64,000 bases of DNA, taken from NCBI GenBank assembly GCA_949294395.1, contig CASFGU010000060.1, forward strand, positions 1 through 64,000. Direction: 5' to 3'. The stretch is from an uncultured bacterium (lineage in GTDB: Bacteria; Cyanobacteriota; Vampirovibrionia; Gastranaerophilales; Gastranaerophilaceae). The notes beneath the pieces are model-generated. The model searched no databases. It had not been told where the DNA came from and saw only the letters and a program-made list of their open reading frames with translations. The position numbers and the translations under genes were made by a program. Within the stretch, counting starts at the first letter, position 1. Every line of letters begins with the position of its first letter. Shown piece by piece: positions 1 to 64,000 of the stretch.

Positions 1-1
1 T

Positions 2-619
2 GTTGAATTAGGTAACTCAATAGGTTATCCGGTTGTTATGAAGATGACTTCTAAAACAACTTCACACAAAACCGATGTTGGCGGTGTTGTTGTTAACATC
101 AAATCAGAAGAACAGTTGAGAAAAGAATACAAAGGACTCCTCGAAAGACTTGAAGCAAAAGGATTGCTTGAAGGTCTTGAAGGTGTCATCATTCAAGAAA
201 TGGTAAAAGGCAGCCGTGAAATGGTTTGCGGTATTGCAACTGACCCTCAGTACGGTCCGATGATGATGTTCGGCTTAGGCGGTGTATTCGTTGAAGTTAT
301 GAAAGACGTAACTTTCAGAATTGCTCCTCTGACTGATGTTGATGCAGAAGAGATGATTAAATCTGTTAAAGCATACAAGTTACTTGAAGGTGCAAGAGGT
401 ACAAAACCTGCTCAAATGAACCAGATACAAGAAACCTTGCTGAGATTATCCCAGCTGGTAAGTGATTTCAAATTCATCGACGAACTTGACATCAACCCTC
501 TGTTAATCTCAGAAACAACAGGTGAAGGCATTGCGGTTGACGGACGTATCAAAGTAAGAATGGAAGAAGCGAAAGAAGCTCTCGGATGTTCCTGCGGAGA
601 ATGCTCACTTTGCCATTAA
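2..619 (+). CDS. Acetate--CoA ligase (ADP-forming) type, ATP-grasp domain, 3' part
   Basis: The reading frame is open from the window edge, so the 5' part is missing. The visible 205 residues match the ATP-grasp_5 (beta) part of ADP-forming acyl-CoA synthetases, which make ATP from acyl-CoA, ADP and phosphate. The SHKTDVGGVV segment, the EMVKGSREM strand, the glycine-rich FGLGGVFVEV loop and the ELDINPLL motif near the end are all typical. The C-terminus ends in an unusual cysteine cluster (CSCGECSLC), which the family does not need and which may bind metal. A terminator follows. The exact acyl substrate cannot be read from this fragment. Confidence 0.8.
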   Translation, partial: VELGNSIGYPVVMKMTSKTTSHKTDVGGVVVNIKSEEQLRKEYKGLLERLEAKGLLEGLEGVIIQEMVKGSREMVCGIATDPQYGPMMMFGLGGVFVEVMKDVTFRIAPLTDVDAEEMIKSVKAYKLLEGARGTKPAQMNQIQETLLRLSQLVSDFKFIDELDINPLLISETTGEGIAVDGRIKVRMEEAKEALGCSCGECSLCH

Positions 620-637
620 TATGATTTAAATTAAATA

Positions 638-666
638 AAAGACCGGCCCGTTTGACCGGTCTTTTT
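638..666 (+). terminator. Rho-independent terminator
   Basis: A 9-bp stem (aaagaccgg / ccggtcttt) with a 9-nt loop is followed by a T run, 19 bases after the acyl-CoA synthetase stop codon. Confidence 0.9.
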
Positions 667-700
667 CGTACCTGATTTATTTAAGAATATGAGGAGATAA

Positions 701-955
701 ATGTTTAAAATAACCCCTAAAATAAACGCTGCGATTGGTGCAACAAGAGATAGAATGTATATAAGAAAATTTGAAAAAGGAAAGATTGACGATACTCCGG
801 ATTTTTACAACAAACTTGTAGAAAAATCCGGCAAATCTTCAAATAATATTAAAAAAATGGTTGCTAACTGGAAACTTGCCTATCAGGATAATTTGAATTA
901 TCAGAATCTTATTCAAAGAATAAATAATACCTTTAAAGGTAAAATAAACAAATAA
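701..955 (+). CDS. Small hypothetical protein, 84 aa
   Basis: The ATG has a strong GAGGAG site seven bases upstream and the gene is bracketed by two terminators, so it is a monocistronic unit. The protein is basic and rich in Lys and Asn, with no signal peptide or membrane segment. It is predicted to be mostly helical (KLVEKSGKSSNNIKKMVANW). I recognise no domain. The stop codon lies inside the 5' edge of the next terminator stem. Confidence 0.6.
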   Translation: MFKITPKINAAIGATRDRMYIRKFEKGKIDDTPDFYNKLVEKSGKSSNNIKKMVANWKLAYQDNLNYQNLIQRINNTFKGKINK

Positions 956-977
956 AACCCGATTTAATCGGGTTTTT
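954..977. terminator. Bidirectional terminator
   Basis: The stem cccgat/atcggg carries flanking A and T runs (aaaacccgat, atcgggttttt). It can end both the small plus-strand gene and the convergent regulator gene. Confidence 0.85.
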
Positions 978-981
978 AGTT

Positions 982-1200
982 TTAGAATTTGCAATTGATA
1001 ATTTCCATAACATCAACATTTAGAGCTTCTGCTATTTTGTATAAAGTTTTAATTTTAAAGTTATAAGCTCCGCGTTCAATAGAGCTTACAGAATTCGTGC
1101 TCAAATCAGATTTGAAGCCTAATTCTTCCTGTGAAAGCCCCCGTTTTAACCTTAAGTACCTGATACTCTGCCCTAATTTGAATAAAAGTTCATCCTGCAT
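982..1200 (-). CDS. XRE-family HTH regulator, short subtype (pair 1)
   Basis: This 72-residue protein is little more than one Cro/CI-type helix-turn-helix domain. The LSQEELGFKSDLSTNSVSSIERG core spans residues 22-44 and is followed by the TLYKIAEALNV helix. It is transcribed divergently from the pilin-like gene at 1305. A perfect inverted repeat lies between them, so it most likely represses or switches that gene and itself. It most resembles the 81-residue regulator at 37098. There is no C-terminal sensor domain, so what it responds to is unknown. Confidence 0.85.
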   Translation of the reverse strand: MQDELLFKLGQSIRYLRLKRGLSQEELGFKSDLSTNSVSSIERGAYNFKIKTLYKIAEALNVDVMEIINCKF

Positions 1201-1219
1201 AATATTTCATTCTACCTGC

Positions 1220-1248
1220 TTGACAATCGCGCTTCTAATATGTAAACT
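1220..1248 (+). promoter_or_regulatory. Candidate promoter of pilin gene 1
   Basis: TTGACA (1220-1225) is followed after 17 bases by TAAACT (1243-1248). The -10 element lies inside the left arm of the inverted repeat at 1241-1268, so a protein bound there would block polymerase. Confidence 0.5.
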
Positions 1249-1268
1249 TGTATTATTACAAGTTTACA
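1241..1268. promoter_or_regulatory. Perfect 12-bp inverted-repeat operator, pair 1
   Basis: Arms TGTAAACTTGTA (1241-1252) and TACAAGTTTACA (1257-1268) are perfectly complementary around a 4-base spacer. The site sits between the divergent XRE regulator and the pilin gene. Its position suggests it is the regulator's binding site. Confidence 0.75.
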
Positions 1269-1304
1269 TGTAAAAATAAACGTAAAATAGGAGAAGCTGT
1301 TATT

Positions 1305-2096
1305 ATGAAAAAAGCATTTACATTAGCAGAGGTTCTGATTACGCTTGGTATAATCGGAGTAGTCGCTGCAATGACTATGCCGGCGTTAATGAATAAAACA
1401 AGAAATAAAGAACTTCACACCGCATTTTTAAAAACTTATTCCGAGTTAAACCAGATTGCCGGACTGTTTAAAGCAGATTACGGGGTTTCTGTTTCTGAGT
1501 ATCTGGCTGGTAGTAGTGTTTCAACAAATGCTGGTAAAATTTTTTCATATTATAAAGGGTCGAAAATTACAAATAAAGGCGGACAGGGCGTAGCTGATGA
1601 AGAGGGTAATTTTGTTGCATTTTATCCAATGAATACACTTAACGGAAAGGCTTATTCAGGCGGTGCAAATTCACATGGGAAGAATTCTTCTTTTTTCTGT
1701 GATAATTCTGTATTTCAAAACAATCAATCCGGTGCATTAATGATACTGAACGATGCTCCTGATGCAGGACAAAACGGCCCTGTAATCTGTGTTGATATAA
1801 ACGGCAAAAAGAAACCTAACAGATACGGGATAGATTATTTTATGTTTATATTTACTGTAGACGGGCACGTGATTCCGGTTGGTCAGGAACATAAAAATAA
1901 CACCCCTTATCCTTGTAACAGTGCTTCAGGTTCATGTGGCAATTTTAGCAATGTCGGTGCTGAGTATTGTTCAAATACTTCAAGCAATATTGCATACAAC
2001 ACTTCCTGTGCATATTACGCACTCACAAACACCCACCCGACCAAAGAAGGGAAAGATTACTGGACGGACTTTCTGGGTGAGGTTTACAGCAGGTAA
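1305..2096 (+). CDS. Type IV pilin-like protein (prepilin N-terminal motif), pair 1
   Basis: The 263-residue protein starts MKKA|FTLAEVLITLG, a class-III prepilin leader. Cleavage is expected between Ala4 and Phe5, with the conserved Glu five residues into the mature protein and a hydrophobic helix to about residue 24. I chose the ATG at 1305 over an in-frame ATG at 1248 because it has an AGGAG site and makes a short leader; the earlier start would lie inside the operator. The C-terminal part is rich in Gly, Ser, Asn and Cys and differs from the other four pilin-like genes here, as expected for surface-exposed minor pilins or pseudopilins. It probably acts in a type IV pilus, competence or secretion pseudopilus. 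Confidence 0.85.
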   Translation: MKKAFTLAEVLITLGIIGVVAAMTMPALMNKTRNKELHTAFLKTYSELNQIAGLFKADYGVSVSEYLAGSSVSTNAGKIFSYYKGSKITNKGGQGVADEEGNFVAFYPMNTLNGKAYSGGANSHGKNSSFFCDNSVFQNNQSGALMILNDAPDAGQNGPVICVDINGKKKPNRYGIDYFMFIFTVDGHVIPVGQEHKNNTPYPCNSASGSCGNFSNVGAEYCSNTSSNIAYNTSCAYYALTNTHPTKEGKDYWTDFLGEVYSR

Positions 2097-2388
2097 TATT
2101 GTTAAAGATTGTAAAAAGGCTTTCGCACCTCCCTTTGACCGAGCGGCGGTTGGAAGGGGGTTCGTTAGCCAGTACCGTTAATCGCAAGTTGTAACGACTT
2201 CTGTCTTTATGTCATTCTGAACTTGTTTCAGAAGCCCCATTTAAATTATTTCACCTGGAGTCGTTTGGCATGGAAACAAGTTTTTGGAAAAATAAGGCAA
2301 ATAAATTCAGGATAACAGAAGTTTTTACAACTACTTCCATTTGATTTTGCGGTGCAAAGCGGCGCTTGTGTTCTTTTACCACACCTTT
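2097..2388. other. Gene-free stretch with repeat fragments
   Basis: No gene is supported here. It holds a degenerate copy of the CCTCCC palindromic repeat (about 2128-2168), a copy of the GTCAT(T/C)CTGAAC repeat (2211-2238) and a large imperfect inverted repeat. The inverted-repeat arms at 2188-2204 and 2315-2331 match at 15 of 17 positions and enclose the second repeat. Confidence 0.6.
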
Positions 2389-2859
2389 TTAATACCCGAT
2401 AGCCCAGTTAACGGACTGGGAGAAATCATTTTTCGGCTCAACCGCAATTGTGGAGGTCACAGCCGGAACTTCAATTACTTTTGCAGCTTTCTGTAAGATA
2501 TTATATTCAGTCATTCTGTTGTCAACGTTATTGAATGATTTTAACCTGTCCAAATTGTTTTGTAATTCGGCGTTCTCGTCATTGAGTGAGGTAACCTGCC
2601 GGCTGAGGGTGTTAAGTGTAATTTCATGCGACATTTCAAAGTAATAGCTGATAAAGGCAACTACTATAAAGATGCCGAGTATTGCACATAAAGTTGTATT
2701 TACCTTCCTGATTGCCATTTCTTTTACCGGATTAACCCTGTGAAAATAACCTTCAATAACCGGAGCCTGCTGTATCGGGCGTTCTGCATAACCTGTGTTT
2801 ACATAAGAATAACTTAATTCTGTTGTTTGTACTCTCGCTGTATTCAATTTCTTCCCCAA
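2389..2859 (-). CDS. FtsL-like divisome protein
   Basis: The 156-residue protein has a cytoplasmic N-terminus, one membrane segment near residues 55-73 and a coiled coil (about 80-112, SRQVTSLNDENAELQNNLDRL). That is the architecture of FtsL, a bitopic septum protein that works with FtsB and FtsQ. It lies directly after rsmH on the same strand, 20 bases apart, the usual mraW-ftsL order of the dcw cluster. FtsL sequences diverge strongly, so the call rests on topology and context. The tail beyond residue 115 is longer than in typical FtsL. Confidence 0.6.
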   Translation of the reverse strand: MGKKLNTARVQTTELSYSYVNTGYAERPIQQAPVIEGYFHRVNPVKEMAIRKVNTTLCAILGIFIVVAFISYYFEMSHEITLNTLSRQVTSLNDENAELQNNLDRLKSFNNVDNRMTEYNILQKAAKVIEVPAVTSTIAVEPKNDFSQSVNWAIGY

Positions 2860-2879
2860 CTTTTACTGTTAAAAAATAA

Positions 2880-3815
2880 CTACCCTCTGTTAATACATCT
2901 AGCGATTCTTAACTTTGCGCTTCTTGACGGCGGATTTTCTTTTATTTCCTCCGGTGTCGCCGTAATCGGTTTTTTATTTACCAGCTCTAATCTTGGCGGC
3001 AGGCATGTACAAATCATTTGATTTTTTTCGCAATGACACCGCTGTGAGTGGTATTTGAATAAGTTTTTCACTATCCTATCCTCCAAAGAGTGAAAACTTA
3101 TTACACTTATTATAGCACCAATGTCCAGTAAATCCAACACTTCATTCAGAGTATTTTTAACATTTTGTAACTCGTGATTAACTTCAATTCTGATTGCCTG
3201 AAATACTCTTGTCGCAGGATGTATAGCGGATTTTATGTGTGGTGTGCTTCTTACGATTAAATCTGCCAGTTCTGTTGTTGTCGCAATCTTTTTGTGCCTT
3301 CTCTCCTCTGCAATTGCACGGGCAATCCTTTTTGAAAAACGTTCTTCTCCGTATTCGGAAAAGATTTTCACTAAATCCGCCTCTGTGTAAGTGTTTACAA
3401 CATCATAAGCAGAAAAATTTTCCTCCTGATTAAAACGCATGTCAAGCGGAGCCTCTTTTGAAAAAGAAAAGCCTCTTTCTGGCTTGTTAAACTGATGATA
3501 GGATGCACCAAGGTCAAAAAGCACGCCGCCGGTGATTTTTTCAATCCCGAGGTCATGTAACACTTTCTTAATATATGTGTAAGAACTTTTAATTATTGTT
3601 AAGTTTTTGTAATCTTTCAGCCTTTCTGACGCTGCTGCGATAGCATCATCATCAATATCAAAAGCAATAAGCCTCCCGTCCGGCTGAATTTTTTGCAGAA
3701 TTAATTCACTGTGACCTCCGCCACCGAGCGTGCAGTCAACGTAAGTAAGCCCGTTTTTGCACTCAAGCGCATCTACAGCTTCATTTTTCATAACAGTGTA
3801 ATGCTTAAATTCCAT
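2880..3815 (-). CDS. rsmH: 16S rRNA (cytosine1402-N4)-methyltransferase
   Basis: RsmH uses S-adenosylmethionine to methylate N4 of C1402 in the decoding centre of 16S rRNA. The 311-residue length is normal. The SAM-binding loop GGGGHSE lies at residues 31-37. FDLGASYHQF, the GFSF..APLDMRF segment, the HPATRVFQAIRI motif and ISFHSLEDRIVK are all recognisable. The start (MEFKHYTVM) matches the family start. It is the first gene of the unit that continues into the ftsL-like gene. Confidence 0.95.
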   Translation of the reverse strand: MEFKHYTVMKNEAVDALECKNGLTYVDCTLGGGGHSELILQKIQPDGRLIAFDIDDDAIAAASERLKDYKNLTIIKSSYTYIKKVLHDLGIEKITGGVLFDLGASYHQFNKPERGFSFSKEAPLDMRFNQEENFSAYDVVNTYTEADLVKIFSEYGEERFSKRIARAIAEERRHKKIATTTELADLIVRSTPHIKSAIHPATRVFQAIRIEVNHELQNVKNTLNEVLDLLDIGAIISVISFHSLEDRIVKNLFKYHSQRCHCEKNQMICTCLPPRLELVNKKPITATPEEIKENPPSRSAKLRIARCINRG

Positions 3816-3859
3816 AAAAGGAATCTTAGCATAAAACGCTTTAAAAAATGTACTCTAAA

Positions 3860-4054
3860 TTATTGAAATACAAAACCTTCAAGCCCGTATTCGTCAATTA
3901 TTTCGAGAAATTTGTTGTAGGTGTAGCTTTGAGTTTCACCGTTTTCGTCGAAAACTTCGATAATTTCATTTTTGTTTTGATTTTCTACAGCGCTAATCAT
4001 TTTATCTATTTCATTGTTTTCGCTTTCTGCAGTTGAAATAAATTTGATGTCCAT
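3860..4054 (-). CDS. Small hypothetical acidic protein, paralog of its neighbour
   Basis: The 64-residue acidic protein ends SYTYNKFLEIIDEYGLEGF. The gene just upstream ends IYTYAKFLEIYDTHGLDGF, so the two are tandem duplicates sharing a C-terminal module of about 22 residues. A GGAGCG-type site precedes the ATG. No known domain, signal peptide or membrane segment was seen. Function unknown. Confidence 0.6.
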   Translation of the reverse strand: MDIKFISTAESENNEIDKMISAVENQNKNEIIEVFDENGETQSYTYNKFLEIIDEYGLEGFVFQ

Positions 4055-4074
4055 AATTCGCTCCTAATTTATGA

Positions 4075-4326
4075 TTAATGTATTAAAAATCCGTCTAAAC
4101 CGTGTGTATCGTATATTTCCAGAAATTTTGCGTATGTATAAATCTGAGAATTTTCAGGTTTTTGCTGATCCATAATAACAATTCTTCCGTTGCCGATTTT
4201 TGAATCTAAGTGCATCATAAAATCGACCATTGCTGTTACGAAAATTTCGTCCTCAAGATCTTCAACTGTCACACTTTTTAGGAAGTGGAAATCTTTTTCC
4301 TGAAATTGTTTTGCTGTTGCTGCCAT
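4075..4326 (-). CDS. Small hypothetical protein, paralog of its neighbour
   Basis: The start is set at 4326 (MAATAKQF) because AAGGAG lies eight bases upstream; an in-frame ATG 27 bases earlier lacks such a site and would put the AAGGAG inside the coding region. The 83-residue product has an N-terminal helical part with TVEDLEDEIFVTAMVDFMMHL and the shared C-terminal module TYAKFLEIYDTHGLDGF. It forms a two-gene unit with the paralog at 3860. Function unknown. Confidence 0.6.
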   Translation of the reverse strand: MAATAKQFQEKDFHFLKSVTVEDLEDEIFVTAMVDFMMHLDSKIGNGRIVIMDQQKPENSQIYTYAKFLEIYDTHGLDGFLIH

Positions 4327-4459
4327 TGTGAAAACTCCTTGAGTTTTAACCATTAACTTTACGTTCGTGATTACGGCATTGTTTAATGATTTCTTTAATA
4401 AAAATCAGTGATTGTTACAAAAATGTTACATGAGCGGCGGAAAAGAATATTCTGCATAA

Positions 4460-4492
4460 AAAGGCGCCGGAAAAATATTTTCCGGCGCCTTT
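4460..4492 (-). terminator. Terminator downstream of gltX
   Basis: A long stem (aaaggcgccggaaaa / ttttccggcgccttt, loop tat) lies 18 bases after the gltX stop. It is followed on the minus strand by a T run. Confidence 0.85.
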
Positions 4493-4510
4493 CCAATTTT
4501 GTTTATAAAA

Positions 4511-5980
4511 TTAAACAGTCTGTTTAATTGCGCTGTTAACGCGGTTAAATGTTTTATCTTTCCCGATAATAGCAAGAATTGCAGTCATATCAGCACCGCA
4601 TAATCTTCCTGTTACAGCGGCTCTTACTGCCCACATTGTAACCTTAGGTTTGATACCTTTTTCCTTGTAGAAAGCTCTGAACTGTTCAAGTTTTTCGTGA
4701 AGATTTTCTTCAGTCCAATCCCAGTCTTTTGCCTGCTCAATGAAGGTTTTCAAAACATCCTGTGACACGTCGCTGTCGAGAGTCTCTCTTGCTTTTTCAT
4801 CTATTTCAACACCTTCACCGAAGAAGTACGGAACAGCATCCGTAATGTCTGAAAGAAGTGTCAGAGGCTCATAGGTAACCTCAACCATCCTTGTGTACTG
4901 TGCATCAGTAAGTTCGGAGAGGTCATATTTTGTAAGATAAGGTTTTAATCTTTCCTTCAATTCCGGAATAGAAAGCATTTTGATGTAGTGGCTGTTCATC
5001 CAGTTAAGTTTGTCATATTCAAAGATTGAATTTGAGGATGAAATTTCATTAATTCTGAAGTCAGCCGCAATTTCATCAATTGTTTTGATTTCTTTTCCGT
5101 CGGAAGGCGACCACCCTAGAAGCGCTACGAAGTTTACGAGTGCGTCAGTGAGGTAGCCCTTTTCGACAAACTCTGAAACTGCGGTTGCACCGTGGCGTTT
5201 GGAGAGCTTGCTTCTGTCCGGCGCAAGAATCATGCCGAGGTGTCCAAATCTCGGAACTTCAGCACCGAGTGCTTCAAATATAAGAATTTGTTTGAATGTA
5301 TTTGAAATATGATCTTCCCCGCGTATAACGTGAGATATTTTCATAAGCATATCATCGATTACAACTGCGAAATTGTAAGTCGGAGTTCCGTTTGATTTCA
5401 AGATAACGAAATCCCCGAGAAGGCTTGTGTCCATGTGGAGTTCGCCTTTAACAAGGTCATTGAATTTCAAAATAGTTGAATCGTGGAAAGCTTTCTGTGC
5501 TTTTGAAATATTGAACCTTACAGCAGGTTTTCTGCCTTCTGCGCGTAATTTAGCCTTTTCTTCTTCTGTAAGATTTTCGCATTTTTTTGTGTAAACGTAA
5601 GGTTTTTTATTTTCTGCGGCTTCTTTTTTCTCAGCCTCAAGCTCTTCCGGAGTGCAGAAGCATTCATAAGCAAATCCTTTATCCAGAAGCTCCTGAACAT
5701 ATTTCGGGTAAATGTCAAATCTTTCGGACTGTGTATATGGGCCGTAAGGACCTCCGATGTCAGGGCCTTCATCCCAGTTAAGTCCGAGAGCCTTAAGGCT
5801 GTCAAAGATATTGTCAATATAAGCCTGACTTGTGCGTTCAGCGTCAGTATCTTCAATTCTTAGAATAAATTTACCGTTATTCTTTTTGGCAAAAAGATAG
5901 TTAAATAAAGCTGTTCTTGCGGTTCCAATATGCAGGTTTCCGCTCGGTGACGGTGCTATTCTAACTCTAACTTCATTCAT
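4511..5980 (-). CDS. gltX: Glutamyl-tRNA synthetase
   Basis: This class I synthetase charges tRNA-Glu (and often tRNA-Gln, for later amidation). The HIGH signature appears as HIGT in APSPSGNLHIGTARTALFN (residues 9-27) and the KMSKS loop as KLSKRHGA. The 489-residue length from the ATG at 5980 is standard. A longer frame to 6028 exists, but GAGG lies eight bases before the 5980 ATG and the family begins at this point. The anticodon-binding C-terminal region is complete, ending NRVNSAIKQ. Confidence 0.95.
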   Translation of the reverse strand: MNEVRVRIAPSPSGNLHIGTARTALFNYLFAKKNNGKFILRIEDTDAERTSQAYIDNIFDSLKALGLNWDEGPDIGGPYGPYTQSERFDIYPKYVQELLDKGFAYECFCTPEELEAEKKEAAENKKPYVYTKKCENLTEEEKAKLRAEGRKPAVRFNISKAQKAFHDSTILKFNDLVKGELHMDTSLLGDFVILKSNGTPTYNFAVVIDDMLMKISHVIRGEDHISNTFKQILIFEALGAEVPRFGHLGMILAPDRSKLSKRHGATAVSEFVEKGYLTDALVNFVALLGWSPSDGKEIKTIDEIAADFRINEISSSNSIFEYDKLNWMNSHYIKMLSIPELKERLKPYLTKYDLSELTDAQYTRMVEVTYEPLTLLSDITDAVPYFFGEGVEIDEKARETLDSDVSQDVLKTFIEQAKDWDWTEENLHEKLEQFRAFYKEKGIKPKVTMWAVRAAVTGRLCGADMTAILAIIGKDKTFNRVNSAIKQTV

Positions 5981-6069
5981 TTTTAAAACCTCGATTTCTT
6001 TAATATTTCGCACCAGTAATCGTATCACGCGCAGGTTTTAATTTCAAGGTTCAATCAGTGTAATATAAA

Positions 6070-6098
6070 TTACAAATTATCTGGTCTTGTGCTATAAT
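6070..6098 (+). promoter_or_regulatory. Promoter for a leaderless transcript
   Basis: TTACAA (6070-6075), 17 bases, then TGC-TATAAT (extended -10, 6090-6098). The ATG at 6105 begins where transcription should start, leaving no room for a ribosome binding site. Confidence 0.7.
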
Positions 6099-6104
6099 AT
6101 GATT

Positions 6105-6953
6105 ATGAAAAGAGCGCTTTTAATATTGGGGGTTTTTCTGATTGGTGCAGTAGTATTTGCAAAGGAAGAAGAGGTTACGCTTCCTAATATTTTTATCTAT
6201 CATATTCCGGATGTACAGGAAACAGTTCCGGAGGATGATCTTGTGCCTGACGAATTAAAAAACTCGGCTCCGGAAAAGGATGAATATGAACTCTTTGAAG
6301 AGGATGAAATACCTCTTTTTGATTCTGTTGATGATGTGAATGATAAAGCTTATGCTGATTTCGTTGAGGACAGCAACGCAATTGTTTTGCAGGATGAGGA
6401 TGGTAAATATCTTTTGAATATAAGAGAACCGCAATCAATTTCATCCGATTCTCTTGTTTTTGATAAAAAAGCTGATACCGGCAGGCTGCTTAATCTCTCA
6501 AAATATTCTAAGGAAGAATACAATATTTCAGGACATTCAATGAATAACGTATATAAAACAGGCGGATTTTCGGTAGGAACAACATTTGATTCTAGTATAG
6601 ACAAAATTTCTATGCTGGAGAAATCTGCAAAATTATTTACCAGATATGAAAATAACAGGTTTGCCCTGAGTTCAGCATTTGAGAAAACCCAGAATACAAC
6701 TATCGGAACTCTTAACGATACGTTTTATCTTTCACCGGAATTCAAGCTTAACAATTACTTTTCAATAAGGGAAGTTTTAAGTGCTGATATTACTAGAAAT
6801 CGTAAAAGCAGCGAACTTATATTTTCAGTGTCACCCTACGGTCACAGCGGTTCGGACAGGTTCCGGCTCGAGGTCGGCGCCAAGCAGACAATTGACCAGA
6901 ATAATGCACTCTATGGCACGCAGCTTAATTTCTCCACAAAGTTCAAATTGTAA
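6105..6953 (+). CDS. Exported protein, possible outer-membrane beta-barrel
   Basis: The start at 6105 gives a clean signal peptide (MKRALLILGVFLIGAVVFA). An acidic region of about 80 residues follows (PEDDLVPDEL, ELFEEDEIPLFD). The C-terminal half has alternating strands (FALSSAFEKTQNTTIG, LIFSVSPYG, FRLEVGAKQ) and ends NFSTKFKL. A terminal hydrophobic or aromatic strand of this kind is typical of outer-membrane barrels, so an outer-membrane location is plausible in a diderm cell. No family is recognised. The gene stands alone behind a strong extended -10 promoter. Confidence 0.65.
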   Translation: MKRALLILGVFLIGAVVFAKEEEVTLPNIFIYHIPDVQETVPEDDLVPDELKNSAPEKDEYELFEEDEIPLFDSVDDVNDKAYADFVEDSNAIVLQDEDGKYLLNIREPQSISSDSLVFDKKADTGRLLNLSKYSKEEYNISGHSMNNVYKTGGFSVGTTFDSSIDKISMLEKSAKLFTRYENNRFALSSAFEKTQNTTIGTLNDTFYLSPEFKLNNYFSIREVLSADITRNRKSSELIFSVSPYGHSGSDRFRLEVGAKQTIDQNNALYGTQLNFSTKFKL

Positions 6954-7019
6954 ATTTATCAAAACATAATTGTCCAGGGTCTATATTTTTACTATAATTT
7001 AATTGGCATTGGAAATTTT

Positions 7020-7151
7020 GTGACAGAAAGACAAAAAATTTTAAAGATTACTAAAATGTCAGTGCGTCCGGAAACAGCACCGCCGGAGAAGTCAGGAAGA
7101 AATTCATCAGGGAGTTTCAATTTTGAAAGAAAATACCGCTCAAAAAAATAA
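7020..7151 (+). CDS. Possible small basic protein (43 aa) overlapping the ftsB-like start
   Basis: A GTG at 7020 opens a 43-codon frame, with an internal ATG at 7056. It encodes a basic, Pro- and Ser-containing peptide ending FERKYRSKK. It lies 22 bases after a TATAAT (6993-6998) and overlaps the next gene's TTG start. The overlap could couple translation, but the ribosome site is weak and the frame may be chance. Confidence 0.25.
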   Translation: MTERQKILKITKMSVRPETAPPEKSGRNSSGSFNFERKYRSKK

Positions 7152-7563
7152 TAATCAGGCAGAAACGCAGTCAGGACAAAATCTTGCAGCGCGTACGAAA
7201 GCTAAATCCCGCAAGCATAAAAGGCGGGTAGGTTTTTATTATTCGTTTTTGACGATAGTTTTGCTTTTTTGTCTTGTGCAGGTCGGTTTCGGCGTAATTC
7301 TGAATATTTCCAAAATAATTGCCTACAAAGCTAAAATTAATACAATGGAAAAGGTGCGAGACGATGCTGAACAGCGTAACAAAGATTTGAAAAGCGATAT
7401 AAAACAGTTTTCAAAAACAGCAAGCCTTGAAGAAATTGCAAGGAATAATCTTAAAATGGCAGGCGAAGATGAGGTGCTTGTTATTATAAACAACACTCAG
7501 GAACAGCCGTCTGTAAAAGATAAGAACAAAAAACACCACAAAGATAAAAAGCAGAAAAACTAA
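7123..7563 (+). CDS. FtsB/DivIC-like septum protein
   Basis: The likely start is TTG at 7123, eight bases after GGAG; no ATG fits. The 146-residue protein has a basic cytoplasmic N-terminus (KSRKHKRRVG), one membrane segment (about residues 39-62), a coiled coil (INTMEKVRDDAEQRNKDLKS) and then ASLEEIARNNLKMAGEDEVLVII. This last segment is the typical FtsB/DivIC ending, in which the helix is followed by a short strand. A Lys/His-rich tail (KKHHKDKKQKN) is added. With the FtsL-like gene at 2389 it would complete the FtsL-FtsB pair. The downstream TPR gene begins 10 bases later, suggesting an operon. Confidence 0.75.
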   Translation: MKENTAQKNNNQAETQSGQNLAARTKAKSRKHKRRVGFYYSFLTIVLLFCLVQVGFGVILNISKIIAYKAKINTMEKVRDDAEQRNKDLKSDIKQFSKTASLEEIARNNLKMAGEDEVLVIINNTQEQPSVKDKNKKHHKDKKQKN

Positions 7564-7573
7564 ACGGTGATTT

Positions 7574-9148
7574 ATGCAGGAAAATGAAGCAGTAACTTAT
7601 ATAAAAAAAGCGTTTGAATATAAAGAGCATGAGTGCTATAAACAGGCAATAGAAATGCTCTACAGAGTTCTGGAAACAGAAAGCGACAATATTGAGGTTC
7701 TTTATCAGTTAGGTGAACTTTATGTTTTGCTGAACAATTATAACCGCGCCGAACAGTATCTGGAACGTGTTCTTGAGCTTCAACCGGAGCATATAGCATC
7801 ATTAAAGCTCCTTTGTAAGGTTTATGAAAGGCAAAATGAACTAGAAAAAGCCGGAAACCTTGCTAAAAAAGCGTTTGAGCTTGATAAAACATCTTCAAAT
7901 TTAAAAAGGCTAATAAAAATACTAGGCAGTCTGAAACAGTTTGAGGAGATTGAGATTTACAAGGATTCAGAATGCCTTGACTGCGGATGTATGAGTGTAT
8001 GGGCTCAGGCTTTATATAACGCAGGAAAGACTTCTGACGCAAAAGGTCTTATAGAAAAAGCGTGCGCTGCTGACAGCGAAAATACTGACTGCAAAATCCT
8101 TTTAGGAAAAATTTATTTTGATGAGAATAATTTTGCAAAATCAAGAGAAATATTTGAAAGTTTTGGCAAAAATTCTCAGGATGCTGATGTTTTGAATTAT
8201 CTTGGGCTTTTTGCTCTGGAAGATAACAGTTTTGTTGAAGCAATAAAATTCTTTTCACGTGCAGCAAACATTGATAAGACAAATCCGGTTTATTTTTATA
8301 ATCTGGGCAACGCATATTTCTTTAACGGCTGGCATGAAGAAGCTGTTAATGCTTACAGAAAGGCTATACGCCTTAAACCTGATAATCCGGATTACAGATA
8401 TTCTCTGGCATACCTGTTGTTTGAGGATAAAGAGTTTGATAAAGCCAAAAAAGAAGTTGATATTGTTCTTGAAAATAATCCGGAACATTATCAGGCAAGA
8501 GTTATTGCAGCACTTTTAAAACTGGAAAATAAAGATTATCTCGGTGCGCAAAAACTTCTTGAAGAAAATGTAAAAGCCGGCTGTGAGGACGATTTTACAC
8601 TGATTTCGCTGGCGAAAGTTTACGGTGAACTCGGACTGTTTGAAAAGGCTGAAAAAGTCGGCCGCGATGTTATTGCAAAAAATCAGGACAATTTTGCATA
8701 CTCTTGCACGCTGGCTGATATTTTGATTAAAGAAAAAAAATACGACGAAGCCTTAAATATTGTGGCAGGTCTGGTTTCAAAAAATGAAAGATATATTGCG
8801 GCATATATTCTCGGGGCGAGTGCCGCATACTTAAAAGGTGATATGGCGGCTGCAAAAGAATATGCTCAGGACGCTCTGGCTCTCGATATAAATTGTTCGG
8901 AGGGGTATTATTATCTTGCGCTTGTCAGAGTCTATGAAGAAGATTACGACGAGGCTGTTGAGTGTATGAAGCGTGCGATTACCTATGATATCAATAACGC
9001 AAAATATTACGCAGAAATGAGCAGGATTTATAAGTTAAAAAATGATGTGAAAACAGCTTTTGAATACATAAAAGAGGCTGAAAGTATTGACAGCACTGCT
9101 GAATATAAGATTATGTACAGAGAGCTTGCGGCATTGAACAGGAAATAA
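7574..9148 (+). CDS. Tetratricopeptide repeat protein
   Basis: The 524 residues are almost entirely TPR units of 34 residues. Clear copies include IEVLYQLGELYVLLNNYNRA, PVYFYNLGNAYFFNGWHEEA, PDYRYSLAYLLFEDKEFDKA and CSEGYYYLALVRVYEEDYDEA; about a dozen units can be traced. TPR solenoids are protein-protein scaffolds. There is no signal peptide, so it is probably cytoplasmic or peripheral. Co-transcription with the FtsB-like gene (10-base gap) hints at a role near the envelope or divisome, but the partner is unknown. Confidence 0.85.
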   Translation: MQENEAVTYIKKAFEYKEHECYKQAIEMLYRVLETESDNIEVLYQLGELYVLLNNYNRAEQYLERVLELQPEHIASLKLLCKVYERQNELEKAGNLAKKAFELDKTSSNLKRLIKILGSLKQFEEIEIYKDSECLDCGCMSVWAQALYNAGKTSDAKGLIEKACAADSENTDCKILLGKIYFDENNFAKSREIFESFGKNSQDADVLNYLGLFALEDNSFVEAIKFFSRAANIDKTNPVYFYNLGNAYFFNGWHEEAVNAYRKAIRLKPDNPDYRYSLAYLLFEDKEFDKAKKEVDIVLENNPEHYQARVIAALLKLENKDYLGAQKLLEENVKAGCEDDFTLISLAKVYGELGLFEKAEKVGRDVIAKNQDNFAYSCTLADILIKEKKYDEALNIVAGLVSKNERYIAAYILGASAAYLKGDMAAAKEYAQDALALDINCSEGYYYLALVRVYEEDYDEAVECMKRAITYDINNAKYYAEMSRIYKLKNDVKTAFEYIKEAESIDSTAEYKIMYRELAALNRK

Positions 9149-9235
9149 GAAAAATTTGCCGTCCGTAATAATATAATTATAATATTAGTTATCGGGCTGG
9201 AAGAAAGCCGGACGGAACAAGAGGAGTACTGGATT

Positions 9236-9925
9236 ATGGATATGAAAAAGATTTTATGTACAGCTATGGTTGCACAAATGTTTTTAATTGCGCCGGCTTT
9301 TGCATTCAGTTTCAAGAAGGACAAAACCATAGTAGTGCCGGAGAATTTCCCTGAGAAATACAATGCTGAATACATAAAGAGGATTACACCGGAATACAAA
9401 TCGGTCGGGGATGATTTTATATTTTACGTGGCGCTTGATATGCTGAAAGGTACAAACGGCGAGTTTTCCCGTAAGGCAATTCTCGGAAATAATCTCTCTC
9501 AAAGACCTGTAAAAATTGAATTCAGAGATTTAGGAGCAATAAATCCGGAATACAAAAGCTTTGATGCACTGGGATGGAAGCGGGGAAAACAGCTTTATAT
9601 TTATATAAATCCGCGCCATAAAGATGCTCCTCCGGGGGCAATAGCTGCATTACTTTCACACGAGGCGCTTCATCAGGATGAGTATAATTCTCTTGCGGAA
9701 GAAACTTACGCATGGACAATGGAGGCTTCTGTGTGGTGTGAAATTTTAAATGTCTATCCGGAAAGTGCGGACGAAAACCTTCACCCGCTTGTGACAAGAG
9801 AGAATACGCTGAAAAAACTCTTTGAAAAAGGCAATTATTCAAATAAATACATAAGAAAAACCGTTCATGCAAATGAGGGTTACAAAAATCTTCCTGCGAC
9901 CTCTCCGGGGTTTGAGGATTTGTAG
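9236..9925 (+). CDS. Exported putative zinc metallopeptidase (HEALH motif)
   Basis: GAGGAG precedes the ATG by 10 bases. A signal peptide ending APAFAFS is followed by a 200-residue domain containing ALLSHEALHQDEYNSLAEE. HEALH fits the HExxH zinc site, and the downstream Glu of LAEETYAW could be the third ligand as in gluzincins. The upstream segment YIYINPRHKDAPPG suggests the substrate-edge strand before the active-site helix. I cannot place it in a named family. Expected location is periplasm or cell surface. Confidence 0.65.
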   Translation: MDMKKILCTAMVAQMFLIAPAFAFSFKKDKTIVVPENFPEKYNAEYIKRITPEYKSVGDDFIFYVALDMLKGTNGEFSRKAILGNNLSQRPVKIEFRDLGAINPEYKSFDALGWKRGKQLYIYINPRHKDAPPGAIAALLSHEALHQDEYNSLAEETYAWTMEASVWCEILNVYPESADENLHPLVTRENTLKKLFEKGNYSNKYIRKTVHANEGYKNLPATSPGFEDL

Positions 9926-10044
9926 AAAAAGGCAGGTTATGTCTGGTTCCTCTCTTGTAAGGGAGGTGGCACGTAGTGATAGAGAGGATTTTAACAAAAT
10001 GCTCACTCCTCCTTTCTTAAAATGGCAGTTTTAATTACTGCAGT
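9926..10044. repeat. Intergenic repeat units (CCTCTC and GCAGT types)
   Basis: A variant of the dispersed CCTCCC-TTGTAAGGGAGG repeat lies at 9949-9990. A short palindrome (GCAGT..ACTGC) lies at about 10025-10041 and recurs in similar form near 36906. No gene is seen. Confidence 0.6.
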
Positions 10045-10221
10045 AATCATAGAAGGAAATGTAAAATTTCACCCTAACGGAAAGAACAGCCGGTGTTAAG
10101 CGAAACTTTTTCAAAAGCAGGTACTGTCTGAGCGCAGCGAGTTCACCTGCTTCGGGTTGAGCTTTTACAGCCGGCTAGTGATTGTAGTTCGGGATGAAAT
10201 TTTACATTTCCTTCTATGATT
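10045..10221 (+). ncRNA. Unidentified structured element, copy A
   Basis: Perfect 27-base inverted arms (10045-10071 and 10195-10221), extended by CCC/GGG, enclose a core of about 115 nt. Inside, AGCCGG (10088-10093) pairs with CCGGCT (10171-10176). AAGC-GA-AAC (10098-10106) pairs with GTT-GA-GCTT (10156-10164), leaving tandem G.A mismatches. AGCAGGT (10116-10122) pairs with ACCTGCT (10145-10151). The same core occurs at 54174-54356, but there the closing arms are unrelated in sequence and still self-complementary. A structured RNA or a single-stranded DNA element is likely. I do not recognise the family. Confidence 0.65.
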
Positions 10222-10228
10222 GTTTGAC

Positions 10229-10255
10229 GGTGCCTGTTGCACACCGGTCTGTTCC
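10229..10255. repeat. Dispersed repeat GGTGCCT...TCTGTTCC
   Basis: GGTGCCTGTTGCACACCGG followed by TCTGTTCC is repeated in diverged form at about 37070-37096, next to other shared repeats. No coding frame is seen between here and ctpA. Confidence 0.5.
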
Positions 10256-10341
10256 CTAACTCTTTAAACTTTTATAAATAAATACACAGGTTACTTCGAA
10301 AGTATATTGATTATGAAAAATCCTTGGTGTTAAATAATCGT

Positions 10342-11574
10342 ATGAAGAGAAAAGAGCTATATATTTTTATTGCCGCCGTACTGGTTCTTGTGGGTTTGAA
10401 TCTGCTCGTAATGCACTCAAACAACCCTCTGTATTCCGAAAACGATGAGATGGTCAATAAAGAATATGTATCTTCTCAAAAGCTCTTTGATGAAGTCTGG
10501 TCGGAGGTCAAAACAAATTATTATGACGCTTCAATGAACCACCAGTCATGGGGTAGGTGGAAAGAGCATTACCACGGTAAAATTAAAACCGATGATGATG
10601 TGAAAGTCGCAGTGGATACAATGCTTGCAAGTCTTGATGACCCTTATTCAAGATATATGAATAAATCGGAATATTCAGACCAGAATACCTCTATAAATTC
10701 TAAGATAACCGGAATAGGGGTAAATATCTCGACGATTTCCGGCAAAACTCATATAATTAATGTTATGGAAGGCACGCCCGCACAGTTTTCAAATCTTCAG
10801 GCAGGCGATATAATTCTGAACATTGACGGAAAAGACATAAACGGTCTGTCGCTTGCCGAGGTGGCAAGCCTTGTCAGAGGCCCTGAAAATACTACTGTTG
10901 AACTTACTATTTTGAGAAATAAAGACAAATTTGTTAAAAAAGTTGTCCGGAAAGAAATAAAAATTAAAACAGTTAAGAGTTCCGTAGACAAAAATATAGG
11001 CTATATACAGATTTTGAGCTTTATCGGCTCAACAACGCCGAATGAGTTTCTTGAAGCTCTTGAAAAGACTAAAAATACAGACGGGCTTATTCTTGATTTG
11101 CGCGGAAACACCGGCGGACTTTTGCCGAACGCAATCTTTATAGCGAACCTTTTTATCTCAAAAGGAAACCTTGTAAGCATAGTCGGCAGAAACGGCTACC
11201 GATATAATATTGAGGCTCAGGAAACTGATTTCGGAATAGAAAAACCCGTAATAGTTCTTGTAGACGGCGCATCTGCCTCTGCCAGCGAAATTTTGTCCGG
11301 AGCACTCAAGGATTATAAAAAGGCAAAACTCCTCGGCACAAAAACTTTCGGCAAAGGTATGGTGCAGAAGATTATTCCGCTGCCAAACGAAACAGGGCTT
11401 AATCTTACTGTAGCCAAATATTTAACCCCGTCAGGCGCTGATATTAATAAAAAAGGTATAAGCCCTGATATAGAAGTTAAATTTACCCCGAACGACTTGA
11501 AAAATCATAACGATGTTCAGCTTAAAACCGCCAAGCTGCTTCTTTCTAAAATGCTAAGCCAGAATGTTAATTAA
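10342..11574 (+). CDS. ctpA: S41 family C-terminal processing peptidase
   Basis: A membrane anchor (residues 6-24) is followed by a PDZ domain (IGVNISTISGK..GDIILNIDGKDI) and the S41 protease core. The catalytic Ser lies in GASASASEILSG near residue 315 and the catalytic Lys in KTFGKGMVQ. These enzymes trim C-termini of periplasmic proteins, including cell-wall enzymes and, in cyanobacteria, photosystem D1. The ATG at 10342 is preferred. It has no ribosome site, and TTGATT (10307) and TAAATA (10331-10336) form a promoter that would give a leaderless message. The 410-residue length is normal. Confidence 0.9.
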   Translation: MKRKELYIFIAAVLVLVGLNLLVMHSNNPLYSENDEMVNKEYVSSQKLFDEVWSEVKTNYYDASMNHQSWGRWKEHYHGKIKTDDDVKVAVDTMLASLDDPYSRYMNKSEYSDQNTSINSKITGIGVNISTISGKTHIINVMEGTPAQFSNLQAGDIILNIDGKDINGLSLAEVASLVRGPENTTVELTILRNKDKFVKKVVRKEIKIKTVKSSVDKNIGYIQILSFIGSTTPNEFLEALEKTKNTDGLILDLRGNTGGLLPNAIFIANLFISKGNLVSIVGRNGYRYNIEAQETDFGIEKPVIVLVDGASASASEILSGALKDYKKAKLLGTKTFGKGMVQKIIPLPNETGLNLTVAKYLTPSGADINKKGISPDIEVKFTPNDLKNHNDVQLKTAKLLLSKMLSQNVN

Positions 11575-11584
11575 GTGCTTCTGT

Positions 11585-11821
11585 TCATAAAAAGTTTTTA
11601 AATTTTAAATCTTTTTTCTTGACGACAAGACCGCACTTAGAACAGGCAAGAGTTTCTCCGGTGCTGTCTACCGGCATAAATATATGCTCGCAGGCTTCAT
11701 AATCTTCTTCCTCCGGAATTTCTTCAAGCGGATTAAGCGCTGTTTTTTCGTCGTGTTCTTCAAGAATTTCTATGAACCTGTCTTTTTTTAAATATTTCAC
11801 CAGTAACTCAATGAAATACAT
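11585..11821 (-). CDS. Small zinc-ribbon-like hypothetical protein
   Basis: The 78-residue protein has an acidic middle (PLEEIPEEEDYEACEH) and a C-terminal CSKCGLVV knuckle. With Cys and His upstream this could make one zinc site. Its start lies two bases after the cdd stop, so it is the second gene of a cdd unit. It ends 10 bases from ctpA, tail to tail. No function can be assigned. Confidence 0.6.
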   Translation of the reverse strand: MYFIELLVKYLKKDRFIEILEEHDEKTALNPLEEIPEEEDYEACEHIFMPVDSTGETLACSKCGLVVKKKDLKFKNFL

Positions 11822-11823
11822 AA

Positions 11824-12207
11824 TTACAGGTCAAAGCCTCCGGGCAAGAGTTCATCCAGTTTGTAAATTTTTAATTCACCGTTAATTTCTGTGATGACAT
11901 CAATACCGTTTTCGCATCTGAATTCGTGCAAAACCTGTCTGCATGCACCGCAGGGAAGGCAGTTGTCCTGATTTGGCGAGAATATTGCAATTGCGGAAAA
12001 TTTTTGTTCACCGTCGGCAATAGCACTTCCGGCCGCATTTCTTTCAGCACAGATAGTAAGTCCGAAACTTGAATTTTCAAAGTTGCATCCGCAGTAAAAT
12101 TTTTCGTCAGGTGTTAAAAGGCATGCGCCGACTTTGAACTTTGAATACGGGGCGTAAGCCTTTTCAGATACTTCTTTTGCCTTGTTCATCAAATTTTGAT
12201 AATCCAT
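11824..12207 (-). CDS. cdd: Cytidine deaminase
   Basis: Cdd hydrolyses cytidine and deoxycytidine to uridine and deoxyuridine in pyrimidine salvage. The 127-residue length fits the homotetrameric type. Zinc ligands are visible as Cys53 with the proton-shuttling Glu55 (TICAERNAA) and the Cys86/Cys89 pair (PCGACRQ). The ATG at 12207 has AAGGAG at proper spacing; an ATG at 12255 would add a stretch not found in the family. Confidence 0.95.
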   Translation of the reverse strand: MDYQNLMNKAKEVSEKAYAPYSKFKVGACLLTPDEKFYCGCNFENSSFGLTICAERNAAGSAIADGEQKFSAIAIFSPNQDNCLPCGACRQVLHEFRCENGIDVITEINGELKIYKLDELLPGGFDL

Positions 12208-12306
12208 GCTGTTCTCCTTTTTGTCAGGATGAGATAGCTCTCCTATATTAACCATTTTAACCTGTACGGCAAATTTGTTAATCCGTTAGGCGTATGAGAA
12301 AAAGTG

Positions 12307-12315
12307 TGTTACAAT
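12307..12315 (+). promoter_or_regulatory. Extended -10 promoter, leaderless start
   Basis: TGT-TACAAT (-10 at 12310-12315) lies exactly six bases before the ATG at 12322. No clear -35 or ribosome site is seen. Confidence 0.55.
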
Positions 12316-12321
12316 AAATAT

Positions 12322-13143
12322 ATGAAAAAAATATTCGTAATAATATTTTTGATAATTGCAGGATTGGTTATTCAACAGAGGGCAGAGTCCGTTACTTTTA
12401 ATGTGGTGGTTCTGCCGGTTGATTTAAACAGAGTTTGCGAGAATTACTACTGCTACCCTGAAGTATCAGAGATTGTAGCGGAAGATTTGATAAAATATTT
12501 TAATTCCACAACAAAAGTTCACGCCCCATCGCTTTTTGAGGTAAGGAAAACGTTTTCACAGAATAAACAGCTTCAGGCTGCCGCTGAAAATGCTCTTGCA
12601 AAATTCGGGCGGACAGAAGTTATTGATTTTCCGACAATGAAAGCAATCTCCAGTCAATTTTCAGCAAATTCGGTGCTTCTCGTATCAAACAGTGTTATGA
12701 TTGAAGATTCCGGTATAAAGAGAAATGTCTGGGAAATTCTTGAACTTTCAAGTATAATGAATATTTTTTATCCGTATACAATGGAAACTAATGCCGTTTT
12801 GCTGGACACAGTGAACGACCTTGTAATGTGGAGCGGGAGCTATAAGAAAATTTTGAGTGACAGCAGCGCAGGTTTTATTGCACGGAAATCGTCGCAGAGT
12901 TATGCAAAACTTTCGTATTTCAGGGCATATTCTGAAGATATTCTCGCAAAAACAATAGCGCAGAATGTAATATTGCGATTTTTTCCGAAAACTGTAAATC
13001 CGGTTGTCGATAAAAAAGATATAAAACCGTCGGGGTCATACTTCCGTTACGAAAGCACAACCCCGTCTTTGAACAAGTTTCAGGAAAAGGAAGAAAGCTC
13101 TGAGAAAGAGGATAATTACGGCGAAATGATTTACGGTATTTGA
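12322..13143 (+). CDS. Exported hypothetical protein
   Basis: A signal peptide (MKKIFVIIFLIIAGLVIQQ) leads a 273-residue protein. The first domain (FNVVVLPVDLNRVCENYYCYPEVSEIVAEDLIKYFN) looks like the start of an ATPase-like or curli-assembly-like alpha/beta fold, in which a strand is followed by a helix that marks systems raising bacterial lipoproteins. This similarity is weak and I assign no function. The last 40 residues are acidic and probably disordered. It appears leaderless and overlaps the convergent gene at 13131 by 13 bases. Confidence 0.6.
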   Translation: MKKIFVIIFLIIAGLVIQQRAESVTFNVVVLPVDLNRVCENYYCYPEVSEIVAEDLIKYFNSTTKVHAPSLFEVRKTFSQNKQLQAAAENALAKFGRTEVIDFPTMKAISSQFSANSVLLVSNSVMIEDSGIKRNVWEILELSSIMNIFYPYTMETNAVLLDTVNDLVMWSGSYKKILSDSSAGFIARKSSQSYAKLSYFRAYSEDILAKTIAQNVILRFFPKTVNPVVDKKDIKPSGSYFRYESTTPSLNKFQEKEESSEKEDNYGEMIYGI

Positions 13144-13442
13144 GGAAATGTCGGGATATTAGGTCTGGTTGTATTTCCCTGAGAAGGCTTAGAGTCAGGA
13201 AACTTATCCGGTTTGTTAATCATATTGTCAAACTTCTGGTTATCCAGGAGGGTTTCCGGTCTGTCAGGTTTAAAATTATCAAGAACACCTTCTCCTGAAG
13301 ATTTCGGCGCATCTTTTTTCATTTCAACCTGAGCGGGGGTGTTTGCTGCGATTTCTTCAAGTTCTTCAATTCTGGATTTAGTATCAACAAATGCAACAAC
13401 GCATACTGCCGTGACAGCCATTGCTGTAAAATATTTTTTCAT
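13131..13442 (-). CDS. Exported Pro-rich hypothetical protein
   Basis: An AAGGAG site precedes the ATG. A short hydrophobic N-terminus (KKYFTAMAVTAVCVVAFV) acts as signal or anchor. The remaining 80 residues are Pro-, Lys- and Asp-rich, low in complexity and probably disordered (DKFPDSKPSQGN). It shares its 3' end with the convergent gene. Function unknown. Confidence 0.55.
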   Translation of the reverse strand: MKKYFTAMAVTAVCVVAFVDTKSRIEELEEIAANTPAQVEMKKDAPKSSGEGVLDNFKPDRPETLLDNQKFDNMINKPDKFPDSKPSQGNTTRPNIPTFPQIP

Positions 13443-13526
13443 TGAATTTCTCCTTTGTACGGGTACATGATAGACTGTATTTTTTAATAATTAATCGGAC
13501 AAAATAGTTATATAAAGTAAAATCAC

Positions 13527-13555
13527 TTGCCAGAAACGGTTAAAAATGCTAAAAT
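13527..13555 (+). promoter_or_regulatory. Promoter of the small zinc protein unit
   Basis: TTGCCA (13527-13532), 17 bases, then TGC-TAAAAT (-10 at 13550-13555). This transcript has a normal leader with an AAAGGGG site before the ATG at 13589. Confidence 0.65.
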
Positions 13556-13588
13556 AAAAATTGTAGATAAATTAACAAAGGGGAATTT

Positions 13589-13756
13589 ATGGCAAGATTA
13601 ATAAGACCAACATGGGCAATCAGATGTGTACAGTCCGGCTGCAGAACATTATTTGAAGTAGCAAAGCTCGAGGACGGCAAGCAGCAGGAAGTTGTATGCC
13701 CTAATTGCGGTGAACATTATGTTTATCCGATTACCGAGGATGATGAAAACAAGTAA
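13589..13756 (+). CDS. Small four-cysteine zinc-ribbon protein, 55 aa
   Basis: The short frame has a strong AAAGGGG site and a promoter, and its stop lies two bases before the next ATG. Cys13, Cys18, Cys37 and Cys40 (RCVQSGC and CPNC) are arranged as a rubredoxin-like or zinc-ribbon knuckle pair. A small zinc or iron protein made together with a radical SAM enzyme could serve that enzyme, but this is inference from adjacency. I recognise no family name. Confidence 0.7.
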   Translation: MARLIRPTWAIRCVQSGCRTLFEVAKLEDGKQQEVVCPNCGEHYVYPITEDDENK

Positions 13757-13758
13757 AA

Positions 13759-14676
13759 ATGTTTAACGGTACTGATAAACGCTATAATCAGTATAGTGCA
13801 CATTTAAAAAATAAGTTCGGCGTCAAGGTTTATAAAATAACACTTGATGCCGGTTTTTCATGTCCTAACCGTGACGGAACGATTTCAACAGGCGGCTGTA
13901 TTTTTTGCGATGAGAGCGGAAGCTTTTCTCAGTCGCACTCAAAGCTTTTATCTGTTGAAGCACAGATTGAGCAGGGTATTAGCATTCTTTCAGCCCGTTT
14001 TAAAGCGCAAAAATTTATGTCCTATTTTCAGGCTTATTCAAATACTTACAAACCCGTAAAAGAGCTTGAAAAAATTTATAATTCAGCACTATCAAACAAA
14101 GATATTGTGGGGATTTCTATCGGAACCCGCCCGGATTGTGTTGATGAAGAAAAGTTAAACCTCATAGCAGGTTACAAAAATGACTATTATACATGGATTG
14201 AATACGGCTTGCAGTCTATTCATGACAGAACTCTCAAATGGATTAACCGCGGTCATGATTTTGACTGTTTTTTAAGGGCTTACGAGAAAACAAAAGAAAA
14301 GGGGATTAATGTTTGTGTCCATATAATTCTCGGGCTGAGGGAAACACATGAGGAGATGATACAGACTGCACAAAAACTTGCGGAACTTGAAGTTGACGGG
14401 GTTAAAATCCACATGTTATGCGCGCTTGAAGGAACAAAACTTGCCGCAATTTATAACCGCGGAGAAATTGATTTTATGTCAGAGGATGAATACGTGCGAA
14501 CAGTATGCGATTTTCTGGAATATCTTCCTACCCGTACGACAATTCACCGGCTGGCCGGCAATGGGCTTAAGTCGGAACTCATTGCTCCGCAGTGGCTCGG
14601 GGCAAAATTTGACTGCCTGAATAAAATCGACAGAGAGTTTTTGCGCAGAAATTCCTATCAGGGTATAAAAAGTTAA
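13759..14676 (+). CDS. Radical SAM protein, TIGR01212/YhcC type
   Basis: Cys35, Cys47 and Cys50 (CPNRDGTISTGGCIFC) form the spaced iron-sulfur motif of this subfamily, with the conserved FNSYSAHLK-like opening here as YNQYSAHLKNKFG. The YFQAYSNTY, SIGTRPDC and GLQSIHDRTL motifs follow. The 305-residue length is normal. The family is universal-like but has no firmly assigned reaction. It is translated right after the small zinc protein with a two-base gap. Confidence 0.9.
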   Translation: MFNGTDKRYNQYSAHLKNKFGVKVYKITLDAGFSCPNRDGTISTGGCIFCDESGSFSQSHSKLLSVEAQIEQGISILSARFKAQKFMSYFQAYSNTYKPVKELEKIYNSALSNKDIVGISIGTRPDCVDEEKLNLIAGYKNDYYTWIEYGLQSIHDRTLKWINRGHDFDCFLRAYEKTKEKGINVCVHIILGLRETHEEMIQTAQKLAELEVDGVKIHMLCALEGTKLAAIYNRGEIDFMSEDEYVRTVCDFLEYLPTRTTIHRLAGNGLKSELIAPQWLGAKFDCLNKIDREFLRRNSYQGIKS

Positions 14677-14828
14677 TAAACAGTTTACAAATTTTTCAAA
14701 ATATGCAATACTAAACTTGTAAAGAAGTGTATTGTAAAGATTTATTAAAAGATTATATATTAAATCGCAAAAAATTTTTTTGAGAAGCATTAAAGCTTTT
14801 GAAAAAGATTAATCTCGGAGTAATAAAT

Positions 14829-15662
14829 ATGTTAACAATTCAACCAAATTTTTCTAAACGCATTCATTCGTCTCAAGCCTTTGGAAATCAGACTGCTGTT
14901 ATGATTATTCCAAAAACCGAGGTTTTGCCGGAAGAAAATTACATTGATTATGACGTAATAGGCCCTTCCCGCAGAAACAGAGATGAATTTGAACGTGAAG
15001 TGGTAGATGCGGAATTTGAAGAAATTACGGACGAAGATGCTCCGCAAAAAACTACTGCGCTTACCGTAAGGGAAAAGGATGCTCCTGTTAAGAATAATGC
15101 TAAAGAAGATAATTTAAATGAAATAAAAGATAATATTAACGCTACAATGGACAACCTGAAAGAAGTTCAAAAAGAACTTCCACCGGCGGCTCAGAAAGCA
15201 ATGGGCGGGTTGTTTACACTCGGTGCTGCTGCTGTCAGCGGCATAAGCGTAAAATACGGTTTTTCCGAAACAAATAAAATTCTCGGTAAATTATTCAAAA
15301 AACCTTCCATGAAAAAATTCGGCGAAAATTTTGTTAAACCGTTCAAGACAGCCTGGAAAGGTATTAAAAGTTTTGTTAAAGATCAGTATAAAAACTTTAA
15401 AAATACAGAATTCTTCAAAGGGATGAAAAAATCTTTTGAAAAGTTTAAAAAGACTAAATTCGGTAAAAAATTAGTTAAGTTATACGAAAAAATTGCAAAG
15501 AGCAAACCTGTGGAAGAAACAAAAGAATTTGTCGAAAAGGTTAGAGGCGTGAAATCAGAACAGGTTACAAACGCAGCAGGTGATGTTTTAGGTGTGGCAA
15601 CAGGTGTTTCAACCGGTGTTGTTGCAGCAATTGAGCCTGATAAAGTAAAGGATGCAATATAA
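14829..15662 (+). CDS. Hypothetical protein with MLTIQP N-terminus
   Basis: I place the start at 14829 (MLTIQPNF) behind a CGGAG site; an ATG 30 bases earlier lacks one. The 277-residue protein opens with a short segment carrying FxxxxxxSQAFGN. An acidic region (VVDAEFEEITDEDAPQ), a glycine-rich hydrophobic stretch (GGLFTLGAAAVSGIS) and a long Lys/Phe-rich basic region (FKKPSMKKFGENFVKPFK) follow. It forms a unit with the gene at 15667, which starts MLTVQP. The glycine stretch may touch a membrane. Function unknown. Confidence 0.6.
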   Translation: MLTIQPNFSKRIHSSQAFGNQTAVMIIPKTEVLPEENYIDYDVIGPSRRNRDEFEREVVDAEFEEITDEDAPQKTTALTVREKDAPVKNNAKEDNLNEIKDNINATMDNLKEVQKELPPAAQKAMGGLFTLGAAAVSGISVKYGFSETNKILGKLFKKPSMKKFGENFVKPFKTAWKGIKSFVKDQYKNFKNTEFFKGMKKSFEKFKKTKFGKKLVKLYEKIAKSKPVEETKEFVEKVRGVKSEQVTNAAGDVLGVATGVSTGVVAAIEPDKVKDAI

Positions 15663-15666
15663 TAAA

Positions 15667-16212
15667 ATGTTAACTGTTCAACCGATAAGTTTATATAGAA
15701 ACAATCCGGCGTTTACAGCTGGCGGGTTAGATGACGAAAAGAAAGAAAATCTCCGCGATGGTGCTGTAGCCGGCGGTGCTGCAGGCGGCGGATTTAAGAT
15801 GTTTCAAAACGCACGCAAAGCCTCTCAGCTCACTGCAGAGACAACAAGAAAAATTAAAGAAGGGCAGCAGCTTGTTACAGAAGCTGCTACTGCTGCAGCA
15901 AAACCGGTAAAAGAAGCAAAAGGTTTATGGGCAAGTTTTAAAGCAAACTGCAAAATTTTCAAAACAAGATTGTTTGAGAAAATTACAGCAATAAAAACTT
16001 CAAAATATTTGAAACCGGTATTGAACAATAAAGTTGTTAAATTCGGCTGCGGAGTTGTGGGCGGAGCGCTTGCTGGCTGCGTATTGATTTCTGGTCTTGG
16101 AACTTTATATAATAATACAACCAAAATTGCTGATCATTACGCACCGCAGCTGGCTGACGGCATGAACTCTATTGCAGACGGATACAGAAATTTCAAAAAA
16201 GACGTTGAATAA
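15667..16212 (+). CDS. Hypothetical protein with MLTVQP N-terminus and glycine zippers
   Basis: The 181-residue protein starts four bases after the previous gene. Its opening MLTVQPISLYRNNPAFTAGG resembles the neighbour's MLTIQP start, and NPAFTAG fits the short F-x-G type motif seen in other proteins here. Glycine zippers DGAVAGGAAGGGF and GCGVVGGALAGCVLISGLG suggest membrane helices. Alternating Lys-rich helices lie between. No family is recognised. Confidence 0.6.
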   Translation: MLTVQPISLYRNNPAFTAGGLDDEKKENLRDGAVAGGAAGGGFKMFQNARKASQLTAETTRKIKEGQQLVTEAATAAAKPVKEAKGLWASFKANCKIFKTRLFEKITAIKTSKYLKPVLNNKVVKFGCGVVGGALAGCVLISGLGTLYNNTTKIADHYAPQLADGMNSIADGYRNFKKDVE

Positions 16213-16468
16213 GTATATTGTCTGTGAATATTGAGTGTGGTGGTGGGGGCAACAATGTGTTTTGGAGTTTTTGCTAAAGACTCCCTGATGCTTGCACCTT
16301 TTGTCATAAAACGGAATTTAATCACAAGTTTGTGCAGGAGAAACTAAATATTTCTGTGCGATTGACAAAAATTGTGAGTGAGCCTGTCCTTCCAAAGAGC
16401 AGCATATCTTAGAGAATTTTCAAAAGCCTTTCATTGATAAAATAAAAAAGTCATGCTAATTTAAACTT
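16213..16468. other. Non-coding gap before folP
   Basis: No gene supported. A small hairpin (ggagttttt..gactcc) lies near 16263. Just before folP, TGC-TAATTT ends six bases from the ATG, a weak extended -10 for a leaderless start. Confidence 0.35.
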
Positions 16469-17617
16469 ATGCACGATTTTGTTTTGAAAGAGATAATTAA
16501 TGCTGATTTGCGAGAAGAGCTTAAAAACATAGGCTTTGATAAGACTTATGTTGAAAAAGCGATTTCTAAATATGTTTATAAAAATATAAAAATTTTTGCG
16601 CTCTCAATTCCGCAGGCAAATATTCTGAAACAAACAGCTCTTTCTGTTGGTGCGGATTGTGCAACGCACCGTGAAACTATTACGGCCGGAGTAGAGAAAA
16701 CAGACTGTATTCTTGGCGGCAGCTTTTCTCAAATTGAAAAAATTGCGCAGAAACTAAAATTACAGCCTTTCGGCTTAAAAGAACTTGCGGGAAAGCTTGA
16801 AGAGTTTTTATCGCAACCTCAGTATAACAGAGCGCAGATAATGGGAATACTAAACCTTACAGACAATTCATTTTCAGACGGCGGTATGTATTCGACAGCA
16901 GAAAAAGCTTTTGCACACCTTCTTGAGATGGTTAACGACGGTGCTGATATGGTAGACATCGGTGCAGAATCCACAAAACCTTATTCGCAGGCGGTTCCTG
17001 CAAAAAAACAGCTTGAGAGGATTTTACCTGTGCTTGACCTTGTTAAAACTGAAGGCATAAACGTTCCTTTGAGTATTGACACAAGAAGCGCTGAGGTCGC
17101 CTCTGAATGTATAAAAAACGGGGCTTCGATTATAAATGATGTGTCCGGATTTGACTATGATGGGCAAATGGTAGACGTAATCGCCGAAAATCCCGCTGTT
17201 CAGGTGATAATCCAGCATTCGAAAGGAACTCCTGATGCAATGCAAAATAACCCTGTGTATTACAATTTAATGGACGAAATATATTTGAATTTGCGCCGGA
17301 AAGTTGAATTTGCAGTTTCAAAAGGAATACAAAAAGACAGAATTATTGTTGATCCGGGGATAGGGTTCGGCAAAACCCGTGCGCATAATTTTGAGATATT
17401 GAAAAGACTTGCGGAATTTAAAACTATCGGCTGCAGAGTGCTTCTGGGGCTTTCCAGAAAAAGCATGCTGAATATGCCGGAGGCCGATAATTTTACAAAA
17501 GATATTTACACAACCGCGCTTAATACGCTTGCGTTAGAGCATGGTGCAGATATTTTAAGGGTTCACAATGTAAAGATGCACAGATGTCTTCTGGATATAT
17601 TATGTGAAAAAGAGTAA
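16469..17617 (+). CDS. folP: Dihydropteroate synthase with N-terminal extension
   Basis: FolP joins p-aminobenzoate to dihydropterin pyrophosphate in folate synthesis. The DHPS barrel begins near residue 121 (MGILNLTDNSFSDGG) and shows DIGAESTKP, SIDTRS, IINDVSG, DPGIGFGKT and GLSRKSM. The first 120 residues are an extra domain with no clear match. It contains ILGGSFSQIEKIAQKLK, which resembles the pattern of extended FolP proteins in some other phyla. The start at 16469 is forced by in-frame stops and lacks a ribosome site. Confidence 0.92.
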   Translation: MHDFVLKEIINADLREELKNIGFDKTYVEKAISKYVYKNIKIFALSIPQANILKQTALSVGADCATHRETITAGVEKTDCILGGSFSQIEKIAQKLKLQPFGLKELAGKLEEFLSQPQYNRAQIMGILNLTDNSFSDGGMYSTAEKAFAHLLEMVNDGADMVDIGAESTKPYSQAVPAKKQLERILPVLDLVKTEGINVPLSIDTRSAEVASECIKNGASIINDVSGFDYDGQMVDVIAENPAVQVIIQHSKGTPDAMQNNPVYYNLMDEIYLNLRRKVEFAVSKGIQKDRIIVDPGIGFGKTRAHNFEILKRLAEFKTIGCRVLLGLSRKSMLNMPEADNFTKDIYTTALNTLALEHGADILRVHNVKMHRCLLDILCEKE

Positions 17618-17893
17618 TAATTTTTGTAAAAAGGCTTCACAAAAATACTTTTTTGCGGTTTAATATATAGATAAAAAGTGTCCGGACAATTTTCCGGCAG
17701 GTGCGCGGGAAAAGTGTATCTTCCGAAAATACAGTCAAAACAATGCAGGACAGGACGGAGTTTACTATGTTTTTTATGAATGTAAATATTTGTAAATAAA
17801 ATTTAAAATTCCGGCAAATTATGTCAAAAATAAATATGTTTTGTTTTTAAGTAAATAACAAACTTAGACAGAATAAAAAGTGAGGTGTAGAAT
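17618..17893. other. Non-coding gap before 17894
   Basis: About 275 bases without a supported gene. It contains a small ccgga/tccgg stem near 17680. A ten-codon frame with a CGGAG site (17767-17799) could be a leader peptide or chance. Confidence 0.3.
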
Positions 17894-18559
17894 ATGTCAG
17901 TAAATTCAGTAAACAGTGCAGACCACAGAAACAGAAATGCAGCAATCGGAGCCGGAGTTGGTCTTGTCGGCGGCGGTGCAGCAGGTTATTTCACAAAATC
18001 CATTTTGAATGAAGGTAATTTTTCAGATGAATTCGTTCACAAAGTAGCTGTTGCCCAAGCAGCTGATGACAATGCAAAAACAACTTTAAATCTTTCAAAG
18101 AAAATTTCTGAAATGGGTGATGACGCTTCCGTCAGCAAAATGAAAAAAGTTTTAACAAAATTATCTGAAGTAAATGAAGATGTACTTGGTCCAGATAAAG
18201 AAGCAGCTAAAAAGATTATCAAGGAAGGTTCCGATGATGAAATTAAAGGTTTGTTCGGTACTGTAAAATCAGCTGTGGAAACCGGCTATGAAGTATCTAA
18301 AAAGTTAGTGAGCGATTCACTTGAAGAAGTTTACGATAAAGCAGGCAAGAAATTTAAAGAATTGCCGCAGGATGCATCTGATGCAACTAAGAAATTCTTT
18401 GAAGCAGCTAAGAAAACTGCACGTAATATGAAGATTAAACCGGCAGCTATCTACGGCGGTGCAGCAGCAGTTGTTGCTGGGCTTGCAGGCTTCTTTGCAA
18501 CACCTAAAGCAAAACCTGCTGATGGTGCAGCTCATGCAGACAAAACAGCTAATGCTTAA
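17894..18559 (+). CDS. Hypothetical protein with glycine zipper and Ala-rich C-terminus
   Basis: A GAGG site precedes the ATG. The 221-residue protein opens MSVNSVNSADHRNRNAAIG, then a glycine zipper (GAGVGLVGGGAAGYF), then Lys/Glu-rich helices. It ends with an Ala-rich hydrophobic helix (AAIYGGAAAVVAGLAGFFA) and an Ala/Lys tail. The layout resembles the proteins at 14829 and 15667, which lie on the same strand around folP, so the three may be a diverged family. A strong terminator follows. Function unknown. Confidence 0.6.
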   Translation: MSVNSVNSADHRNRNAAIGAGVGLVGGGAAGYFTKSILNEGNFSDEFVHKVAVAQAADDNAKTTLNLSKKISEMGDDASVSKMKKVLTKLSEVNEDVLGPDKEAAKKIIKEGSDDEIKGLFGTVKSAVETGYEVSKKLVSDSLEEVYDKAGKKFKELPQDASDATKKFFEAAKKTARNMKIKPAAIYGGAAAVVAGLAGFFATPKAKPADGAAHADKTANA

Positions 18560-18580
18560 TTAATTATTTACAAATACCAG

Positions 18581-18612
18581 AAAACAGGAACAATTTTTGT
18601 TCCTGTTTTTTT
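18581..18612 (+). terminator. Rho-independent terminator
   Basis: aaaacaggaacaa pairs with ttgttcctgtttt and is followed by more T, just after the gene at 17894. It also faces the convergent pilin gene 2. Confidence 0.9.
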
Positions 18613-18667
18613 AATAAATAATTCAGTGTACTTTTTGTATAGTTAGACGGGTGGAAAATTCAGATTT

Positions 18668-19426
18668 TTAATAAAATACTTTCCACGGATAATCTTTAGG
18701 AATTTTCCACCCGTTTTGCATGATTATCATTGTGCAGAACGATTTCAATTCAGAGTCCACATAGCATCCTCGTGTTCCGTCTGTTTTAAGTTTTTCCTGA
18801 TTGCCGTCCCAGGTTGCAAAAAATGGTTCTAGTCCCTTGTTGTAACCATATTTCCACCCGCTGGAGTTATTAGTTGGTAGGTATTCAAACTTCCAGACAC
18901 ATTTTCCAACCATATCTTTATCGCTCCCTTGACATTTTTCAGGATTGCCGGGATAAAAATAAATATCCCTGAGAGAGGCGTTTCCCTGTGTACCAAGTTG
19001 GAAAGCACTGCCATCAGAGAGGTAGTATAAAAGCCGTCCGTCTTTATCAGATTTTCTTTTTAAAACTATAAAAGATGATAGATACTTGCTGAACCAACTG
19101 TCAATTTCGGATGTTGAAAGTATAGGATTACCCTCATCGTCAAGCTCAACTCCGCTTGCGTCAATGTACCAGTCTTTTTTGTCGCCGTATTTAACTTCTG
19201 CCAGTTTAATAGCCTGATTAAAAACCGTGTAGAATTTCTGCAGTCTTGTTTCTACAACGTGGTTTCTGTAGTTCTGAATGACTGCCGGCAGCGTCATGGC
19301 AGCAACTACACCGATAATTCCGAGTGTAATAAGAACTTCTGCCAGAGTAAACGCGTTCTTGTGAGAGCCCTTAAACATATCTGCGTGCGTAGCACCTTCT
19401 GCAAGTGTGAATGCTTTATCTTTCAT
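18668..19426 (-). CDS. Type IV pilin-like protein with duplicated prepilin leader, pair 2
   Basis: The AAGGAGG site fixes the start at 19426. The 252-residue protein begins MKDKAFTLAEGATHADM, then after nine more residues repeats the motif as NAFTLAEVLITLG. It thus carries two prepilin-like motifs 20 residues apart; the second, which is followed by the hydrophobic helix, should be the real cleavage site. The C-terminus (IIMQNGWKIPKDYPW) shares a tail motif with the pilins at 41511 and 37408. The gene is divergent from the XRE regulator at 19539. It is likely a minor pilin or pseudopilin. Confidence 0.85.
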   Translation of the reverse strand: MKDKAFTLAEGATHADMFKGSHKNAFTLAEVLITLGIIGVVAAMTLPAVIQNYRNHVVETRLQKFYTVFNQAIKLAEVKYGDKKDWYIDASGVELDDEGNPILSTSEIDSWFSKYLSSFIVLKRKSDKDGRLLYYLSDGSAFQLGTQGNASLRDIYFYPGNPEKCQGSDKDMVGKCVWKFEYLPTNNSSGWKYGYNKGLEPFFATWDGNQEKLKTDGTRGCYVDSELKSFCTMIIMQNGWKIPKDYPWKVFY

Positions 19427-19448
19427 AGAACCTCCTTATTTAAATATA

Positions 19449-19461
19449 AACTTTAAAAGTT
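19449..19461. promoter_or_regulatory. Secondary short palindrome in pilin 2 leader
   Basis: AACTT-taa-AAGTT lies in the untranslated leader of pilin gene 2. It shares the ACTTTTAAA-like core of the main operator next to it and could be a weaker second site. Confidence 0.4.
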
Positions 19462-19478
19462 AATTTGTCAATTATTAT

Positions 19479-19505
19479 ACTTTTAAATTTATTAAATTTA
19501 AAAGT
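19479..19505. promoter_or_regulatory. Perfect 12-bp inverted-repeat operator, pair 2
   Basis: ACTTTTAAATTT (19479-19490) and AAATTTAAAAGT (19494-19505) are perfectly complementary with a 3-base spacer. On the minus strand a TATAAT (19479-19474) abuts the repeat, so binding would cover the pilin promoter upstream of its -10 element. Confidence 0.7.
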
Positions 19506-19538
19506 AAATTATTGAAAAATTAGCTTAATGGAGGGGAT

Positions 19539-19859
19539 ATGGATCCGAAAAAAATAGTCGGGAGAAGAATTCAGGATTACAGAAAGGCTAAAAAAATGAC
19601 GCAGGAAACACTGGCAGAGCTTGTAGGGATTGATACAATAAGCCTCAGCAAGATTGAAACAGGACGGAACTACCCTACTGCAGAAAATCTGGAAAAAATT
19701 GCCGGCTTTCTCGGGGTTCAACTCTATGAGCTTTTTGTAAATGACGGTATTAAAACCAACGAAGAACTTCTTACGGAAATTAATGCCGGTATAGAGAAAC
19801 TTTCAAAGGACAATAAAAAACTGCATATTCTGGCAAGCACAGTAAAATCTCTGTTGTAG
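19539..19859 (+). CDS. XRE-family HTH regulator, long subtype (pair 2)
   Basis: The 106-residue protein has an N-terminal helix-turn-helix (MTQETLAELVGIDTISLSKIETG, residues 20-42), a LEKIAGFLGVQLYELF helix and a C-terminal helical extension (NEELLTEINAGIEKLSKDNKKL). The same extension is found in the regulator at 41057 (NDELLVEINTMLK). The gene is divergent from pilin 2, with a private operator in between. The extension may be the dimer or ligand part. It has a GGAGG site. Confidence 0.88.
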   Translation: MDPKKIVGRRIQDYRKAKKMTQETLAELVGIDTISLSKIETGRNYPTAENLEKIAGFLGVQLYELFVNDGIKTNEELLTEINAGIEKLSKDNKKLHILASTVKSLL

Positions 19860-19938
19860 AATAGCCTTATTCGTAGTTTGTACCTAACACACAGATATTG
19901 TCATGCAGAACTGGTTAGATAAGGTAAACTAAAATTTT

Positions 19939-19967
19939 GTCATCCTGAACTTGTTGCAGGATTTCTT
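19939..19967. repeat. GTCATCCTGAAC dispersed repeat
   Basis: ATCCTGAAC..TTGTTGCAGGAT forms a hairpin. The last part (ctgttgcaggatttctt) is repeated once more just downstream. Related copies lie at 2211 and 27053. Confidence 0.6.
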
Positions 19968-19989
19968 AATAAGACTGTTGCAGGATTTC

Positions 19990-20018
19990 TTGTCACAGAA
20001 TTTTCTTGGTGCAATAAT
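19990..20018 (+). promoter_or_regulatory. uvrA promoter, leaderless start
   Basis: TTGTCA (19990-19995), 17 bases, TGC-AATAAT (-10 at 20013-20018), six bases, then ATG at 20025. No ribosome site fits between. Confidence 0.7.
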
Positions 20019-20024
20019 ATAAGT

Positions 20025-22850
20025 ATGTTAGACAAGATTACGATTAAGGGTGCAAAAGAACATAACTTAAAAGATGTGTCACTGGAGATCCCGAAGAACG
20101 AACTGATTGTTTTTACGGGAGTTTCAGGTTCCGGCAAAAGTTCGCTGGCCTTTGACACAATATTTGCAGAAGGTCAGAGGCGCTATATTGAAAGTCTTTC
20201 AACTTATGCAAGACAGTTTCTGGGGCAGATGGATAAGCCTGATGTTGAATACATTGACGGGCTTTCGCCGGCAATTTCGATTGACCAGAAGTCCACCAGC
20301 AACAATCCGCGCTCAACTGTCGGTACCGTAACTGAAATTTATGACTATTTAAGGCTTCTTTATGCGCGGGCCGGCACTCCCTACTGCCCGAATTGCGGTG
20401 ATGAAATTAAACCGCAGTCCATTGACGAGATTGTAAACAGTATTCTGAAACTAGGCGAAGGTACAAAAATTCAGATACTTGCACCGATTGTCCGCGGCAA
20501 GAAAGGAGAGTTTCAGTCGACTTTTGAAGAACTGAGGCAAGAAGGTTTTGTGAGAGTAAAGGTTGACGATGAAATTTACAACCTTGACGAAGATGAGATT
20601 GAATTAAGCAAAACAAAGAAACACACAATTCACGTTGTAGTTGATAGAATTGTTGTTAAAGAGAGCGCTCAATCAAGAATTGCCGACAGTGTGCAGATTG
20701 CGCTTAAAAAAGCAGACGGCATCGTAATAATTGACGCTGTCGGGGATAAGGAAATTATTTACAGCGAAAAGCTTTCCTGCCCGAAGTGTAATTTGAGTTT
20801 TGAAGAACTTGCACCGAGGATATTTTCATTTAATGCTCCTTACGGCGCCTGTGAAAGATGTTCCGGTCTGGGGGCGGATTTTGTGATTGACCCGAATCTG
20901 GTTGTTCCCGACAGAACAAAATCCCTGAAAGACGGAGCTATATATCCGTGGTCAAAGACAAGTACAACTTATTATGAAGATGTTCTGCAATCTGTGAGCG
21001 AGCATTACGGAATAAATATGGAAACGCCGTTTGAGGATTTGCCGGAAGATCAGCAGCATATAATTCTTTACGGCGGAGATGATCTTGTAAAATTCCGCGT
21101 AATGAAATTTGGCACCCACAGGTATGAAACAAAATACCATAGGTTTTCCGGCGTAATTCCTTTTCTGGAAAAACGTTATAATGATTCGACTGCCGACTAC
21201 TGGCGTGAGGAAATTGAAAAATATATGATAACAACCCCCTGCCCTGCCTGCGGCGGTGCCAGACTGAAACCTTTTCCGCTTGCGGTAAGGATTAAAGGGA
21301 AAAATATTTATGAATTTACACTCCTTGCAATTACTGATGCTCTGGATTTTGTGAATGATTTATATCTTGAACTTGATGAATATAAATTGCAGATAGCCAA
21401 ACAAATCTTAGATGAAATAAGGGCGCGTTTAAGATTTTTGTGTGATGTAGGACTCGGGTACCTGAATCTTGCTCGAATGGCGGGAACCCTTTCCGGCGGC
21501 GAGGCTCAGAGAATAAGGCTTGCCACTCAAATAGGCAGCGGGCTTTCCGGTGTTTTGTATGTGCTGGATGAACCTTCAATCGGGCTTCACCAGCGCGACA
21601 ATGACAGGCTTATTAAAACTCTTATAAAGCTGCGCAATCTCGGAAATACCCTTATTGTTGTCGAACATGATGAAGATACAATGCGCAACGCGGATTATAT
21701 TGTAGACATCGGTCCGAAAGCCGGCATTAACGGCGGGAAGATTGTGGCTCAGGGAACGCTTGAGGATATAATTAACTGTAAATCGTCGATTACCGGCCAG
21801 TATCTGAGCGGCGCAAAGTTTATACCTGTTCCGGACAAAATCAGAGAAGGCAACGGGCATTTTCTGCATGTAAAAAATGCTCACCTCAATAACCTTAAAA
21901 ATATTGATGTTGACATTCCGCTCGGCAAAATTGTTGTTCTGACAGGCGTTTCCGGTTCGGGCAAGTCGACGCTTATGCAGGATTTGATTTACGAATACGC
22001 GCTCCACGTACTTCGCGGCAACAAGCCAAAACCGCAGGGGGTTGATTCAATTGAAGGGTTTGAAAATATAGATAAAATTATTGATATTGACCAATCGCCT
22101 ATAGGAAGAACTCCGCGCTCAAATCCGGCAACCTATACAGATTTATTCACTCATATAAGAGAACTTTTCTCAAAAACAAACGAGGCAAAAGTCAGAGGCT
22201 ATAAGCCGGGACGTTTCAGTTTTAACGTAAAAGGCGGGCGCTGTGAAGCCTGCAAAGGCGACGGCGTAAACAAGATAGAAATGAATTTTTTGTCGGATGT
22301 TTACGTAAAATGTCCGGTCTGCAAAGGAAAGCGTTACAACCGTGAAACGCTTGAAGTTAAATACAAGGGGAAAACTATTGCGGATGTACTTGATATGAGC
22401 GTAAAAGAAGCACTTGAGTTTTTTGAAAATATTCCTGCAATTAAGCATAAATTGAAAACGCTCTATGATGTCGGGCTGGATTATATAAAACTCGGTCAGA
22501 GCGCCACAACCCTTTCAGGCGGCGAGGCCCAGAGAATTAAGCTTGCCTCGGAATTAAATAAACGTGCAACAGGTAAAACATTGTATCTTCTGGATGAACC
22601 GTCTGTAGGTTTACACTGGGCTGATCTGGACAAATTGATTAAAATTATCCAGCAGCTTGCCGATCAAGGAAACACAATTCTTATAATTGAACACAATCTT
22701 GATTTGATAAAAGTTGCGGATTATATAATTGATTTAGGCCCTGAAGGCGGTGCCGCAGGCGGAGAAGTCGTTGCAACCGGTACGCCGAAAGAACTCATAC
22801 GTAATAAGAATTCAATCACCGGTCAGTACCTTAAAGGTGTAATTAATTAG
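20025..22850 (+). CDS. uvrA: Excinuclease ABC subunit A
   Basis: UvrA is the DNA-damage sensor of nucleotide excision repair; it loads UvrB. The 941-residue protein has two ABC ATPase modules with Walker A GVSGSGKSS (residue 32 on) and GVSGSGKST, and two LSGGEAQRI signatures. Zinc-binding pairs are CPNC, CPKC..CERC and the long-spaced CEAC..CPVC. Length and order are canonical. Transcription appears leaderless. It is not clustered with uvrB in this window. Confidence 0.98.
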   Translation: MLDKITIKGAKEHNLKDVSLEIPKNELIVFTGVSGSGKSSLAFDTIFAEGQRRYIESLSTYARQFLGQMDKPDVEYIDGLSPAISIDQKSTSNNPRSTVGTVTEIYDYLRLLYARAGTPYCPNCGDEIKPQSIDEIVNSILKLGEGTKIQILAPIVRGKKGEFQSTFEELRQEGFVRVKVDDEIYNLDEDEIELSKTKKHTIHVVVDRIVVKESAQSRIADSVQIALKKADGIVIIDAVGDKEIIYSEKLSCPKCNLSFEELAPRIFSFNAPYGACERCSGLGADFVIDPNLVVPDRTKSLKDGAIYPWSKTSTTYYEDVLQSVSEHYGINMETPFEDLPEDQQHIILYGGDDLVKFRVMKFGTHRYETKYHRFSGVIPFLEKRYNDSTADYWREEIEKYMITTPCPACGGARLKPFPLAVRIKGKNIYEFTLLAITDALDFVNDLYLELDEYKLQIAKQILDEIRARLRFLCDVGLGYLNLARMAGTLSGGEAQRIRLATQIGSGLSGVLYVLDEPSIGLHQRDNDRLIKTLIKLRNLGNTLIVVEHDEDTMRNADYIVDIGPKAGINGGKIVAQGTLEDIINCKSSITGQYLSGAKFIPVPDKIREGNGHFLHVKNAHLNNLKNIDVDIPLGKIVVLTGVSGSGKSTLMQDLIYEYALHVLRGNKPKPQGVDSIEGFENIDKIIDIDQSPIGRTPRSNPATYTDLFTHIRELFSKTNEAKVRGYKPGRFSFNVKGGRCEACKGDGVNKIEMNFLSDVYVKCPVCKGKRYNRETLEVKYKGKTIADVLDMSVKEALEFFENIPAIKHKLKTLYDVGLDYIKLGQSATTLSGGEAQRIKLASELNKRATGKTLYLLDEPSVGLHWADLDKLIKIIQQLADQGNTILIIEHNLDLIKVADYIIDLGPEGGAAGGEVVATGTPKELIRNKNSITGQYLKGVIN

Positions 22851-22869
22851 CCCTTAATGTACGGGGCAC

Positions 22870-22898
22870 TTGAACTTATAATGAAATTCTGATATAAT
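22870..22898 (+). promoter_or_regulatory. Promoter of the exported-paralog pair
   Basis: TTGAAC (22870-22875), 17 bases, TATAAT (22893-22898). The message has a normal leader with CAGGAG before the ATG at 22923. Confidence 0.7.
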
Positions 22899-22922
22899 AA
22901 GACTATAATCAGGAGATTCTGT

Positions 22923-23537
22923 ATGAAAAAAGTTCTATCATTTTTAATATTAATGTTATTTTTTGCATTCGGTCAGTGTGCTTTTGCTAAAAATGTGGCT
23001 GTAACGGCTCTGAGTGATTATGTCGGTACAAATCCACCGCAGGCAATGGCAGTTAAAGTCGGCAGCAATATTCAAGTTACCGACGATATAGTTCTCTTTC
23101 AGGGGTATGTAGTTAAAGGTAAAATCGTTGTTAACAAAAACGGAACCTTTGCCTTTATTCCATATAGTTTTATAAATTTCCATAATGAAGAAACAAAATT
23201 TGAACCGCAGGCTTACGGCACATTTGCGGGTATGGTGGTTAATAACAAAATTGTTGCGGCTCAATCTCCGTTGACTATTAAATCCGGTCAGGTATTTGCT
23301 CTGAATTTTACAGAAGTTCAGCCGAAACAACAGCAGCAAGCGCAAAATGTTTCCGGCTCGGCGTCTGATATAGTAAATGCTTCATTTACTCCAGCAACAG
23401 AAGAATCTCAGCGTCCGTTCAGCCGGTATTTGCCTGGGCTTCCGCTGACTGATTTGACTACTTTTGATTCCTGCAACCGTTACAATCCTGCTATGCCTTT
23501 AAACAGTATTTTGCGTTATAATGAATTTTTGAGATAA
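22923..23537 (+). CDS. Exported hypothetical protein, paralog of next gene
   Basis: A signal peptide ending GQCAFA precedes a domain with VTALSDYVGTNPPQAMAVKVG followed by a strand-rich block (QVTDDIVLFQGYVVKGKIVV). The next gene shows the same order (VEALSSFSTAQPPEFISLKA, then VTIPEGVIVKCRI). The C-terminal part is Gln-rich and then Pro/Asn-containing. The domain reads as a small beta fold that wraps a hydrophobic default value, but I do not recognise it. Probably periplasmic or surface-exposed. Confidence 0.6.
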   Translation: MKKVLSFLILMLFFAFGQCAFAKNVAVTALSDYVGTNPPQAMAVKVGSNIQVTDDIVLFQGYVVKGKIVVNKNGTFAFIPYSFINFHNEETKFEPQAYGTFAGMVVNNKIVAAQSPLTIKSGQVFALNFTEVQPKQQQQAQNVSGSASDIVNASFTPATEESQRPFSRYLPGLPLTDLTTFDSCNRYNPAMPLNSILRYNEFLR

Positions 23538-23575
23538 AATATTTAAGACGGGAGAGTAACTGTAGGAGTATGAAA

Positions 23576-24517
23576 ATGAAAAAGTTTTTCAAAGCAGGAA
23601 TATTAACTGTATTTTGTTTGTTATTTATTCAGCCGGTATTTTCCGCTGAGGTTTTAAAGGTAGAAGCACTAAGCAGTTTTTCAACTGCGCAGCCACCTGA
23701 ATTTATTTCTTTAAAGGCAATGAGTTCAGTTATGCTTGATGAAAATGTTACAATTCCGGAAGGCGTTATCGTAAAATGCCGTATAACAGATGTCAAAGCA
23801 CCGAAACGGCTTAAACGAAACGCGACATTTTCAGCAATTCCTGTCAGTTATATTGATGAACAAGGAAATGAAGTTAAGATTACAGAAGAATATATCGGAA
23901 AGTTCTCACCGAAATTTGAAATTGACAAAGGCGAAGTTGCAAAAAATGCAGCGCTTACTGTGGGTGATCATTTTGTAAAAGGCGTCAGTCTAGGGTATCA
24001 TGCTGTTGAGGGTGCTGTTAAAAATGAAGAAGGCAACAGATTCAAATCCTCAGCTGTTTCAATTTATGAAAATTCGATTTTTTCATACCTAAGCAAGGGT
24101 AGTGAACTTGAAATCCGGGAGCACGACCTGTTTTCTTTGAGGTTTAAAGACTATGACGGTGATGAGGATGAACCAGGTGAAGATGTTCAGTCTGCTGCCA
24201 CTGAAGGAGCAAATGAGTCGAAAACGTTAGAGCCGCAAAAAACTCAGGCTGTTGAGATAAAGCTAAATAATAATAAACGAGGAAAAGGTAAAAATATTAA
24301 AAAAGATAAAAAGGAAATAAAATCGTCAATTAAGGAAACAAAAACAGATGAACATGTCGTTCCGGCAGAAGAAACTTCTGCCGCAGAGGCAATGCCTGAT
24401 AATTTACCTGCAGAGAACATGCCGCAGACTAATTTAAAAAATTCAAATGAACCGGAAGTTCACTGGGTTCAGGAAGGTATTAAAGGCGAAACTCTAAAAT
24501 TCGGAAAAGAAGAATAG
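23576..24517 (+). CDS. Exported hypothetical protein, paralog of previous gene
   Basis: I choose the ATG at 23576, seven bases after AGGAG; the ATG at 23570 is too close to it. A signal peptide (MKKFFKAGILTVFCLLF..FSA) leads the same beta domain as the previous gene. A long Glu/Lys-rich tail (KRGKGKNIKKDKKEIKSSIK) that is probably disordered follows. The genes are 38 bases apart and form an operon. Function unknown. Confidence 0.6.
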   Translation: MKKFFKAGILTVFCLLFIQPVFSAEVLKVEALSSFSTAQPPEFISLKAMSSVMLDENVTIPEGVIVKCRITDVKAPKRLKRNATFSAIPVSYIDEQGNEVKITEEYIGKFSPKFEIDKGEVAKNAALTVGDHFVKGVSLGYHAVEGAVKNEEGNRFKSSAVSIYENSIFSYLSKGSELEIREHDLFSLRFKDYDGDEDEPGEDVQSAATEGANESKTLEPQKTQAVEIKLNNNKRGKGKNIKKDKKEIKSSIKETKTDEHVVPAEETSAAEAMPDNLPAENMPQTNLKNSNEPEVHWVQEGIKGETLKFGKEE

Positions 24518-24576
24518 TTATCTTCCATGCAACTTTTTTAGTATAAGCTAGAATGCTTCAGTCCGTGCTGTGCTCT

Positions 24577-24723
24577 TTAAACTTCAAGAGCTGCAATTTT
24601 TAATGAGCCGTTGCCTTCAAGAATGATTTCTGTTTCTTTTTCTGTATCCGATACAACAAGTCTGGTCTTTTTAGTATTATCATCTAAAAAACTTGTTATC
24701 TCTTTAATATTCAATTCACTCAC
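24577..24723 (-). CDS. Small acidic protein, 48 aa, GTG start
   Basis: AAAAGGAG precedes a GTG at 24723. The peptide reads MSELNIKEITSFLDDNTKK then a strand-like VVSDTEKETEIILEGNGS. The good ribosome site and the codon pattern argue for a real gene. It has no recognised domain. Confidence 0.5.
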   Translation of the reverse strand: MSELNIKEITSFLDDNTKKTRLVVSDTEKETEIILEGNGSLKIAALEV

Positions 24724-24804
24724 GCAATACACTCCTTTTATTATATGATAACAGATTTTCTGATTTTTTCAAGACTAAATCACGTCAAAATAAATTTTTG
24801 CTTT

Positions 24805-24837
24805 AAAAAAGACCAGCGTTCAAAACGCTGGTCTTTT
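24805..24837 (-). terminator. Terminator downstream of tsf
   Basis: aaaagaccagcgtt pairs with aacgctggtctttt (loop caa), 22 bases past the tsf stop. A T run follows on the minus strand. Confidence 0.9.
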
Positions 24838-24858
24838 GGGTTTTATTTATGGAAATGA

Positions 24859-25722
24859 TTATCCTTTAACCTGACTCATAACTTCTTCAGCAAAGTTGTC
24901 CTGACGTTTTTCAAGACCTTCCCCAAGAGTATATCTTGTGAATTTCTGAATAGTAAGTTTACCTTCAATTAGCTGTCCTACAGTTACATCAGGGTTTTTA
25001 ACAAACGGCTGTTCAAGAAGAACTCTTGATGCCATAAGTTTGTTTACACGACCTTCAACAATTTTTGCTCTGATGTTTTCAGGTTTTTTCTGAAGATCTT
25101 CTTTACCCATTTCAATTTCAGTTTCGTGGTCAATTACTGACTGAGGTATTTCGGCTCTTGAAATAAACTCAGGAGCAGAAGATGCGATGTGTAAGCAAAT
25201 ATCGTTCATTAATTCAGCATCTTTTTTGTCAGTTTCAAGCAAAACACCGATTTTGCCATTGTGAATGTATGTAGCGGTATTGCCTTCATAGCGTACAAAT
25301 CTTCTGAAAGTAATTTTTTCGCCGATAGAAGCGATTTTTTCTTTTATAACTTCAGAGATAGCTTTGCCGCATTTAGGACATGTTGAAGCGAGGAGTTCAT
25401 CAACATCGGCAGGGTTAGTTTCGGCAACAACTTCTGCAAGACCTGATGCTAATTCTTTAAACTCATCATTTTTAGCAACGAAGTCTGTTTCGCAGTTAAC
25501 TTCAACCATAGCGCCGCAATCATCTTTAACGCATGAAGCGATAAGACCTTCCGCAGCAATTCTTCCCATTTTTTTATCGGCGGAAGCCATACCTTTCTGG
25601 CGGAGAACTTCCATTGCTTTTTCCATATCACCATCGGTTTCGACGAGTGCCTTTTTTGCATCCATCATACCTGCGCCGGTTTTGTCGCGAAGTTCTTTAA
25701 CCATTTGAGCTGTAATGTTCAT
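24859..25722 (-). CDS. tsf: Elongation factor Ts
   Basis: EF-Ts is the nucleotide exchange factor for EF-Tu. The N-terminal UBA-like domain and signature (VKELRDKTGAGMMDAKKAL) are complete, as is VEVNCETDFVAKNDEF. The 287 residues include two dimerisation or core repeats. One unusual feature is a Cys pair (STCPKCGKAISEV) between the core repeats that looks like an added zinc knuckle. It is the second gene after rpsB. Confidence 0.97.
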   Translation of the reverse strand: MNITAQMVKELRDKTGAGMMDAKKALVETDGDMEKAMEVLRQKGMASADKKMGRIAAEGLIASCVKDDCGAMVEVNCETDFVAKNDEFKELASGLAEVVAETNPADVDELLASTCPKCGKAISEVIKEKIASIGEKITFRRFVRYEGNTATYIHNGKIGVLLETDKKDAELMNDICLHIASSAPEFISRAEIPQSVIDHETEIEMGKEDLQKKPENIRAKIVEGRVNKLMASRVLLEQPFVKNPDVTVGQLIEGKLTIQKFTRYTLGEGLEKRQDNFAEEVMSQVKG

Positions 25723-25747
25723 TATAATTCTCTCCTTTTAATAAGTA

Positions 25748-25796
25748 AAGAGTGAAGGGTGAGGCGTGAAAATTTTTCTTCCGCGCCTTCACTCTT
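25748..25796 (-). other. Hairpin between rpsB and tsf
   Basis: aagagtgaagg (25748-25758) pairs with ccttcactctt (25786-25796). It could attenuate or stabilise the rpsB-tsf message. No strong T run follows on the minus strand. Confidence 0.5.
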
Positions 25797-25804
25797 ATTC
25801 TGAG

Positions 25805-26590
25805 TTATTCTGCTGTAACTTCTTCTTTTGCTTCTGCTTCAACAGTAACGCCTGCATCTTCAGCTTTAATTTCTTCAATTTTAGCTTTCTGGGTGGCGTT
25901 ATTTTCTTTAAGCTGTTTGCCTTCAAGCACAGCGTCAGCAAGTTTAGAAGTGATTAATTTGATAGAGCGGATAGCGTCATCGTTACCAGGGATAACGTAA
26001 TTGATGCCGTCAGGGTTAGCGTTTGTATCTGCAAGACAGATAACCGGAATGCCGAGTTTATTTGCTTCCTGAATAGCGATTAATTCTTTGCTCTGATCAA
26101 TAATAAAGATTAAGTCAGGCAAACCTCTCATATCTTTAATACCGCCTAAAGTCTTGCTTAATTTGCCTAACTGTCTGTTTAATTGAGCGATTTCTTTTTT
26201 AGGCAGTTTGTCTGCGTGGCCGGAAGAAATGAATTCTTCAAGTTCTTTCAATTTATTAACGCGGCCTCTGATAGTTTCAAAGTTAGTGAGCATACCGCCT
26301 AACCATCTTCTGTTAATGTAATAAGCGCCTGCTCTTTTAGCTTCTTCCGCAACTACTTCAGCAGCCTGTTTTTTAGTACCGACGAAGAGGATGTTTTTGT
26401 TGCGTGCTGCAAATTCTCTTACAACAGCGTAAGCTTCATCCAATAAGTCGGAAGTTTTACGCAAGTCAAGAACATAAATTCCGTTTCTTGCACCGTAAAT
26501 ATACGGTTTCATCTTAGGGTTCCATCTTTGTGTCTGGTGTCCGAAGTGAACACCTGCTTCTAAAAGTTCAATCATAGATGCTACAGGCAT
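25805..26590 (-). CDS. rpsB: Ribosomal protein S2
   Basis: S2 of the 30S subunit. [42 protein letters not shown] and [10 protein letters not shown] are all standard. The 261-residue length is normal, with an acidic Ala/Glu tail. It heads the rpsB-tsf operon. Confidence 0.98.
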
Positions 26591-26760
26591 CGTTTTTCTC
26601 CTTATGTTAATTGTGTACTACGGGCTATTAAGTTTCATCCGGTCTGTATGAAAACGCTGTTGCTATCCAAATTGCGGAATATAAAAGTCATTTCCGCCGG
26701 ATTCCGGACTAGGGCTAAACCTATCAAACATAAATAGCCAATAATATACTACAATAAACA
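26591..26760 (-). promoter_or_regulatory. Long rpsB leader region with hairpin
   Basis: GCGGAA (26674-26679) pairs with TTCCGC (26692-26697) around an AT-rich loop, about 85 bases before rpsB. S2 often regulates its own operon through its leader; whether this one does is inference. Confidence 0.35.
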
Positions 26761-26819
26761 TGCCGCATTGCAAATTAAATGTTGATTTTTGTAAATTAAC
26801 ATAAAATATGTTATCGGAA

Positions 26820-27456
26820 GACTTTTTAAACCCTCTACCTCTGGGAGAGGGTAGAATTTGTTAATGAGCAGAAGCGAATTTACAAATTCGGGTGAGGGTA
26901 ATGTAATAAATTTAAGTATTTTTTATACGTTCATTTCTTTTCTTTTTTAGCCAGAAAAAAGAAAAGAAATGAACCAAAGAAAAGAAAAATTGGCAAAAGA
27001 TTAGAGCGTCGCTGCGCGTCGCGAAATAAAATTGATGTAGTGAAAAAATTTCGTCATCCTGAATTTAGTTCAGGATCTCAAAATTTTTTCACCTCAATTG
27101 CTCGCTATTGCGGCAAAGCCGCACGCTCGCATAAAAACCCTCCGGCGCTCACGCGCCGCCTCCCTTACAAGGGAGGCCTTTGACACTTACCCCCTTTGTA
27201 AAGGGGGGCAGGGGGGATTTTAGACAGGTTGCCGAACGTGCACGAAGTGCGATAGTAAGGCTAAAAGGTTAAATGCGTCAGCATTTAACTGCATCCATTT
27301 GACCATGCGCTGCGCAGCAGCGCTGTAATATAGCGTGTTTCTTTTTCTGGGCAGACATTCTTTTCCTTTTTGCGATGAAAAGAAAAAGAATGTCTGCGCG
27401 TGGGTTGGGGCTGCATAAGCCCCGAACCCCTTCCGATAACATGTTTTATGTATAAC
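26820..27456. repeat. Nested intergenic repeat field
   Basis: No gene supported. In order: CCCTCTACC..GGGAGAGGG (26832-26851), a palindrome of poly-purine arms (26935-26975, attcttttc-type), GAGCGTCGC, and a hairpin GTGAAAAAATTT..AAATTTTTTCAC enclosing the GTCATCCTGAA repeat (27040-27092). Then follow a CCTCCGGCGC..GGGAGG repeat (27137-27177), CCCCCTTTG..AAAGGGGG (27190-27207) and a TGCGCTGCGC-rich stretch up to the ahcY terminator. Part of it is a reversed copy of 36933-37060. Confidence 0.65.
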
Positions 27457-27494
27457 AAGAGGCGGACGCATTAGAAAAATGCGTCCGCCTCTTT
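27457..27494 (-). terminator. Terminator downstream of ahcY
   Basis: A 15-bp stem, aagaggcggacgcat / atgcgtccgcctctt, lies 13 bases after the ahcY stop. The T run on the minus strand is weak. Confidence 0.7.
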
Positions 27495-27506
27495 TATATA
27501 AATATT

Positions 27507-28844
<1,338 letters not shown>

Positions 28845-28931
28845 TTATGTAAAAATTTCTTAATATAAGATTTCGTTTTGGCAAAAATAAAAGTTCAGTA
28901 TTTTTAAAGTTTTTAGAAATAAGGAGTGTGT

Positions 28932-31900
28932 GTGAAAGTTTACAGCGACAAATTAAATACAGTTCGAAAATCCCCGTCGTTTGAAGGGTATAAACATGTA
29001 AAATCAGAAGCAGGGCGTGATATATATGAGTTTAACTATGTCTTTGACAGCAGCAAGTTTGACTGTTATCTGGAGTTGTGCGAGGTTATTCCTGACAGCA
29101 ATAAAAACTATACACCGGGCAGAGCTTACAAAAATAAAGTTCATAATACATATTCACTTAAAATAAATTCAGGTGCAAATAAAGTTAATCTCAGTGATTA
29201 TTCTATTGCTGCATCCAGACCGTTCGGTTATCATTTTAAGTTAGTTCCGAAATATGGCGACGGGCCTCGCTATCCAATGTATCAAATTGATTCGGGAGAT
29301 GTAATTGATGCAACTAACGCAATTGATGAAAACGGAAAGCCTGTTAAACATTATGAGAAAATTTATAACCTTGTAATGCCGGATGAAACAAAATCTTCAA
29401 CCGGCGGTGCACAGATTCTGCTGGTTCCGGATTCTTATAATGCAATGTACAAATACGATTATAACGGAAATTATAAGCCGAATCTTGACTATATAGAGGC
29501 TTCCAGATCTATAAAAACTTTTTCAAATAAAATGGGTGGGTCTCTTGCAGGTGTAGAGCATGACCTTGATGCCGGCAAGTTTGACGGATTCAGAAGAATT
29601 GTTTCAACCCCGCTGTTTACAGACGACAGTAAAACGCCGCATGCTTACTGGAATAAGAACTGTATGCAGATTGCGCAGCCGCTTGGCAGTATAGAAGATT
29701 ATGCAAGACTTCAGAGAAAATTGTTTGCACACGGTATTAACTGGGTATCTGACGGAGCTTTTGTAAACGAAGGGCTTGAAGGGGTTCATTTTAGCCATGT
29801 TTTAAAATGGGGGGAAAAGTCGCCGTATTTCAACTGGTTTAAAGGCACTCCACCTTATAACCTCGGGGCATTCGGAAAGAAAACAAATTTTATTTCACAT
29901 AAACTGGTAAACAGCCCATGGGATTTTGAACAGTCAGCAGATGGTGTTGTTAAAGCTATAAAAAACAAAGATTACGATAAAAAGAAACCTACCTATATTC
30001 AGGTGTTTGACAGACGTCTTGTGTCTGTAGACGAGGCACGCAATAACACTCCGCTGATTAAAGATTATTCAATAAAAAATACTGATAATGTTTTTGATAT
30101 AAGTACACATAACGATACAATTATTAATTATGCTTTTGAAATAGATCCGGATATTTATCTTGCCAATATTAAAAAGTTTAATGAATTTAACAATGATAAA
30201 CCTGTAGGGCATTATGTGCCTTATGAAAGTTTTCAGGCAACCAGAATGCTTACAAAATTCCCGAACTTTGATCTTGAAGCCAAGTTTGAAAGCGGGATTT
30301 CAACCTGGGATGCAAACGTAGATATTCCAAAATTGCGTTATGTTTATTCAAATTCAGATATTATGGAAGAAAACAGTCTGTCTGAAAAACAACGTGAAGA
30401 ATACCGCAATAAAATACGTGAATATAATATGGAAGTTCAGGATTATGCTATTACATCGGGAAAATACTGGACTAAAAAGACAAATCAAATTTTAAACCTT
30501 TATGTAGCTCAAAACCTTAAGAATGTTGATGATCATGATGTTAATAAGGTCGCTGCATTAATAAAGAAAAATATTGATGAAAAGAAATTCCCGTTATCTT
30601 TGACTGCGGATGTAACTCCTGAAAATATCCGGTATGTCCTTAACGGCAAATATAAGGCTAAAGATATGATACCGGATGCCGGTGATTTTAAGATGCTTTT
30701 AAAGGCTTCGTTGATGGATGTTCCGCTGGATACGATTGAACTCGGAGATAATATAGTTTCTGTTCTCGGTACTTCTTATATTACAAAACGGGCTCACCAT
30801 GAGGATGAATTAGGCAAATCAAGATATGAAATGGATCAGCTGAACAATCCGCACCTCAACAGTAAAAATGAAAACATTTACCATAAAGTAAATGAAATGT
30901 ACTATGCAAAAGATGGTGTGGATACCGACAAAAATGGTGAGTTTTATACCTTTGCAATGAATGTTTTGAAGCGTGTTAACGATAAGCTTCCGGAAGCATT
31001 AAAGCTCAACGTGGGATATAACACCAGTGAATACGGGAAATATGTTTTACCGCTGCTGGCACCTGAAATTATTAAGTTTGCAGTTGTAAAAGGTTTGTTC
31101 CCTGATGCTAACGTACGAATTGATGAACAAAACGGCGGTATTAAATATGACTATGATGAGTTGAAAGAAACGTCCCTGCAGGCGCTGGGTATTTATGCAG
31201 CCAGCCCTGAACAGGAAGCGACTGAACTTATTAATGCAATGAAACGCGGTATTTCCAAACTCTCAAAAGATGACAAAGATTTTCTGGCTGAAGCTCTTTA
31301 TAAAATGATTAAAAATACCAATGTTACAAGCTTTAAACTCGCAGAAATGATAGTTGACAGAAGTCAGGCCGGTCTGGATTGGCGTATTGACGCAGCAAAA
31401 GATATTGGTGATATAGATTCTCTAAGAGGCGGTCACAATTTGTTCCAGTCTACCTGGAATAGTGTAATTAAATTCTGGAATAACTTTACCGATGGAGTTT
31501 ACAGCGAAAACCCTAATTCCTATATTGTTGCAGAAGTCACAGATGAAGATGACCTCTTTGGTGTCGGTGCAGGCAAAGGTTCAGACAGGTTTAACACTAA
31601 AAAAGATATAGTAATGAAATTCCTGCGTGAAACAGGTATCACATCAACTGCCAATTACAGGTATTTCTTCACAAGTGTTGCAGGAATTTTCGGGAAAACA
31701 GCTGAAAAAGGCGAGGATTCATTTCATAATCTCGGCACAAAAATGATTGACCTTCTCAAAGACGGCTGGGATGGTAATGCAAAAGAAGTTGTTCCGGGTT
31801 TCTTGCATTTTGGGCCTTTGCCGGCACAGATTTATTCTTATACATTTGTTGATAACCATGACAAACCGCGTATTCTGCACGCTCTGGGTATGGATATGGA

Positions 31901-33251
31901 ATTGTTCTATACAAATCTTAACGATAAAAAAAATCAAGGTTACAGAGAAGCCGCATACAGGGTGTTCAGCGGCAACTTTAACAGTCCTATAAATTATAAA
32001 GATTTCAACAATTTTGATTTTTCAACCAAGAGTCCGAAGGCTGCAGCTATGGGGCAGGCAATGCAGCATGCGTTTAGTCTGGTTCTTGATGATGTTTGCG
32101 CGGCATACGGCGATATATTCAATGACGGCAACAGAGATACGATTTATGAATATGTGGTAAAAGCTATCAGTGAACTTGCAAACGGACAGGTTTATACAAA
32201 ATCAGGTAATATAAAAAGGTTTAATGCGGATGCTTTTGGGGTCTTGCCTTATGAAGTAGCGATTAATGAGGTTCTTAAACAGGCAGAAAACCGCGGGCTG
32301 GAGCTTTCGGATGCACAGAAAGATATTTTAAGAAAAAGTATTTTATGCAAAATGCTGGCACCTGCACTGCCTAAATTTAAAGGAATGATGCAATTTCTTG
32401 TAGCAGCTCCGGGTAATCCGACCATATATGCCGGTGATGATTTAGGAATGACAGGTTACGAGCAGAAAACCAAGAATATTTATCTCCAGAACCGTAATGC
32501 TGTCCGCCACGAATGGATTGAGGACGGTTCCGAGGGGCTTGAGGATATTAAAAACTTTAAAAAAGAAATAGACGATGTTATGTCGCTTCGTTCCAGATAC
32601 GAACTTCACCCGCTTAATGATGGTGCTATATATCTTCTGCCGGAGCAGCATGCAACAACATCATGGCGCTCGGAGGATAAAAACTACTCTGAAAAATTAA
32701 GTGCTATCTTAAGGCAGAGCACAGATGGCGCAATGACAATTTCTTTGTTTAATACAAGAGGCATAACTCACAATTACAAAGACTTTAACGGCCCGAAAGA
32801 TGTTTATCTTGATGCGGTAGAGCTTACTCCGCCTCAGGATTATAACTCTCTGAGAGGCGGAATTACTCCGGGAACTGAATTTGTGAACGCTAAGAATGAA
32901 AACGAACGGTTCGTTGTTAAAGCTGAAGGCGATCATTATTATCTTGTTCCGAAAAACGGAGGACGTATTCACGTAGACGATTATACTATGATCTTATACT
33001 ACGCCCCGGAAGATGTCATGAAACGTGCGCAGGAACTTAAAAAACTAAATGAAACAAGAAAAGTTGAAGATAAAGATACAAACGTTTATGACGCATTGAA
33101 AAAAGAATATGATGAAATTCAGGAACGTAACAAACCTGTAACCTTTATGGGCAGCAGATTGTATAATTCAACATTCAATATTGTTTCAAAACCCTATGTT
33201 CAAAAACAGAAAGTTGACCAAGGCTCACGTTTTGCAGTGATTTCCAAATAA
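28932..33251 (+). CDS. Giant GH13 alpha-amylase-family protein, 1439 aa
   Basis: I choose the GTG at 28932, five bases after AAGGAG, over a GTG two codons earlier. An N-terminal beta domain (about residues 20-115, EFNYVFDSSKFDCYLEL) resembles the starch-binding or E-set modules that precede GH13 barrels. All three catalytic acids are visible: nucleophile Asp820 in WRIDAAKDIGD, acid/base Glu868 in YIVAEVTD and Asp977 in VDNHDKPR. YAGDDLGMTGYEQ and NRNAVRHEW are late-barrel motifs. No signal peptide is present; instead the N-terminus has KSPSFEGYK. It probably acts on alpha-glucans such as glycogen. The large central insert (about 490-810) is unassigned. No operon partner is seen. Confidence 0.85.
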   Translation: MKVYSDKLNTVRKSPSFEGYKHVKSEAGRDIYEFNYVFDSSKFDCYLELCEVIPDSNKNYTPGRAYKNKVHNTYSLKINSGANKVNLSDYSIAASRPFGYHFKLVPKYGDGPRYPMYQIDSGDVIDATNAIDENGKPVKHYEKIYNLVMPDETKSSTGGAQILLVPDSYNAMYKYDYNGNYKPNLDYIEASRSIKTFSNKMGGSLAGVEHDLDAGKFDGFRRIVSTPLFTDDSKTPHAYWNKNCMQIAQPLGSIEDYARLQRKLFAHGINWVSDGAFVNEGLEGVHFSHVLKWGEKSPYFNWFKGTPPYNLGAFGKKTNFISHKLVNSPWDFEQSADGVVKAIKNKDYDKKKPTYIQVFDRRLVSVDEARNNTPLIKDYSIKNTDNVFDISTHNDTIINYAFEIDPDIYLANIKKFNEFNNDKPVGHYVPYESFQATRMLTKFPNFDLEAKFESGISTWDANVDIPKLRYVYSNSDIMEENSLSEKQREEYRNKIREYNMEVQDYAITSGKYWTKKTNQILNLYVAQNLKNVDDHDVNKVAALIKKNIDEKKFPLSLTADVTPENIRYVLNGKYKAKDMIPDAGDFKMLLKASLMDVPLDTIELGDNIVSVLGTSYITKRAHHEDELGKSRYEMDQLNNPHLNSKNENIYHKVNEMYYAKDGVDTDKNGEFYTFAMNVLKRVNDKLPEALKLNVGYNTSEYGKYVLPLLAPEIIKFAVVKGLFPDANVRIDEQNGGIKYDYDELKETSLQALGIYAASPEQEATELINAMKRGISKLSKDDKDFLAEALYKMIKNTNVTSFKLAEMIVDRSQAGLDWRIDAAKDIGDIDSLRGGHNLFQSTWNSVIKFWNNFTDGVYSENPNSYIVAEVTDEDDLFGVGAGKGSDRFNTKKDIVMKFLRETGITSTANYRYFFTSVAGIFGKTAEKGEDSFHNLGTKMIDLLKDGWDGNAKEVVPGFLHFGPLPAQIYSYTFVDNHDKPRILHALGMDMELFYTNLNDKKNQGYREAAYRVFSGNFNSPINYKDFNNFDFSTKSPKAAAMGQAMQHAFSLVLDDVCAAYGDIFNDGNRDTIYEYVVKAISELANGQVYTKSGNIKRFNADAFGVLPYEVAINEVLKQAENRGLELSDAQKDILRKSILCKMLAPALPKFKGMMQFLVAAPGNPTIYAGDDLGMTGYEQKTKNIYLQNRNAVRHEWIEDGSEGLEDIKNFKKEIDDVMSLRSRYELHPLNDGAIYLLPEQHATTSWRSEDKNYSEKLSAILRQSTDGAMTISLFNTRGITHNYKDFNGPKDVYLDAVELTPPQDYNSLRGGITPGTEFVNAKNENERFVVKAEGDHYYLVPKNGGRIHVDDYTMILYYAPEDVMKRAQELKKLNETRKVEDKDTNVYDALKKEYDEIQERNKPVTFMGSRLYNSTFNIVSKPYVQKQKVDQGSRFAVISK

Positions 33252-33474
33252 ATCTGCCAGTGGAAGATGGGGCTGAACAGGCCGCCTGTCGGGAATGTAA
33301 GTTTACACCGGATAAACGGAATAATATCATGTTTTGAATTTGTTTGCCAAATATTAATAATGAATATTTCAAGTTGGAGTTTTTGCCGTTTGTAAAATTT
33401 TCTTAATGAACTAACAAAAAATATTTTGACCGCAATAATATAAATATATGGTCTTAAAAATAAGGGTTTAGTGT

Positions 33475-34098
33475 ATGAAAGTTTCAAGAATAAGTTCAAA
33501 TGTAACAACTCCTCATTTTAGCGGAGAAAAGACAAAGAAAACTATAAAAAATACAGCGGGCGCAGCTGCAATAGCACTTGCCGCAGCAGTTCCTTCAACT
33601 GATGCGGACGCACAATACTTTGTTCCTGTACCGCCGCAGTATTATTATGTTCCGGTTACACCTGCACCGGTTACTGCTGTTCCGGCCTGTTTTGTTCTGG
33701 GCGATATGGAAAATTATGATGCTGAAAAATCTATGCCGGAAGTCTTTAATGAAATCGACGGCAAAATTAAGAAAAACGGTTCAATCTCGTTAGGCGAAGT
33801 TATAGAAATGGAGCGTGACAACTGGAACAGAACAAATATTTTTCCTTACAGCGGTTATATGATAAAGACAACCGCAGACCAGTTTACAACACTTTCAAGA
33901 CTCTACAACGAAAAGAATTCAAATCCTAACACAATAAACTATAGCGAGTATAAAAATATAATGAAATCGTATATGCAGTTCAGAAACGTATCAAACTTTA
34001 TAGGTTTAATGCAAATTCTGACAATGCCTCCGCTGTGTCCTCCGCCACCGCCGCATCACCACCATCCGCCGCACAGACCTCATCATCACAGACATTAA
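33475..34098 (+). CDS. Hypothetical protein with His/Pro-rich tail
   Basis: The 207-residue protein opens MKVSRISSNVTTPHFSGEK, similar to the start of the GH13 protein before it. An Ala-rich hydrophobic stretch (GAAAIALAAAVPSTDA) and a Pro/Tyr/Val region (FVPVPPQYYYVPVTPAPV) come next. The middle has an EF-hand-like FNEIDGKIKKNGSISLGEV. The end is PPPPPHHHHPPHRPHHH, a likely metal-binding tail for nickel, zinc or copper. Similar His/Pro tails occur in the protein at 51037. No function is assigned. Confidence 0.6.
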   Translation: MKVSRISSNVTTPHFSGEKTKKTIKNTAGAAAIALAAAVPSTDADAQYFVPVPPQYYYVPVTPAPVTAVPACFVLGDMENYDAEKSMPEVFNEIDGKIKKNGSISLGEVIEMERDNWNRTNIFPYSGYMIKTTADQFTTLSRLYNEKNSNPNTINYSEYKNIMKSYMQFRNVSNFIGLMQILTMPPLCPPPPPHHHHPPHRPHHHRH

Positions 34099-34150
34099 TT
34101 GAGTGATGAGCGGCTTGCTGGCATTGCACAGGGTAGAAATTTCGGAAAAT

Positions 34151-34708
34151 TCAGGCTAAGAGTTCTTTCAGGGCATCAGGACAAAGCCCTATTATATTTT
34201 CAAGGCTGCCGGAGTAGGATTTGATGTACCCGTCAGGCATCTCCTGAATTCCGTAAGAGCCGGCTTTGTCAAACGGTTTAAACTTTTGTACATAGAAATT
34301 TATCTGCTCATCAGTAAGATTTTCAAAGGTAACGTAACTTGTGACTGCTTTCTGCTTGATTTCTTCTGTTTCAGTATTAATAACAGCAATAGCCGTGACA
34401 ACGGAGTGTGTTTTTCCGGAAAGTTTTTTAAGCATTTCAATTGCGCCTTTTTCCCCGTCAGGTTTTCCGAGAATTTCATTGTCAAGCACAACAACAGTGT
34501 CGGCGCCGATAATTTTTGCAGGTTCCTTAACAAGAGGAAGAACGGCTTTTGCCTTATTCAGCGCAAGACTTTCCACAAACTCATAAGAAAAATCCGTCCT
34601 CGTATGATCTTCAACATACGGCGACGGAACAATTTCAAAATCATAGTTGTTTTGTTTTAGAATATTTTGTCTTCTGGGAGAAGAAGACGCCAGAATAATT
34701 TTTCCCAT
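34151..34708 (-). CDS. maf: Maf-type nucleotide pyrophosphatase
   Basis: Maf proteins hydrolyse dTTP, UTP and modified nucleotides to the monophosphate. The 185-residue length is normal. The signature SSSPRRQNIL at the N-terminus, ADTVVVLDNEILGKP, KTHSVVTA and FKPFDKAGSYGIQ are present. This sequence is of the YhdE type, judging from the KP-containing motif. A GGAAC-type site precedes the ATG. Confidence 0.94.
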   Translation of the reverse strand: MGKIILASSSPRRQNILKQNNYDFEIVPSPYVEDHTRTDFSYEFVESLALNKAKAVLPLVKEPAKIIGADTVVVLDNEILGKPDGEKGAIEMLKKLSGKTHSVVTAIAVINTETEEIKQKAVTSYVTFENLTDEQINFYVQKFKPFDKAGSYGIQEMPDGYIKSYSGSLENIIGLCPDALKELLA

Positions 34709-34766
34709 AGGTTTCGTTCCTTTTTTCTGTTATTATAACAAAAACAAGGAACGCTAAACTTTTGTA

Positions 34767-35003
34767 TTAGTAGCCGCGGCTTTTCATATATCTGGCGTTT
34801 TTGGCGTTAACCGCGTAACATGCGATGTTCAGGCGCTGTTTCAAAACCATCATATTACGGTACATTGTCGCATAATCGTTCATTGCGCCCATCATTTTAT
34901 TCGGATCAACCATAGATTCCATATTGTCGTGGTTGTCAACTTTTTCGTCTGCGTATTTTTTAACCAGTAACTGGTCGATGTAGTCTTCTGCACCTATTGC
35001 CAT
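34767..35003 (-). CDS. Small hypothetical protein, 78 aa
   Basis: The ATG follows a GGGAGG site. The acidic, Met- and Tyr-rich, helical protein contains MGAMNDYATMYRNMMVLKQRL and ends MKSRGY. No signal peptide, zinc site or known domain was seen. It lies 58 bases upstream of maf and may share its transcript. Confidence 0.55.
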   Translation of the reverse strand: MAIGAEDYIDQLLVKKYADEKVDNHDNMESMVDPNKMMGAMNDYATMYRNMMVLKQRLNIACYAVNAKNARYMKSRGY

Positions 35004-35187
35004 GCGGTGACCTCCCTAAATAGTGTGTGTGTTGTTTCCTTTTTCCTGTGAGAAAGTTTTAAATATCCTAAATATTCCTTATATTCTTATAAAGTATTTT
35101 ATTCAGTGAAAATTGCCTGTTTTTGGTAAATTTGTTACGAAATGTTAAAATAAATTTTTTTGAGGAAATTTTTTTAAGTTCCGGCAC

Positions 35188-35193
35188 TATAAT
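35188..35193 (+). promoter_or_regulatory. -10 element, leaderless start of U32-like gene
   Basis: TATAAT at 35188-35193 is separated by exactly six bases from the ATG at 35200. No ribosome site and no clear -35 are visible. Confidence 0.6.
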
Positions 35194-35199
35194 AGTTGC

Positions 35200-36843
35200 A
35201 TGAAGGAAATTAAGATAGTTGCGCCGGTAAAAAAGCCCGACGATATTGATCTGTTTGCTAAAGAAACCTCCTGCAGGGAGTATTACGTATATTATAAGAA
35301 GTTTTTGAACAATAACTTTGACTATGTAGATGAGTTTGTGGCTGCAGCAAAGCGCAACGGGTGTGCTATTTATATTAACTTTAAGCATGATATAACAGAG
35401 GAAAACCTGGCAGAGATTAAGAAAATGCTTAAATACCTGAAAACGGCGGGTATTGACGGCATTTTAATAAACAGTTTTGCGATACTTGAGGCGATAAAGG
35501 TTTTTAATCTGCCTTTTAAGATTGTGGTGGATTCATACTTTGATATTCATAATATTGCTGGAATTGATTTTATCAGCAATTTTCATAAAGTTGATGAGAT
35601 AATTATTACTGAAGAAATTTATATGAAAAATATTGCCAAGATTAAGAAGTACACAAAGCTTCCGCTTGCAATAGATACGGATAATCTTCCGTGGTGTGCC
35701 GAGGATATAAAAAAACTCGGTGCGATTGATAAGGTCGTTATTAAGGGAAAATTTGCCAATTCCGACGAAATTCTCGAGGGGATAGAGCTTATCGAGAAAA
35801 TTCTTGCAAAGCCTAAACTTTTTAAAGCACAGAAATTACCGTTCAAGCACGTAAGAAAAAGTATATATCAGACTAACCATTTTTCCGGAGATATGGTTTC
35901 TGCGGAAGGCAAGGACTTTAAATTCAGCCGTAATATCCAGAATTTCGAGTGGGATATAAAGCGTCCGCGGGTTTCAAGAGAGATTAATTTTGAAAAAAGG
36001 GATGATTTTAAGATAAACCTCAGACTGTCGGAACTTGAACAGCTTAACGAACTAAAAAAATATATTAAAAAAATCGGCACAAATCCTGTCAGTTCAATTG
36101 AATACGGGGAAATCCTTTCTACCTGCGACCTTTCAACAAGCAGTTTCAACGAAATAATTTGCAAAGTAAAAGATTTTTGTGCGGAATACGGCATCGATTT
36201 GCAGCTTTCAACTCCGAGAATTTTGATTGAGCGGGATTTTGACAGGGTATATGAATATGAAAAGAGGCTTTTGCTGTCTGAGCCGGTACCATCCTCTTTG
36301 ATAATCAACAATATCGGGTATTTTTGGATGGTAATAAACGACAGCGATCTGGATGATATTCCGATAGAAATCGGCGGCGGCATAAATCTTTTAAACAGTA
36401 TGTCAATCAAGTGTCTTAATAATCTTGCACCGATTAACGCAATAGATTTTACCCCGTTTACAGATCTGGATAATGCGATAAAGACGGTTAAGAAGATTAA
36501 AAATATAATTCCGAACAGAAAGTACACAATTGCCGGCAATATAAGGGTTCCGAGTCTGGGGTTGTGTCCGCTTAATAATGACAGTGCAATAATTTCAAGA
36601 TTATCTTGTAAAGCGCCCTGCCACAGGGGCGGTTTTGCCCTGAAGGATCCGTCATTGAATAAGATTTATCCTTTTACATGCGACGGATTTTGCAGGATGC
36701 ACATGTTTGAGGACAGAATTCTGGAGGACTTTGATAAAGTTGATATGCTCCATAAAGCCGGCATAAATGAGTTTATTTTTGATTTTTCAGCCCTGAATGC
36801 CAGATATGTGCCGGTGCTTTTAAATAAGTTTTTTACAAGGTAA
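35200..36843 (+). CDS. Peptidase U32-like protein, divergent
   Basis: The 547-residue protein has a TIM-barrel-like N-terminal half (KIVAPVKKPDDIDL, GIDGILINSFAILEAIK). Its C-terminal block, GLCPLNNDSAIISRLSC.APC then YPFTCDGFCRMHMF, resembles the Cys-containing end of U32 family proteins, which handle modified tRNA, ubiquinone hydroxylation or collagen. Cysteines at C-P-L, S-C, A-P-C and D-G-F-C could hold an iron-sulfur cluster. It could equally be a new branch of the family. It appears leaderless and monocistronic. Confidence 0.55.
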   Translation: MKEIKIVAPVKKPDDIDLFAKETSCREYYVYYKKFLNNNFDYVDEFVAAAKRNGCAIYINFKHDITEENLAEIKKMLKYLKTAGIDGILINSFAILEAIKVFNLPFKIVVDSYFDIHNIAGIDFISNFHKVDEIIITEEIYMKNIAKIKKYTKLPLAIDTDNLPWCAEDIKKLGAIDKVVIKGKFANSDEILEGIELIEKILAKPKLFKAQKLPFKHVRKSIYQTNHFSGDMVSAEGKDFKFSRNIQNFEWDIKRPRVSREINFEKRDDFKINLRLSELEQLNELKKYIKKIGTNPVSSIEYGEILSTCDLSTSSFNEIICKVKDFCAEYGIDLQLSTPRILIERDFDRVYEYEKRLLLSEPVPSSLIINNIGYFWMVINDSDLDDIPIEIGGGINLLNSMSIKCLNNLAPINAIDFTPFTDLDNAIKTVKKIKNIIPNRKYTIAGNIRVPSLGLCPLNNDSAIISRLSCKAPCHRGGFALKDPSLNKIYPFTCDGFCRMHMFEDRILEDFDKVDMLHKAGINEFIFDFSALNARYVPVLLNKFFTR

Positions 36844-36881
36844 GGTGATATAAACATGTATACAGGTTGCAAAGCTAACAT

Positions 36882-37097
36882 AGAGTGAAATTTATATTTT
36901 TCTTAGCAGTTCAATTACTGCAATAATTGAAACCTCCCTTTTAAGGGAGGTGGCGCGAAGCGGCGGAGGGTTTTTATGCTGGCGTGCAGCAGTGTAAGGC
37001 GACGCTCTAAACTCTTGCCGATTTTCATTTCTTCCGACCAAAAAAGAAATGAACATATAAGAATAGGCTGGTGCCTATTACGCACGAGTCTGTTCCA
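36882..37097. repeat. Composite intergenic repeat
   Basis: No gene. It holds a GCAGT..ACTGC palindrome (36906-36922), CCTCCCTTTTAAGGGAGG and GCGCGAAGC.GGAGGG (36933-36976). GCGACGCTCTAA (37000-37011), a reversed homolog of the 26935-27175 field, follows. Then come an arm pair (ATTTCTTCC..GAAATGAAC) and GGTGCCTATT..TCTGTTCC (37070-37096). Confidence 0.65.
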
Positions 37098-37343
37098 TTA
37101 AGGCTTAAATATGAAGTCAAAACCGTCGAGTAATTCTGATGGCGAAATATTAAGAGCATTAGCGATTTTAATAAGAGTTGAAAATTTTAAATCAACCAGT
37201 CCGTTTTCAATCCGGCTCTGGGTTGCAGAGGTTAACAGCAGGCTCTTGAAAGCAAATTCATTAAGCGACATCTTTTTTTGAATACGCAGTTTCCTGACGT
37301 GCTCGCCGAATAAATGTAACAATTCTTCGTTTTGCTGTTGCAT
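37098..37343 (-). CDS. XRE-family HTH regulator, short subtype (pair 3)
   Basis: The 81-residue protein has a single helix-turn-helix (MSLNEFAFKSLLLTSATQSRIENG, residues 25-48) and a short hydrophobic end. It is most like the regulator at 982. It is divergent from pilin 3 and its ATG overlaps the left arm of the operator, which fits autoregulation. Confidence 0.83.
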   Translation of the reverse strand: MQQQNEELLHLFGEHVRKLRIQKKMSLNEFAFKSLLLTSATQSRIENGLVDLKFSTLIKIANALNISPSELLDGFDFIFKP

Positions 37344-37388
37344 ACATGTAATTATAGTGGCATAATATAATTATCTATTACATGTATG
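37341..37388. promoter_or_regulatory. Split 12-bp inverted-repeat operator, pair 3
   Basis: CATACATGTAAT (37341-37352) and ATTACATGTATG (37377-37388) are perfectly complementary, 24 bases apart. Each half contains the self-palindrome TACATGTA, so two dimers could bind and loop or cooperate. TATAAT at 37366-37371 lies between the two halves. Confidence 0.7.
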
Positions 37389-37407
37389 TAACAGCATGGA
37401 GGAACCT

Positions 37408-37746
37408 ATGAAAAAAGCATTTACGCTGGCGGAAGTTTTAATAACGCTCGGGATTATAGGAATAGTTACAGCAATGACTTTACCGGCATTAATAGGAAAA
37501 TATCAGAAAAATCAGACGTTGACACAATTGAAGAAAGCGTATACAGAGATTTCTCAGCCGTCTCCTCTAGTAGTAATTTATAAAATAAATAAATATCGTT
37601 GCTGGTATAAAACCGGATTGGTACGGTGGGAAATAAAAGATGAATATCCTTTGGAAAATATTATTTTTTCCTTAATTTCTAACAAAAATTTTATGTCCAT
37701 GCTACAATTAGTGCATAAGACACCAAATTTGGAGAGGAAAATTTAA
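37408..37746 (+). pseudogene. Truncated hybrid pilin-like gene, pair 3
   Basis: The start MKKA|FTLAEVLITLG with a GGAGG site is intact and the first 40 residues match pilins (PALIGKYQKNQTLTQLKKAYTEI). The sequence then jumps to KTGLVRWEIKDEYP, a tail motif normally found at the far C-terminus of these pilins (VQDGWEIKDDYPW at 41511), and reads on through the secA promoter. At 112 residues it is less than half the usual length. I read it as an internal-deletion pseudogene; expression of a short pilin cannot be excluded. Confidence 0.65.
37700..37708 (+). promoter_or_regulatory. secA promoter -10 (extended)
   Basis: TGC-TACAAT at 37700-37708 lies inside the 3' part of the truncated pilin frame. 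The leader runs to GGAGAGG and the secA ATG at 37749. Confidence 0.5.
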
Positions 37747-37748
37747 TA

Positions 37749-40388
37749 ATGATAAGTTTTTTATTGAAGCTGTTGGGCGATCCTAACGAGAAAAAAGTTA
37801 AGAGTATAATGGGGATAATTGACCATATAAACGCATTAGAGCCGCAGTTTGCAGCATTGAGCGATGATGAATTAAAGGCTAAGACTGCAGAGTTTAAGGA
37901 AATTCTTGCCAACCGTCCGACCTCAAAAGATTTTAATACGGACAGAAAGCTTGAAAAAGAAGCGCTGGATAAAATTCTTCCGGAAGCCTTTGCAACAGTG
38001 AGAGAAGCCGGCAAAAGAGTTTTAAATATGCGCCACTTTGATGTACAGCTTATCGGCGGATATTTTCTTCACAACGGACATATCGCAGAGATGAGAACCG
38101 GCGAAGGTAAAACGCTTGTAGCAACTCTCCCTGCATATTTGAATGCTCTGACAGGCAAGGGTGTCCACGTAATCACGGTTAACGATTACCTCGCAAAACG
38201 TGACAGCGAGTGGATGGGCAAGATTTATAAATTTCTGGGGCTGTCTGTCGGCGTAATATTGTCAGGCGGCCGCACAATGGATGATTTTGCCGCTAAAAAA
38301 GCCGCTTACGATTGTGATATTACATACGGAACAAATAACGAGTTCGGTTTTGACTACCTGCGTGACAATATGGCGACCAGTCCGAATATGCTTGTTCAAA
38401 GGCCTTATAACTACGCGATAATTGATGAAGTCGACAGTATTCTGATTGATGAAGCTAGAACCCCTCTTATCATAAGCGGACGACTTGAAAAATCAGCAGA
38501 AACTTACCAGCTTATGGCAAAAATTGCGCCGAAACTTCAGAAAGACAGAGATTACGAAGTAGATGAAAAAAATAAAAACATAATCCTCACGGAAGACGGG
38601 ATTGACAGAGCGCAGGAACTTCTGCAGATTAAGGATTTGTTTGATATAAACACACAGTACGCCCATCATCTTTTGCAGGCTTTGAAAGCAAAAGAACTTT
38701 TCATAAAGGATACGGATTACGTTGTTCGCAACAACGAAGTTATGATTGTAGATGAGTTTACCGGCAGATTAATGGAAGGCAGACGCTGGTCAGACGGGCT
38801 TCATCAGGCAATTGAGGCAAAAGAAGGCGTTAAAATTCAGGATGAAACCCAGACTCTTGCAAGTATTACGTTTCAGAACCTTTTCAGGCTGTATCCGAAG
38901 CTTTCCGGTATGACAGGTACAGCAATGACTGAAGAAGCAGAGTTCGGCAAGATTTATAACCTTGAGGTTACAACGATTCCGACAAACAAACCTGATATTA
39001 GAATTAACTATCCAGATGTAATTTATAAAACGGAAAGGGCAAAGTTTAATGCCGTTGTGGAAGATATTATTGCCCAACATAAAATCGGCAGACCGGTGCT
39101 TGTAGGAACAATCAGTATTGAAAAATCAGAATACGTGTCGGCGCTTCTGACAAAGCGCGGGATTAAGCATAATGTCCTTAACGCAAAACACCATGAAAAA
39201 GAAGCTTACATAATTGCACAGGCAGGACGTGTAGGCGCTGTAACAATTGCTACCAATATGGCAGGACGCGGAACAGATATTCTCTTAGGCGGTAACGCTG
39301 AATATATGGCAAAAGAAGAACTTGAAAAACGCGGTGTTACACCTGACACAGCGCCGGATTATGAAGAACAGAAAAATGCTGCAATGGCTGCGGCTAAAAA
39401 GATTACCACAGAAGAACATGAACTTGTTGTAAAAGCGGGCGGGCTTCACGTAATCGGTACAGAACGCCACGAATCCAGACGTATTGACAACCAGTTGAGA
39501 GGCCGTGCGGCACGTCAGGGTGATCCGGGGTCTACAAGATTTTTCCTCTCTCTTGAAGATAACCTTATGAGAATCTTTGGAGGGGACAAGATTACAAGCC
39601 TTATGAACGCATTGAATGTAGAAGAGGATATTGCAATCGAGCATCCGCTGATTTCACGCCAGATTCAGTCAGCGCAGAAGAAAGTTGAAACTTACCACTT
39701 TGACATAAGAAAAAGTGTTCTTGAATACGATGATGTTATGAATATTCAGCGTGAAAAGTTTTACGCACAGCGCCGCAAAGTATTATTCGGCAGCAATTTG
39801 AGCGAAGATATTTACTATATGATTGAGCGCGAAATTGACAGGCTTATGAGAAGTTATATTTCTCCAGAGCAAAATCCTGAAGATTACGTGTTTGAAGATT
39901 TACAGAGGATGATAAAAGAACTTCACTCCATAATTCCGCAGCTATCGCATTTTGAGGTTACTGATGTCCAGAATTTGCGCTTTGATGCAATGTACAACAA
40001 GCTTAAAGACTTTGCCATTCAGGCATACAGAGAACACGAAATCGGCGTAATTGATTTTTACAACGAGGTTGTATCAAAATATGATGCGAATTATATTCCG
40101 CAGGAGCCTTTTGCAGACCATAACGTAATAAGGGACCTTGAAAGGGATATACTTTTAAGGGTTGTGGATAACAAATGGATTGACCACCTTCATAATATTG
40201 ATATGCTGAGAGAAGGTATCGGCTTAAGGGCTTACGGGCAGAAAGATCCGTTGATTGAGTATAAACGTGAAGCTTATGACCTGTTTAACAAAATGATGTT
40301 TGAGATTCAGGGCGATACCGTAAAGCACCTTTTCAGAACAAAATTCGGCATACAGGTTGTGAACGGCTCACCTGAGGACATGGCGTAA
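37749..40388 (+). CDS. secA: Preprotein translocase ATPase SecA
   Basis: SecA drives proteins through SecYEG. The 879-residue protein has MRTGEGKT (Walker A), [31 protein letters not shown] (DEAD box) and [10 protein letters not shown] (motif VI). It ends GSPEDMA and lacks the usual C-terminal zinc-binding SEC-C tail for SecB, as in many bacteria without SecB. The stop is 11 bases from a repeat block. Confidence 0.97.
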
Positions 40389-40398
40389 GATTAAATCA

Positions 40399-40531
40399 CC
40401 CCGATTTAGCGTGCGGCTTGCTTCCCTTGTAAATTCAGATGGAGGAAGCGCCGGAGAGGGCAAAAAATACAGAAGGGGAGCAAAAATATCCCTTGTAAGT
40501 GTGGTTGCCTGTGAGTGCCGGAGGGTTTTAT
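40399..40531. repeat. Degenerate CCTCCC repeats upstream of DUF559 gene
   Basis: Fragments CTTCCCTTGTAAATTCAG, GGAGGAAGCGCCGGAGAGGG, CCCTTGTAAGTG and GTGCCGGAGGG are diverged halves of the dispersed palindrome and run up to the DUF559 start. Confidence 0.55.
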
Positions 40532-40873
40532 ATGTTATTCTATAATTCAAAGCTAAAAATATTGGCTCGAAATCTACGCAAAAATATGACAGAGGAAGAA
40601 CGTGCACTCTGGTTTGGATATTTACGAACCTGTAAAGCAAGATTTTTAAGGCAAAAAGTAATAGGAAACTATATTGTAGATTTTTATTCACCTAAGAATA
40701 AGCTTGTTATTGAATTAGACGGTGGGCAGCACTACGAAGACGAAGCAAAACTGAAAGATAATAAAAGAGATAAATATTTAGAAAGTTTGGGTTTGATAGT
40801 ATTACGATATACAAATGTTGATGTAAATAAAAATTTTGAAGGGGTGTGCGCTGACATAGAAAGGTATTTGTGA
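40532..40873 (+). CDS. DUF559 endonuclease-like protein
   Basis: The 113-residue product starts MLFYNSKLKILARNLRKNMTEEE. It contains the DUF559 core, FLRQKVIGNYIVDFYSPKNKLVIELDGGQH, with the IVDFY and IELDGGQH acid pair of the Vsr-like PD-(D/E)xK fold. DUF559 proteins are predicted nucleases without a settled role. Here the gene is sandwiched by the dispersed palindromic repeats, which may mark it as the mover or passenger of these repeats. Confidence 0.8.
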   Translation: MLFYNSKLKILARNLRKNMTEEERALWFGYLRTCKARFLRQKVIGNYIVDFYSPKNKLVIELDGGQHYEDEAKLKDNKRDKYLESLGLIVLRYTNVDVNKNFEGVCADIERYL

Positions 40874-40874
40874 T

Positions 40875-41057
40875 AAAATCCCCCTTTACTTCCCCCTTTA
40901 GAAAAGGGGGTTAGGTTTTTGCCTCCCTTCATAAGTGATGTGTCGTGAGCGGCGGATGGTTTGATCGAAAAATCCCCCTTTACTTCCATCTTTATAAAAG
41001 TGGGGCAGGTTTTCGCCTCCCTTGTAAGGGAGGTGGCGCGTAAGCGCCGGAGGGTTT
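40875..41057. repeat. Tandem copies of CCCCC and CCTCCC repeats
   Basis: CCCCCTTTAGAAAAGGGGG (40890-40908), a degenerate CCTCCCTTC..GGCGGATGG (40921-40960) and a second CCCCCTT-type unit (40970-41007) are followed by the cleanest copy, CCTCCCTTGTAAGGGAGG with GCGCGTAAGCGC..GGAGGG (41016-41055). The last reaches the stop of the XRE gene. Confidence 0.7.
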
Positions 41058-41371
41058 TAATTAACTATAGCCTTAATAATTTTATATGCCTCGGGAATTT
41101 TTTCCGGAGTGTTTTTTAACATTGTGTTAATTTCAACAAGAAGCTCATCATTTGCTTTCTGGTGACCGAAATCAAAAAGTTCCGAAGGTTCAATTCCCAG
41201 TGCTGTAATTATCTTTTCAAGAGTTTCCGCCGTGCAGAAATTATCGCCTGTTTCAATATAGCTTAGTGCGTTTTGGGATATGTCAACCAGTTCAGCCAGT
41301 TTTTCCTGAGACAGATTTCGCTGTTTCCTCAAACTTTTTATTCTTATACCTAAGCTCTTTTTTATGTTCAT
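41057..41371 (-). CDS. XRE-family HTH regulator, long subtype (pair 4)
   Basis: The 104-residue protein has the HTH core LSQEKLAELVDISQNALSYIETG (residues 19-41) and a C-terminal extension (NDELLVEINTMLKNTPEKI). The extension matches that of the regulator at 19539. It is divergent from pilin 4. The intergenic region carries two copies of TGATAAAATATCA. Confidence 0.86.
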   Translation of the reverse strand: MNIKKSLGIRIKSLRKQRNLSQEKLAELVDISQNALSYIETGDNFCTAETLEKIITALGIEPSELFDFGHQKANDELLVEINTMLKNTPEKIPEAYKIIKAIVN

Positions 41372-41443
41372 ATAACCTCTCTCTTATGATAAGCTTATTG
41401 CTCCTAAATAATAATAAATGTACAATTCTAAAACAGTTGAAAA

Positions 41444-41500
41444 ATATCATTAAACATGATAAAATATCATGTATAATGATAAATAATTGATAAAATATCA
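41444..41500. promoter_or_regulatory. Operator region, pair 4: two TGATAAAATATCA sites
   Basis: TGATAAAATATCA occurs at 41457-41469 and 41488-41500, with further half-sites (ATATCAT near 41444; AATGAT near 41475). TATAAT at 41472-41477 lies between the two copies and the second copy reaches the ribosome site of the pilin gene. This is a typical repressor geometry. Confidence 0.7.
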
Positions 41501-41510
41501 TGGAGGACAA

Positions 41511-42197
41511 ATGAAAAAAGGATTTACTCTTGCAGAGGTGTTGATAACACTTGGTATAATCGGGGTTGTTGCAGCAATGACTCTGCCGTCGCTTGTAGGT
41601 AAATATCAAAAAAGGCAGACCGTTGAACAGTTAAAGAAAACGCTTTCAACCCTTGAGCAGGCTTTTAAGCTTTCAGAGGCTCAAAACGGTTTTTCAAATG
41701 ATTGGGTTGATACTTCCGCAGAGGTTAGTGCTGAAGCTATGACACAATATTTTGATACTTACTGGCGTCCGTATTTGAAAATTATGAAAACCTGTCAAAC
41801 TCCTGAGGATTGCGGGTATAATCAGAAGCAATTCTATAATTTAAAAAATGTTAACTCAGGAGCGGTAATAGTAAATGAAGTAACTAGAACGGCAGTTGTG
41901 CTTAATGACGGAATGTTTCTGCAATTCGTTCCAATGAACTGGGATTCGGAAGATAATCCATATATGTCAAAAACGCAGCAGATAAGAGTTGATTTAAACG
42001 GGCCAAAACCTCCAAACAGATATTGTAGAGATGTTTTTAATTTTGTTGTTGATTTAGACAGGCATTTTGTAAAACCATTGGGTTATGAAAGAACGGAAGA
42101 AGAACTTGAGCAGGACGTGCAGAGAGAAGGACATTTTTGTATGTTAAAAATAGTTCAAGACGGCTGGGAAATAAAGGACGATTACCCGTGGAAATAA
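41511..42197 (+). CDS. Type IV pilin-like protein, pair 4
   Basis: GGAGG at proper spacing fixes the start at 41511 (MKKG|FTLAEVLITLG), with Gly-Phe as cleavage site. The 228-residue protein has the hydrophobic helix, PSLVGKYQKRQTVEQLKK and a C-terminus that ends VQDGWEIKDDYPWK. The last motif is shared with pilins 2 and 3. It contains a probable disulfide pair (MKTCQTPEDCG). Its stop is followed by debris of another pilin tail. Confidence 0.87.
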   Translation: MKKGFTLAEVLITLGIIGVVAAMTLPSLVGKYQKRQTVEQLKKTLSTLEQAFKLSEAQNGFSNDWVDTSAEVSAEAMTQYFDTYWRPYLKIMKTCQTPEDCGYNQKQFYNLKNVNSGAVIVNEVTRTAVVLNDGMFLQFVPMNWDSEDNPYMSKTQQIRVDLNGPKPPNRYCRDVFNFVVDLDRHFVKPLGYERTEEELEQDVQREGHFCMLKIVQDGWEIKDDYPWK

Positions 42198-42267
42198 TAA
42201 AGAGCTTGTTATAATATTTCCCGGCCGTCATCTAATACGGTAACATTAAAAAGAACAAAATAACTTA

Positions 42268-42327
42268 CGGCAGGAAAGCACCGGACTGGTACGGTGGGAA
42301 ATAAAGGACGATTACCCGTGGAAATAG
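42268..42327 (+). pseudogene. Orphan pilin C-terminal remnant
   Basis: Read in frame, 42283-42327 gives GLVRWEIKDDYPWK and a stop. A 32-base segment (42295-42326) is identical to the end of pilin 4 (42165-42196), while the preceding TGLVR matches pilin 3 (37408). No start or leader is present, so this is a leftover cassette. Confidence 0.7.
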
Positions 42328-42398
42328 TTTTTACTTTTACATTTATTTTGTTTGAGTTATTATAATCCTAAAGGAATTTAAGAAAAAAGGAATTATAA

Positions 42399-43493
42399 AT
42401 GCTTAGAACAGGAATTGTCGGACTGCCGAATGTAGGGAAATCAACTTTATTTAACGCATTAACAAGTGCCAAAAACGCTCAGAGCGCGAATTATCCGTTC
42501 TGCACAATAGAGCCGAATGTCGGCGTTGTTAATGTTCCGGATGAGCGGCTTGAGGTGCTTGCAAAACTTTGTAAGACTGAGAATATTATCCCGACAGCCA
42601 TTGAGTTTGTTGATATTGCCGGACTCGTCAAAGGTGCAAGCAAGGGCGAAGGTCTTGGTAATCAGTTTTTGCATAATATCCGCGAAGTCGATGCGATTAT
42701 TCAGGTTGTAAGATGTTTTGATGATCCAAATACAATCCACGTTTCAGGGAAAGTTAATCCTTTAGATGATATAGAAACAATAAACACCGAACTTGCCCTT
42801 GCAGACATTGCCTCCGTTGAAAGACGTCAGGCGCGTATTGCAAAACAGGCAAAAGGCGGCGATAAAGATGCGGTTATGGAAGATAAGGTTTTGAAAAAAC
42901 TTCTGGAACTGCTCTATAAAGGTACGTTTATCAATGTGAAAGAAAACTTTGATGATGATGAAATTCCTTTTGTAAAACAGCTGAATCTTATGTCTACAAA
43001 GCCTGTGATTTATGCGGCAAACGTATCGGAGTTTGACCTTAAAAACGGAAACCATTACACAGAGCAGGTTAATGAGTATGCCAAAACTCACAGTGCGGAA
43101 ATGGTTATTATTTCTGCAAAAATAGAGGAGGAGCTCTCGGAACTCGGAGCAGAATCTTTAGAGTACCTGAAAGAACTCGGTGTTGATGACAGCGGTATTG
43201 ACAGGATGATTAAATCTGTTTATCACCTTTTGAATTTGAGAACATTTATAACAGCCGGCGAAAAAGAGGTTCGGGCGTGGACAATTGTTGCCGGTACAAA
43301 AGCTCCTCAGGCGGCCGGTGTTATCCATACGGATTTTGAAAAAGGTTTTATAAGAGCAGAAATTACGCCGTATAAAGATTTTGTAGAATGCGGTTCTTAT
43401 TCAGCCTGCAAAGATAAAGGCGTAACCCGTCTGGAAGGAAAAGATTATGTAATTCAGGATGGTGATTTAGTCCATTTCAGGTTTGCCGTGTAG
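42399..43493 (+). CDS. ychF: Ribosome-binding ATPase YchF
   Basis: YchF (Obg family) binds ATP and ribosomes and dampens the oxidative-stress response. [14 protein letters not shown] (Walker A) and [18 protein letters not shown] are present, and the C-terminal TGS domain ends [12 protein letters not shown]. The 364-residue length is normal. Confidence 0.97.
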
Positions 43494-43529
43494 TTGGAGG
43501 CTTATAGTTCAGGCAGTTATCACGAACAG

Positions 43530-44654
43530 TTAGATCTCCATTTCGGTCTCTACTTCTTCTTGAATATTAAATTCCATTTTGCATTGAAGAATTATTTCTT
43601 GTAAAACCTCATTCAAATTATTTTGTTCAACAACAATATCAAAAACGTGAATTAATTTTGGTATATTAAAAACCTCTTCTATACAATTCATGTATTTATC
43701 AACAATTGATAAAATTCCATAACTATTTAAAGCACAAGTTTTGATATTTTTCATTATTGTTTTTTCATCATCATTTGATTTTATAACAAATGTTATTGGA
43801 TAACGTTCAATTTTATCTATATCTAAAAAATATTTTTTAAAATCCAGAGTTTCTGTTACTTGATAGAATCTACCCAAGGGTTTCATAACAAAATCTATAC
43901 CACCATCGTTTGCATTTGTCCTTCCGGTTTTATATAGATGAAGATTTTCTTTGTTTAATTCATCTTTTGAAAATCCAAAATACACATATTGCGATAAATA
44001 ATAATATTTTAATATAGAAAAGCTGACAATCTCAAATAATCTTGCATCAGTATTAGGAGCTAATAATTTTCTAATAAAATTTTCAATGTCTTTTTGAGTA
44101 TGACATTTTCCTATGAATTTGCAAGTAGTTAAGAAATCATTTAAAGAAGCTTGTTTTATTTCAATATATTTATTGATTATTTGTATAATAGGTTCCGCTA
44201 TATTATAAAATTTACCATTAATAGAGATTTTAAGAAGATTTTCATTAAACCAGTATCTGCTTGTTTCTGTATTACGTATAATTGGTATATAATCGCAAGT
44301 TGGAAAATACTTTTTAAACTCCTCATTTAACCTATGATTAAGTGCATGATTTTGCAATTTCTGTCCAAAAGGTAATTCTCTTTGTCTTTTGAATAAATTT
44401 GAAAAGATTGCTCCTTCATAATTATAATAGTTACCGTTATTATGAAAGTTTTTTAAACAATAATCTTCCAATAAAACATAAATTGCATATATATTTCCAA
44501 AACTTGCTCTTGCCTTCGCCTCTTTTTCTGCCGAACGGGTTTTAATATTAATATATTTTAGCAGCTCACTCTTTTCAAAGATGTCTATAGCATCAGCTAA
44601 AAAGTAATGCTTCAATATTTGTAAAATTATTTTCGTAAAAGAATGATGTTCCAA
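43530..44654 (-). CDS. Type II restriction endonuclease (putative)
   Basis: The best start is TTG at 44654, six bases after GGAGG and two bases past the methyltransferase stop; an ATG at 44684 lacks a site and would overlap. The 374-residue product contains NDGGIDFVMKPLGRFYQVTE, with D..QVTE acids of the PD-(D/E)xK nuclease fold, and IEIKQ segments. Its only neighbour is a beta-class methyltransferase, so a restriction partner is the natural reading. Base composition is more AT-rich than surrounding genes, a sign of recent transfer. The recognition site is unknown. Confidence 0.7.
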   Translation of the reverse strand: MEHHSFTKIILQILKHYFLADAIDIFEKSELLKYINIKTRSAEKEAKARASFGNIYAIYVLLEDYCLKNFHNNGNYYNYEGAIFSNLFKRQRELPFGQKLQNHALNHRLNEEFKKYFPTCDYIPIIRNTETSRYWFNENLLKISINGKFYNIAEPIIQIINKYIEIKQASLNDFLTTCKFIGKCHTQKDIENFIRKLLAPNTDARLFEIVSFSILKYYYLSQYVYFGFSKDELNKENLHLYKTGRTNANDGGIDFVMKPLGRFYQVTETLDFKKYFLDIDKIERYPITFVIKSNDDEKTIMKNIKTCALNSYGILSIVDKYMNCIEEVFNIPKLIHVFDIVVEQNNLNEVLQEIILQCKMEFNIQEEVETEMEI

Positions 44655-44655
44655 T

Positions 44656-45507
44656 TTAAGCCTCCAGTAAAGATAGCTGATCATTAGATTGTTTATGCTT
44701 ATAGTTTTTACATTCTTTATATAAATATTCGTTTTTATATGTTTCCGATATATTTAAACGACGAAGACCAATTTTTAAATAATTTTCTTGAATTTCAATC
44801 CCTATACTTTTTCTATTCAACATTTTGGCAACATAACCTGTGGTAAAAGTTCCGGCAAATGGATCAAGGATAATGTCGCCAATATTGGAACTAGCCTTTA
44901 TAATTCTTTCTAATAATGCTACCGGTTTTTGTGATGGATGTTCTTCGTATTCTTCCATGCGATACCGAACTCTTGAAAAATTCCATACATTGCCAGGAAC
45001 TTTTTGAGAATTATATATTGACGGTACAGGTTTTCTATAATCTATTAATTTCCTTTTAGCTCCGGTTTTTGCCTCTACTAAAATATCAGAAGCATTAAAA
45101 GTATAGTTGTTTTTATCTTTTACACAAAATAAAATTGGTTCATATAGCGAGCCATAATATTTTTTTGCCTGTACTCCTGAGCTATCATAACTCCATACAA
45201 TTCTAGATAAAATAAAAAGTTTTTCCCGAATATATATATCAAAGAATGGCATAAATTGAGTTGCAGTCATAATATACATACTACCATTACTTTTAAGTTT
45301 ATCTATACATAAATCAATCCAAGTATAACACCAGTTTAGATAATCATTATCAGAAACCCACTTATCTTTTAATCCACTAAAATTTTTACCAATATTATAT
45401 GGAGGATCAATAAAAATCAAATCTATTGTCCCATTAGGAATCTTTTTAAGTGCCTCAATAGCATCTCCAAATATTATTTTATGTCCATCTTTTTCAAACT
45501 GTTCCAT
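44656..45507 (-). CDS. DNA methyltransferase, YhdJ-like (beta class)
   Basis: The 283-residue protein has motif IV as DPPYNIGKNFSG near residue 35, a target-recognition middle and motif I as DPFAGTFTTGYV near the end. This order defines beta-class amino-methyltransferases. HPSQKPVALLERII resembles E. coli YhdJ, an adenine N6 methylase of ATGCAT. The specificity here is not proven. It precedes the nuclease gene, as expected for an RM pair that protects the host first. Confidence 0.88.
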   Translation of the reverse strand: MEQFEKDGHKIIFGDAIEALKKIPNGTIDLIFIDPPYNIGKNFSGLKDKWVSDNDYLNWCYTWIDLCIDKLKSNGSMYIMTATQFMPFFDIYIREKLFILSRIVWSYDSSGVQAKKYYGSLYEPILFCVKDKNNYTFNASDILVEAKTGAKRKLIDYRKPVPSIYNSQKVPGNVWNFSRVRYRMEEYEEHPSQKPVALLERIIKASSNIGDIILDPFAGTFTTGYVAKMLNRKSIGIEIQENYLKIGLRRLNISETYKNEYLYKECKNYKHKQSNDQLSLLEA

Positions 45508-45636
45508 TCATACCTCAATAATAAGATTACAATAAATATAGAATTTGCACAATTTGTTAATAATAGTGTGAAAAATTTATTTCCGCAGGTAACCTCAACT
45601 GTTACTTGATGTAAATTTCTGTCGATTAAGACAAAA

Positions 45637-45666
45637 AAAGAGAGGCTTTTATTAAGCCTCTCTTTT
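45637..45666 (-). terminator. Terminator of the SEC-C gene
   Basis: aaaagagaggctt pairs with aagcctctctttt, five bases past the stop, with a T run on the minus strand. Confidence 0.88.
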
Positions 45667-45671
45667 GGTTT

Positions 45672-46970
45672 TTATTTCAAATGTGCTCCGCAGCATTTTT
45701 TGAACTTTTTACCGCTTCCGCAAGGGCAAGGGTCGTTTCGTCCGATTTTTGAAACATCAACGTTATCAAGCTGAGGCTTATCTTCGTTTTCCTCCATTAT
45801 GCCGAGCGTGCTTGAGAATGCTTTGGATTTATACAAAACTGTTGTCGATGAATATATTTTTTGTTCAAGATAATGTGATTTGTACTTTTCAAGCAGTTCA
45901 TCAAGTGTGAAGTTTGTTTTGTAAATCCCGTTAACTATAGGCATAAAGTTTTCGTGTTTCATTGCAACCTTTTTAATCAGGTTTGCAGAGAATTTGTCGT
46001 TGCCTAAGAAGTACTGGATACATTTGTCATAGTTAGGAATTTCAGCAGGGTTCTTAACTTCAAAAATCCTGTTAAAAGTTCCCCAGAAAGGAACTGCGTA
46101 CATTCCGAGTTCTTCATCATAAACAATACCTACGTCGTACGTTTCTTTGTGCGACGAGAAACCGCCGAGTGAATTTTCAAGGAAGTTGTCGTAAGAGTTG
46201 TTAAATTCAGATACTGTAAAGAACTGGTAAACTTCCGGTTCCTGAAGTTTATCTTTGAAATCTTCTCTTTCTTCGCCTTCTGCAAAGTCGTTGAACATTC
46301 CGATTAAGTCATCAGCATATTTGTTAGTCGTAACAACTTCGTCAGAGCCGAAATAGTCAATGAATTTTTTATACAAATCTTTAACGTCTTTATCAAGTTC
46401 CTTCATTTTTTTCGGGTTATCAAGGTACACAAGTTCTGGGTTCTGGATAATTTTTGCAACCGCAAACCTGTAAACATCATCCCTTCTTGTTGTTGAAAGA
46501 ACTCCGGAAACCTCAAGCAGGTAGTATTCTTTTTCGTAGTTAAACACTCTTGCCACAACATACTGTCCGGGCCCCATTCCGCGGAATGTTGTCATCTTTA
46601 CAAGAGAGGTGACTTCGTAATCTTTTTCGTTAATTATATTATAGAGTTTAAAACCGTTTTTGCCGATTTTGTGGATTTCAAATACGGAAGAAATAGATTT
46701 TTTCAGAGCTTTAACGATTTTTTTTGCAGAGGCAGCAAGGCCTTTTGTGTTTTCTAAATATAAATCCAGTATGCTTTTGCGGGCTTCGCCGAGTTTTCTT
46801 TCAAATATGTAGGTAAAACATGCGGACTGAAAGTTGGCGGCACCGGAAGCAGCGCCGATTGTTCGCATATATTCTTCAAAGTCCTCATGTACATATTCAT
46901 TTGTCTGAATAAATCCTGCAATATTTTTGATTACATCATTAATCTCTTTTAAGTTTTCCATAACAAGCAT
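45672..46970 (-). CDS. SEC-C motif protein, 432 aa
   Basis: The ATG at 46970 follows GGGAG; an earlier in-frame ATG lacks one. The C-terminus is a SEC-C zinc motif ([17 protein letters not shown]) as in SecA tails and other proteins. The other 400 residues are helical and contain [31 protein letters not shown], a domain I do not recognise. SecA here lacks its own SEC-C tail, but a link is speculative. Cytoplasmic, monocistronic. Confidence 0.75.
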
Positions 46971-47131
46971 AAATTTCTCCCTCTTTTTTATATACAGAAT
47001 ACAGCAAATTTTATAAAAACTCAATACCTTATAAGAGTAATGCAGTACAGATGTATGATTTCTGTTAATAAAAATTAATAAATCTGTTTTATTTAAGGCA
47101 ATTTTTCTTAAATTTATGTTTTAATATAATT

Positions 47132-47707
47132 ATGATGAAGAAGTTACTGGTAGTGATAGGGTTAATGATATTTTGCGCTGGCAGCGCATTTGCGTGGAGT
47201 TCTCCTAGGTGGACTGCGTTTCCTCTAAATGTCTATATAGAGGACAGCGAATATTCAGGAATTGTGCAGCAGGCATTTTTGAACTGGCAGACCGGAGCTA
47301 AAAAGGTTAATCCATTTATAAGATTTCATGTAAAAGAAGGCGAACGCGGGCTCCGCAAATCCCAGATTGATGTCAGGTTTTCTAAAGGTGCACAGGCAAA
47401 CGGACAGTTATATTCAGTATCATCAAATTCTCTTGTTGACGGATTTTCAATGATAAGGAATACTTCCGGCTTCTTTTACCATGTTTCCATAAGTATTTCT
47501 ACAATGGATGCGGAAGGTAAGGTAATTCCGCGTGATAAAATTCATTCAATAGCAATGCAGGCAATCGGCAGAGCGCTCGGGGTTAACTGTACCGGCGAGA
47601 TGAATAAGGTTATGAGCTGTAATACTGATTTTACTGTAAATAATCTTACGGAAGATGACCTTTTTGCGCTGAAAAATGTTTACAGTTATGTAAGAAATCG
47701 TAAATAA
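47132..47707 (+). CDS. Exported matrixin-like protein without zinc ligands (1)
   Basis: A signal peptide ending AFAW is followed by RWTAFPLNVYI and IVQQAFLNWQ, the opening pattern of matrixin-type (M10) metalloproteases. Where the zinc helix HExGHxLG should be, residues 143-150 read QAIGRALG, and the MSCNTDF turn and LTEDDLFALKNVY end follow as in matrixins. All zinc-site residues are replaced, so the protein is probably catalytically dead. TGT-TTTAAT ends six bases before the ATG at 47132, so the message is probably leaderless. Its paralog follows. Confidence 0.65.
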   Translation: MMKKLLVVIGLMIFCAGSAFAWSSPRWTAFPLNVYIEDSEYSGIVQQAFLNWQTGAKKVNPFIRFHVKEGERGLRKSQIDVRFSKGAQANGQLYSVSSNSLVDGFSMIRNTSGFFYHVSISISTMDAEGKVIPRDKIHSIAMQAIGRALGVNCTGEMNKVMSCNTDFTVNNLTEDDLFALKNVYSYVRNRK

Positions 47708-47736
47708 AAAATTTGTTTTTATAAGAGGAGCAGACA

Positions 47737-48288
47737 GTGAAAAAAATAATAATCACTATTTTTATAATTCTTTTTAGTGCGCTTGGTGCTTTTGCCGCGG
47801 GAAGCCCGCGCTGGAGATTAATGCCGTTGACAATATATTATCAGCCGGCACCGGAAGCTGCCGTTGTGCAGCAGGCTTTTGATGCGTGGCAGAATGCAGG
47901 AAGCGGTGTTTTGAAATTCAAAGGAGGCTCCCGTCCGGCTCAAAGACGAGGTGCGCATATTACTGTTCAATTTATCCGTACGCTTGCTGCCGGTCAGTAT
48001 TATGATATAAATTACGATATATATAAGACTGGATTTTCTTCCCATAAGGAAGATTCGTTTGTTTCGGATTATTTTTACAGGGTAACGGTAAGAATACGCA
48101 CAGCCGATGAAAACTTTAAAAAATATACAGAAGAAGAACTTTATGCAATAGCTTTGCAGGCAGCGGGGCGTGCTCTCGGTGTTGAATATATTGATGATGA
48201 AGATAGCGTTATGAGCAAGAAGCTGGATTTGAAAAACTCGAAAATCACAGCTAAAGATATTGAAGCGCTGCGGAAAATTTATAAATAA
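47737..48288 (+). CDS. Exported matrixin-like protein without zinc ligands (2)
   Basis: The GTG start has a GAGGAG site. Signal peptide, then RWRLMPLTIYY and VVQQAFDAWQ as in the previous gene. The zinc-helix position reads QAAGRALG (residues 141-148), again lacking all ligands, followed by DSVMSKKLD and ITAKDIEALRKIY. The two genes are tandem duplicates 29 bases apart. They may bind peptide or cell-wall material without cutting it. Confidence 0.65.
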   Translation: MKKIIITIFIILFSALGAFAAGSPRWRLMPLTIYYQPAPEAAVVQQAFDAWQNAGSGVLKFKGGSRPAQRRGAHITVQFIRTLAAGQYYDINYDIYKTGFSSHKEDSFVSDYFYRVTVRIRTADENFKKYTEEELYAIALQAAGRALGVEYIDDEDSVMSKKLDLKNSKITAKDIEALRKIYK

Positions 48289-48335
48289 AATCTCCATATT
48301 CTGATTGATTTTTTAACGGATTTTTTAAATCTTGT

Positions 48336-48364
48336 TTGAAATTTGACGCCCTGTGTTGTATAAT
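48336..48364 (+). promoter_or_regulatory. Promoter of gltP-like gene
   Basis: TTGAAA (48336-48341), 17 bases, TATAAT (48359-48364). It has a leader of about 40 bases with AAGAGG before the ATG at 48412. Confidence 0.75.
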
Positions 48365-48411
48365 AAACAAGTTAAGTAATAATAATATATAAAAAATTAA
48401 GAGGTTAGAAT

Positions 48412-49734
48412 ATGAAATTACACATGCAGATACTTATTGCGCTGGGATTGGGCATAAAACGAAACTGGCACATTTTTTTCGGTATTATAGCCGGTATTCT
48501 GGTAGGAATATTTCTGCACGGACATAATTTCCCGTTTATCAATACTCTTTTGATATTTATAGGACAGGTTTTCATAAGATTAATTCAGATGGTCGTGATA
48601 CCGCTTGTTGTATCGGCAATAGTAATTGGTATAACAAGTGTGGGGGATAACAAACAGCTCGGCAAATTCGGCTCCAAAATGATTTTGTATTACGGAATTA
48701 TCACAACTGTAGCGGTTGCAATCGGTGCATTGCTTGCCCTGATATTTAAACCGGGGCTCGGGGCCGCTCATTATATTGCTGCAAATTCTGCAAGCGAGGT
48801 TCAGGCGGCAGTTTCAACAGCTATGGCTCAGCAGCAGGGTAATATTTTGAATATTTTCCTTGACTTTATTCCGAGCAATCCGCTGAATGCGCTTGCGCAC
48901 GGCAATATGGTTGCGATAATTGTGTTTGTTGTGATATTTGCAATAGCGCTGGCTAAAGTGGGAGATGTGAACAGACCGATTGTGTCGTTCTTTGAATCCG
49001 TTTTTGCTGCGACTATGAAAATTACAGACTGGATTATGTTTCTTGCGGCACCGGGTGTGTTTGCACTTACCGCTTCTGCTGTTTCCAGCTTCGGTATAGA
49101 TATATTTATGAGTATTTCAAAATACTTCGGAGTGCTGGCAATAGGATTTTTACTCCAGCTGTTTGTTGTGTATCCGCTCTTTTTGAAATTCTTCTCAAAG
49201 GTAAATGTCTGGATTTTGTATTCCGCAGTGGCAGAGGCAATGATGGTGGCATTCGGAACTGCAAGTTCGTCGGCAACATTGCCATTAACGATTGCATGCT
49301 GCGAGAAAAGAGGCATTTCTCATAAAATTTCAAGCTTTGTGCTTCCGCTCGGTGCGACTTTGAATATGGACGGAACAGCTTTGCTGCAGACAGTTGCTGT
49401 TATATTCCTTGCTCAGGCTTACGGCGTTGCGTTAACTCCGTTCCTTGTAATCCAGATTGCGCTGCTTGCAATTATTGCATCTTCAACATGTGCCGGTATT
49501 CCTGGGGCAGGTCTGATTACAATTGCGCTTATCCTTAACGGAATGGGCTTAAGTCCTGAGCAGCTCGTTGCAGGTTTTGCGTTCCTGTTTACAATCGAGA
49601 GGGTTACAGATATGATGAGAACCCTTGTAAACGTGACATCGGATGCTGTTGTTGTTGCGGCTATTGCAGATAATGAAAATGAAATTAATTATGACCTTCT
49701 CAATAATCCGCAGGCCTATGAAGATATAGCATAA
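48412..49734 (+). CDS. Dicarboxylate/glutamate:cation symporter (DAACS)
   Basis: The 440-residue membrane protein has the SDF family fold. GTASSSATLPLTIACCEK is re-entrant hairpin 1, LPLGATLNMDGTALLQ carries the NMDGT motif of helix 7, and ASSTCAGIPGAGLI is hairpin 2. It imports glutamate, aspartate or C4-dicarboxylates with protons or sodium. Exact substrate choice cannot be read safely. queF follows 15 bases later, which may be chance. Confidence 0.92.
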   Translation: MKLHMQILIALGLGIKRNWHIFFGIIAGILVGIFLHGHNFPFINTLLIFIGQVFIRLIQMVVIPLVVSAIVIGITSVGDNKQLGKFGSKMILYYGIITTVAVAIGALLALIFKPGLGAAHYIAANSASEVQAAVSTAMAQQQGNILNIFLDFIPSNPLNALAHGNMVAIIVFVVIFAIALAKVGDVNRPIVSFFESVFAATMKITDWIMFLAAPGVFALTASAVSSFGIDIFMSISKYFGVLAIGFLLQLFVVYPLFLKFFSKVNVWILYSAVAEAMMVAFGTASSSATLPLTIACCEKRGISHKISSFVLPLGATLNMDGTALLQTVAVIFLAQAYGVALTPFLVIQIALLAIIASSTCAGIPGAGLITIALILNGMGLSPEQLVAGFAFLFTIERVTDMMRTLVNVTSDAVVVAAIADNENEINYDLLNNPQAYEDIA

Positions 49735-49749
49735 TCAGGGCAATCATCA

Positions 49750-50652
49750 ATGACAAACAACATCACAGACAAAACAGCATCAAAATTTCTCGGCAAAAAA
49801 ACAGACGGTGCAGAAACTTATAATCCTGATTTGCCTGTTGCGGTTCCAAGGGCAGAAAACCGTTTGCGCTACGGGATTAATCCTGAAAAACTTCCGTTTG
49901 AAGGGGTTGATGTCTGGCATGCTTATGAATTTTCGGCGCTTACAAAGTACGGAATGCCGGTTACAAGAGTTCTGAAGCTCCGATACTCCTGTGAAAGCGA
50001 TTTTATTGTGGAGTCTAAATCTTTAAAGCTCTACCTGAATTCTTTTAATATGTCAAAATTCGGTGATAACGCGGAGGATTGTCTTGCCGAGTGCAAAAAA
50101 CTTATAGAAAATGATCTGGGCAATACCCTTAAAACCCCGCTTTCCGCAGAATTTCTTGATAACGACGCTGAGAGGATAAATATTTTTTCTGAATTCCCTA
50201 ATATAATGGATTATGTTGATGAAAATTCAGTTATGATAGAGAATTTTAAAGAATCTCCCGCGCTTCTTCAAACAGAGGAAACCGGAGAGGTAAAATCATA
50301 TTACCTGAAATTCGATTCTCTGCGTTCAAACTGCAGGGTTACACACCAGCCTGATTTTGGGGATGCGTTTATCTATTACAAATCAGCTAAACATATTCTT
50401 GAAAGCAGTCTTGTTAAATATCTGGTATCTTTCCGCTCAGAGTTCCATTTTCATGAAGAATGCTGCGAGATGATATTTAAACGGCTTTCTGATATTTTAA
50501 ACAAAGGGGACGAATTGTTTGTTTCCGCTCTGTACACACGCAGGGGCGGTATTGATATATCTCCTGTGCGCCGCAGCAAAAACTGTTCCATTAAGCCGGA
50601 AAAATATCTTATTGATATTACAAAGTTTGCAAGGTGCGGGATTAAGCAGTGA
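49750..50652 (+). CDS. queF: 7-cyano-7-deazaguanine reductase (type II QueF)
   Basis: QueF reduces preQ0 to preQ1 with NADPH for queuosine synthesis. The 300-residue length matches the long unimodular type. The catalytic region SNCRVTHQPDFGDAFI carries the Cys that forms the thioimide and the Asp. FHEECCEMIFKRL and LYTRRGGIDISPVR are family motifs. Its stop overlaps the GTG of the next gene. Confidence 0.95.
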   Translation: MTNNITDKTASKFLGKKTDGAETYNPDLPVAVPRAENRLRYGINPEKLPFEGVDVWHAYEFSALTKYGMPVTRVLKLRYSCESDFIVESKSLKLYLNSFNMSKFGDNAEDCLAECKKLIENDLGNTLKTPLSAEFLDNDAERINIFSEFPNIMDYVDENSVMIENFKESPALLQTEETGEVKSYYLKFDSLRSNCRVTHQPDFGDAFIYYKSAKHILESSLVKYLVSFRSEFHFHEECCEMIFKRLSDILNKGDELFVSALYTRRGGIDISPVRRSKNCSIKPEKYLIDITKFARCGIKQ

Positions 50653-50999
50653 ATAACAGAAAATTCGGCGGAGCGGGAGAAGATTTAGCCTGCAGATATT
50701 TGGAGAAAAACGGTTACACAATTCTTGAGAGAAACAAACACTACTCAAGGTTTTGCGAATTGGATATTGTTGCACAGTATAAAAATACAGTGGTGTTTGT
50801 GGAGGTTAAAACCCGCAGGACAAATGACTACGGAACCCCTCTAGAGGCAATTACACAGACAAAAATGCAAAATATCCTAAAAGGCGTGCAGTATTATATA
50901 AGTGAAAACAGCGTCAAAAATTACAGGGTTGATGTGATAGGGATTACCTTGAAGCCGGAGGTTAAAATTAATCATATAAAAAATGTATCGCTGATATAA
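50649..50999 (+). CDS. YraN/UPF0102 family protein
   Basis: A GTG start overlaps the queF stop by four bases, so translation is coupled. The 116-residue protein has GEDLACRYLEKNGYTILERN and ELDIVAQYKNTVVFVEVKTR, which forms an E..D..ExK nuclease-like site. The family is often found near rnhB but has no settled role. Confidence 0.9.
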   Translation: MNNRKFGGAGEDLACRYLEKNGYTILERNKHYSRFCELDIVAQYKNTVVFVEVKTRRTNDYGTPLEAITQTKMQNILKGVQYYISENSVKNYRVDVIGITLKPEVKINHIKNVSLI

Positions 51000-51036
51000 A
51001 ATACCGGCGATACATAAATGATGAAAAGATAGTTAG

Positions 51037-51408
51037 TTAGTCTTTTTTCTCAGGGGTGCTTTTAGCTTCGGAAATAGGAGGTTTTTTCGCTTTTATATCC
51101 TTATTATGTTTTGAAAATTTGTCCTTTCTGAAATCCGGATGATGTTTTTTGAATTCGCCTCTATGGTGTCTGTAATGATGATGCCCGTAATGATTTGGCA
51201 TTTCCATTCGCTGGCATGGGGGAGGCGGAGGACAGTGCCTTGGCGGAAGCGGAGGTTTCCCCGCAAGTGAAGCGTATACCGCAAGCGCAAGAATACATCC
51301 GATAAATGAGGTTACACAGGGCATAACAAATTTTAAAACATCTTTTTCTTTTAACCCGAAACATTTTCTTTCTTCTGTTTCAGTGTTTTTAATTTCTTCA
51401 TCAGCCAT
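51037..51408 (-). CDS. Membrane protein with Pro/His-rich tail
   Basis: AAGGAG precedes the ATG at 51408. An acidic N-terminus (EEIKNTETEERKCFG) is followed by one hydrophobic helix (VMPCVTSFIGCILALAVYASL). The tail is PPRHCPPPPPCQRMEM, NHYGHHHYRHHRG and then a Lys-rich region. The His/Cys-rich segment should bind metals. A similar tail is on the protein at 33475, but the two are otherwise unrelated. Function unknown. Confidence 0.6.
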   Translation of the reverse strand: MADEEIKNTETEERKCFGLKEKDVLKFVMPCVTSFIGCILALAVYASLAGKPPLPPRHCPPPPPCQRMEMPNHYGHHHYRHHRGEFKKHHPDFRKDKFSKHNKDIKAKKPPISEAKSTPEKKD

Positions 51409-51542
51409 ATTTCGCTCCTTTAAATTTAAACCGTACAAATATATAACGATTTAATATTAAAATTGTTCAAATTTTTTTAAGTTTTATTAAATTACCCGCT
51501 CCTGATACGTTGTGGAGCGGGTTGTAAACTTCTTTCTATACT

Positions 51543-51570
51543 AAAAAGAGCCTTTTTAAAGGCTCTTTTT
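51543..51570 (-). terminator. Terminator of pilT
   Basis: aaaaagagcctttttaaaggctcttttt forms a strong hairpin with T run just after the pilT stop. Confidence 0.9.
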
Positions 51571-51575
51571 GAAAT

Positions 51576-52652
51576 TTATTTGATATTTATCATACGTTTA
51601 AGTTCATCAGGCCTTGAGGTTTTACTCAGGGCATCCTCAAGCGTAATAAGGTTTTGTTTGTAGAGGTTTGCAAGAGCCATTTCAAGTGTTTGCATGCCCA
51701 TGCCCTGATTCATCTGAATTGTCGAATAAATCTGGGCGGCTTTTGATTCTCTGACAAGGTTCGCAATCGCAGGGGTTACGAGCATAATTTCCTGCGCCAT
51801 AACACGACCTTTTTTAGTTCCGTCAGGCTGCACTTTAGGAAGAAGTGTTTGCGAGAATACCGCAACCAGAGAGTTTGCAAGCTGAACCCTAATCTGCTGC
51901 TGCTGACCTTCAGGGAATACGTCGATGATACGGTCAATAGTTTGGGAAGCTGATGAAGTGTGCAGGGTTCCGAAAACTAAGTGGCCGGTTTCAGCTGCAG
52001 TCAGAGCCAGAGCAATTGTTTCGTGGTCACGCATCTCACCTACAAGAATAATATCAGGGTCTTCACGGAGTGCGGATTTAAGAGCGTTTGCAAAAGATCT
52101 TGTATCCATCCCGAGTTCACGCTGGTGGATAATACTTGATTTTGACGTGTGCACAAATTCTATAGGGTCCTCAATTGTCAGGATATGTTCCGCTTTTGTT
52201 GAGTTGATATAGTCAATCATTGCCGCAAGAGTGGTAGATTTACCTGAACCTGTAGGTCCTGTTACCAGAATAAGCCCTCTCGGCTTTTCGGCAGTTGTTC
52301 TGACAATATCCGGCAGACCTAATTTGTCAAAAGAAGGAACCTGAGAGGTAATTGTACGGAAAGCTGCCGCATAGTTACCTTTATCTTTGTAAAAGTTAAC
52401 CCTGAAACGGCTCAAGCCTTCAATACCGTAAGAAAAGTCAAGTTCCCATTCCTGTTCAAGGCGTCTGCGCTGTTCATTTGAAAGCATCGGAAACAGAAGC
52501 TGTTCAACCTCATCCGGAGATAGCGGCGGATAATCCATACGTTTCAATTTGCCGTCCACACGGATTGCAGGCGGAAGATTACTCGAAATATGCAGGTCAC
52601 TGCCGCCTTCTTTTACTAATTTTTCCAAAAGTTCACTAATTTCCATTGCCAT
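51576..52652 (-). CDS. pilT: Type IV pilus retraction ATPase
   Basis: PilT drives pilus disassembly and twitching. The 358-residue protein has GPTGSGKSTT (Walker A), IEDPIEFVH (Asp box), LREDPDIILVGEMRD (Walker B) and GHLVFGTLHTSSA (His box). The C-terminus is complete (SRPDELKRMINIK). AGGTGG before the ATG at 52652. With the pilin-like genes it supports a working type IV pilus. Confidence 0.96.
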   Translation of the reverse strand: MAMEISELLEKLVKEGGSDLHISSNLPPAIRVDGKLKRMDYPPLSPDEVEQLLFPMLSNEQRRRLEQEWELDFSYGIEGLSRFRVNFYKDKGNYAAAFRTITSQVPSFDKLGLPDIVRTTAEKPRGLILVTGPTGSGKSTTLAAMIDYINSTKAEHILTIEDPIEFVHTSKSSIIHQRELGMDTRSFANALKSALREDPDIILVGEMRDHETIALALTAAETGHLVFGTLHTSSASQTIDRIIDVFPEGQQQQIRVQLANSLVAVFSQTLLPKVQPDGTKKGRVMAQEIMLVTPAIANLVRESKAAQIYSTIQMNQGMGMQTLEMALANLYKQNLITLEDALSKTSRPDELKRMINIK

Positions 52653-52672
52653 CTATTACCACCTTATCTGCG

Positions 52673-52924
52673 CTATTCTGAAAAATTCATCATAGCATCT
52701 GCTTCTTTCATTGCTAATTCTAACAATCTGTAAGTCATATATGCTCCAAGAGCAACGGCTTTCGGATCGAGATCAGAATTATTTGCCGCCTCAATTATTG
52801 CCGTGTTAATTTCAGGATTTTCATCTTTAATATAGTGTATCATTTTTTTGCGCCACGCGGGCATATCCTGAAAAACTTCTGAAAATGTTGATGCCGCTAT
52901 TTCTTCTGATATTATTGGTAACAT
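52673..52924 (-). CDS. Small hypothetical protein upstream of pilT
   Basis: The 83-residue helical protein (NSDLDPKAVALGAYMTYRLLELAMKEADAMM) stops 20 bases before pilT and probably shares its transcript. No domain recognised. It could serve the pilus, but this is inferred only from position. Confidence 0.6.
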   Translation of the reverse strand: MLPIISEEIAASTFSEVFQDMPAWRKKMIHYIKDENPEINTAIIEAANNSDLDPKAVALGAYMTYRLLELAMKEADAMMNFSE

Positions 52925-53019
52925 TACCGTCCTCTTGTTTTTGTCATAAGTTTCCCGTTATAAAAGGGTATATTTATTATTTTCTACAATTCCGGAAAAA
53001 AATAATCATTTGTTTGAAG

Positions 53020-53025
53020 TATAAT
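53020..53025 (+). promoter_or_regulatory. -10 element, leaderless recF
   Basis: TATAAT at 53020-53025 is six bases before the recF ATG at 53032. No ribosome site fits. Confidence 0.6.
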
Positions 53026-53031
53026 TTAAGA

Positions 53032-54135
53032 ATGAAGCTGATTAATGTTAAACTTACGGATTACAGAAACTGCCGGAACATAGAGCTGGATTTATCCGGC
53101 GGTAAAATACTTATTATCGGCAAAAACGCACAGGGAAAGACTAATATTCTTGAGAGTATTTATTTTCTTTCAACCCTGAAAAGTCCGCGCACATCTAATA
53201 ATATTGAACTTATCAATTTTGGCTCTGAAAGAACTGAAATTGATGCGGATATTATAAAAGCGGATACTGAAATAAGTCTCGGCTACACTTATACAAAAGA
53301 CAAAGCCCGTGAACTAAAGATTAACGGGGTGAAAAGCCGCCCGAAAGATTTTAAATCCGTATTAAAAACAGTTCTTTTTTCGACTTCAGACCTGCTCTTA
53401 CTCCGCGGGAACCCGTCAGACAGACGCGACTGGCTGGATAGAGCAATTTCCCAGGTTTATCCTGCTTATGACGACAGGCTTTCGAAGTACGACAAAATCC
53501 GTATTCAGAAAAATAATTTCTTAAAAGATTTAGCAAAAGGAAATACTCTTAATGAAACTTTGCTGGAAGTTTACAATGAACAGCTTGTCATAACCGGAAG
53601 CAACATAATTTTTCTGCGCAAGAAATTCCTCAAAGAGATAGAAAGAATTGCAAAGGAGAAACACAGGATTATAAGTGAGACTGAGGATTTAAAAATAGAA
53701 TATGAATGTTCTTTTTTGAACCGAGAGGACGAACTTGAACAAATTGTAGAAAAATTTAAGCAATCGCTTGAAGAAAGGCGGATTGAGGAAATAAGGCGCG
53801 CGCAATCTTGTGTCGGGCCGCACAGGGACGATATAATTTTTTATATAAACGGAAACGAGGCAACGAAATTTGCTTCACAGGGGCAGCAAAGGACAATTGT
53901 CCTCGCGCTTAAGCTATCCGAACTTGATATTATCACAGACAAAACTGGAGATGAACCGGTTCTGCTTCTTGATGACGTTCTTGCAGAACTCGACGACATA
54001 AGGCAGAATTATCTTTTAAAATCAATAAACGACAGAACGCAGACGATTATAACCTCGGTTGATACGGTTTTATTTGAGGATGAATTTTTAAAAGACGTTA
54101 AAATCTACAAAATCGAAAACGGGGCTATTAAATAA
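53032..54135 (+). CDS. recF: DNA repair protein RecF
   Basis: RecF loads RecA at single-strand gaps. The 367-residue protein starts MKLINVKLTDYRN and has GKNAQGKT (Walker A, residues 30-37). QGQQRTIVLALKLSEL is the ABC signature and LLLDDVLAELDD is Walker B. A longer frame extends upstream to 52885 but lacks a site, and family members begin here. In many bacteria recF lies beside dnaA and dnaN; here it is isolated. Confidence 0.95.
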   Translation: MKLINVKLTDYRNCRNIELDLSGGKILIIGKNAQGKTNILESIYFLSTLKSPRTSNNIELINFGSERTEIDADIIKADTEISLGYTYTKDKARELKINGVKSRPKDFKSVLKTVLFSTSDLLLLRGNPSDRRDWLDRAISQVYPAYDDRLSKYDKIRIQKNNFLKDLAKGNTLNETLLEVYNEQLVITGSNIIFLRKKFLKEIERIAKEKHRIISETEDLKIEYECSFLNREDELEQIVEKFKQSLEERRIEEIRRAQSCVGPHRDDIIFYINGNEATKFASQGQQRTIVLALKLSELDIITDKTGDEPVLLLDDVLAELDDIRQNYLLKSINDRTQTIITSVDTVLFEDEFLKDVKIYKIENGAIK

Positions 54136-54173
54136 AATATTTGTCACATTGCACCGTTACAGATTTTATTTGG

Positions 54174-54356
54174 AACTAGCGGAGATGTATAATATTTTAA
54201 CCTAACGGAAAGCTCAGCCGGTGTTAAGCGAAACATCTTCAATAGCAGGTGCTGTCTGAGGAACGTATGTGACGAGTTCACCTGCTTTGTGTTGAGCTTA
54301 TTACAACCGGCTAGAGATTGTAGTTCGTGTTTAAATATTATACATCTCCGCTAGTT
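54174..54356 (+). ncRNA. Unidentified structured element, copy B
   Basis: Perfect 24-base arms (54174-54197 and 54333-54356) close a core homologous to 10072-10194. AGCCGG (54216-54221) pairs with CCGGCT (54307-54312) and AGCAGGT (54244-54250) with ACCTGCT (54280-54286). AAGCGAAAC and GTTGAGCTT again pair with tandem G.A mismatches. Conserved blocks include CCTAACGGAAAG, CGGTGTTAAGCGAAAC, CTGTCTGAG and GATTGTAGTTCG. The arms have no similarity to copy A. An extra gtcaca/tgtgac pair lies outside (54143 and 54367). It sits between recF and lysS. Confidence 0.65.
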
Positions 54357-54395
54357 AATTGTAAACTGTGACATGTTATTATATTTGTGTTACTA

Positions 54396-54419
54396 TTTTA
54401 GTGAGAGTTACACTAAAAA
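54396..54419 (+). other. Small hairpin in lysS leader
   Basis: TTTTAGTG pairs with CACTAAAA shortly before the lysS AAGGAAG site. It could be a weak leader element. Confidence 0.35.
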
Positions 54420-54437
54420 TATAAGGAAGTATTAAAT

Positions 54438-55937
54438 ATGACACAACAAACCGTTCACGAGCCGAATTCGGCTATAGACCAGATAAGACAGACAAGAATC
54501 CAAAAACTTGCAGATCTTGCTGATAAAGGCGTTAATCCGTACCCTTACGTGTTCGACAAAAACGCTGACGCTGCTGATTTGCAGGAAAAATACAAAGACC
54601 TTCCGGCAGGTGAAGAAACTGAGGATGTCTATTCTGTTGCAGGCCGCGTTATGGCGATAAGAAACACCGGGATGTTTATCGATTTGATGGACGCTTCCGG
54701 CAAAATTCAGATTTTTTCCCATAAAGAAAATCTCACAGAAGATCAGATGAAAATTCTTAAACTTATTGATATAGGTGATATTGCAGGCTTCACCGGCACA
54801 ATCAGAAGAACTCCGCGCGGAGAACTTTCCATAAAATCAACATCATTGAAGCTTTTATCAAAATCGCTTCTTCCGCTTCCGGAAAAATTCCACGGGCTTA
54901 CTGACGTTGAAACCCGCTACCGCCAGCGCTATGTTGATATGATTGTGAATGAAGATGTCAGAAAAACTTTCAGAACAAGAAGTTTGATTATTCAGAAAAT
55001 CAGAGAATACCTGACAAAACAGGGATTTCTGGAAGTTGAAACACCGATGCTTCACCCGCAGGCAGGCGGCGCTAACGCAAGACCTTTTATTACTCACCAT
55101 AACACTCTTGATATGGACATGTTCCTGAGAATTGCGCCGGAACTTTACCTGAAAAGACTTATGGTAGGCGGCTTGAGCGAAAAGATTTTTGAAATTAACA
55201 GAAGCTTCAGAAACGAAGGTATCGACATTCGCCACAACCCTGAGTTCACAATGATGGAACTTTATCAGGCTTACGTTGATTATAACGAAATGATGGTTTT
55301 GACAGAAAATCTTGTGTCTACTGTAGCACAGGAAGTTCTCGGTACAATGAAGATTACCTACGGAGATAACGAAATAGATTTAACTCCGCCGTGGGATAGA
55401 AAAACCATGCTCGGTGCTATAAAAGAATATACAAATGTTGATTTTTCAAGCTGCTACACGCTTGACGATGCAAAATCGAAAGCAAAGGCGCTTGGCATAA
55501 ATCCTGAAGAATGCGACAACTGGGGGCAGGTAATTGACCTGATTTTTGAAGAAAAAGTTGAACCGCACTTAATTCAGCCTGTCCATATTATTGATTATCC
55601 GCGTGATATATCTCCGCTTGCGAAAGTTCACAGAGATAATGAAAGACTTACAGAGCGTTTTGAAACACGTGTTAACGGCTGGGAAATTGCAAATGCCTTC
55701 TCTGAATTAACTGATCCGATTGACCAGAGAATGAGATTTGAAGCCCAGATGCAGGCAAAAGTTAACGGGGATGATGAAGCTATGCCTATTGATGAAGATT
55801 ATATCTGCGCACTGGAACACGGCGCGCCTCCTATGGGCGGGCTAGGCGTTGGTATTGACCGTCTGGTAATGCTTCTGACAAATTCTCCGTCAATACGTGA
55901 TGTCATTGCCTTTCCTACTTTGAAAAAGAAGAACTAA
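54438..55937 (+). CDS. lysS: Lysyl-tRNA synthetase (class II)
   Basis: LysS charges tRNA-Lys. The 499-residue protein has the OB fold (VYSVAGRVMAIRNTGM), motif 2 (FRNEGIDIRHNPEFTMME) and motif 3 (GLGVGIDRLVMLLT). Length and start (AAGGAAG before ATG) are normal. Confidence 0.97.
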   Translation: MTQQTVHEPNSAIDQIRQTRIQKLADLADKGVNPYPYVFDKNADAADLQEKYKDLPAGEETEDVYSVAGRVMAIRNTGMFIDLMDASGKIQIFSHKENLTEDQMKILKLIDIGDIAGFTGTIRRTPRGELSIKSTSLKLLSKSLLPLPEKFHGLTDVETRYRQRYVDMIVNEDVRKTFRTRSLIIQKIREYLTKQGFLEVETPMLHPQAGGANARPFITHHNTLDMDMFLRIAPELYLKRLMVGGLSEKIFEINRSFRNEGIDIRHNPEFTMMELYQAYVDYNEMMVLTENLVSTVAQEVLGTMKITYGDNEIDLTPPWDRKTMLGAIKEYTNVDFSSCYTLDDAKSKAKALGINPEECDNWGQVIDLIFEEKVEPHLIQPVHIIDYPRDISPLAKVHRDNERLTERFETRVNGWEIANAFSELTDPIDQRMRFEAQMQAKVNGDDEAMPIDEDYICALEHGAPPMGGLGVGIDRLVMLLTNSPSIRDVIAFPTLKKKN

Positions 55938-55964
55938 CTGGTTTGCGCAGAGACGACCCAATTT

Positions 55965-56175
55965 AAAAAGAACCGGTTTTTGAATGGCATTGTTAACATT
56001 TCATTGCAATAAATTTTAAGATTATTGTCTTCCCCTTGAGACCCTGCCGCCCGCCTCGCAAATGGCGGGAACGGGAACGATTAAGTATCGTTTTGCAAGA
56101 GGTAACGAATCTCTTATTTCGAGGAGGGGTTATCAATGAAAAATTAACAGACGCTTTTTGAAGCCGGTTCTTTTT
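55965..56175 (+). ncRNA. Structured RNA between lysS and pilin 5, 6S-like candidate
   Basis: AAAAAGAACCGG (55965-55976) pairs with CCGGTTCTTTTT (56164-56175), closing a region of about 190 nt. Inside are CATTGTTAAC with GTTATCAATG (one mismatch), CCCGCC..GGCGGG, AACGAT..ATCGTT and AAGAG..CTCTT hairpins. CCCCTTGAG and GAGGAGGGG may form a central pair. The size, long closing stem and the TTCCCCTTGAGACC segment recall 6S RNA, the RNA polymerase regulator, but the number of hairpins is atypical. The end also works as a terminator for both neighbours. Confidence 0.4.
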
Positions 56176-56199
56176 TGTAAACTTTTCGTGCCGAAACGA

Positions 56200-56865
56200 T
56201 TATATTTTGTACTTAATAGTCCAGCCGTCCTGAATTATTCTGGAAACACACTGGTATCCGTTGCCGTTTTCGGTGCAATCAGCTGTACTGTCTTTCCCTG
56301 CAGGTATCAGCCCTCTTTCTGTTACAACAAAGCAGAAAACGTCTTTTCCCAGCTGATTTGGATTCTTTTCGGAATTTACGTCAACAAAAAATACTGCCGC
56401 GTCATAGTTTACATTATTAATTCCGAAGTCTGACTGCATCTGGCTTGCCGGAAAAATATCAATAAGAATGCTGACCCCGTCAGGCAGTGTGAAGGCATAC
56501 TGGTGCCAGCTTGTATTATGCGCAGCCCAGTATGTTGTTCCTTTCAAATATTTCATCGGATACCCCCAGCAGCCGGGAGTATTCGGACATTCTCTCATCA
56601 TGTTGAAATAAGGCTTGTAGTAACTGTAAACTTTTGCAGTTATCTCGGAATTATTGTCAACCATTCCCCAGTAAACAGGGTTTTCATGTTCGGCGATTGC
56701 CCTGTTGGTTGCCTGCTGTAAAAGCGAATAGGTCTTTTTTAAGGCTGTCATATTTGCACGGGCATCAATTTTTTGATTTATTGTAGGAAGCGTCATTGCT
56801 GCGACAACTCCGATAATTCCGAGTGTTATTAGCACTTCTGCTAAAGTAAAAGCCTTTTTTGTCAT
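56200..56865 (-). CDS. Type IV pilin-like protein without adjacent regulator
   Basis: The 221-residue protein starts MTKKA|FTLAEVLITLG with Ala-Phe cleavage, followed by the usual helix and PTINQKIDARANMTALKK. The C-terminus ends SRIIQDGWTIK, a shorter form of the tail shared with pilins 2 and 4. Two Cys pairs are probable. Unlike the four others it has no XRE gene next door; bioF is divergent. A weak palindrome ATGAC..GTCAT lies upstream at 56936-56951. Confidence 0.85.
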   Translation of the reverse strand: MTKKAFTLAEVLITLGIIGVVAAMTLPTINQKIDARANMTALKKTYSLLQQATNRAIAEHENPVYWGMVDNNSEITAKVYSYYKPYFNMMRECPNTPGCWGYPMKYLKGTTYWAAHNTSWHQYAFTLPDGVSILIDIFPASQMQSDFGINNVNYDAAVFFVDVNSEKNPNQLGKDVFCFVVTERGLIPAGKDSTADCTENGNGYQCVSRIIQDGWTIKYKI

Positions 56866-57011
56866 TAACCTATCTTTCTGCTATTATACTGTATTTTATT
56901 ATTATACCCGTTTGTAAAATTGTTTCATCATATCTATGACTGAAATGTCATAATTTATTACATTTGTTAATAACAATAGACTTTGCGCTAATTTTGTCAT
57001 AATCTTAATAT

Positions 57012-58154
57012 ATGTATGATTTTTACGAAAACAAAATAAAAGAACTTGAAGGGCAGTCGCATTTTCGTTTTATAAGGGGTATTGAAAAAAAAGAGGGTAA
57101 GTATATTTATATCAACGGCGGAAAACTGCTTAATTTATCCTCTAATAACTATTTGAATTTCGCGGATGATGAAGAAATTGTGCGGGAATTTTTGAATGCC
57201 GGCGGCGACAGGTATTCCTTTGGCAGTGCTTCTGCAAGGCTTTTAACCGGTACACTGCCGGTTTACAAGGAACTTGAGCAGCTTATCTGTGATATGTACA
57301 AAAAAGAGGCTGCACTTTTGTTCAATAGTGGTTACCACGCAAATGTCGGCATAAACAGCTCTCTTGCCGGAAAAGGAGATGTGATTTTTTCCGACAAACT
57401 CAATCATGCGAGTATAATTGACGGGATGAAACTTTCTCAGGGAAAGTTTTTCCGCTATCCGCATAACGATATGGAGGCGCTTGAAAGACTTTTGAAACGC
57501 GAACGTGGAAATTTCAAAAACGCCGTAATTGTCTCAGAAAGCGTTTTTTCAATGGATGGTGACATTGCTGATTTAAGAAAACTTGTTGAACTTAAGAAAA
57601 AATATAACTGCATTTTAATTCTTGATGAGGCGCATGCCTTTGGCGTTTTCGGCAAAAACGGTCTCGGAGTGAATGAAACCACAGGTGTTACAGGTGAAGT
57701 TGATTTGATTGTCGGAACTTTTGGCAAGGCAATCGGCTCAACTGGGGCGTTTGTGACAGGAAGCAGAATTTTAATAGATTATTTAATTAACTGTGCAAGG
57801 TCGTTTATTTTTTCAACAGCACTTGCGCCTGTTAATATTGCATTTTCAAAGTGGATAATTGAAAATAAACTTGCTTCAACTTACGAAAAACGCGAAAAAA
57901 TGCTTGCACTCGGCAGAAAACTGGGCAGTGAAAGCCATATTATCCCTGTGATTGCAGGAGAAAACGACAAAACAGTTGAATTGTGCGATATACTTTTCCA
58001 AAACGGCTACTTTACGTTACCGATAAGACCTCCGACCGTTCCTGAGGGAACCTCGAGGATAAGGCTTTCACTTACAACGGATATAACAGAAACAGATATG
58101 GAGAAATTATGCAGTATCACTGGCTTAACCAAAAAAGAAACCGTAGTCTTGTAA
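57012..58154 (+). CDS. bioF: 8-amino-7-oxononanoate synthase
   Basis: BioF condenses pimeloyl-ACP and alanine in biotin synthesis, with pyridoxal phosphate on Lys239 (TFGKAIGS). NLSSNNYLNFADD, SNYHANVG-like YHANVGINS and DEAHAFGVFG are family marks. The closely related Kbl is hard to tell apart by motif, but the next two genes are bioG and bioC, so BioF is preferred. The extended -10 TGT-CATAAT (56995-57003) leaves at most an eight-base leader. Confidence 0.9.
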   Translation: MYDFYENKIKELEGQSHFRFIRGIEKKEGKYIYINGGKLLNLSSNNYLNFADDEEIVREFLNAGGDRYSFGSASARLLTGTLPVYKELEQLICDMYKKEAALLFNSGYHANVGINSSLAGKGDVIFSDKLNHASIIDGMKLSQGKFFRYPHNDMEALERLLKRERGNFKNAVIVSESVFSMDGDIADLRKLVELKKKYNCILILDEAHAFGVFGKNGLGVNETTGVTGEVDLIVGTFGKAIGSTGAFVTGSRILIDYLINCARSFIFSTALAPVNIAFSKWIIENKLASTYEKREKMLALGRKLGSESHIIPVIAGENDKTVELCDILFQNGYFTLPIRPPTVPEGTSRIRLSLTTDITETDMEKLCSITGLTKKETVVL

Positions 58155-58768
58155 TATTTTTTGCAGGTTGGAGTTTTGACTACAAACCTTTTGAAATTCT
58201 TGATTGCGAAAATTTTGATGTTCTTGTTTTTTACGATTATACGGAACATAGTATTCCAGTTGAAATTCCGGAATATGAAAAATATTATTTAATTACGTGG
58301 TCTATGGGTGTGTATATAGCATATCTTCTTCGTGACAGTCTGCCGGAGTTTGAAAAGAAAATCGCAATCAACGGAACCCCTTTCCCTATTGACAACACGC
58401 TTGGAATTCCACGGCGGACGTTTGATTTGACCTTGAAGTTTGTGGATACCGGTCTTGAGGGCAAGTTTCAGCGGAATCTTTTCGATAGTGAAGAAGATTA
58501 TAATAAGTATCTGAAAAATCCTGTTTTGCGGGATATTCCAAATCAGGCGGGGGAACTCAAGGCTCTGAATGATTTTATATCAAATACTGAATATTCTTAT
58601 GAAAAATTTTATGACTGTGCTATAGTAAGTGAGTATGACAGGATTATACCGCCTAAAAACCAGCTTAACTGCTGGAATGAAAGGGCAAAGGTATGTGTAT
58701 TAAAAAGCGGACATTTCCCGTTTTTTGAATTTGACGGCTGGAAAGATATTCTGGAAAAATGCAATTAA
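58109..58768 (+). CDS. bioG: Pimeloyl-ACP methyl ester esterase BioG
   Basis: BioG frees pimeloyl-ACP from its methyl ester to end the BioC-started chain. The ATG overlaps bioF by 46 bases behind GGAG. The 219-residue alpha/beta hydrolase has Ser65 in WSMGVYIA, Asp in SEYDRIIPP and His202 in SGHFPF. It is the DUF452 type used instead of BioH. Confidence 0.9.
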   Translation: MQYHWLNQKRNRSLVIFFAGWSFDYKPFEILDCENFDVLVFYDYTEHSIPVEIPEYEKYYLITWSMGVYIAYLLRDSLPEFEKKIAINGTPFPIDNTLGIPRRTFDLTLKFVDTGLEGKFQRNLFDSEEDYNKYLKNPVLRDIPNQAGELKALNDFISNTEYSYEKFYDCAIVSEYDRIIPPKNQLNCWNERAKVCVLKSGHFPFFEFDGWKDILEKCN

Positions 58769-59499
58769 ACCCTAAATTAATAAAAAAACAATTTGAAAAA
58801 AGTATGTCAAAATATGATGAAAATGCTGTTGTGCAGAAGCTTATGGCTGAAAAACTGATAACTTCTCTTACTGCTGCTGCAGGAAGTAATTTTGATAGGA
58901 TTCTTGAAGCAGGAGCCGGCACGGGGCTTTTGACAAAACTTGCCGCCTCTGAATTGACATTCAAAAAATATTACGCAAATGATATTGTTGAAAAATCCGG
59001 AAACTATCTGAAATCAATACTTCCGGACTGCAATTTTATTTGCGGGAACGCTCAAAAAATTAAGCCGCCCGTGAAAATGGATTTGATTATTTCAAATGCG
59101 ATGTTTCAGTGGTTTTCAAATCCGGATAAAGTTTTATCTTACTACAGAACACTCTTAAATCCGTCCGGAATTATTGCATTTTCTACCTTTTCGCCTGATA
59201 ATTACAAAGAAATTAAAGCAGTTTGCAATCTCGGACTAGATTATAAAGAGCCTGATGAAATCCGCTCAATTTTGGAGAAAAATTATAATGTGCTTCACCT
59301 TGAAAAGTTTGACTGCAGGCTGAATTTCACAAGTCCGCTCGAGGTGCTTGCTCACATGAAAAATACCGGCGTAAATTCCATCTGTACAAAACACTGGGGC
59401 ATAATTGAGGTGAAAGAATTCTGTGAAAGATATAAAACACTTTATCCGGATTTAACTCTTACATATTCTCCAATAATAGTCGTTGCTGAAAAGAAGTAG
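58759..59499 (+). CDS. bioC: Malonyl-ACP O-methyltransferase BioC
   Basis: BioC methylates malonyl-ACP to start pimelate synthesis. The 246-residue SAM methyltransferase has LEAGAGTGLLTK (motif I), YANDIV and ISNAMFQWF, a BioC hallmark. Its start overlaps bioG by 10 bases. The three genes form one biotin operon; bioA, bioB and bioD are not in the window. Confidence 0.92.
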   Translation: MQLNPKLIKKQFEKSMSKYDENAVVQKLMAEKLITSLTAAAGSNFDRILEAGAGTGLLTKLAASELTFKKYYANDIVEKSGNYLKSILPDCNFICGNAQKIKPPVKMDLIISNAMFQWFSNPDKVLSYYRTLLNPSGIIAFSTFSPDNYKEIKAVCNLGLDYKEPDEIRSILEKNYNVLHLEKFDCRLNFTSPLEVLAHMKNTGVNSICTKHWGIIEVKEFCERYKTLYPDLTLTYSPIIVVAEKK

Positions 59500-59554
59500 C
59501 AAAAATATTTGTTCAGGGATTTTTTAATTTTTGTATTGTTAATAAGGAGAATCA

Positions 59555-60037
59555 ATGGACGGAACAAGAATATTTCAAAAAGCTGTTCAATCGGGCGGTC
59601 AGATGCTTGATAACGGATGTGTTTATTTGTGGCGCTACTCAAAACGCAATCCGCAGAGATTAATTCAAAGAACAATTGCCCCGAATGGTTCTTACGCAAT
59701 TCAGGTTTCTGAAAACGGACAGATTACAAAACGGGTTAATAAAACTTTCTTAAGCGATACTTCAACCGTTACTGACAGCTGGGATTTCAGTAAAAATAAA
59801 GGGATACATTTAAGTAAAGTGGACGTTGCATCTGGAGAAAGCGATCTGAGCAGGGTTTACGACAAAGTTGCAGAAAACGGCATAAATCAGGACGGTTTTA
59901 TTTATCTTTACAGGAAAGGGGATTCTGATAAATATATTGCTAAAGTCAGAACGCTTGACGGTATAAGTTCTGCCCCGCGTCCGTTCAGCCCTTTTGCGTG
60001 GCTGAATGACATGTTCTACAAATTGTTTAATAAATAA
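59555..60037 (+). CDS. Hypothetical protein, 160 aa
   Basis: AAGGAG precedes the ATG. The protein has repeated strand-like units (GCVYLWRYSKRNPQRLIQR, GFIYLYRKGDSDKYIAKV) that look like two copies of a small beta motif. It has no signal peptide or membrane span. It ends four bases from the convergent gene. Function unknown. Confidence 0.6.
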   Translation: MDGTRIFQKAVQSGGQMLDNGCVYLWRYSKRNPQRLIQRTIAPNGSYAIQVSENGQITKRVNKTFLSDTSTVTDSWDFSKNKGIHLSKVDVASGESDLSRVYDKVAENGINQDGFIYLYRKGDSDKYIAKVRTLDGISSAPRPFSPFAWLNDMFYKLFNK

Positions 60038-60040
60038 TAG

Positions 60041-60646
60041 CTACCAGTTAGTTCTGGTCAGAATTAACTTTGCTTTGCTGTCGAACATTTTATCCATGTA
60101 CCAGACGCCTTTAAATTTCCCGTCAGGCTCGTAGGTGTACTGGGTATCTTTGTCCGTAAAATAAATAGCACCGACAAGATGCCCGTTTATCCGATACTGT
60201 TTTGAGTAATAAGGAAAATTCGGATAGTTTTCTGACATCTCATCCACGTACATAAGTTTCCCGAAAGGGGTGTAATAAAAAACTCTTTCAGGTCTGTCTT
60301 TATATTGAAGCGCATACATATAAAGAACTTTAGGCTTTTCCGCAAAGAAAGCGCAGATACGTGCTTTTTCTGTTTCTTTAACACCGGCATTGGAGAGCCT
60401 GTAGTGGGTTTTGTATTCTGTATCTTTCAAATATTCTTTATATTTTTCTTTGAACTCTTTTTTCTTATAATCCGGATTTTCTGTATCTGTAAAAATTATA
60501 TTTTTATAATTGTCAATCGCTTCATCGCGCTGAACCTGTTCCATATTAACCCAGTCGAAAGTAACTCCGCCTGTGAGAACGGTATCTTCAGCACATACAA
60601 AATTCCCTAAAATGAAAATTCCTAAAATTAACAAAAACTTTTTCAT
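60041..60646 (-). CDS. Exported hypothetical protein
   Basis: A signal peptide (MKKFLLILGIFILGNFVCA) is followed by charged helices (EFKEKYKEYLKDTEY) and a C-terminal strand-rich region with Tyr repeats (VFYYTPFGKLMYVDEM, YYSKQYRINGHLVGAIYFT). These resemble MORN- or toxin-antitoxin-like YwqK repeats that sense surface chemistry, but weakly. AGGGAG before the ATG. Function unknown. Confidence 0.6.
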   Translation of the reverse strand: MKKFLLILGIFILGNFVCAEDTVLTGGVTFDWVNMEQVQRDEAIDNYKNIIFTDTENPDYKKKEFKEKYKEYLKDTEYKTHYRLSNAGVKETEKARICAFFAEKPKVLYMYALQYKDRPERVFYYTPFGKLMYVDEMSENYPNFPYYSKQYRINGHLVGAIYFTDKDTQYTYEPDGKFKGVWYMDKMFDSKAKLILTRTNW

Positions 60647-60875
60647 AACGCTCCCTTTTTCTTAAATAATAACATAAATTTTTTATAATTATATAACGAA
60701 ATAAGTGACAAATCGGCAAAAGCTTCTTCAGGCGGTTATTGGAGGTAATATTATATATAATTAATATAAAAACGGACGCTTGACAGGCAAACGCTCTCAT
60801 TGCAATAGTTTTCGTGCTTTGTAGATTTTTTGTAAACAAACTGTAACAATTCATCTGTTGAGAGTAGAAATTTTC

Positions 60876-60903
60876 TTGACTACGTTTCTTGATGTAATAC
60901 GAT
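60876..60903 (+). promoter_or_regulatory. rpoB promoter
   Basis: TTGACT (60876-60881), 16 bases, TACGAT (60898-60903). Transcription would begin about 160 bases before rpoB. Confidence 0.6.
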
Positions 60904-60928
60904 TAAAGAACATGTAGAATTAAAGTCG

Positions 60929-61052
60929 GGTGTACTATGCCTGAAAGCAGAAACGTCCGGATTACATATAAATTTTTACCGGCTGAAACCAGTGCCGGTA
61001 AAGGGTTAACAGCCTTAAGTTAGAATATATAAATTTTTGTAGTACGTACACC
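60929..61052 (+). promoter_or_regulatory. Structured rpoB leader with possible 28-codon frame
   Basis: GGTGTAC (60929-60935) can pair with GTACACC (61046-61052), and TTACCGGC (60976-60983) with GCCGGTAA (60994-61001). An ATG at 60937 opens 28 codons ending at 61023 (MPESRNVRITYKF..). This could be an autoregulatory leader for polymerase or a chance fold. Confidence 0.4.
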
Positions 61053-61072
61053 ATTATTAATGAGGTGAATTG

Positions 61073-64000
61073 ATGTCTAAGACAAAATATGCAAAACGAG
61101 TAACTCCAATGGGTATCCCGCACACCCGTCTGGATGATTTACCGGATCTTATTGAAGTGCAGAAAAAATCTTTCGAGTGGTTTTTGAAGGAAGGTTTGAA
61201 AGAAGAATTGCTTTCTTTTTCTCCTATTAAAGACTATACCGGAAGACTGGAATTACACTTCCTGCCGAACTATACTTTCGACAACGCAAAATATACCGTT
61301 GAAGAAGCAAGAATTCATGACGCAACTTATGCAAAACAATTACGCGTTATGATTAGATTAGTTAACCGTGACAGCGGTGAAATTAAAGAACAGGAAGTCT
61401 ATATCGGTGATATTCCGACAATGACCGACAAAGGTACCTTTATTGTAAACGGTGCCGAACGTGTTATCGTTTCACAGATTGTACGTTCTCCGGGTGTTTA
61501 CTTCAAACGTGAAGTTTCTCCTGCCGGAAAACGTTTGTATAACGCAACAATGATTCCTAACCGCGGTGCGTGGTTGAAAATCGAAACAGACAGCAACGAT
61601 TTGATTTATGTTAAGATTGACAAAAACAGAAAAATCCTTGCTACAACATTATTAAAAGCTATGGGTATCACAGTTTCTGAAATGGAAACTTTATTCACTC
61701 ACTTTGAGTTTTTGAAGAAAACCCTCGATAAAGATACAGCAGAAACAACAGATGATGCTTTAATCGAAGTTTATAAAAAATTAAGACCGGGCGATCCTGC
61801 ATCTCCTCAGGGAGGACGCCAGATTCTTGAAGCCCGTTTCTTTGACGAAAAGAAATACGACATAGGGCGTGTAGGTCGTTACAAATTGAATAAAAAATTA
61901 AACCTGAATATCCCGAAAAACCAGAGAACACTGACTGTTCAGGATATTGTAGCTTCAATTGAATACTTAATCAATTTGACTTACGATGAGGGAACTGTTG
62001 ATGATATTGACCACCTCGGAAACAGACGTATCCGTTCAGTGGGTGAATTGTTGCAGAACCAGTTCAGAGTAGGACTTTCAAGAATTGAAAGAATAGTTAA
62101 AGAAAGGATGACCCTGCAGGATTCTGAAACATTGACTCCGCTGAACCTGTTGAATACAAAACCTCTGGTTGCTTCTTTGAAAGAATTTTTCGGAAGTTCA
62201 CAGTTATCACAGTTTATGGATCAGACAAACCCTCTTGCTGAATTAACTCACAAAAGACGTATTTCAGCTTTAGGTCCTGGAGGTTTGATGAGAGAACGTG
62301 CAGGTTTTGCTGTTCGTGACATCCACCCTTCACACTACGGTCGTATTTGCCCGATTGAAACACCTGAAGGCCCGAACGCAGGTTTGATAGGATCGCTTGC
62401 AACCCACGCGAAAGTTAACGACTACGGATTTATTGAAACTCCGTTCTTTGTTGTTAAAGACGGTGTTGTAACAGATGAAGTACACTACCTGACCGCGGAT
62501 GAAGATGAAAACTTCCGTTGCGCTCCTGCAGACGTTCAGCTTAATCCTGATAATTCATTCAAAGATGAATATGTCCCTATCCGTTATCGTTCGGAATTTA
62601 CAATGGGCGAAGCTAAAAAGGTTGACTACGCCGGTGTTTCTCCTATTCAGGTAATCTCGGTTGCGACATCTTTAATTCCGTTCATTGAACACGATGACGC
62701 AAACCGTGCACTGATGGGGTCTAACATGCAGCGTCAGGCTGTACCGCTTTTAATTACTCAAAGACCTGTAGTCGGTACCGGCTTGGAAGCACGTGCCGCA
62801 AAAGATTCCGGTATGGTTCTGGTAGCTGATGCCGACGGTACTGTTACACGTGTTACAGGTGAAGAAATCATAATCACCGACCAGCAGGGCAAACCTCACT
62901 TACATCAGTTGATTAAATACTTAAGATCCAACCAGGATACCTGCATTAACCAGCGTCCGATTGTCCATGAGGGTGATAAAGTCAAAATTGGTGATGTAAT
63001 TGCAGATGGGGCATCCACAAACTGCGGTGAACTTTCTTTAGGTAAAAACGTTCTGGTAGCGTATATGCCTTGGGAAGGGTATAACTTCGAAGATGCTATT
63101 TTGCTTTCAGAAAGATGCGTTCACGATGATATATTCACTTCAGTTCACATTGAAAAATTAGAAATAGATGCACGTCAGACAAAACTCGGTCCTGAAGAAA
63201 TTACAAGAGAAATCCCGAACGTTTCAGAAGAAGCATTAAGACATCTGGATGAACGCGGTATTGTCAGAATCGGTGCAAGAGTTTATGCTGATGATATTCT
63301 TGTAGGTAAAGTTACACCGAAAGGCGAATCCGAACATCCGCCGGAAGAGAAGCTTCTCCGCGCAATCTTTGCTGAAAAAGCAAGAGACGTTAAGGATAAC
63401 TCTCTGAGAGTTCCTCACGGTGAAGGCGGAAGAGTTCTCGACGTCAAAGTATTTGACAGAGAAAAAGGTGACGAATTGCCTCCGGGTGCAAATACAGTTA
63501 TCAGAGTTTATATTGCACAAAAACGTAAAGTTTCTGTAGGTGATAAACTTTCAGGACGTCACGGTAACAAAGGTATCGTATCAAGAATATTACCAAAAGA
63601 AGATATGCCGTTCCTGCCTGACGGAACTCCTGTTGATATAGTATTAAACCCTCTGGGTGTACCTTCCCGTATGAATGTAGGTCAGACTTACGAATTATTG
63701 TTAGGTTTGGCAGCATACTTAACAGGTAATTACTACGAAGCACCTTCTTTCGATGAAAGATACGGCGACAACAAATCCGAAATTGCAACAAAAGCTGAAT
63801 TAATTAAAGGTATTAAAGAAAGTGGCTGCGATTGGGTTACAGAAGACGGTAAGGTAAGATTGATTGACGGAAGAACAGGTGAACCGTTTGATGAACCTGT
63901 TGCTGTAGGTCTTTCATATATTCTGAAACTTGTTCACCTTGTTGATGATAAAATTCACGCAAGAAGTACAGGTCCTTACTCATTAGTTACACAACAGCCT
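61073..64000 (+). CDS. rpoB: RNA polymerase beta subunit, 5' part
   Basis: The frame is open to the window edge; 976 codons are visible. GAGGTG precedes the ATG. The rifampicin region [30 protein letters not shown] matches the sensitive form except Thr for the usual Asn at the E. coli position 518. [43 protein letters not shown]-like [13 protein letters not shown] and [16 protein letters not shown] are standard. Unlike the common rplKAJL-rpoBC order, rpoB here follows an unrelated minus-strand gene and has its own promoter. Confidence 0.97.

Follow-up and report, generated by a model that had tools for sequence, protein, structure and literature searches.

Dispersed hairpin elements with palindromic, locus-specific outer arms in Gastranaerophilaceae genomes

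We find that an imperfect hairpin of ~115 nucleotides is repeated at intergenic sites throughout certain genomes of the Gastranaerophilaceae, and that its closing arms carry outer portions that form a different palindrome at each locus. These outer hairpin ends appear to derive from the sequence at the site itself, with polymerase template switching as the most likely means. In our judgment, the element is probably a mobile DNA hairpin of the REP/REPIN/MITE-like kind, whose arms are extended and homogenized, and whose core is flipped, by template switching during replication. Any function served for the host is probably incidental.

This repeat family is new to an uncultured lineage of gut bacteria, and it also represents a natural experiment on the origin and persistence of perfect palindromes, in which one core carries different perfect arms at dozens of loci and has flipped in place between sister species. 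With arms of 20-30 bp and a spacer of ~115 nt, the template-switch explanation of perfect hairpins becomes testable in bacteria. The same loci serve as a warning that covariation can stem from DNA mechanics and need not imply a functional RNA.

Structure and distribution of the element

Two copies reside in the window, which is the whole stretch of 64,000 nucleotides that was analyzed, taken from a 2.1-Mb draft genome (G000). The feature at 10045-10221 is real and comprises a 114-nt hairpin core and a closing stem of 27 bp, whose arms are fully complementary as the initial annotation had stated. Comparison of the cores likewise bore out its claim that long blocks are shared with 54174-54356, where a core of 122 nt is enclosed by perfect 24-bp arms. 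The features of these two loci are as follows, with the neighboring genes listed for context only.

10045..10071, + strand: copy 1, left arm of the closing stem, 27 nt, perfect complement of 10195-10221
10076..10189, + strand: copy 1, conserved core of the hairpin, 114 nt, AAC...GTT, with BLAST and covariance-model matches and covarying stems
10195..10221, + strand: copy 1, right arm of the closing stem, 27 nt, fully complementary to 10045-10071
54174..54197, + strand: copy 2, left arm of the closing stem, 24 nt
54204..54325, + strand: copy 2, conserved core of the hairpin, 122 nt; the sister-species site holds an opposite-orientation core of another lineage
54333..54356, + strand: copy 2, right arm of the closing stem, 24 nt
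9236..9925, + strand: upstream neighbor of copy 1, a gene of 229 aa without a Pfam match
10324..11574, + strand: downstream neighbor of copy 1, a gene for an S41 (CtpA/CtpB-like) peptidase
52885..54135, + strand: upstream neighbor of copy 2, a gene for an SMC/RecF/RecN-type ATPase
54438..55937, + strand: downstream neighbor of copy 2, a gene for a LysS-like class II tRNA synthetase that has an OB fold

Both copies are predicted to fold with exceptional stability, as evident by values of -88.4 kcal/mol for copy 1 (z -10.1; shuffled mean -46.7) and -83.4 kcal/mol for copy 2 (z -9.9), and in neither case was any shuffled sequence as good. Core length ranges from 98 to 153 nt among copies, the stems covary, and both paired and unpaired core positions are strongly conserved. 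The tandem G.A mismatches pointed out in the initial annotation are present in the window's genus, where GCGAAAC faces GTTGAGC, but in most copies from other genera the same core position is normally paired (GTTTCAC / GTGAAAC). Some cores carry a longer apical insert of 30-45 nt (L063/L067, L141, L260, L261), and the orthologues L063 and L067 retain the same one.

BLAST searches recovered ~20 copies of the core from the window's genome. A covariance model, which the initial annotation had proposed to build from two copies, was built here from 18. It identified 23 copies in G000, 17 in the genome of a sister species (G008), 12 diverged copies in G011 and one or two each in G002, G006 and G007, and seven further congeners yielded no match. 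Among sampled Gastranaerophilaceae, 50 of 146 genomes and 22 of 41 genera yielded matches in a patchy pattern, and a draw across the order gave matches in 42 of 117 genomes, every one of which is listed under this family. Exact core patterns in the GTDB collection were confined to metagenome-assembled genomes named Candidatus Gastranaerophilales (an order of Melainabacteria). All of these comparisons were made on draft genomes, most of them metagenome-assembled.

The initial annotation had held a match to a known Rfam family, or a lack of further copies, to count against its reading. The copies proved numerous, and no Rfam 15 family matches the window at its gathering score. The only permissive match, to the plant miRNA precursor MIR6457, scores 25.5 bits versus a cut-off of 140 and was dismissed. 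We found no description of such a repeat from this lineage in the open-access literature, and nothing similar in plasmid and annotated phage collections. However, one IMG/VR phage contig, which encodes a terminase large subunit and a major head protein, has a copy (L267:1409-1547) adjacent to its terminase gene, demonstrating that phages can carry the element. This contig is a possible vehicle between hosts.

Other repeats were observed in the course of these searches. In other genera (L158, L160, L152, L141, L267 and others), a second class of palindromes lies 3′ of the core, with short loops such as TTGTCGGTACAA or TTTGCCACCAAA and perfect arms that vary among copies, and this class is possibly a second self-writing family of palindromes. 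At L215 (G006), in the core loops of L141 and L261, and at L152, there are repeats of the type ATTCTGAAACAAGTTCAGAATGACG / GATCCCGGGTCAAGCCCGGGATGACG; they resemble the CGTC-tagged REP super-family (PMC3733652), and some copies are nested within the apical loop of the core element. The sequence GGAAAAAAGAAAC...GAACCAAAGAAAAGAAAAATCGGCAAAAGAA, found in the upstream flank of L057 (query positions 394-490), is another highly repeated intergenic sequence, with many occurrences in every searched genome of the genus.

Arms, empty alleles and core orientation

The perfect run of arm pairing within a copy has a median of 18.5 bp and a maximum of 35, and is at least 20 bp in 19 of 40 copies. When arms of different copies are paired as a control, the median perfect run is 5 and the 99th percentile is 13. 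The initial annotation described the closing arms of the two window copies as unrelated but each perfect. The perfection of the arms and the unrelatedness of their outer part were upheld, but the inner ~12-16 nt (about TATAAAATTTnACC) is AT-rich, common to copies and moves with the element. For the left arm of copy 1, comparison of copies places the division between an outer ~13 nt that is locus-specific and an inner ~13 nt that belongs to the element.

Outer arms are unrelated among different loci and are nonetheless palindromic at each, even where the cores are 92-97% identical (e.g. L002/L070 and L065/L057). Because the outer arms are locus-specific in such closely related copies, we infer that these palindromes were formed at the locus. 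Arms of orthologous copies also change in concert between species in both halves. For L009/L031, the core is 100% identical and each difference between the arms occurs in both of them.

The sister genome G008 is without the element at the sites of five G000 copies (L008, L015, L006, L018 and L001). At L008 and L015, the outer left arm is found in G008 as unremarkable, unduplicated DNA, and the right arm in G000 is its inverted copy, after which comes filler or, immediately, native sequence; the direct overlap is ~5-6 nt. In L006 the native arm is the right one and the direct overlap is 12 nt. An apparent TAAAA adjoins the site in all three cases. The arms of L018 are missing from the empty allele, and at L001, which is window copy 1, the surrounding ~75 nt also differ in G008. 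The overlaps at these three sites (about 5, 6 and 12 nt) are not constant in length, and outgroup intergenic DNA is too diverged to distinguish insertion from loss by slippage. The three clean, near-isogenic empty alleles could be deletions by slippage between short direct repeats. That the outer arms are formed at the locus stands independently of this polarity. Turnover is also evident at one further site, which is occupied by the element in G000, G008 and G007, by a Rho-independent terminator in five congeners, and by unrelated repeats in G006, whose flanks are 97-100% identical to those of G007.

Comparison of flanks between G000 and G008 revealed opposite core orientation at five shared sites, where the flanks are 88-98% identical. 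We initially counted five in-place inversions, but this number was cut to three by asking whether the reversed core, when checked against all others, is still nearest to its orthologue. On this basis L017/L060 (94.8% core identity), L004/L065 (97.5%) and L014/L066 (88.7%) are classed as true flips, with the last of these appearing less strongly supported than the other two. The reversed cores of L012/L038 and of L005/L070, the site of window copy 2, are not each other's nearest, which is more readily explained if one core replaced another or if each species received its own insertion in that intergenic region. Orientation is unchanged at eight further shared sites, such that flips since the two species diverged amount to 3 of 11 vertically inherited loci. 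Orientation errors are possible but unlikely, because the arms (at most ~35 nt) are shorter than usual assembly k-mers.

The arrangement of copies differs among genera. In other genera, cores are often head to head, with 23 of 35 close neighbors in '- +' order, and have short closing stems with further hairpins downstream. Copies in the window's genus are single and have extended arms, and inverted doublets were not seen there.

A template-switch model and its alternatives

Template switching between short or imperfect inverted repeats is reported to homogenize arms, lengthen perfect stems and invert spacers (PMC8604942), and also to create and maintain perfect hairpins and stems (PMC8794818). 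Judging from the comparison of copies, the moving unit would be the ~115-nt imperfect hairpin together with its ~12-16 nt AT-rich inner arm. This unit presumably acts as DNA, with a single strand extruded and folded on itself as a hairpin. Once at a locus, the inner palindrome would seed polymerase template switching, wherein the nascent strand may fold back and pair in the hairpin. The nascent end could then copy the flank of one side onto the other, yielding a perfect locus-specific outer arm, before returning to the template. The same process would repair mismatches between the arms, and a switch within the first arm would invert the core in place.

Several outcomes of such a pathway are observed, namely dispersed cores with inner arms, palindromic and locus-specific outer arms, concerted arm change and in-place inversion, whereas the mechanism itself is proposed by extension from the documented cases. 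Among the five sites with reversed cores, two or more are not flips, which stands against this reading. Moreover, the spacer inversions documented previously involve a few bp (PMC8604942), compared with 115 bp in this element.

A dedicated transposase or recombinase that recognizes and inserts the folded single strand, through a reaction that opens or extends the hairpin end to produce an inverted flank duplication, is a credible but unlikely alternative. Strong conservation of both paired and unpaired core positions would fit with recognition by such an enzyme, as would the apparent TAAAA beside three sites, the copy on a phage contig, and the inverted doublets of other genera, which are arranged as in transposase-moved REPINs. 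However, our search for a mover among the Y1/RAYT, RT and IS110 families argues against it. No gene is common to most of 18 element loci. Y1 presence is unassociated with the element (19 of 50 carriers versus 30 of 96 non-carriers), and there is no core in 18 RAYT neighborhoods of carriers from other genera or at four Y1 loci of the window's genus, such that a RAYT/Y1 mover was rejected as neither associated nor linked. SINE-like spread by an RT was set aside given that the high-copy sister genomes G000 and G008 have none, and an IS110/Piv invertase was discounted in view of its absence from the window's genus. A search for half-elements flanking a transposase gave degenerate halves only. Furthermore, direct overlaps of 5 to 12 nt do not constitute a fixed duplication.

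RAYT-type Y1 transposases themselves are present in about a third of Gastranaerophilaceae genomes (loci L201, L202 and L204). The Y1 gene of G000 is truncated, and the Y1 protein of G006 appears to contain in-frame repeat sequence.

Somewhat less probable is a new type of single-stranded DNA hairpin transposon, for which each insertion would duplicate the flank in inverted form and thereby make a fresh perfect palindrome. Such an element would be moved by an enzyme acting in trans, and phages might carry it from cell to cell.

The extraordinary stability of the fold and its strong covariation are also features expected of a structured RNA, such as a regulatory RNA, a 3′-end stabilizer or a terminator, for which a long stem would be selected regardless of its sequence. 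Its genomic context is compatible with this role. All 40 copies in the genus are intergenic and most are downstream of stop codons, with neighboring genes convergent in 15 cases, tandem in 20 and divergent in only 5 (orthologues counted separately), and the site at which congeners have a Rho-independent terminator could be viewed likewise. Nevertheless, selection acting on one RNA strand should tolerate G-U over A-C, and the stems vary nearly always by Watson-Crick to Watson-Crick changes. Core stems in the genus include 18 G-T versus 18 A-C among 1278 cells, and arm mismatches include 26 G-T versus 21 A-C (1089 arm columns). Since there is no preference for G-U over A-C, pairing in this genus looks to be kept at the DNA level. 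In other genera, with a fixed T-G pair set aside, a modest G-T excess (about 55 versus 23 A-C) means that some RNA-level or single-strand selection is possible there. An additional argument for DNA, based on the many apical loops of the form C(GNA)G and C(GNNA)G, is suggestive but was dropped and given no weight because stem assignment is ambiguous in the window's genus.

Other observations also weigh against an RNA. Both orientations are found at one locus, copy 1 has no promoter-like or terminator-like signal, the element is patchy and missing in most close relatives, and orthologous cores are about as diverged as their flanks (94.0% versus 92.2% identity). We therefore consider a structured RNA to be quite unlikely. 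The Watson-Crick changes, the lack of a G-U excess and the occurrence of either orientation at one locus run counter to the new non-coding RNA class suggested in the initial annotation. Its idea of a guide-like hairpin with distant targets was likewise abandoned, as the outer arms match their own flank and are copies of adjacent DNA.

Two final proposals are very improbable. An inverton, with a promoter in the core and with arms that serve a site-specific invertase as recombination sites, would account for the in-place inversion between perfect inverted repeats in sister species, which is seen at three loci (two strongly supported), but copy 1 lacks a promoter-like site, flipping a promoter would be pointless for the 15 of 40 copies between convergent genes, and arm sequences differ at every locus, leaving no common site for one recombinase. 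Insertion into existing perfect palindromes such as terminators, with the arms as target halves, is similarly doubtful; the element replaces a terminator at one locus and adjoins one at L006, but the empty alleles of L008, L015 and L006 have a single arm and no palindrome, a terminator-like hairpin is close to only 4 of 26 copies, and the arms are AT-rich. Among the three options of the initial annotation, that of a mobile element making palindromes agrees best with the data, namely the numerous dispersed copies, their patchy distribution, the site-specific outer arms and the empty alleles. The targeting of existing palindromes is disfavored.

Comparison with known systems

REP sequences (Repetitive Extragenic Palindromes) have a unit of 20-40 bp with a GTAG/CGTC tag, and REPIN doublets are thought to be moved by RAYT proteins (PMC3116915, PMC3733652). 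The element is similar in that it is an intergenic, gene-less and imperfect palindrome present in many copies (23 in its own genome), and in other Gastranaerophilaceae genera it occurs mostly as inverted doublets. It differs by its core of ~115 nt versus a 20-40 bp repeat, by the lack of an invariant GTAG/CGTC tag in alignments of 18 and 143 copies, by the lack of RAYT association or linkage, and, in the window's genus, by single copies with long locus-specific arms. Because of these differences in size, tag and RAYT association, we do not classify it as a REPIN.

ERIC sequences are intergenic imperfect palindromes of ~126 nt with no known mover, and thus resemble the element in size, location and fold. 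MITEs are short mobile repeats that lack genes and are bounded by inverted repeats at their termini. The ends of both ERICs and MITEs are conserved within a family, whereas the outer ends of the element vary per locus; in a terminal-repeat comparison of the MITE type, the inner ~12-16 nt are partly conserved and the outer arms are not. The element may also depart from MITEs in other respects, as no constant target duplication was seen at three empty-allele sites, and no parent transposon was found among the genes at 18 loci or in the Y1, RT and IS110 families.

Known products of template switching (PMC8604942, PMC8794818) share arm homogenization, lengthening of perfect stems and spacer inversion with the element. 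Their described spacers are short, however, whereas here the spacer is a mobile core of 115 nt and the proposed process would recur at dozens of loci. Integron attC sites are likewise folded imperfect hairpins with conserved unpaired positions, but they have conserved ends (R boxes) with a variable middle and occur in cassette arrays. The initial annotation had proposed that a conserved center with variable palindromic ends makes this element the reverse of attC, and the copies compared here agree with that description: the middle is conserved, the ends are variable, and the copies are single and dispersed.
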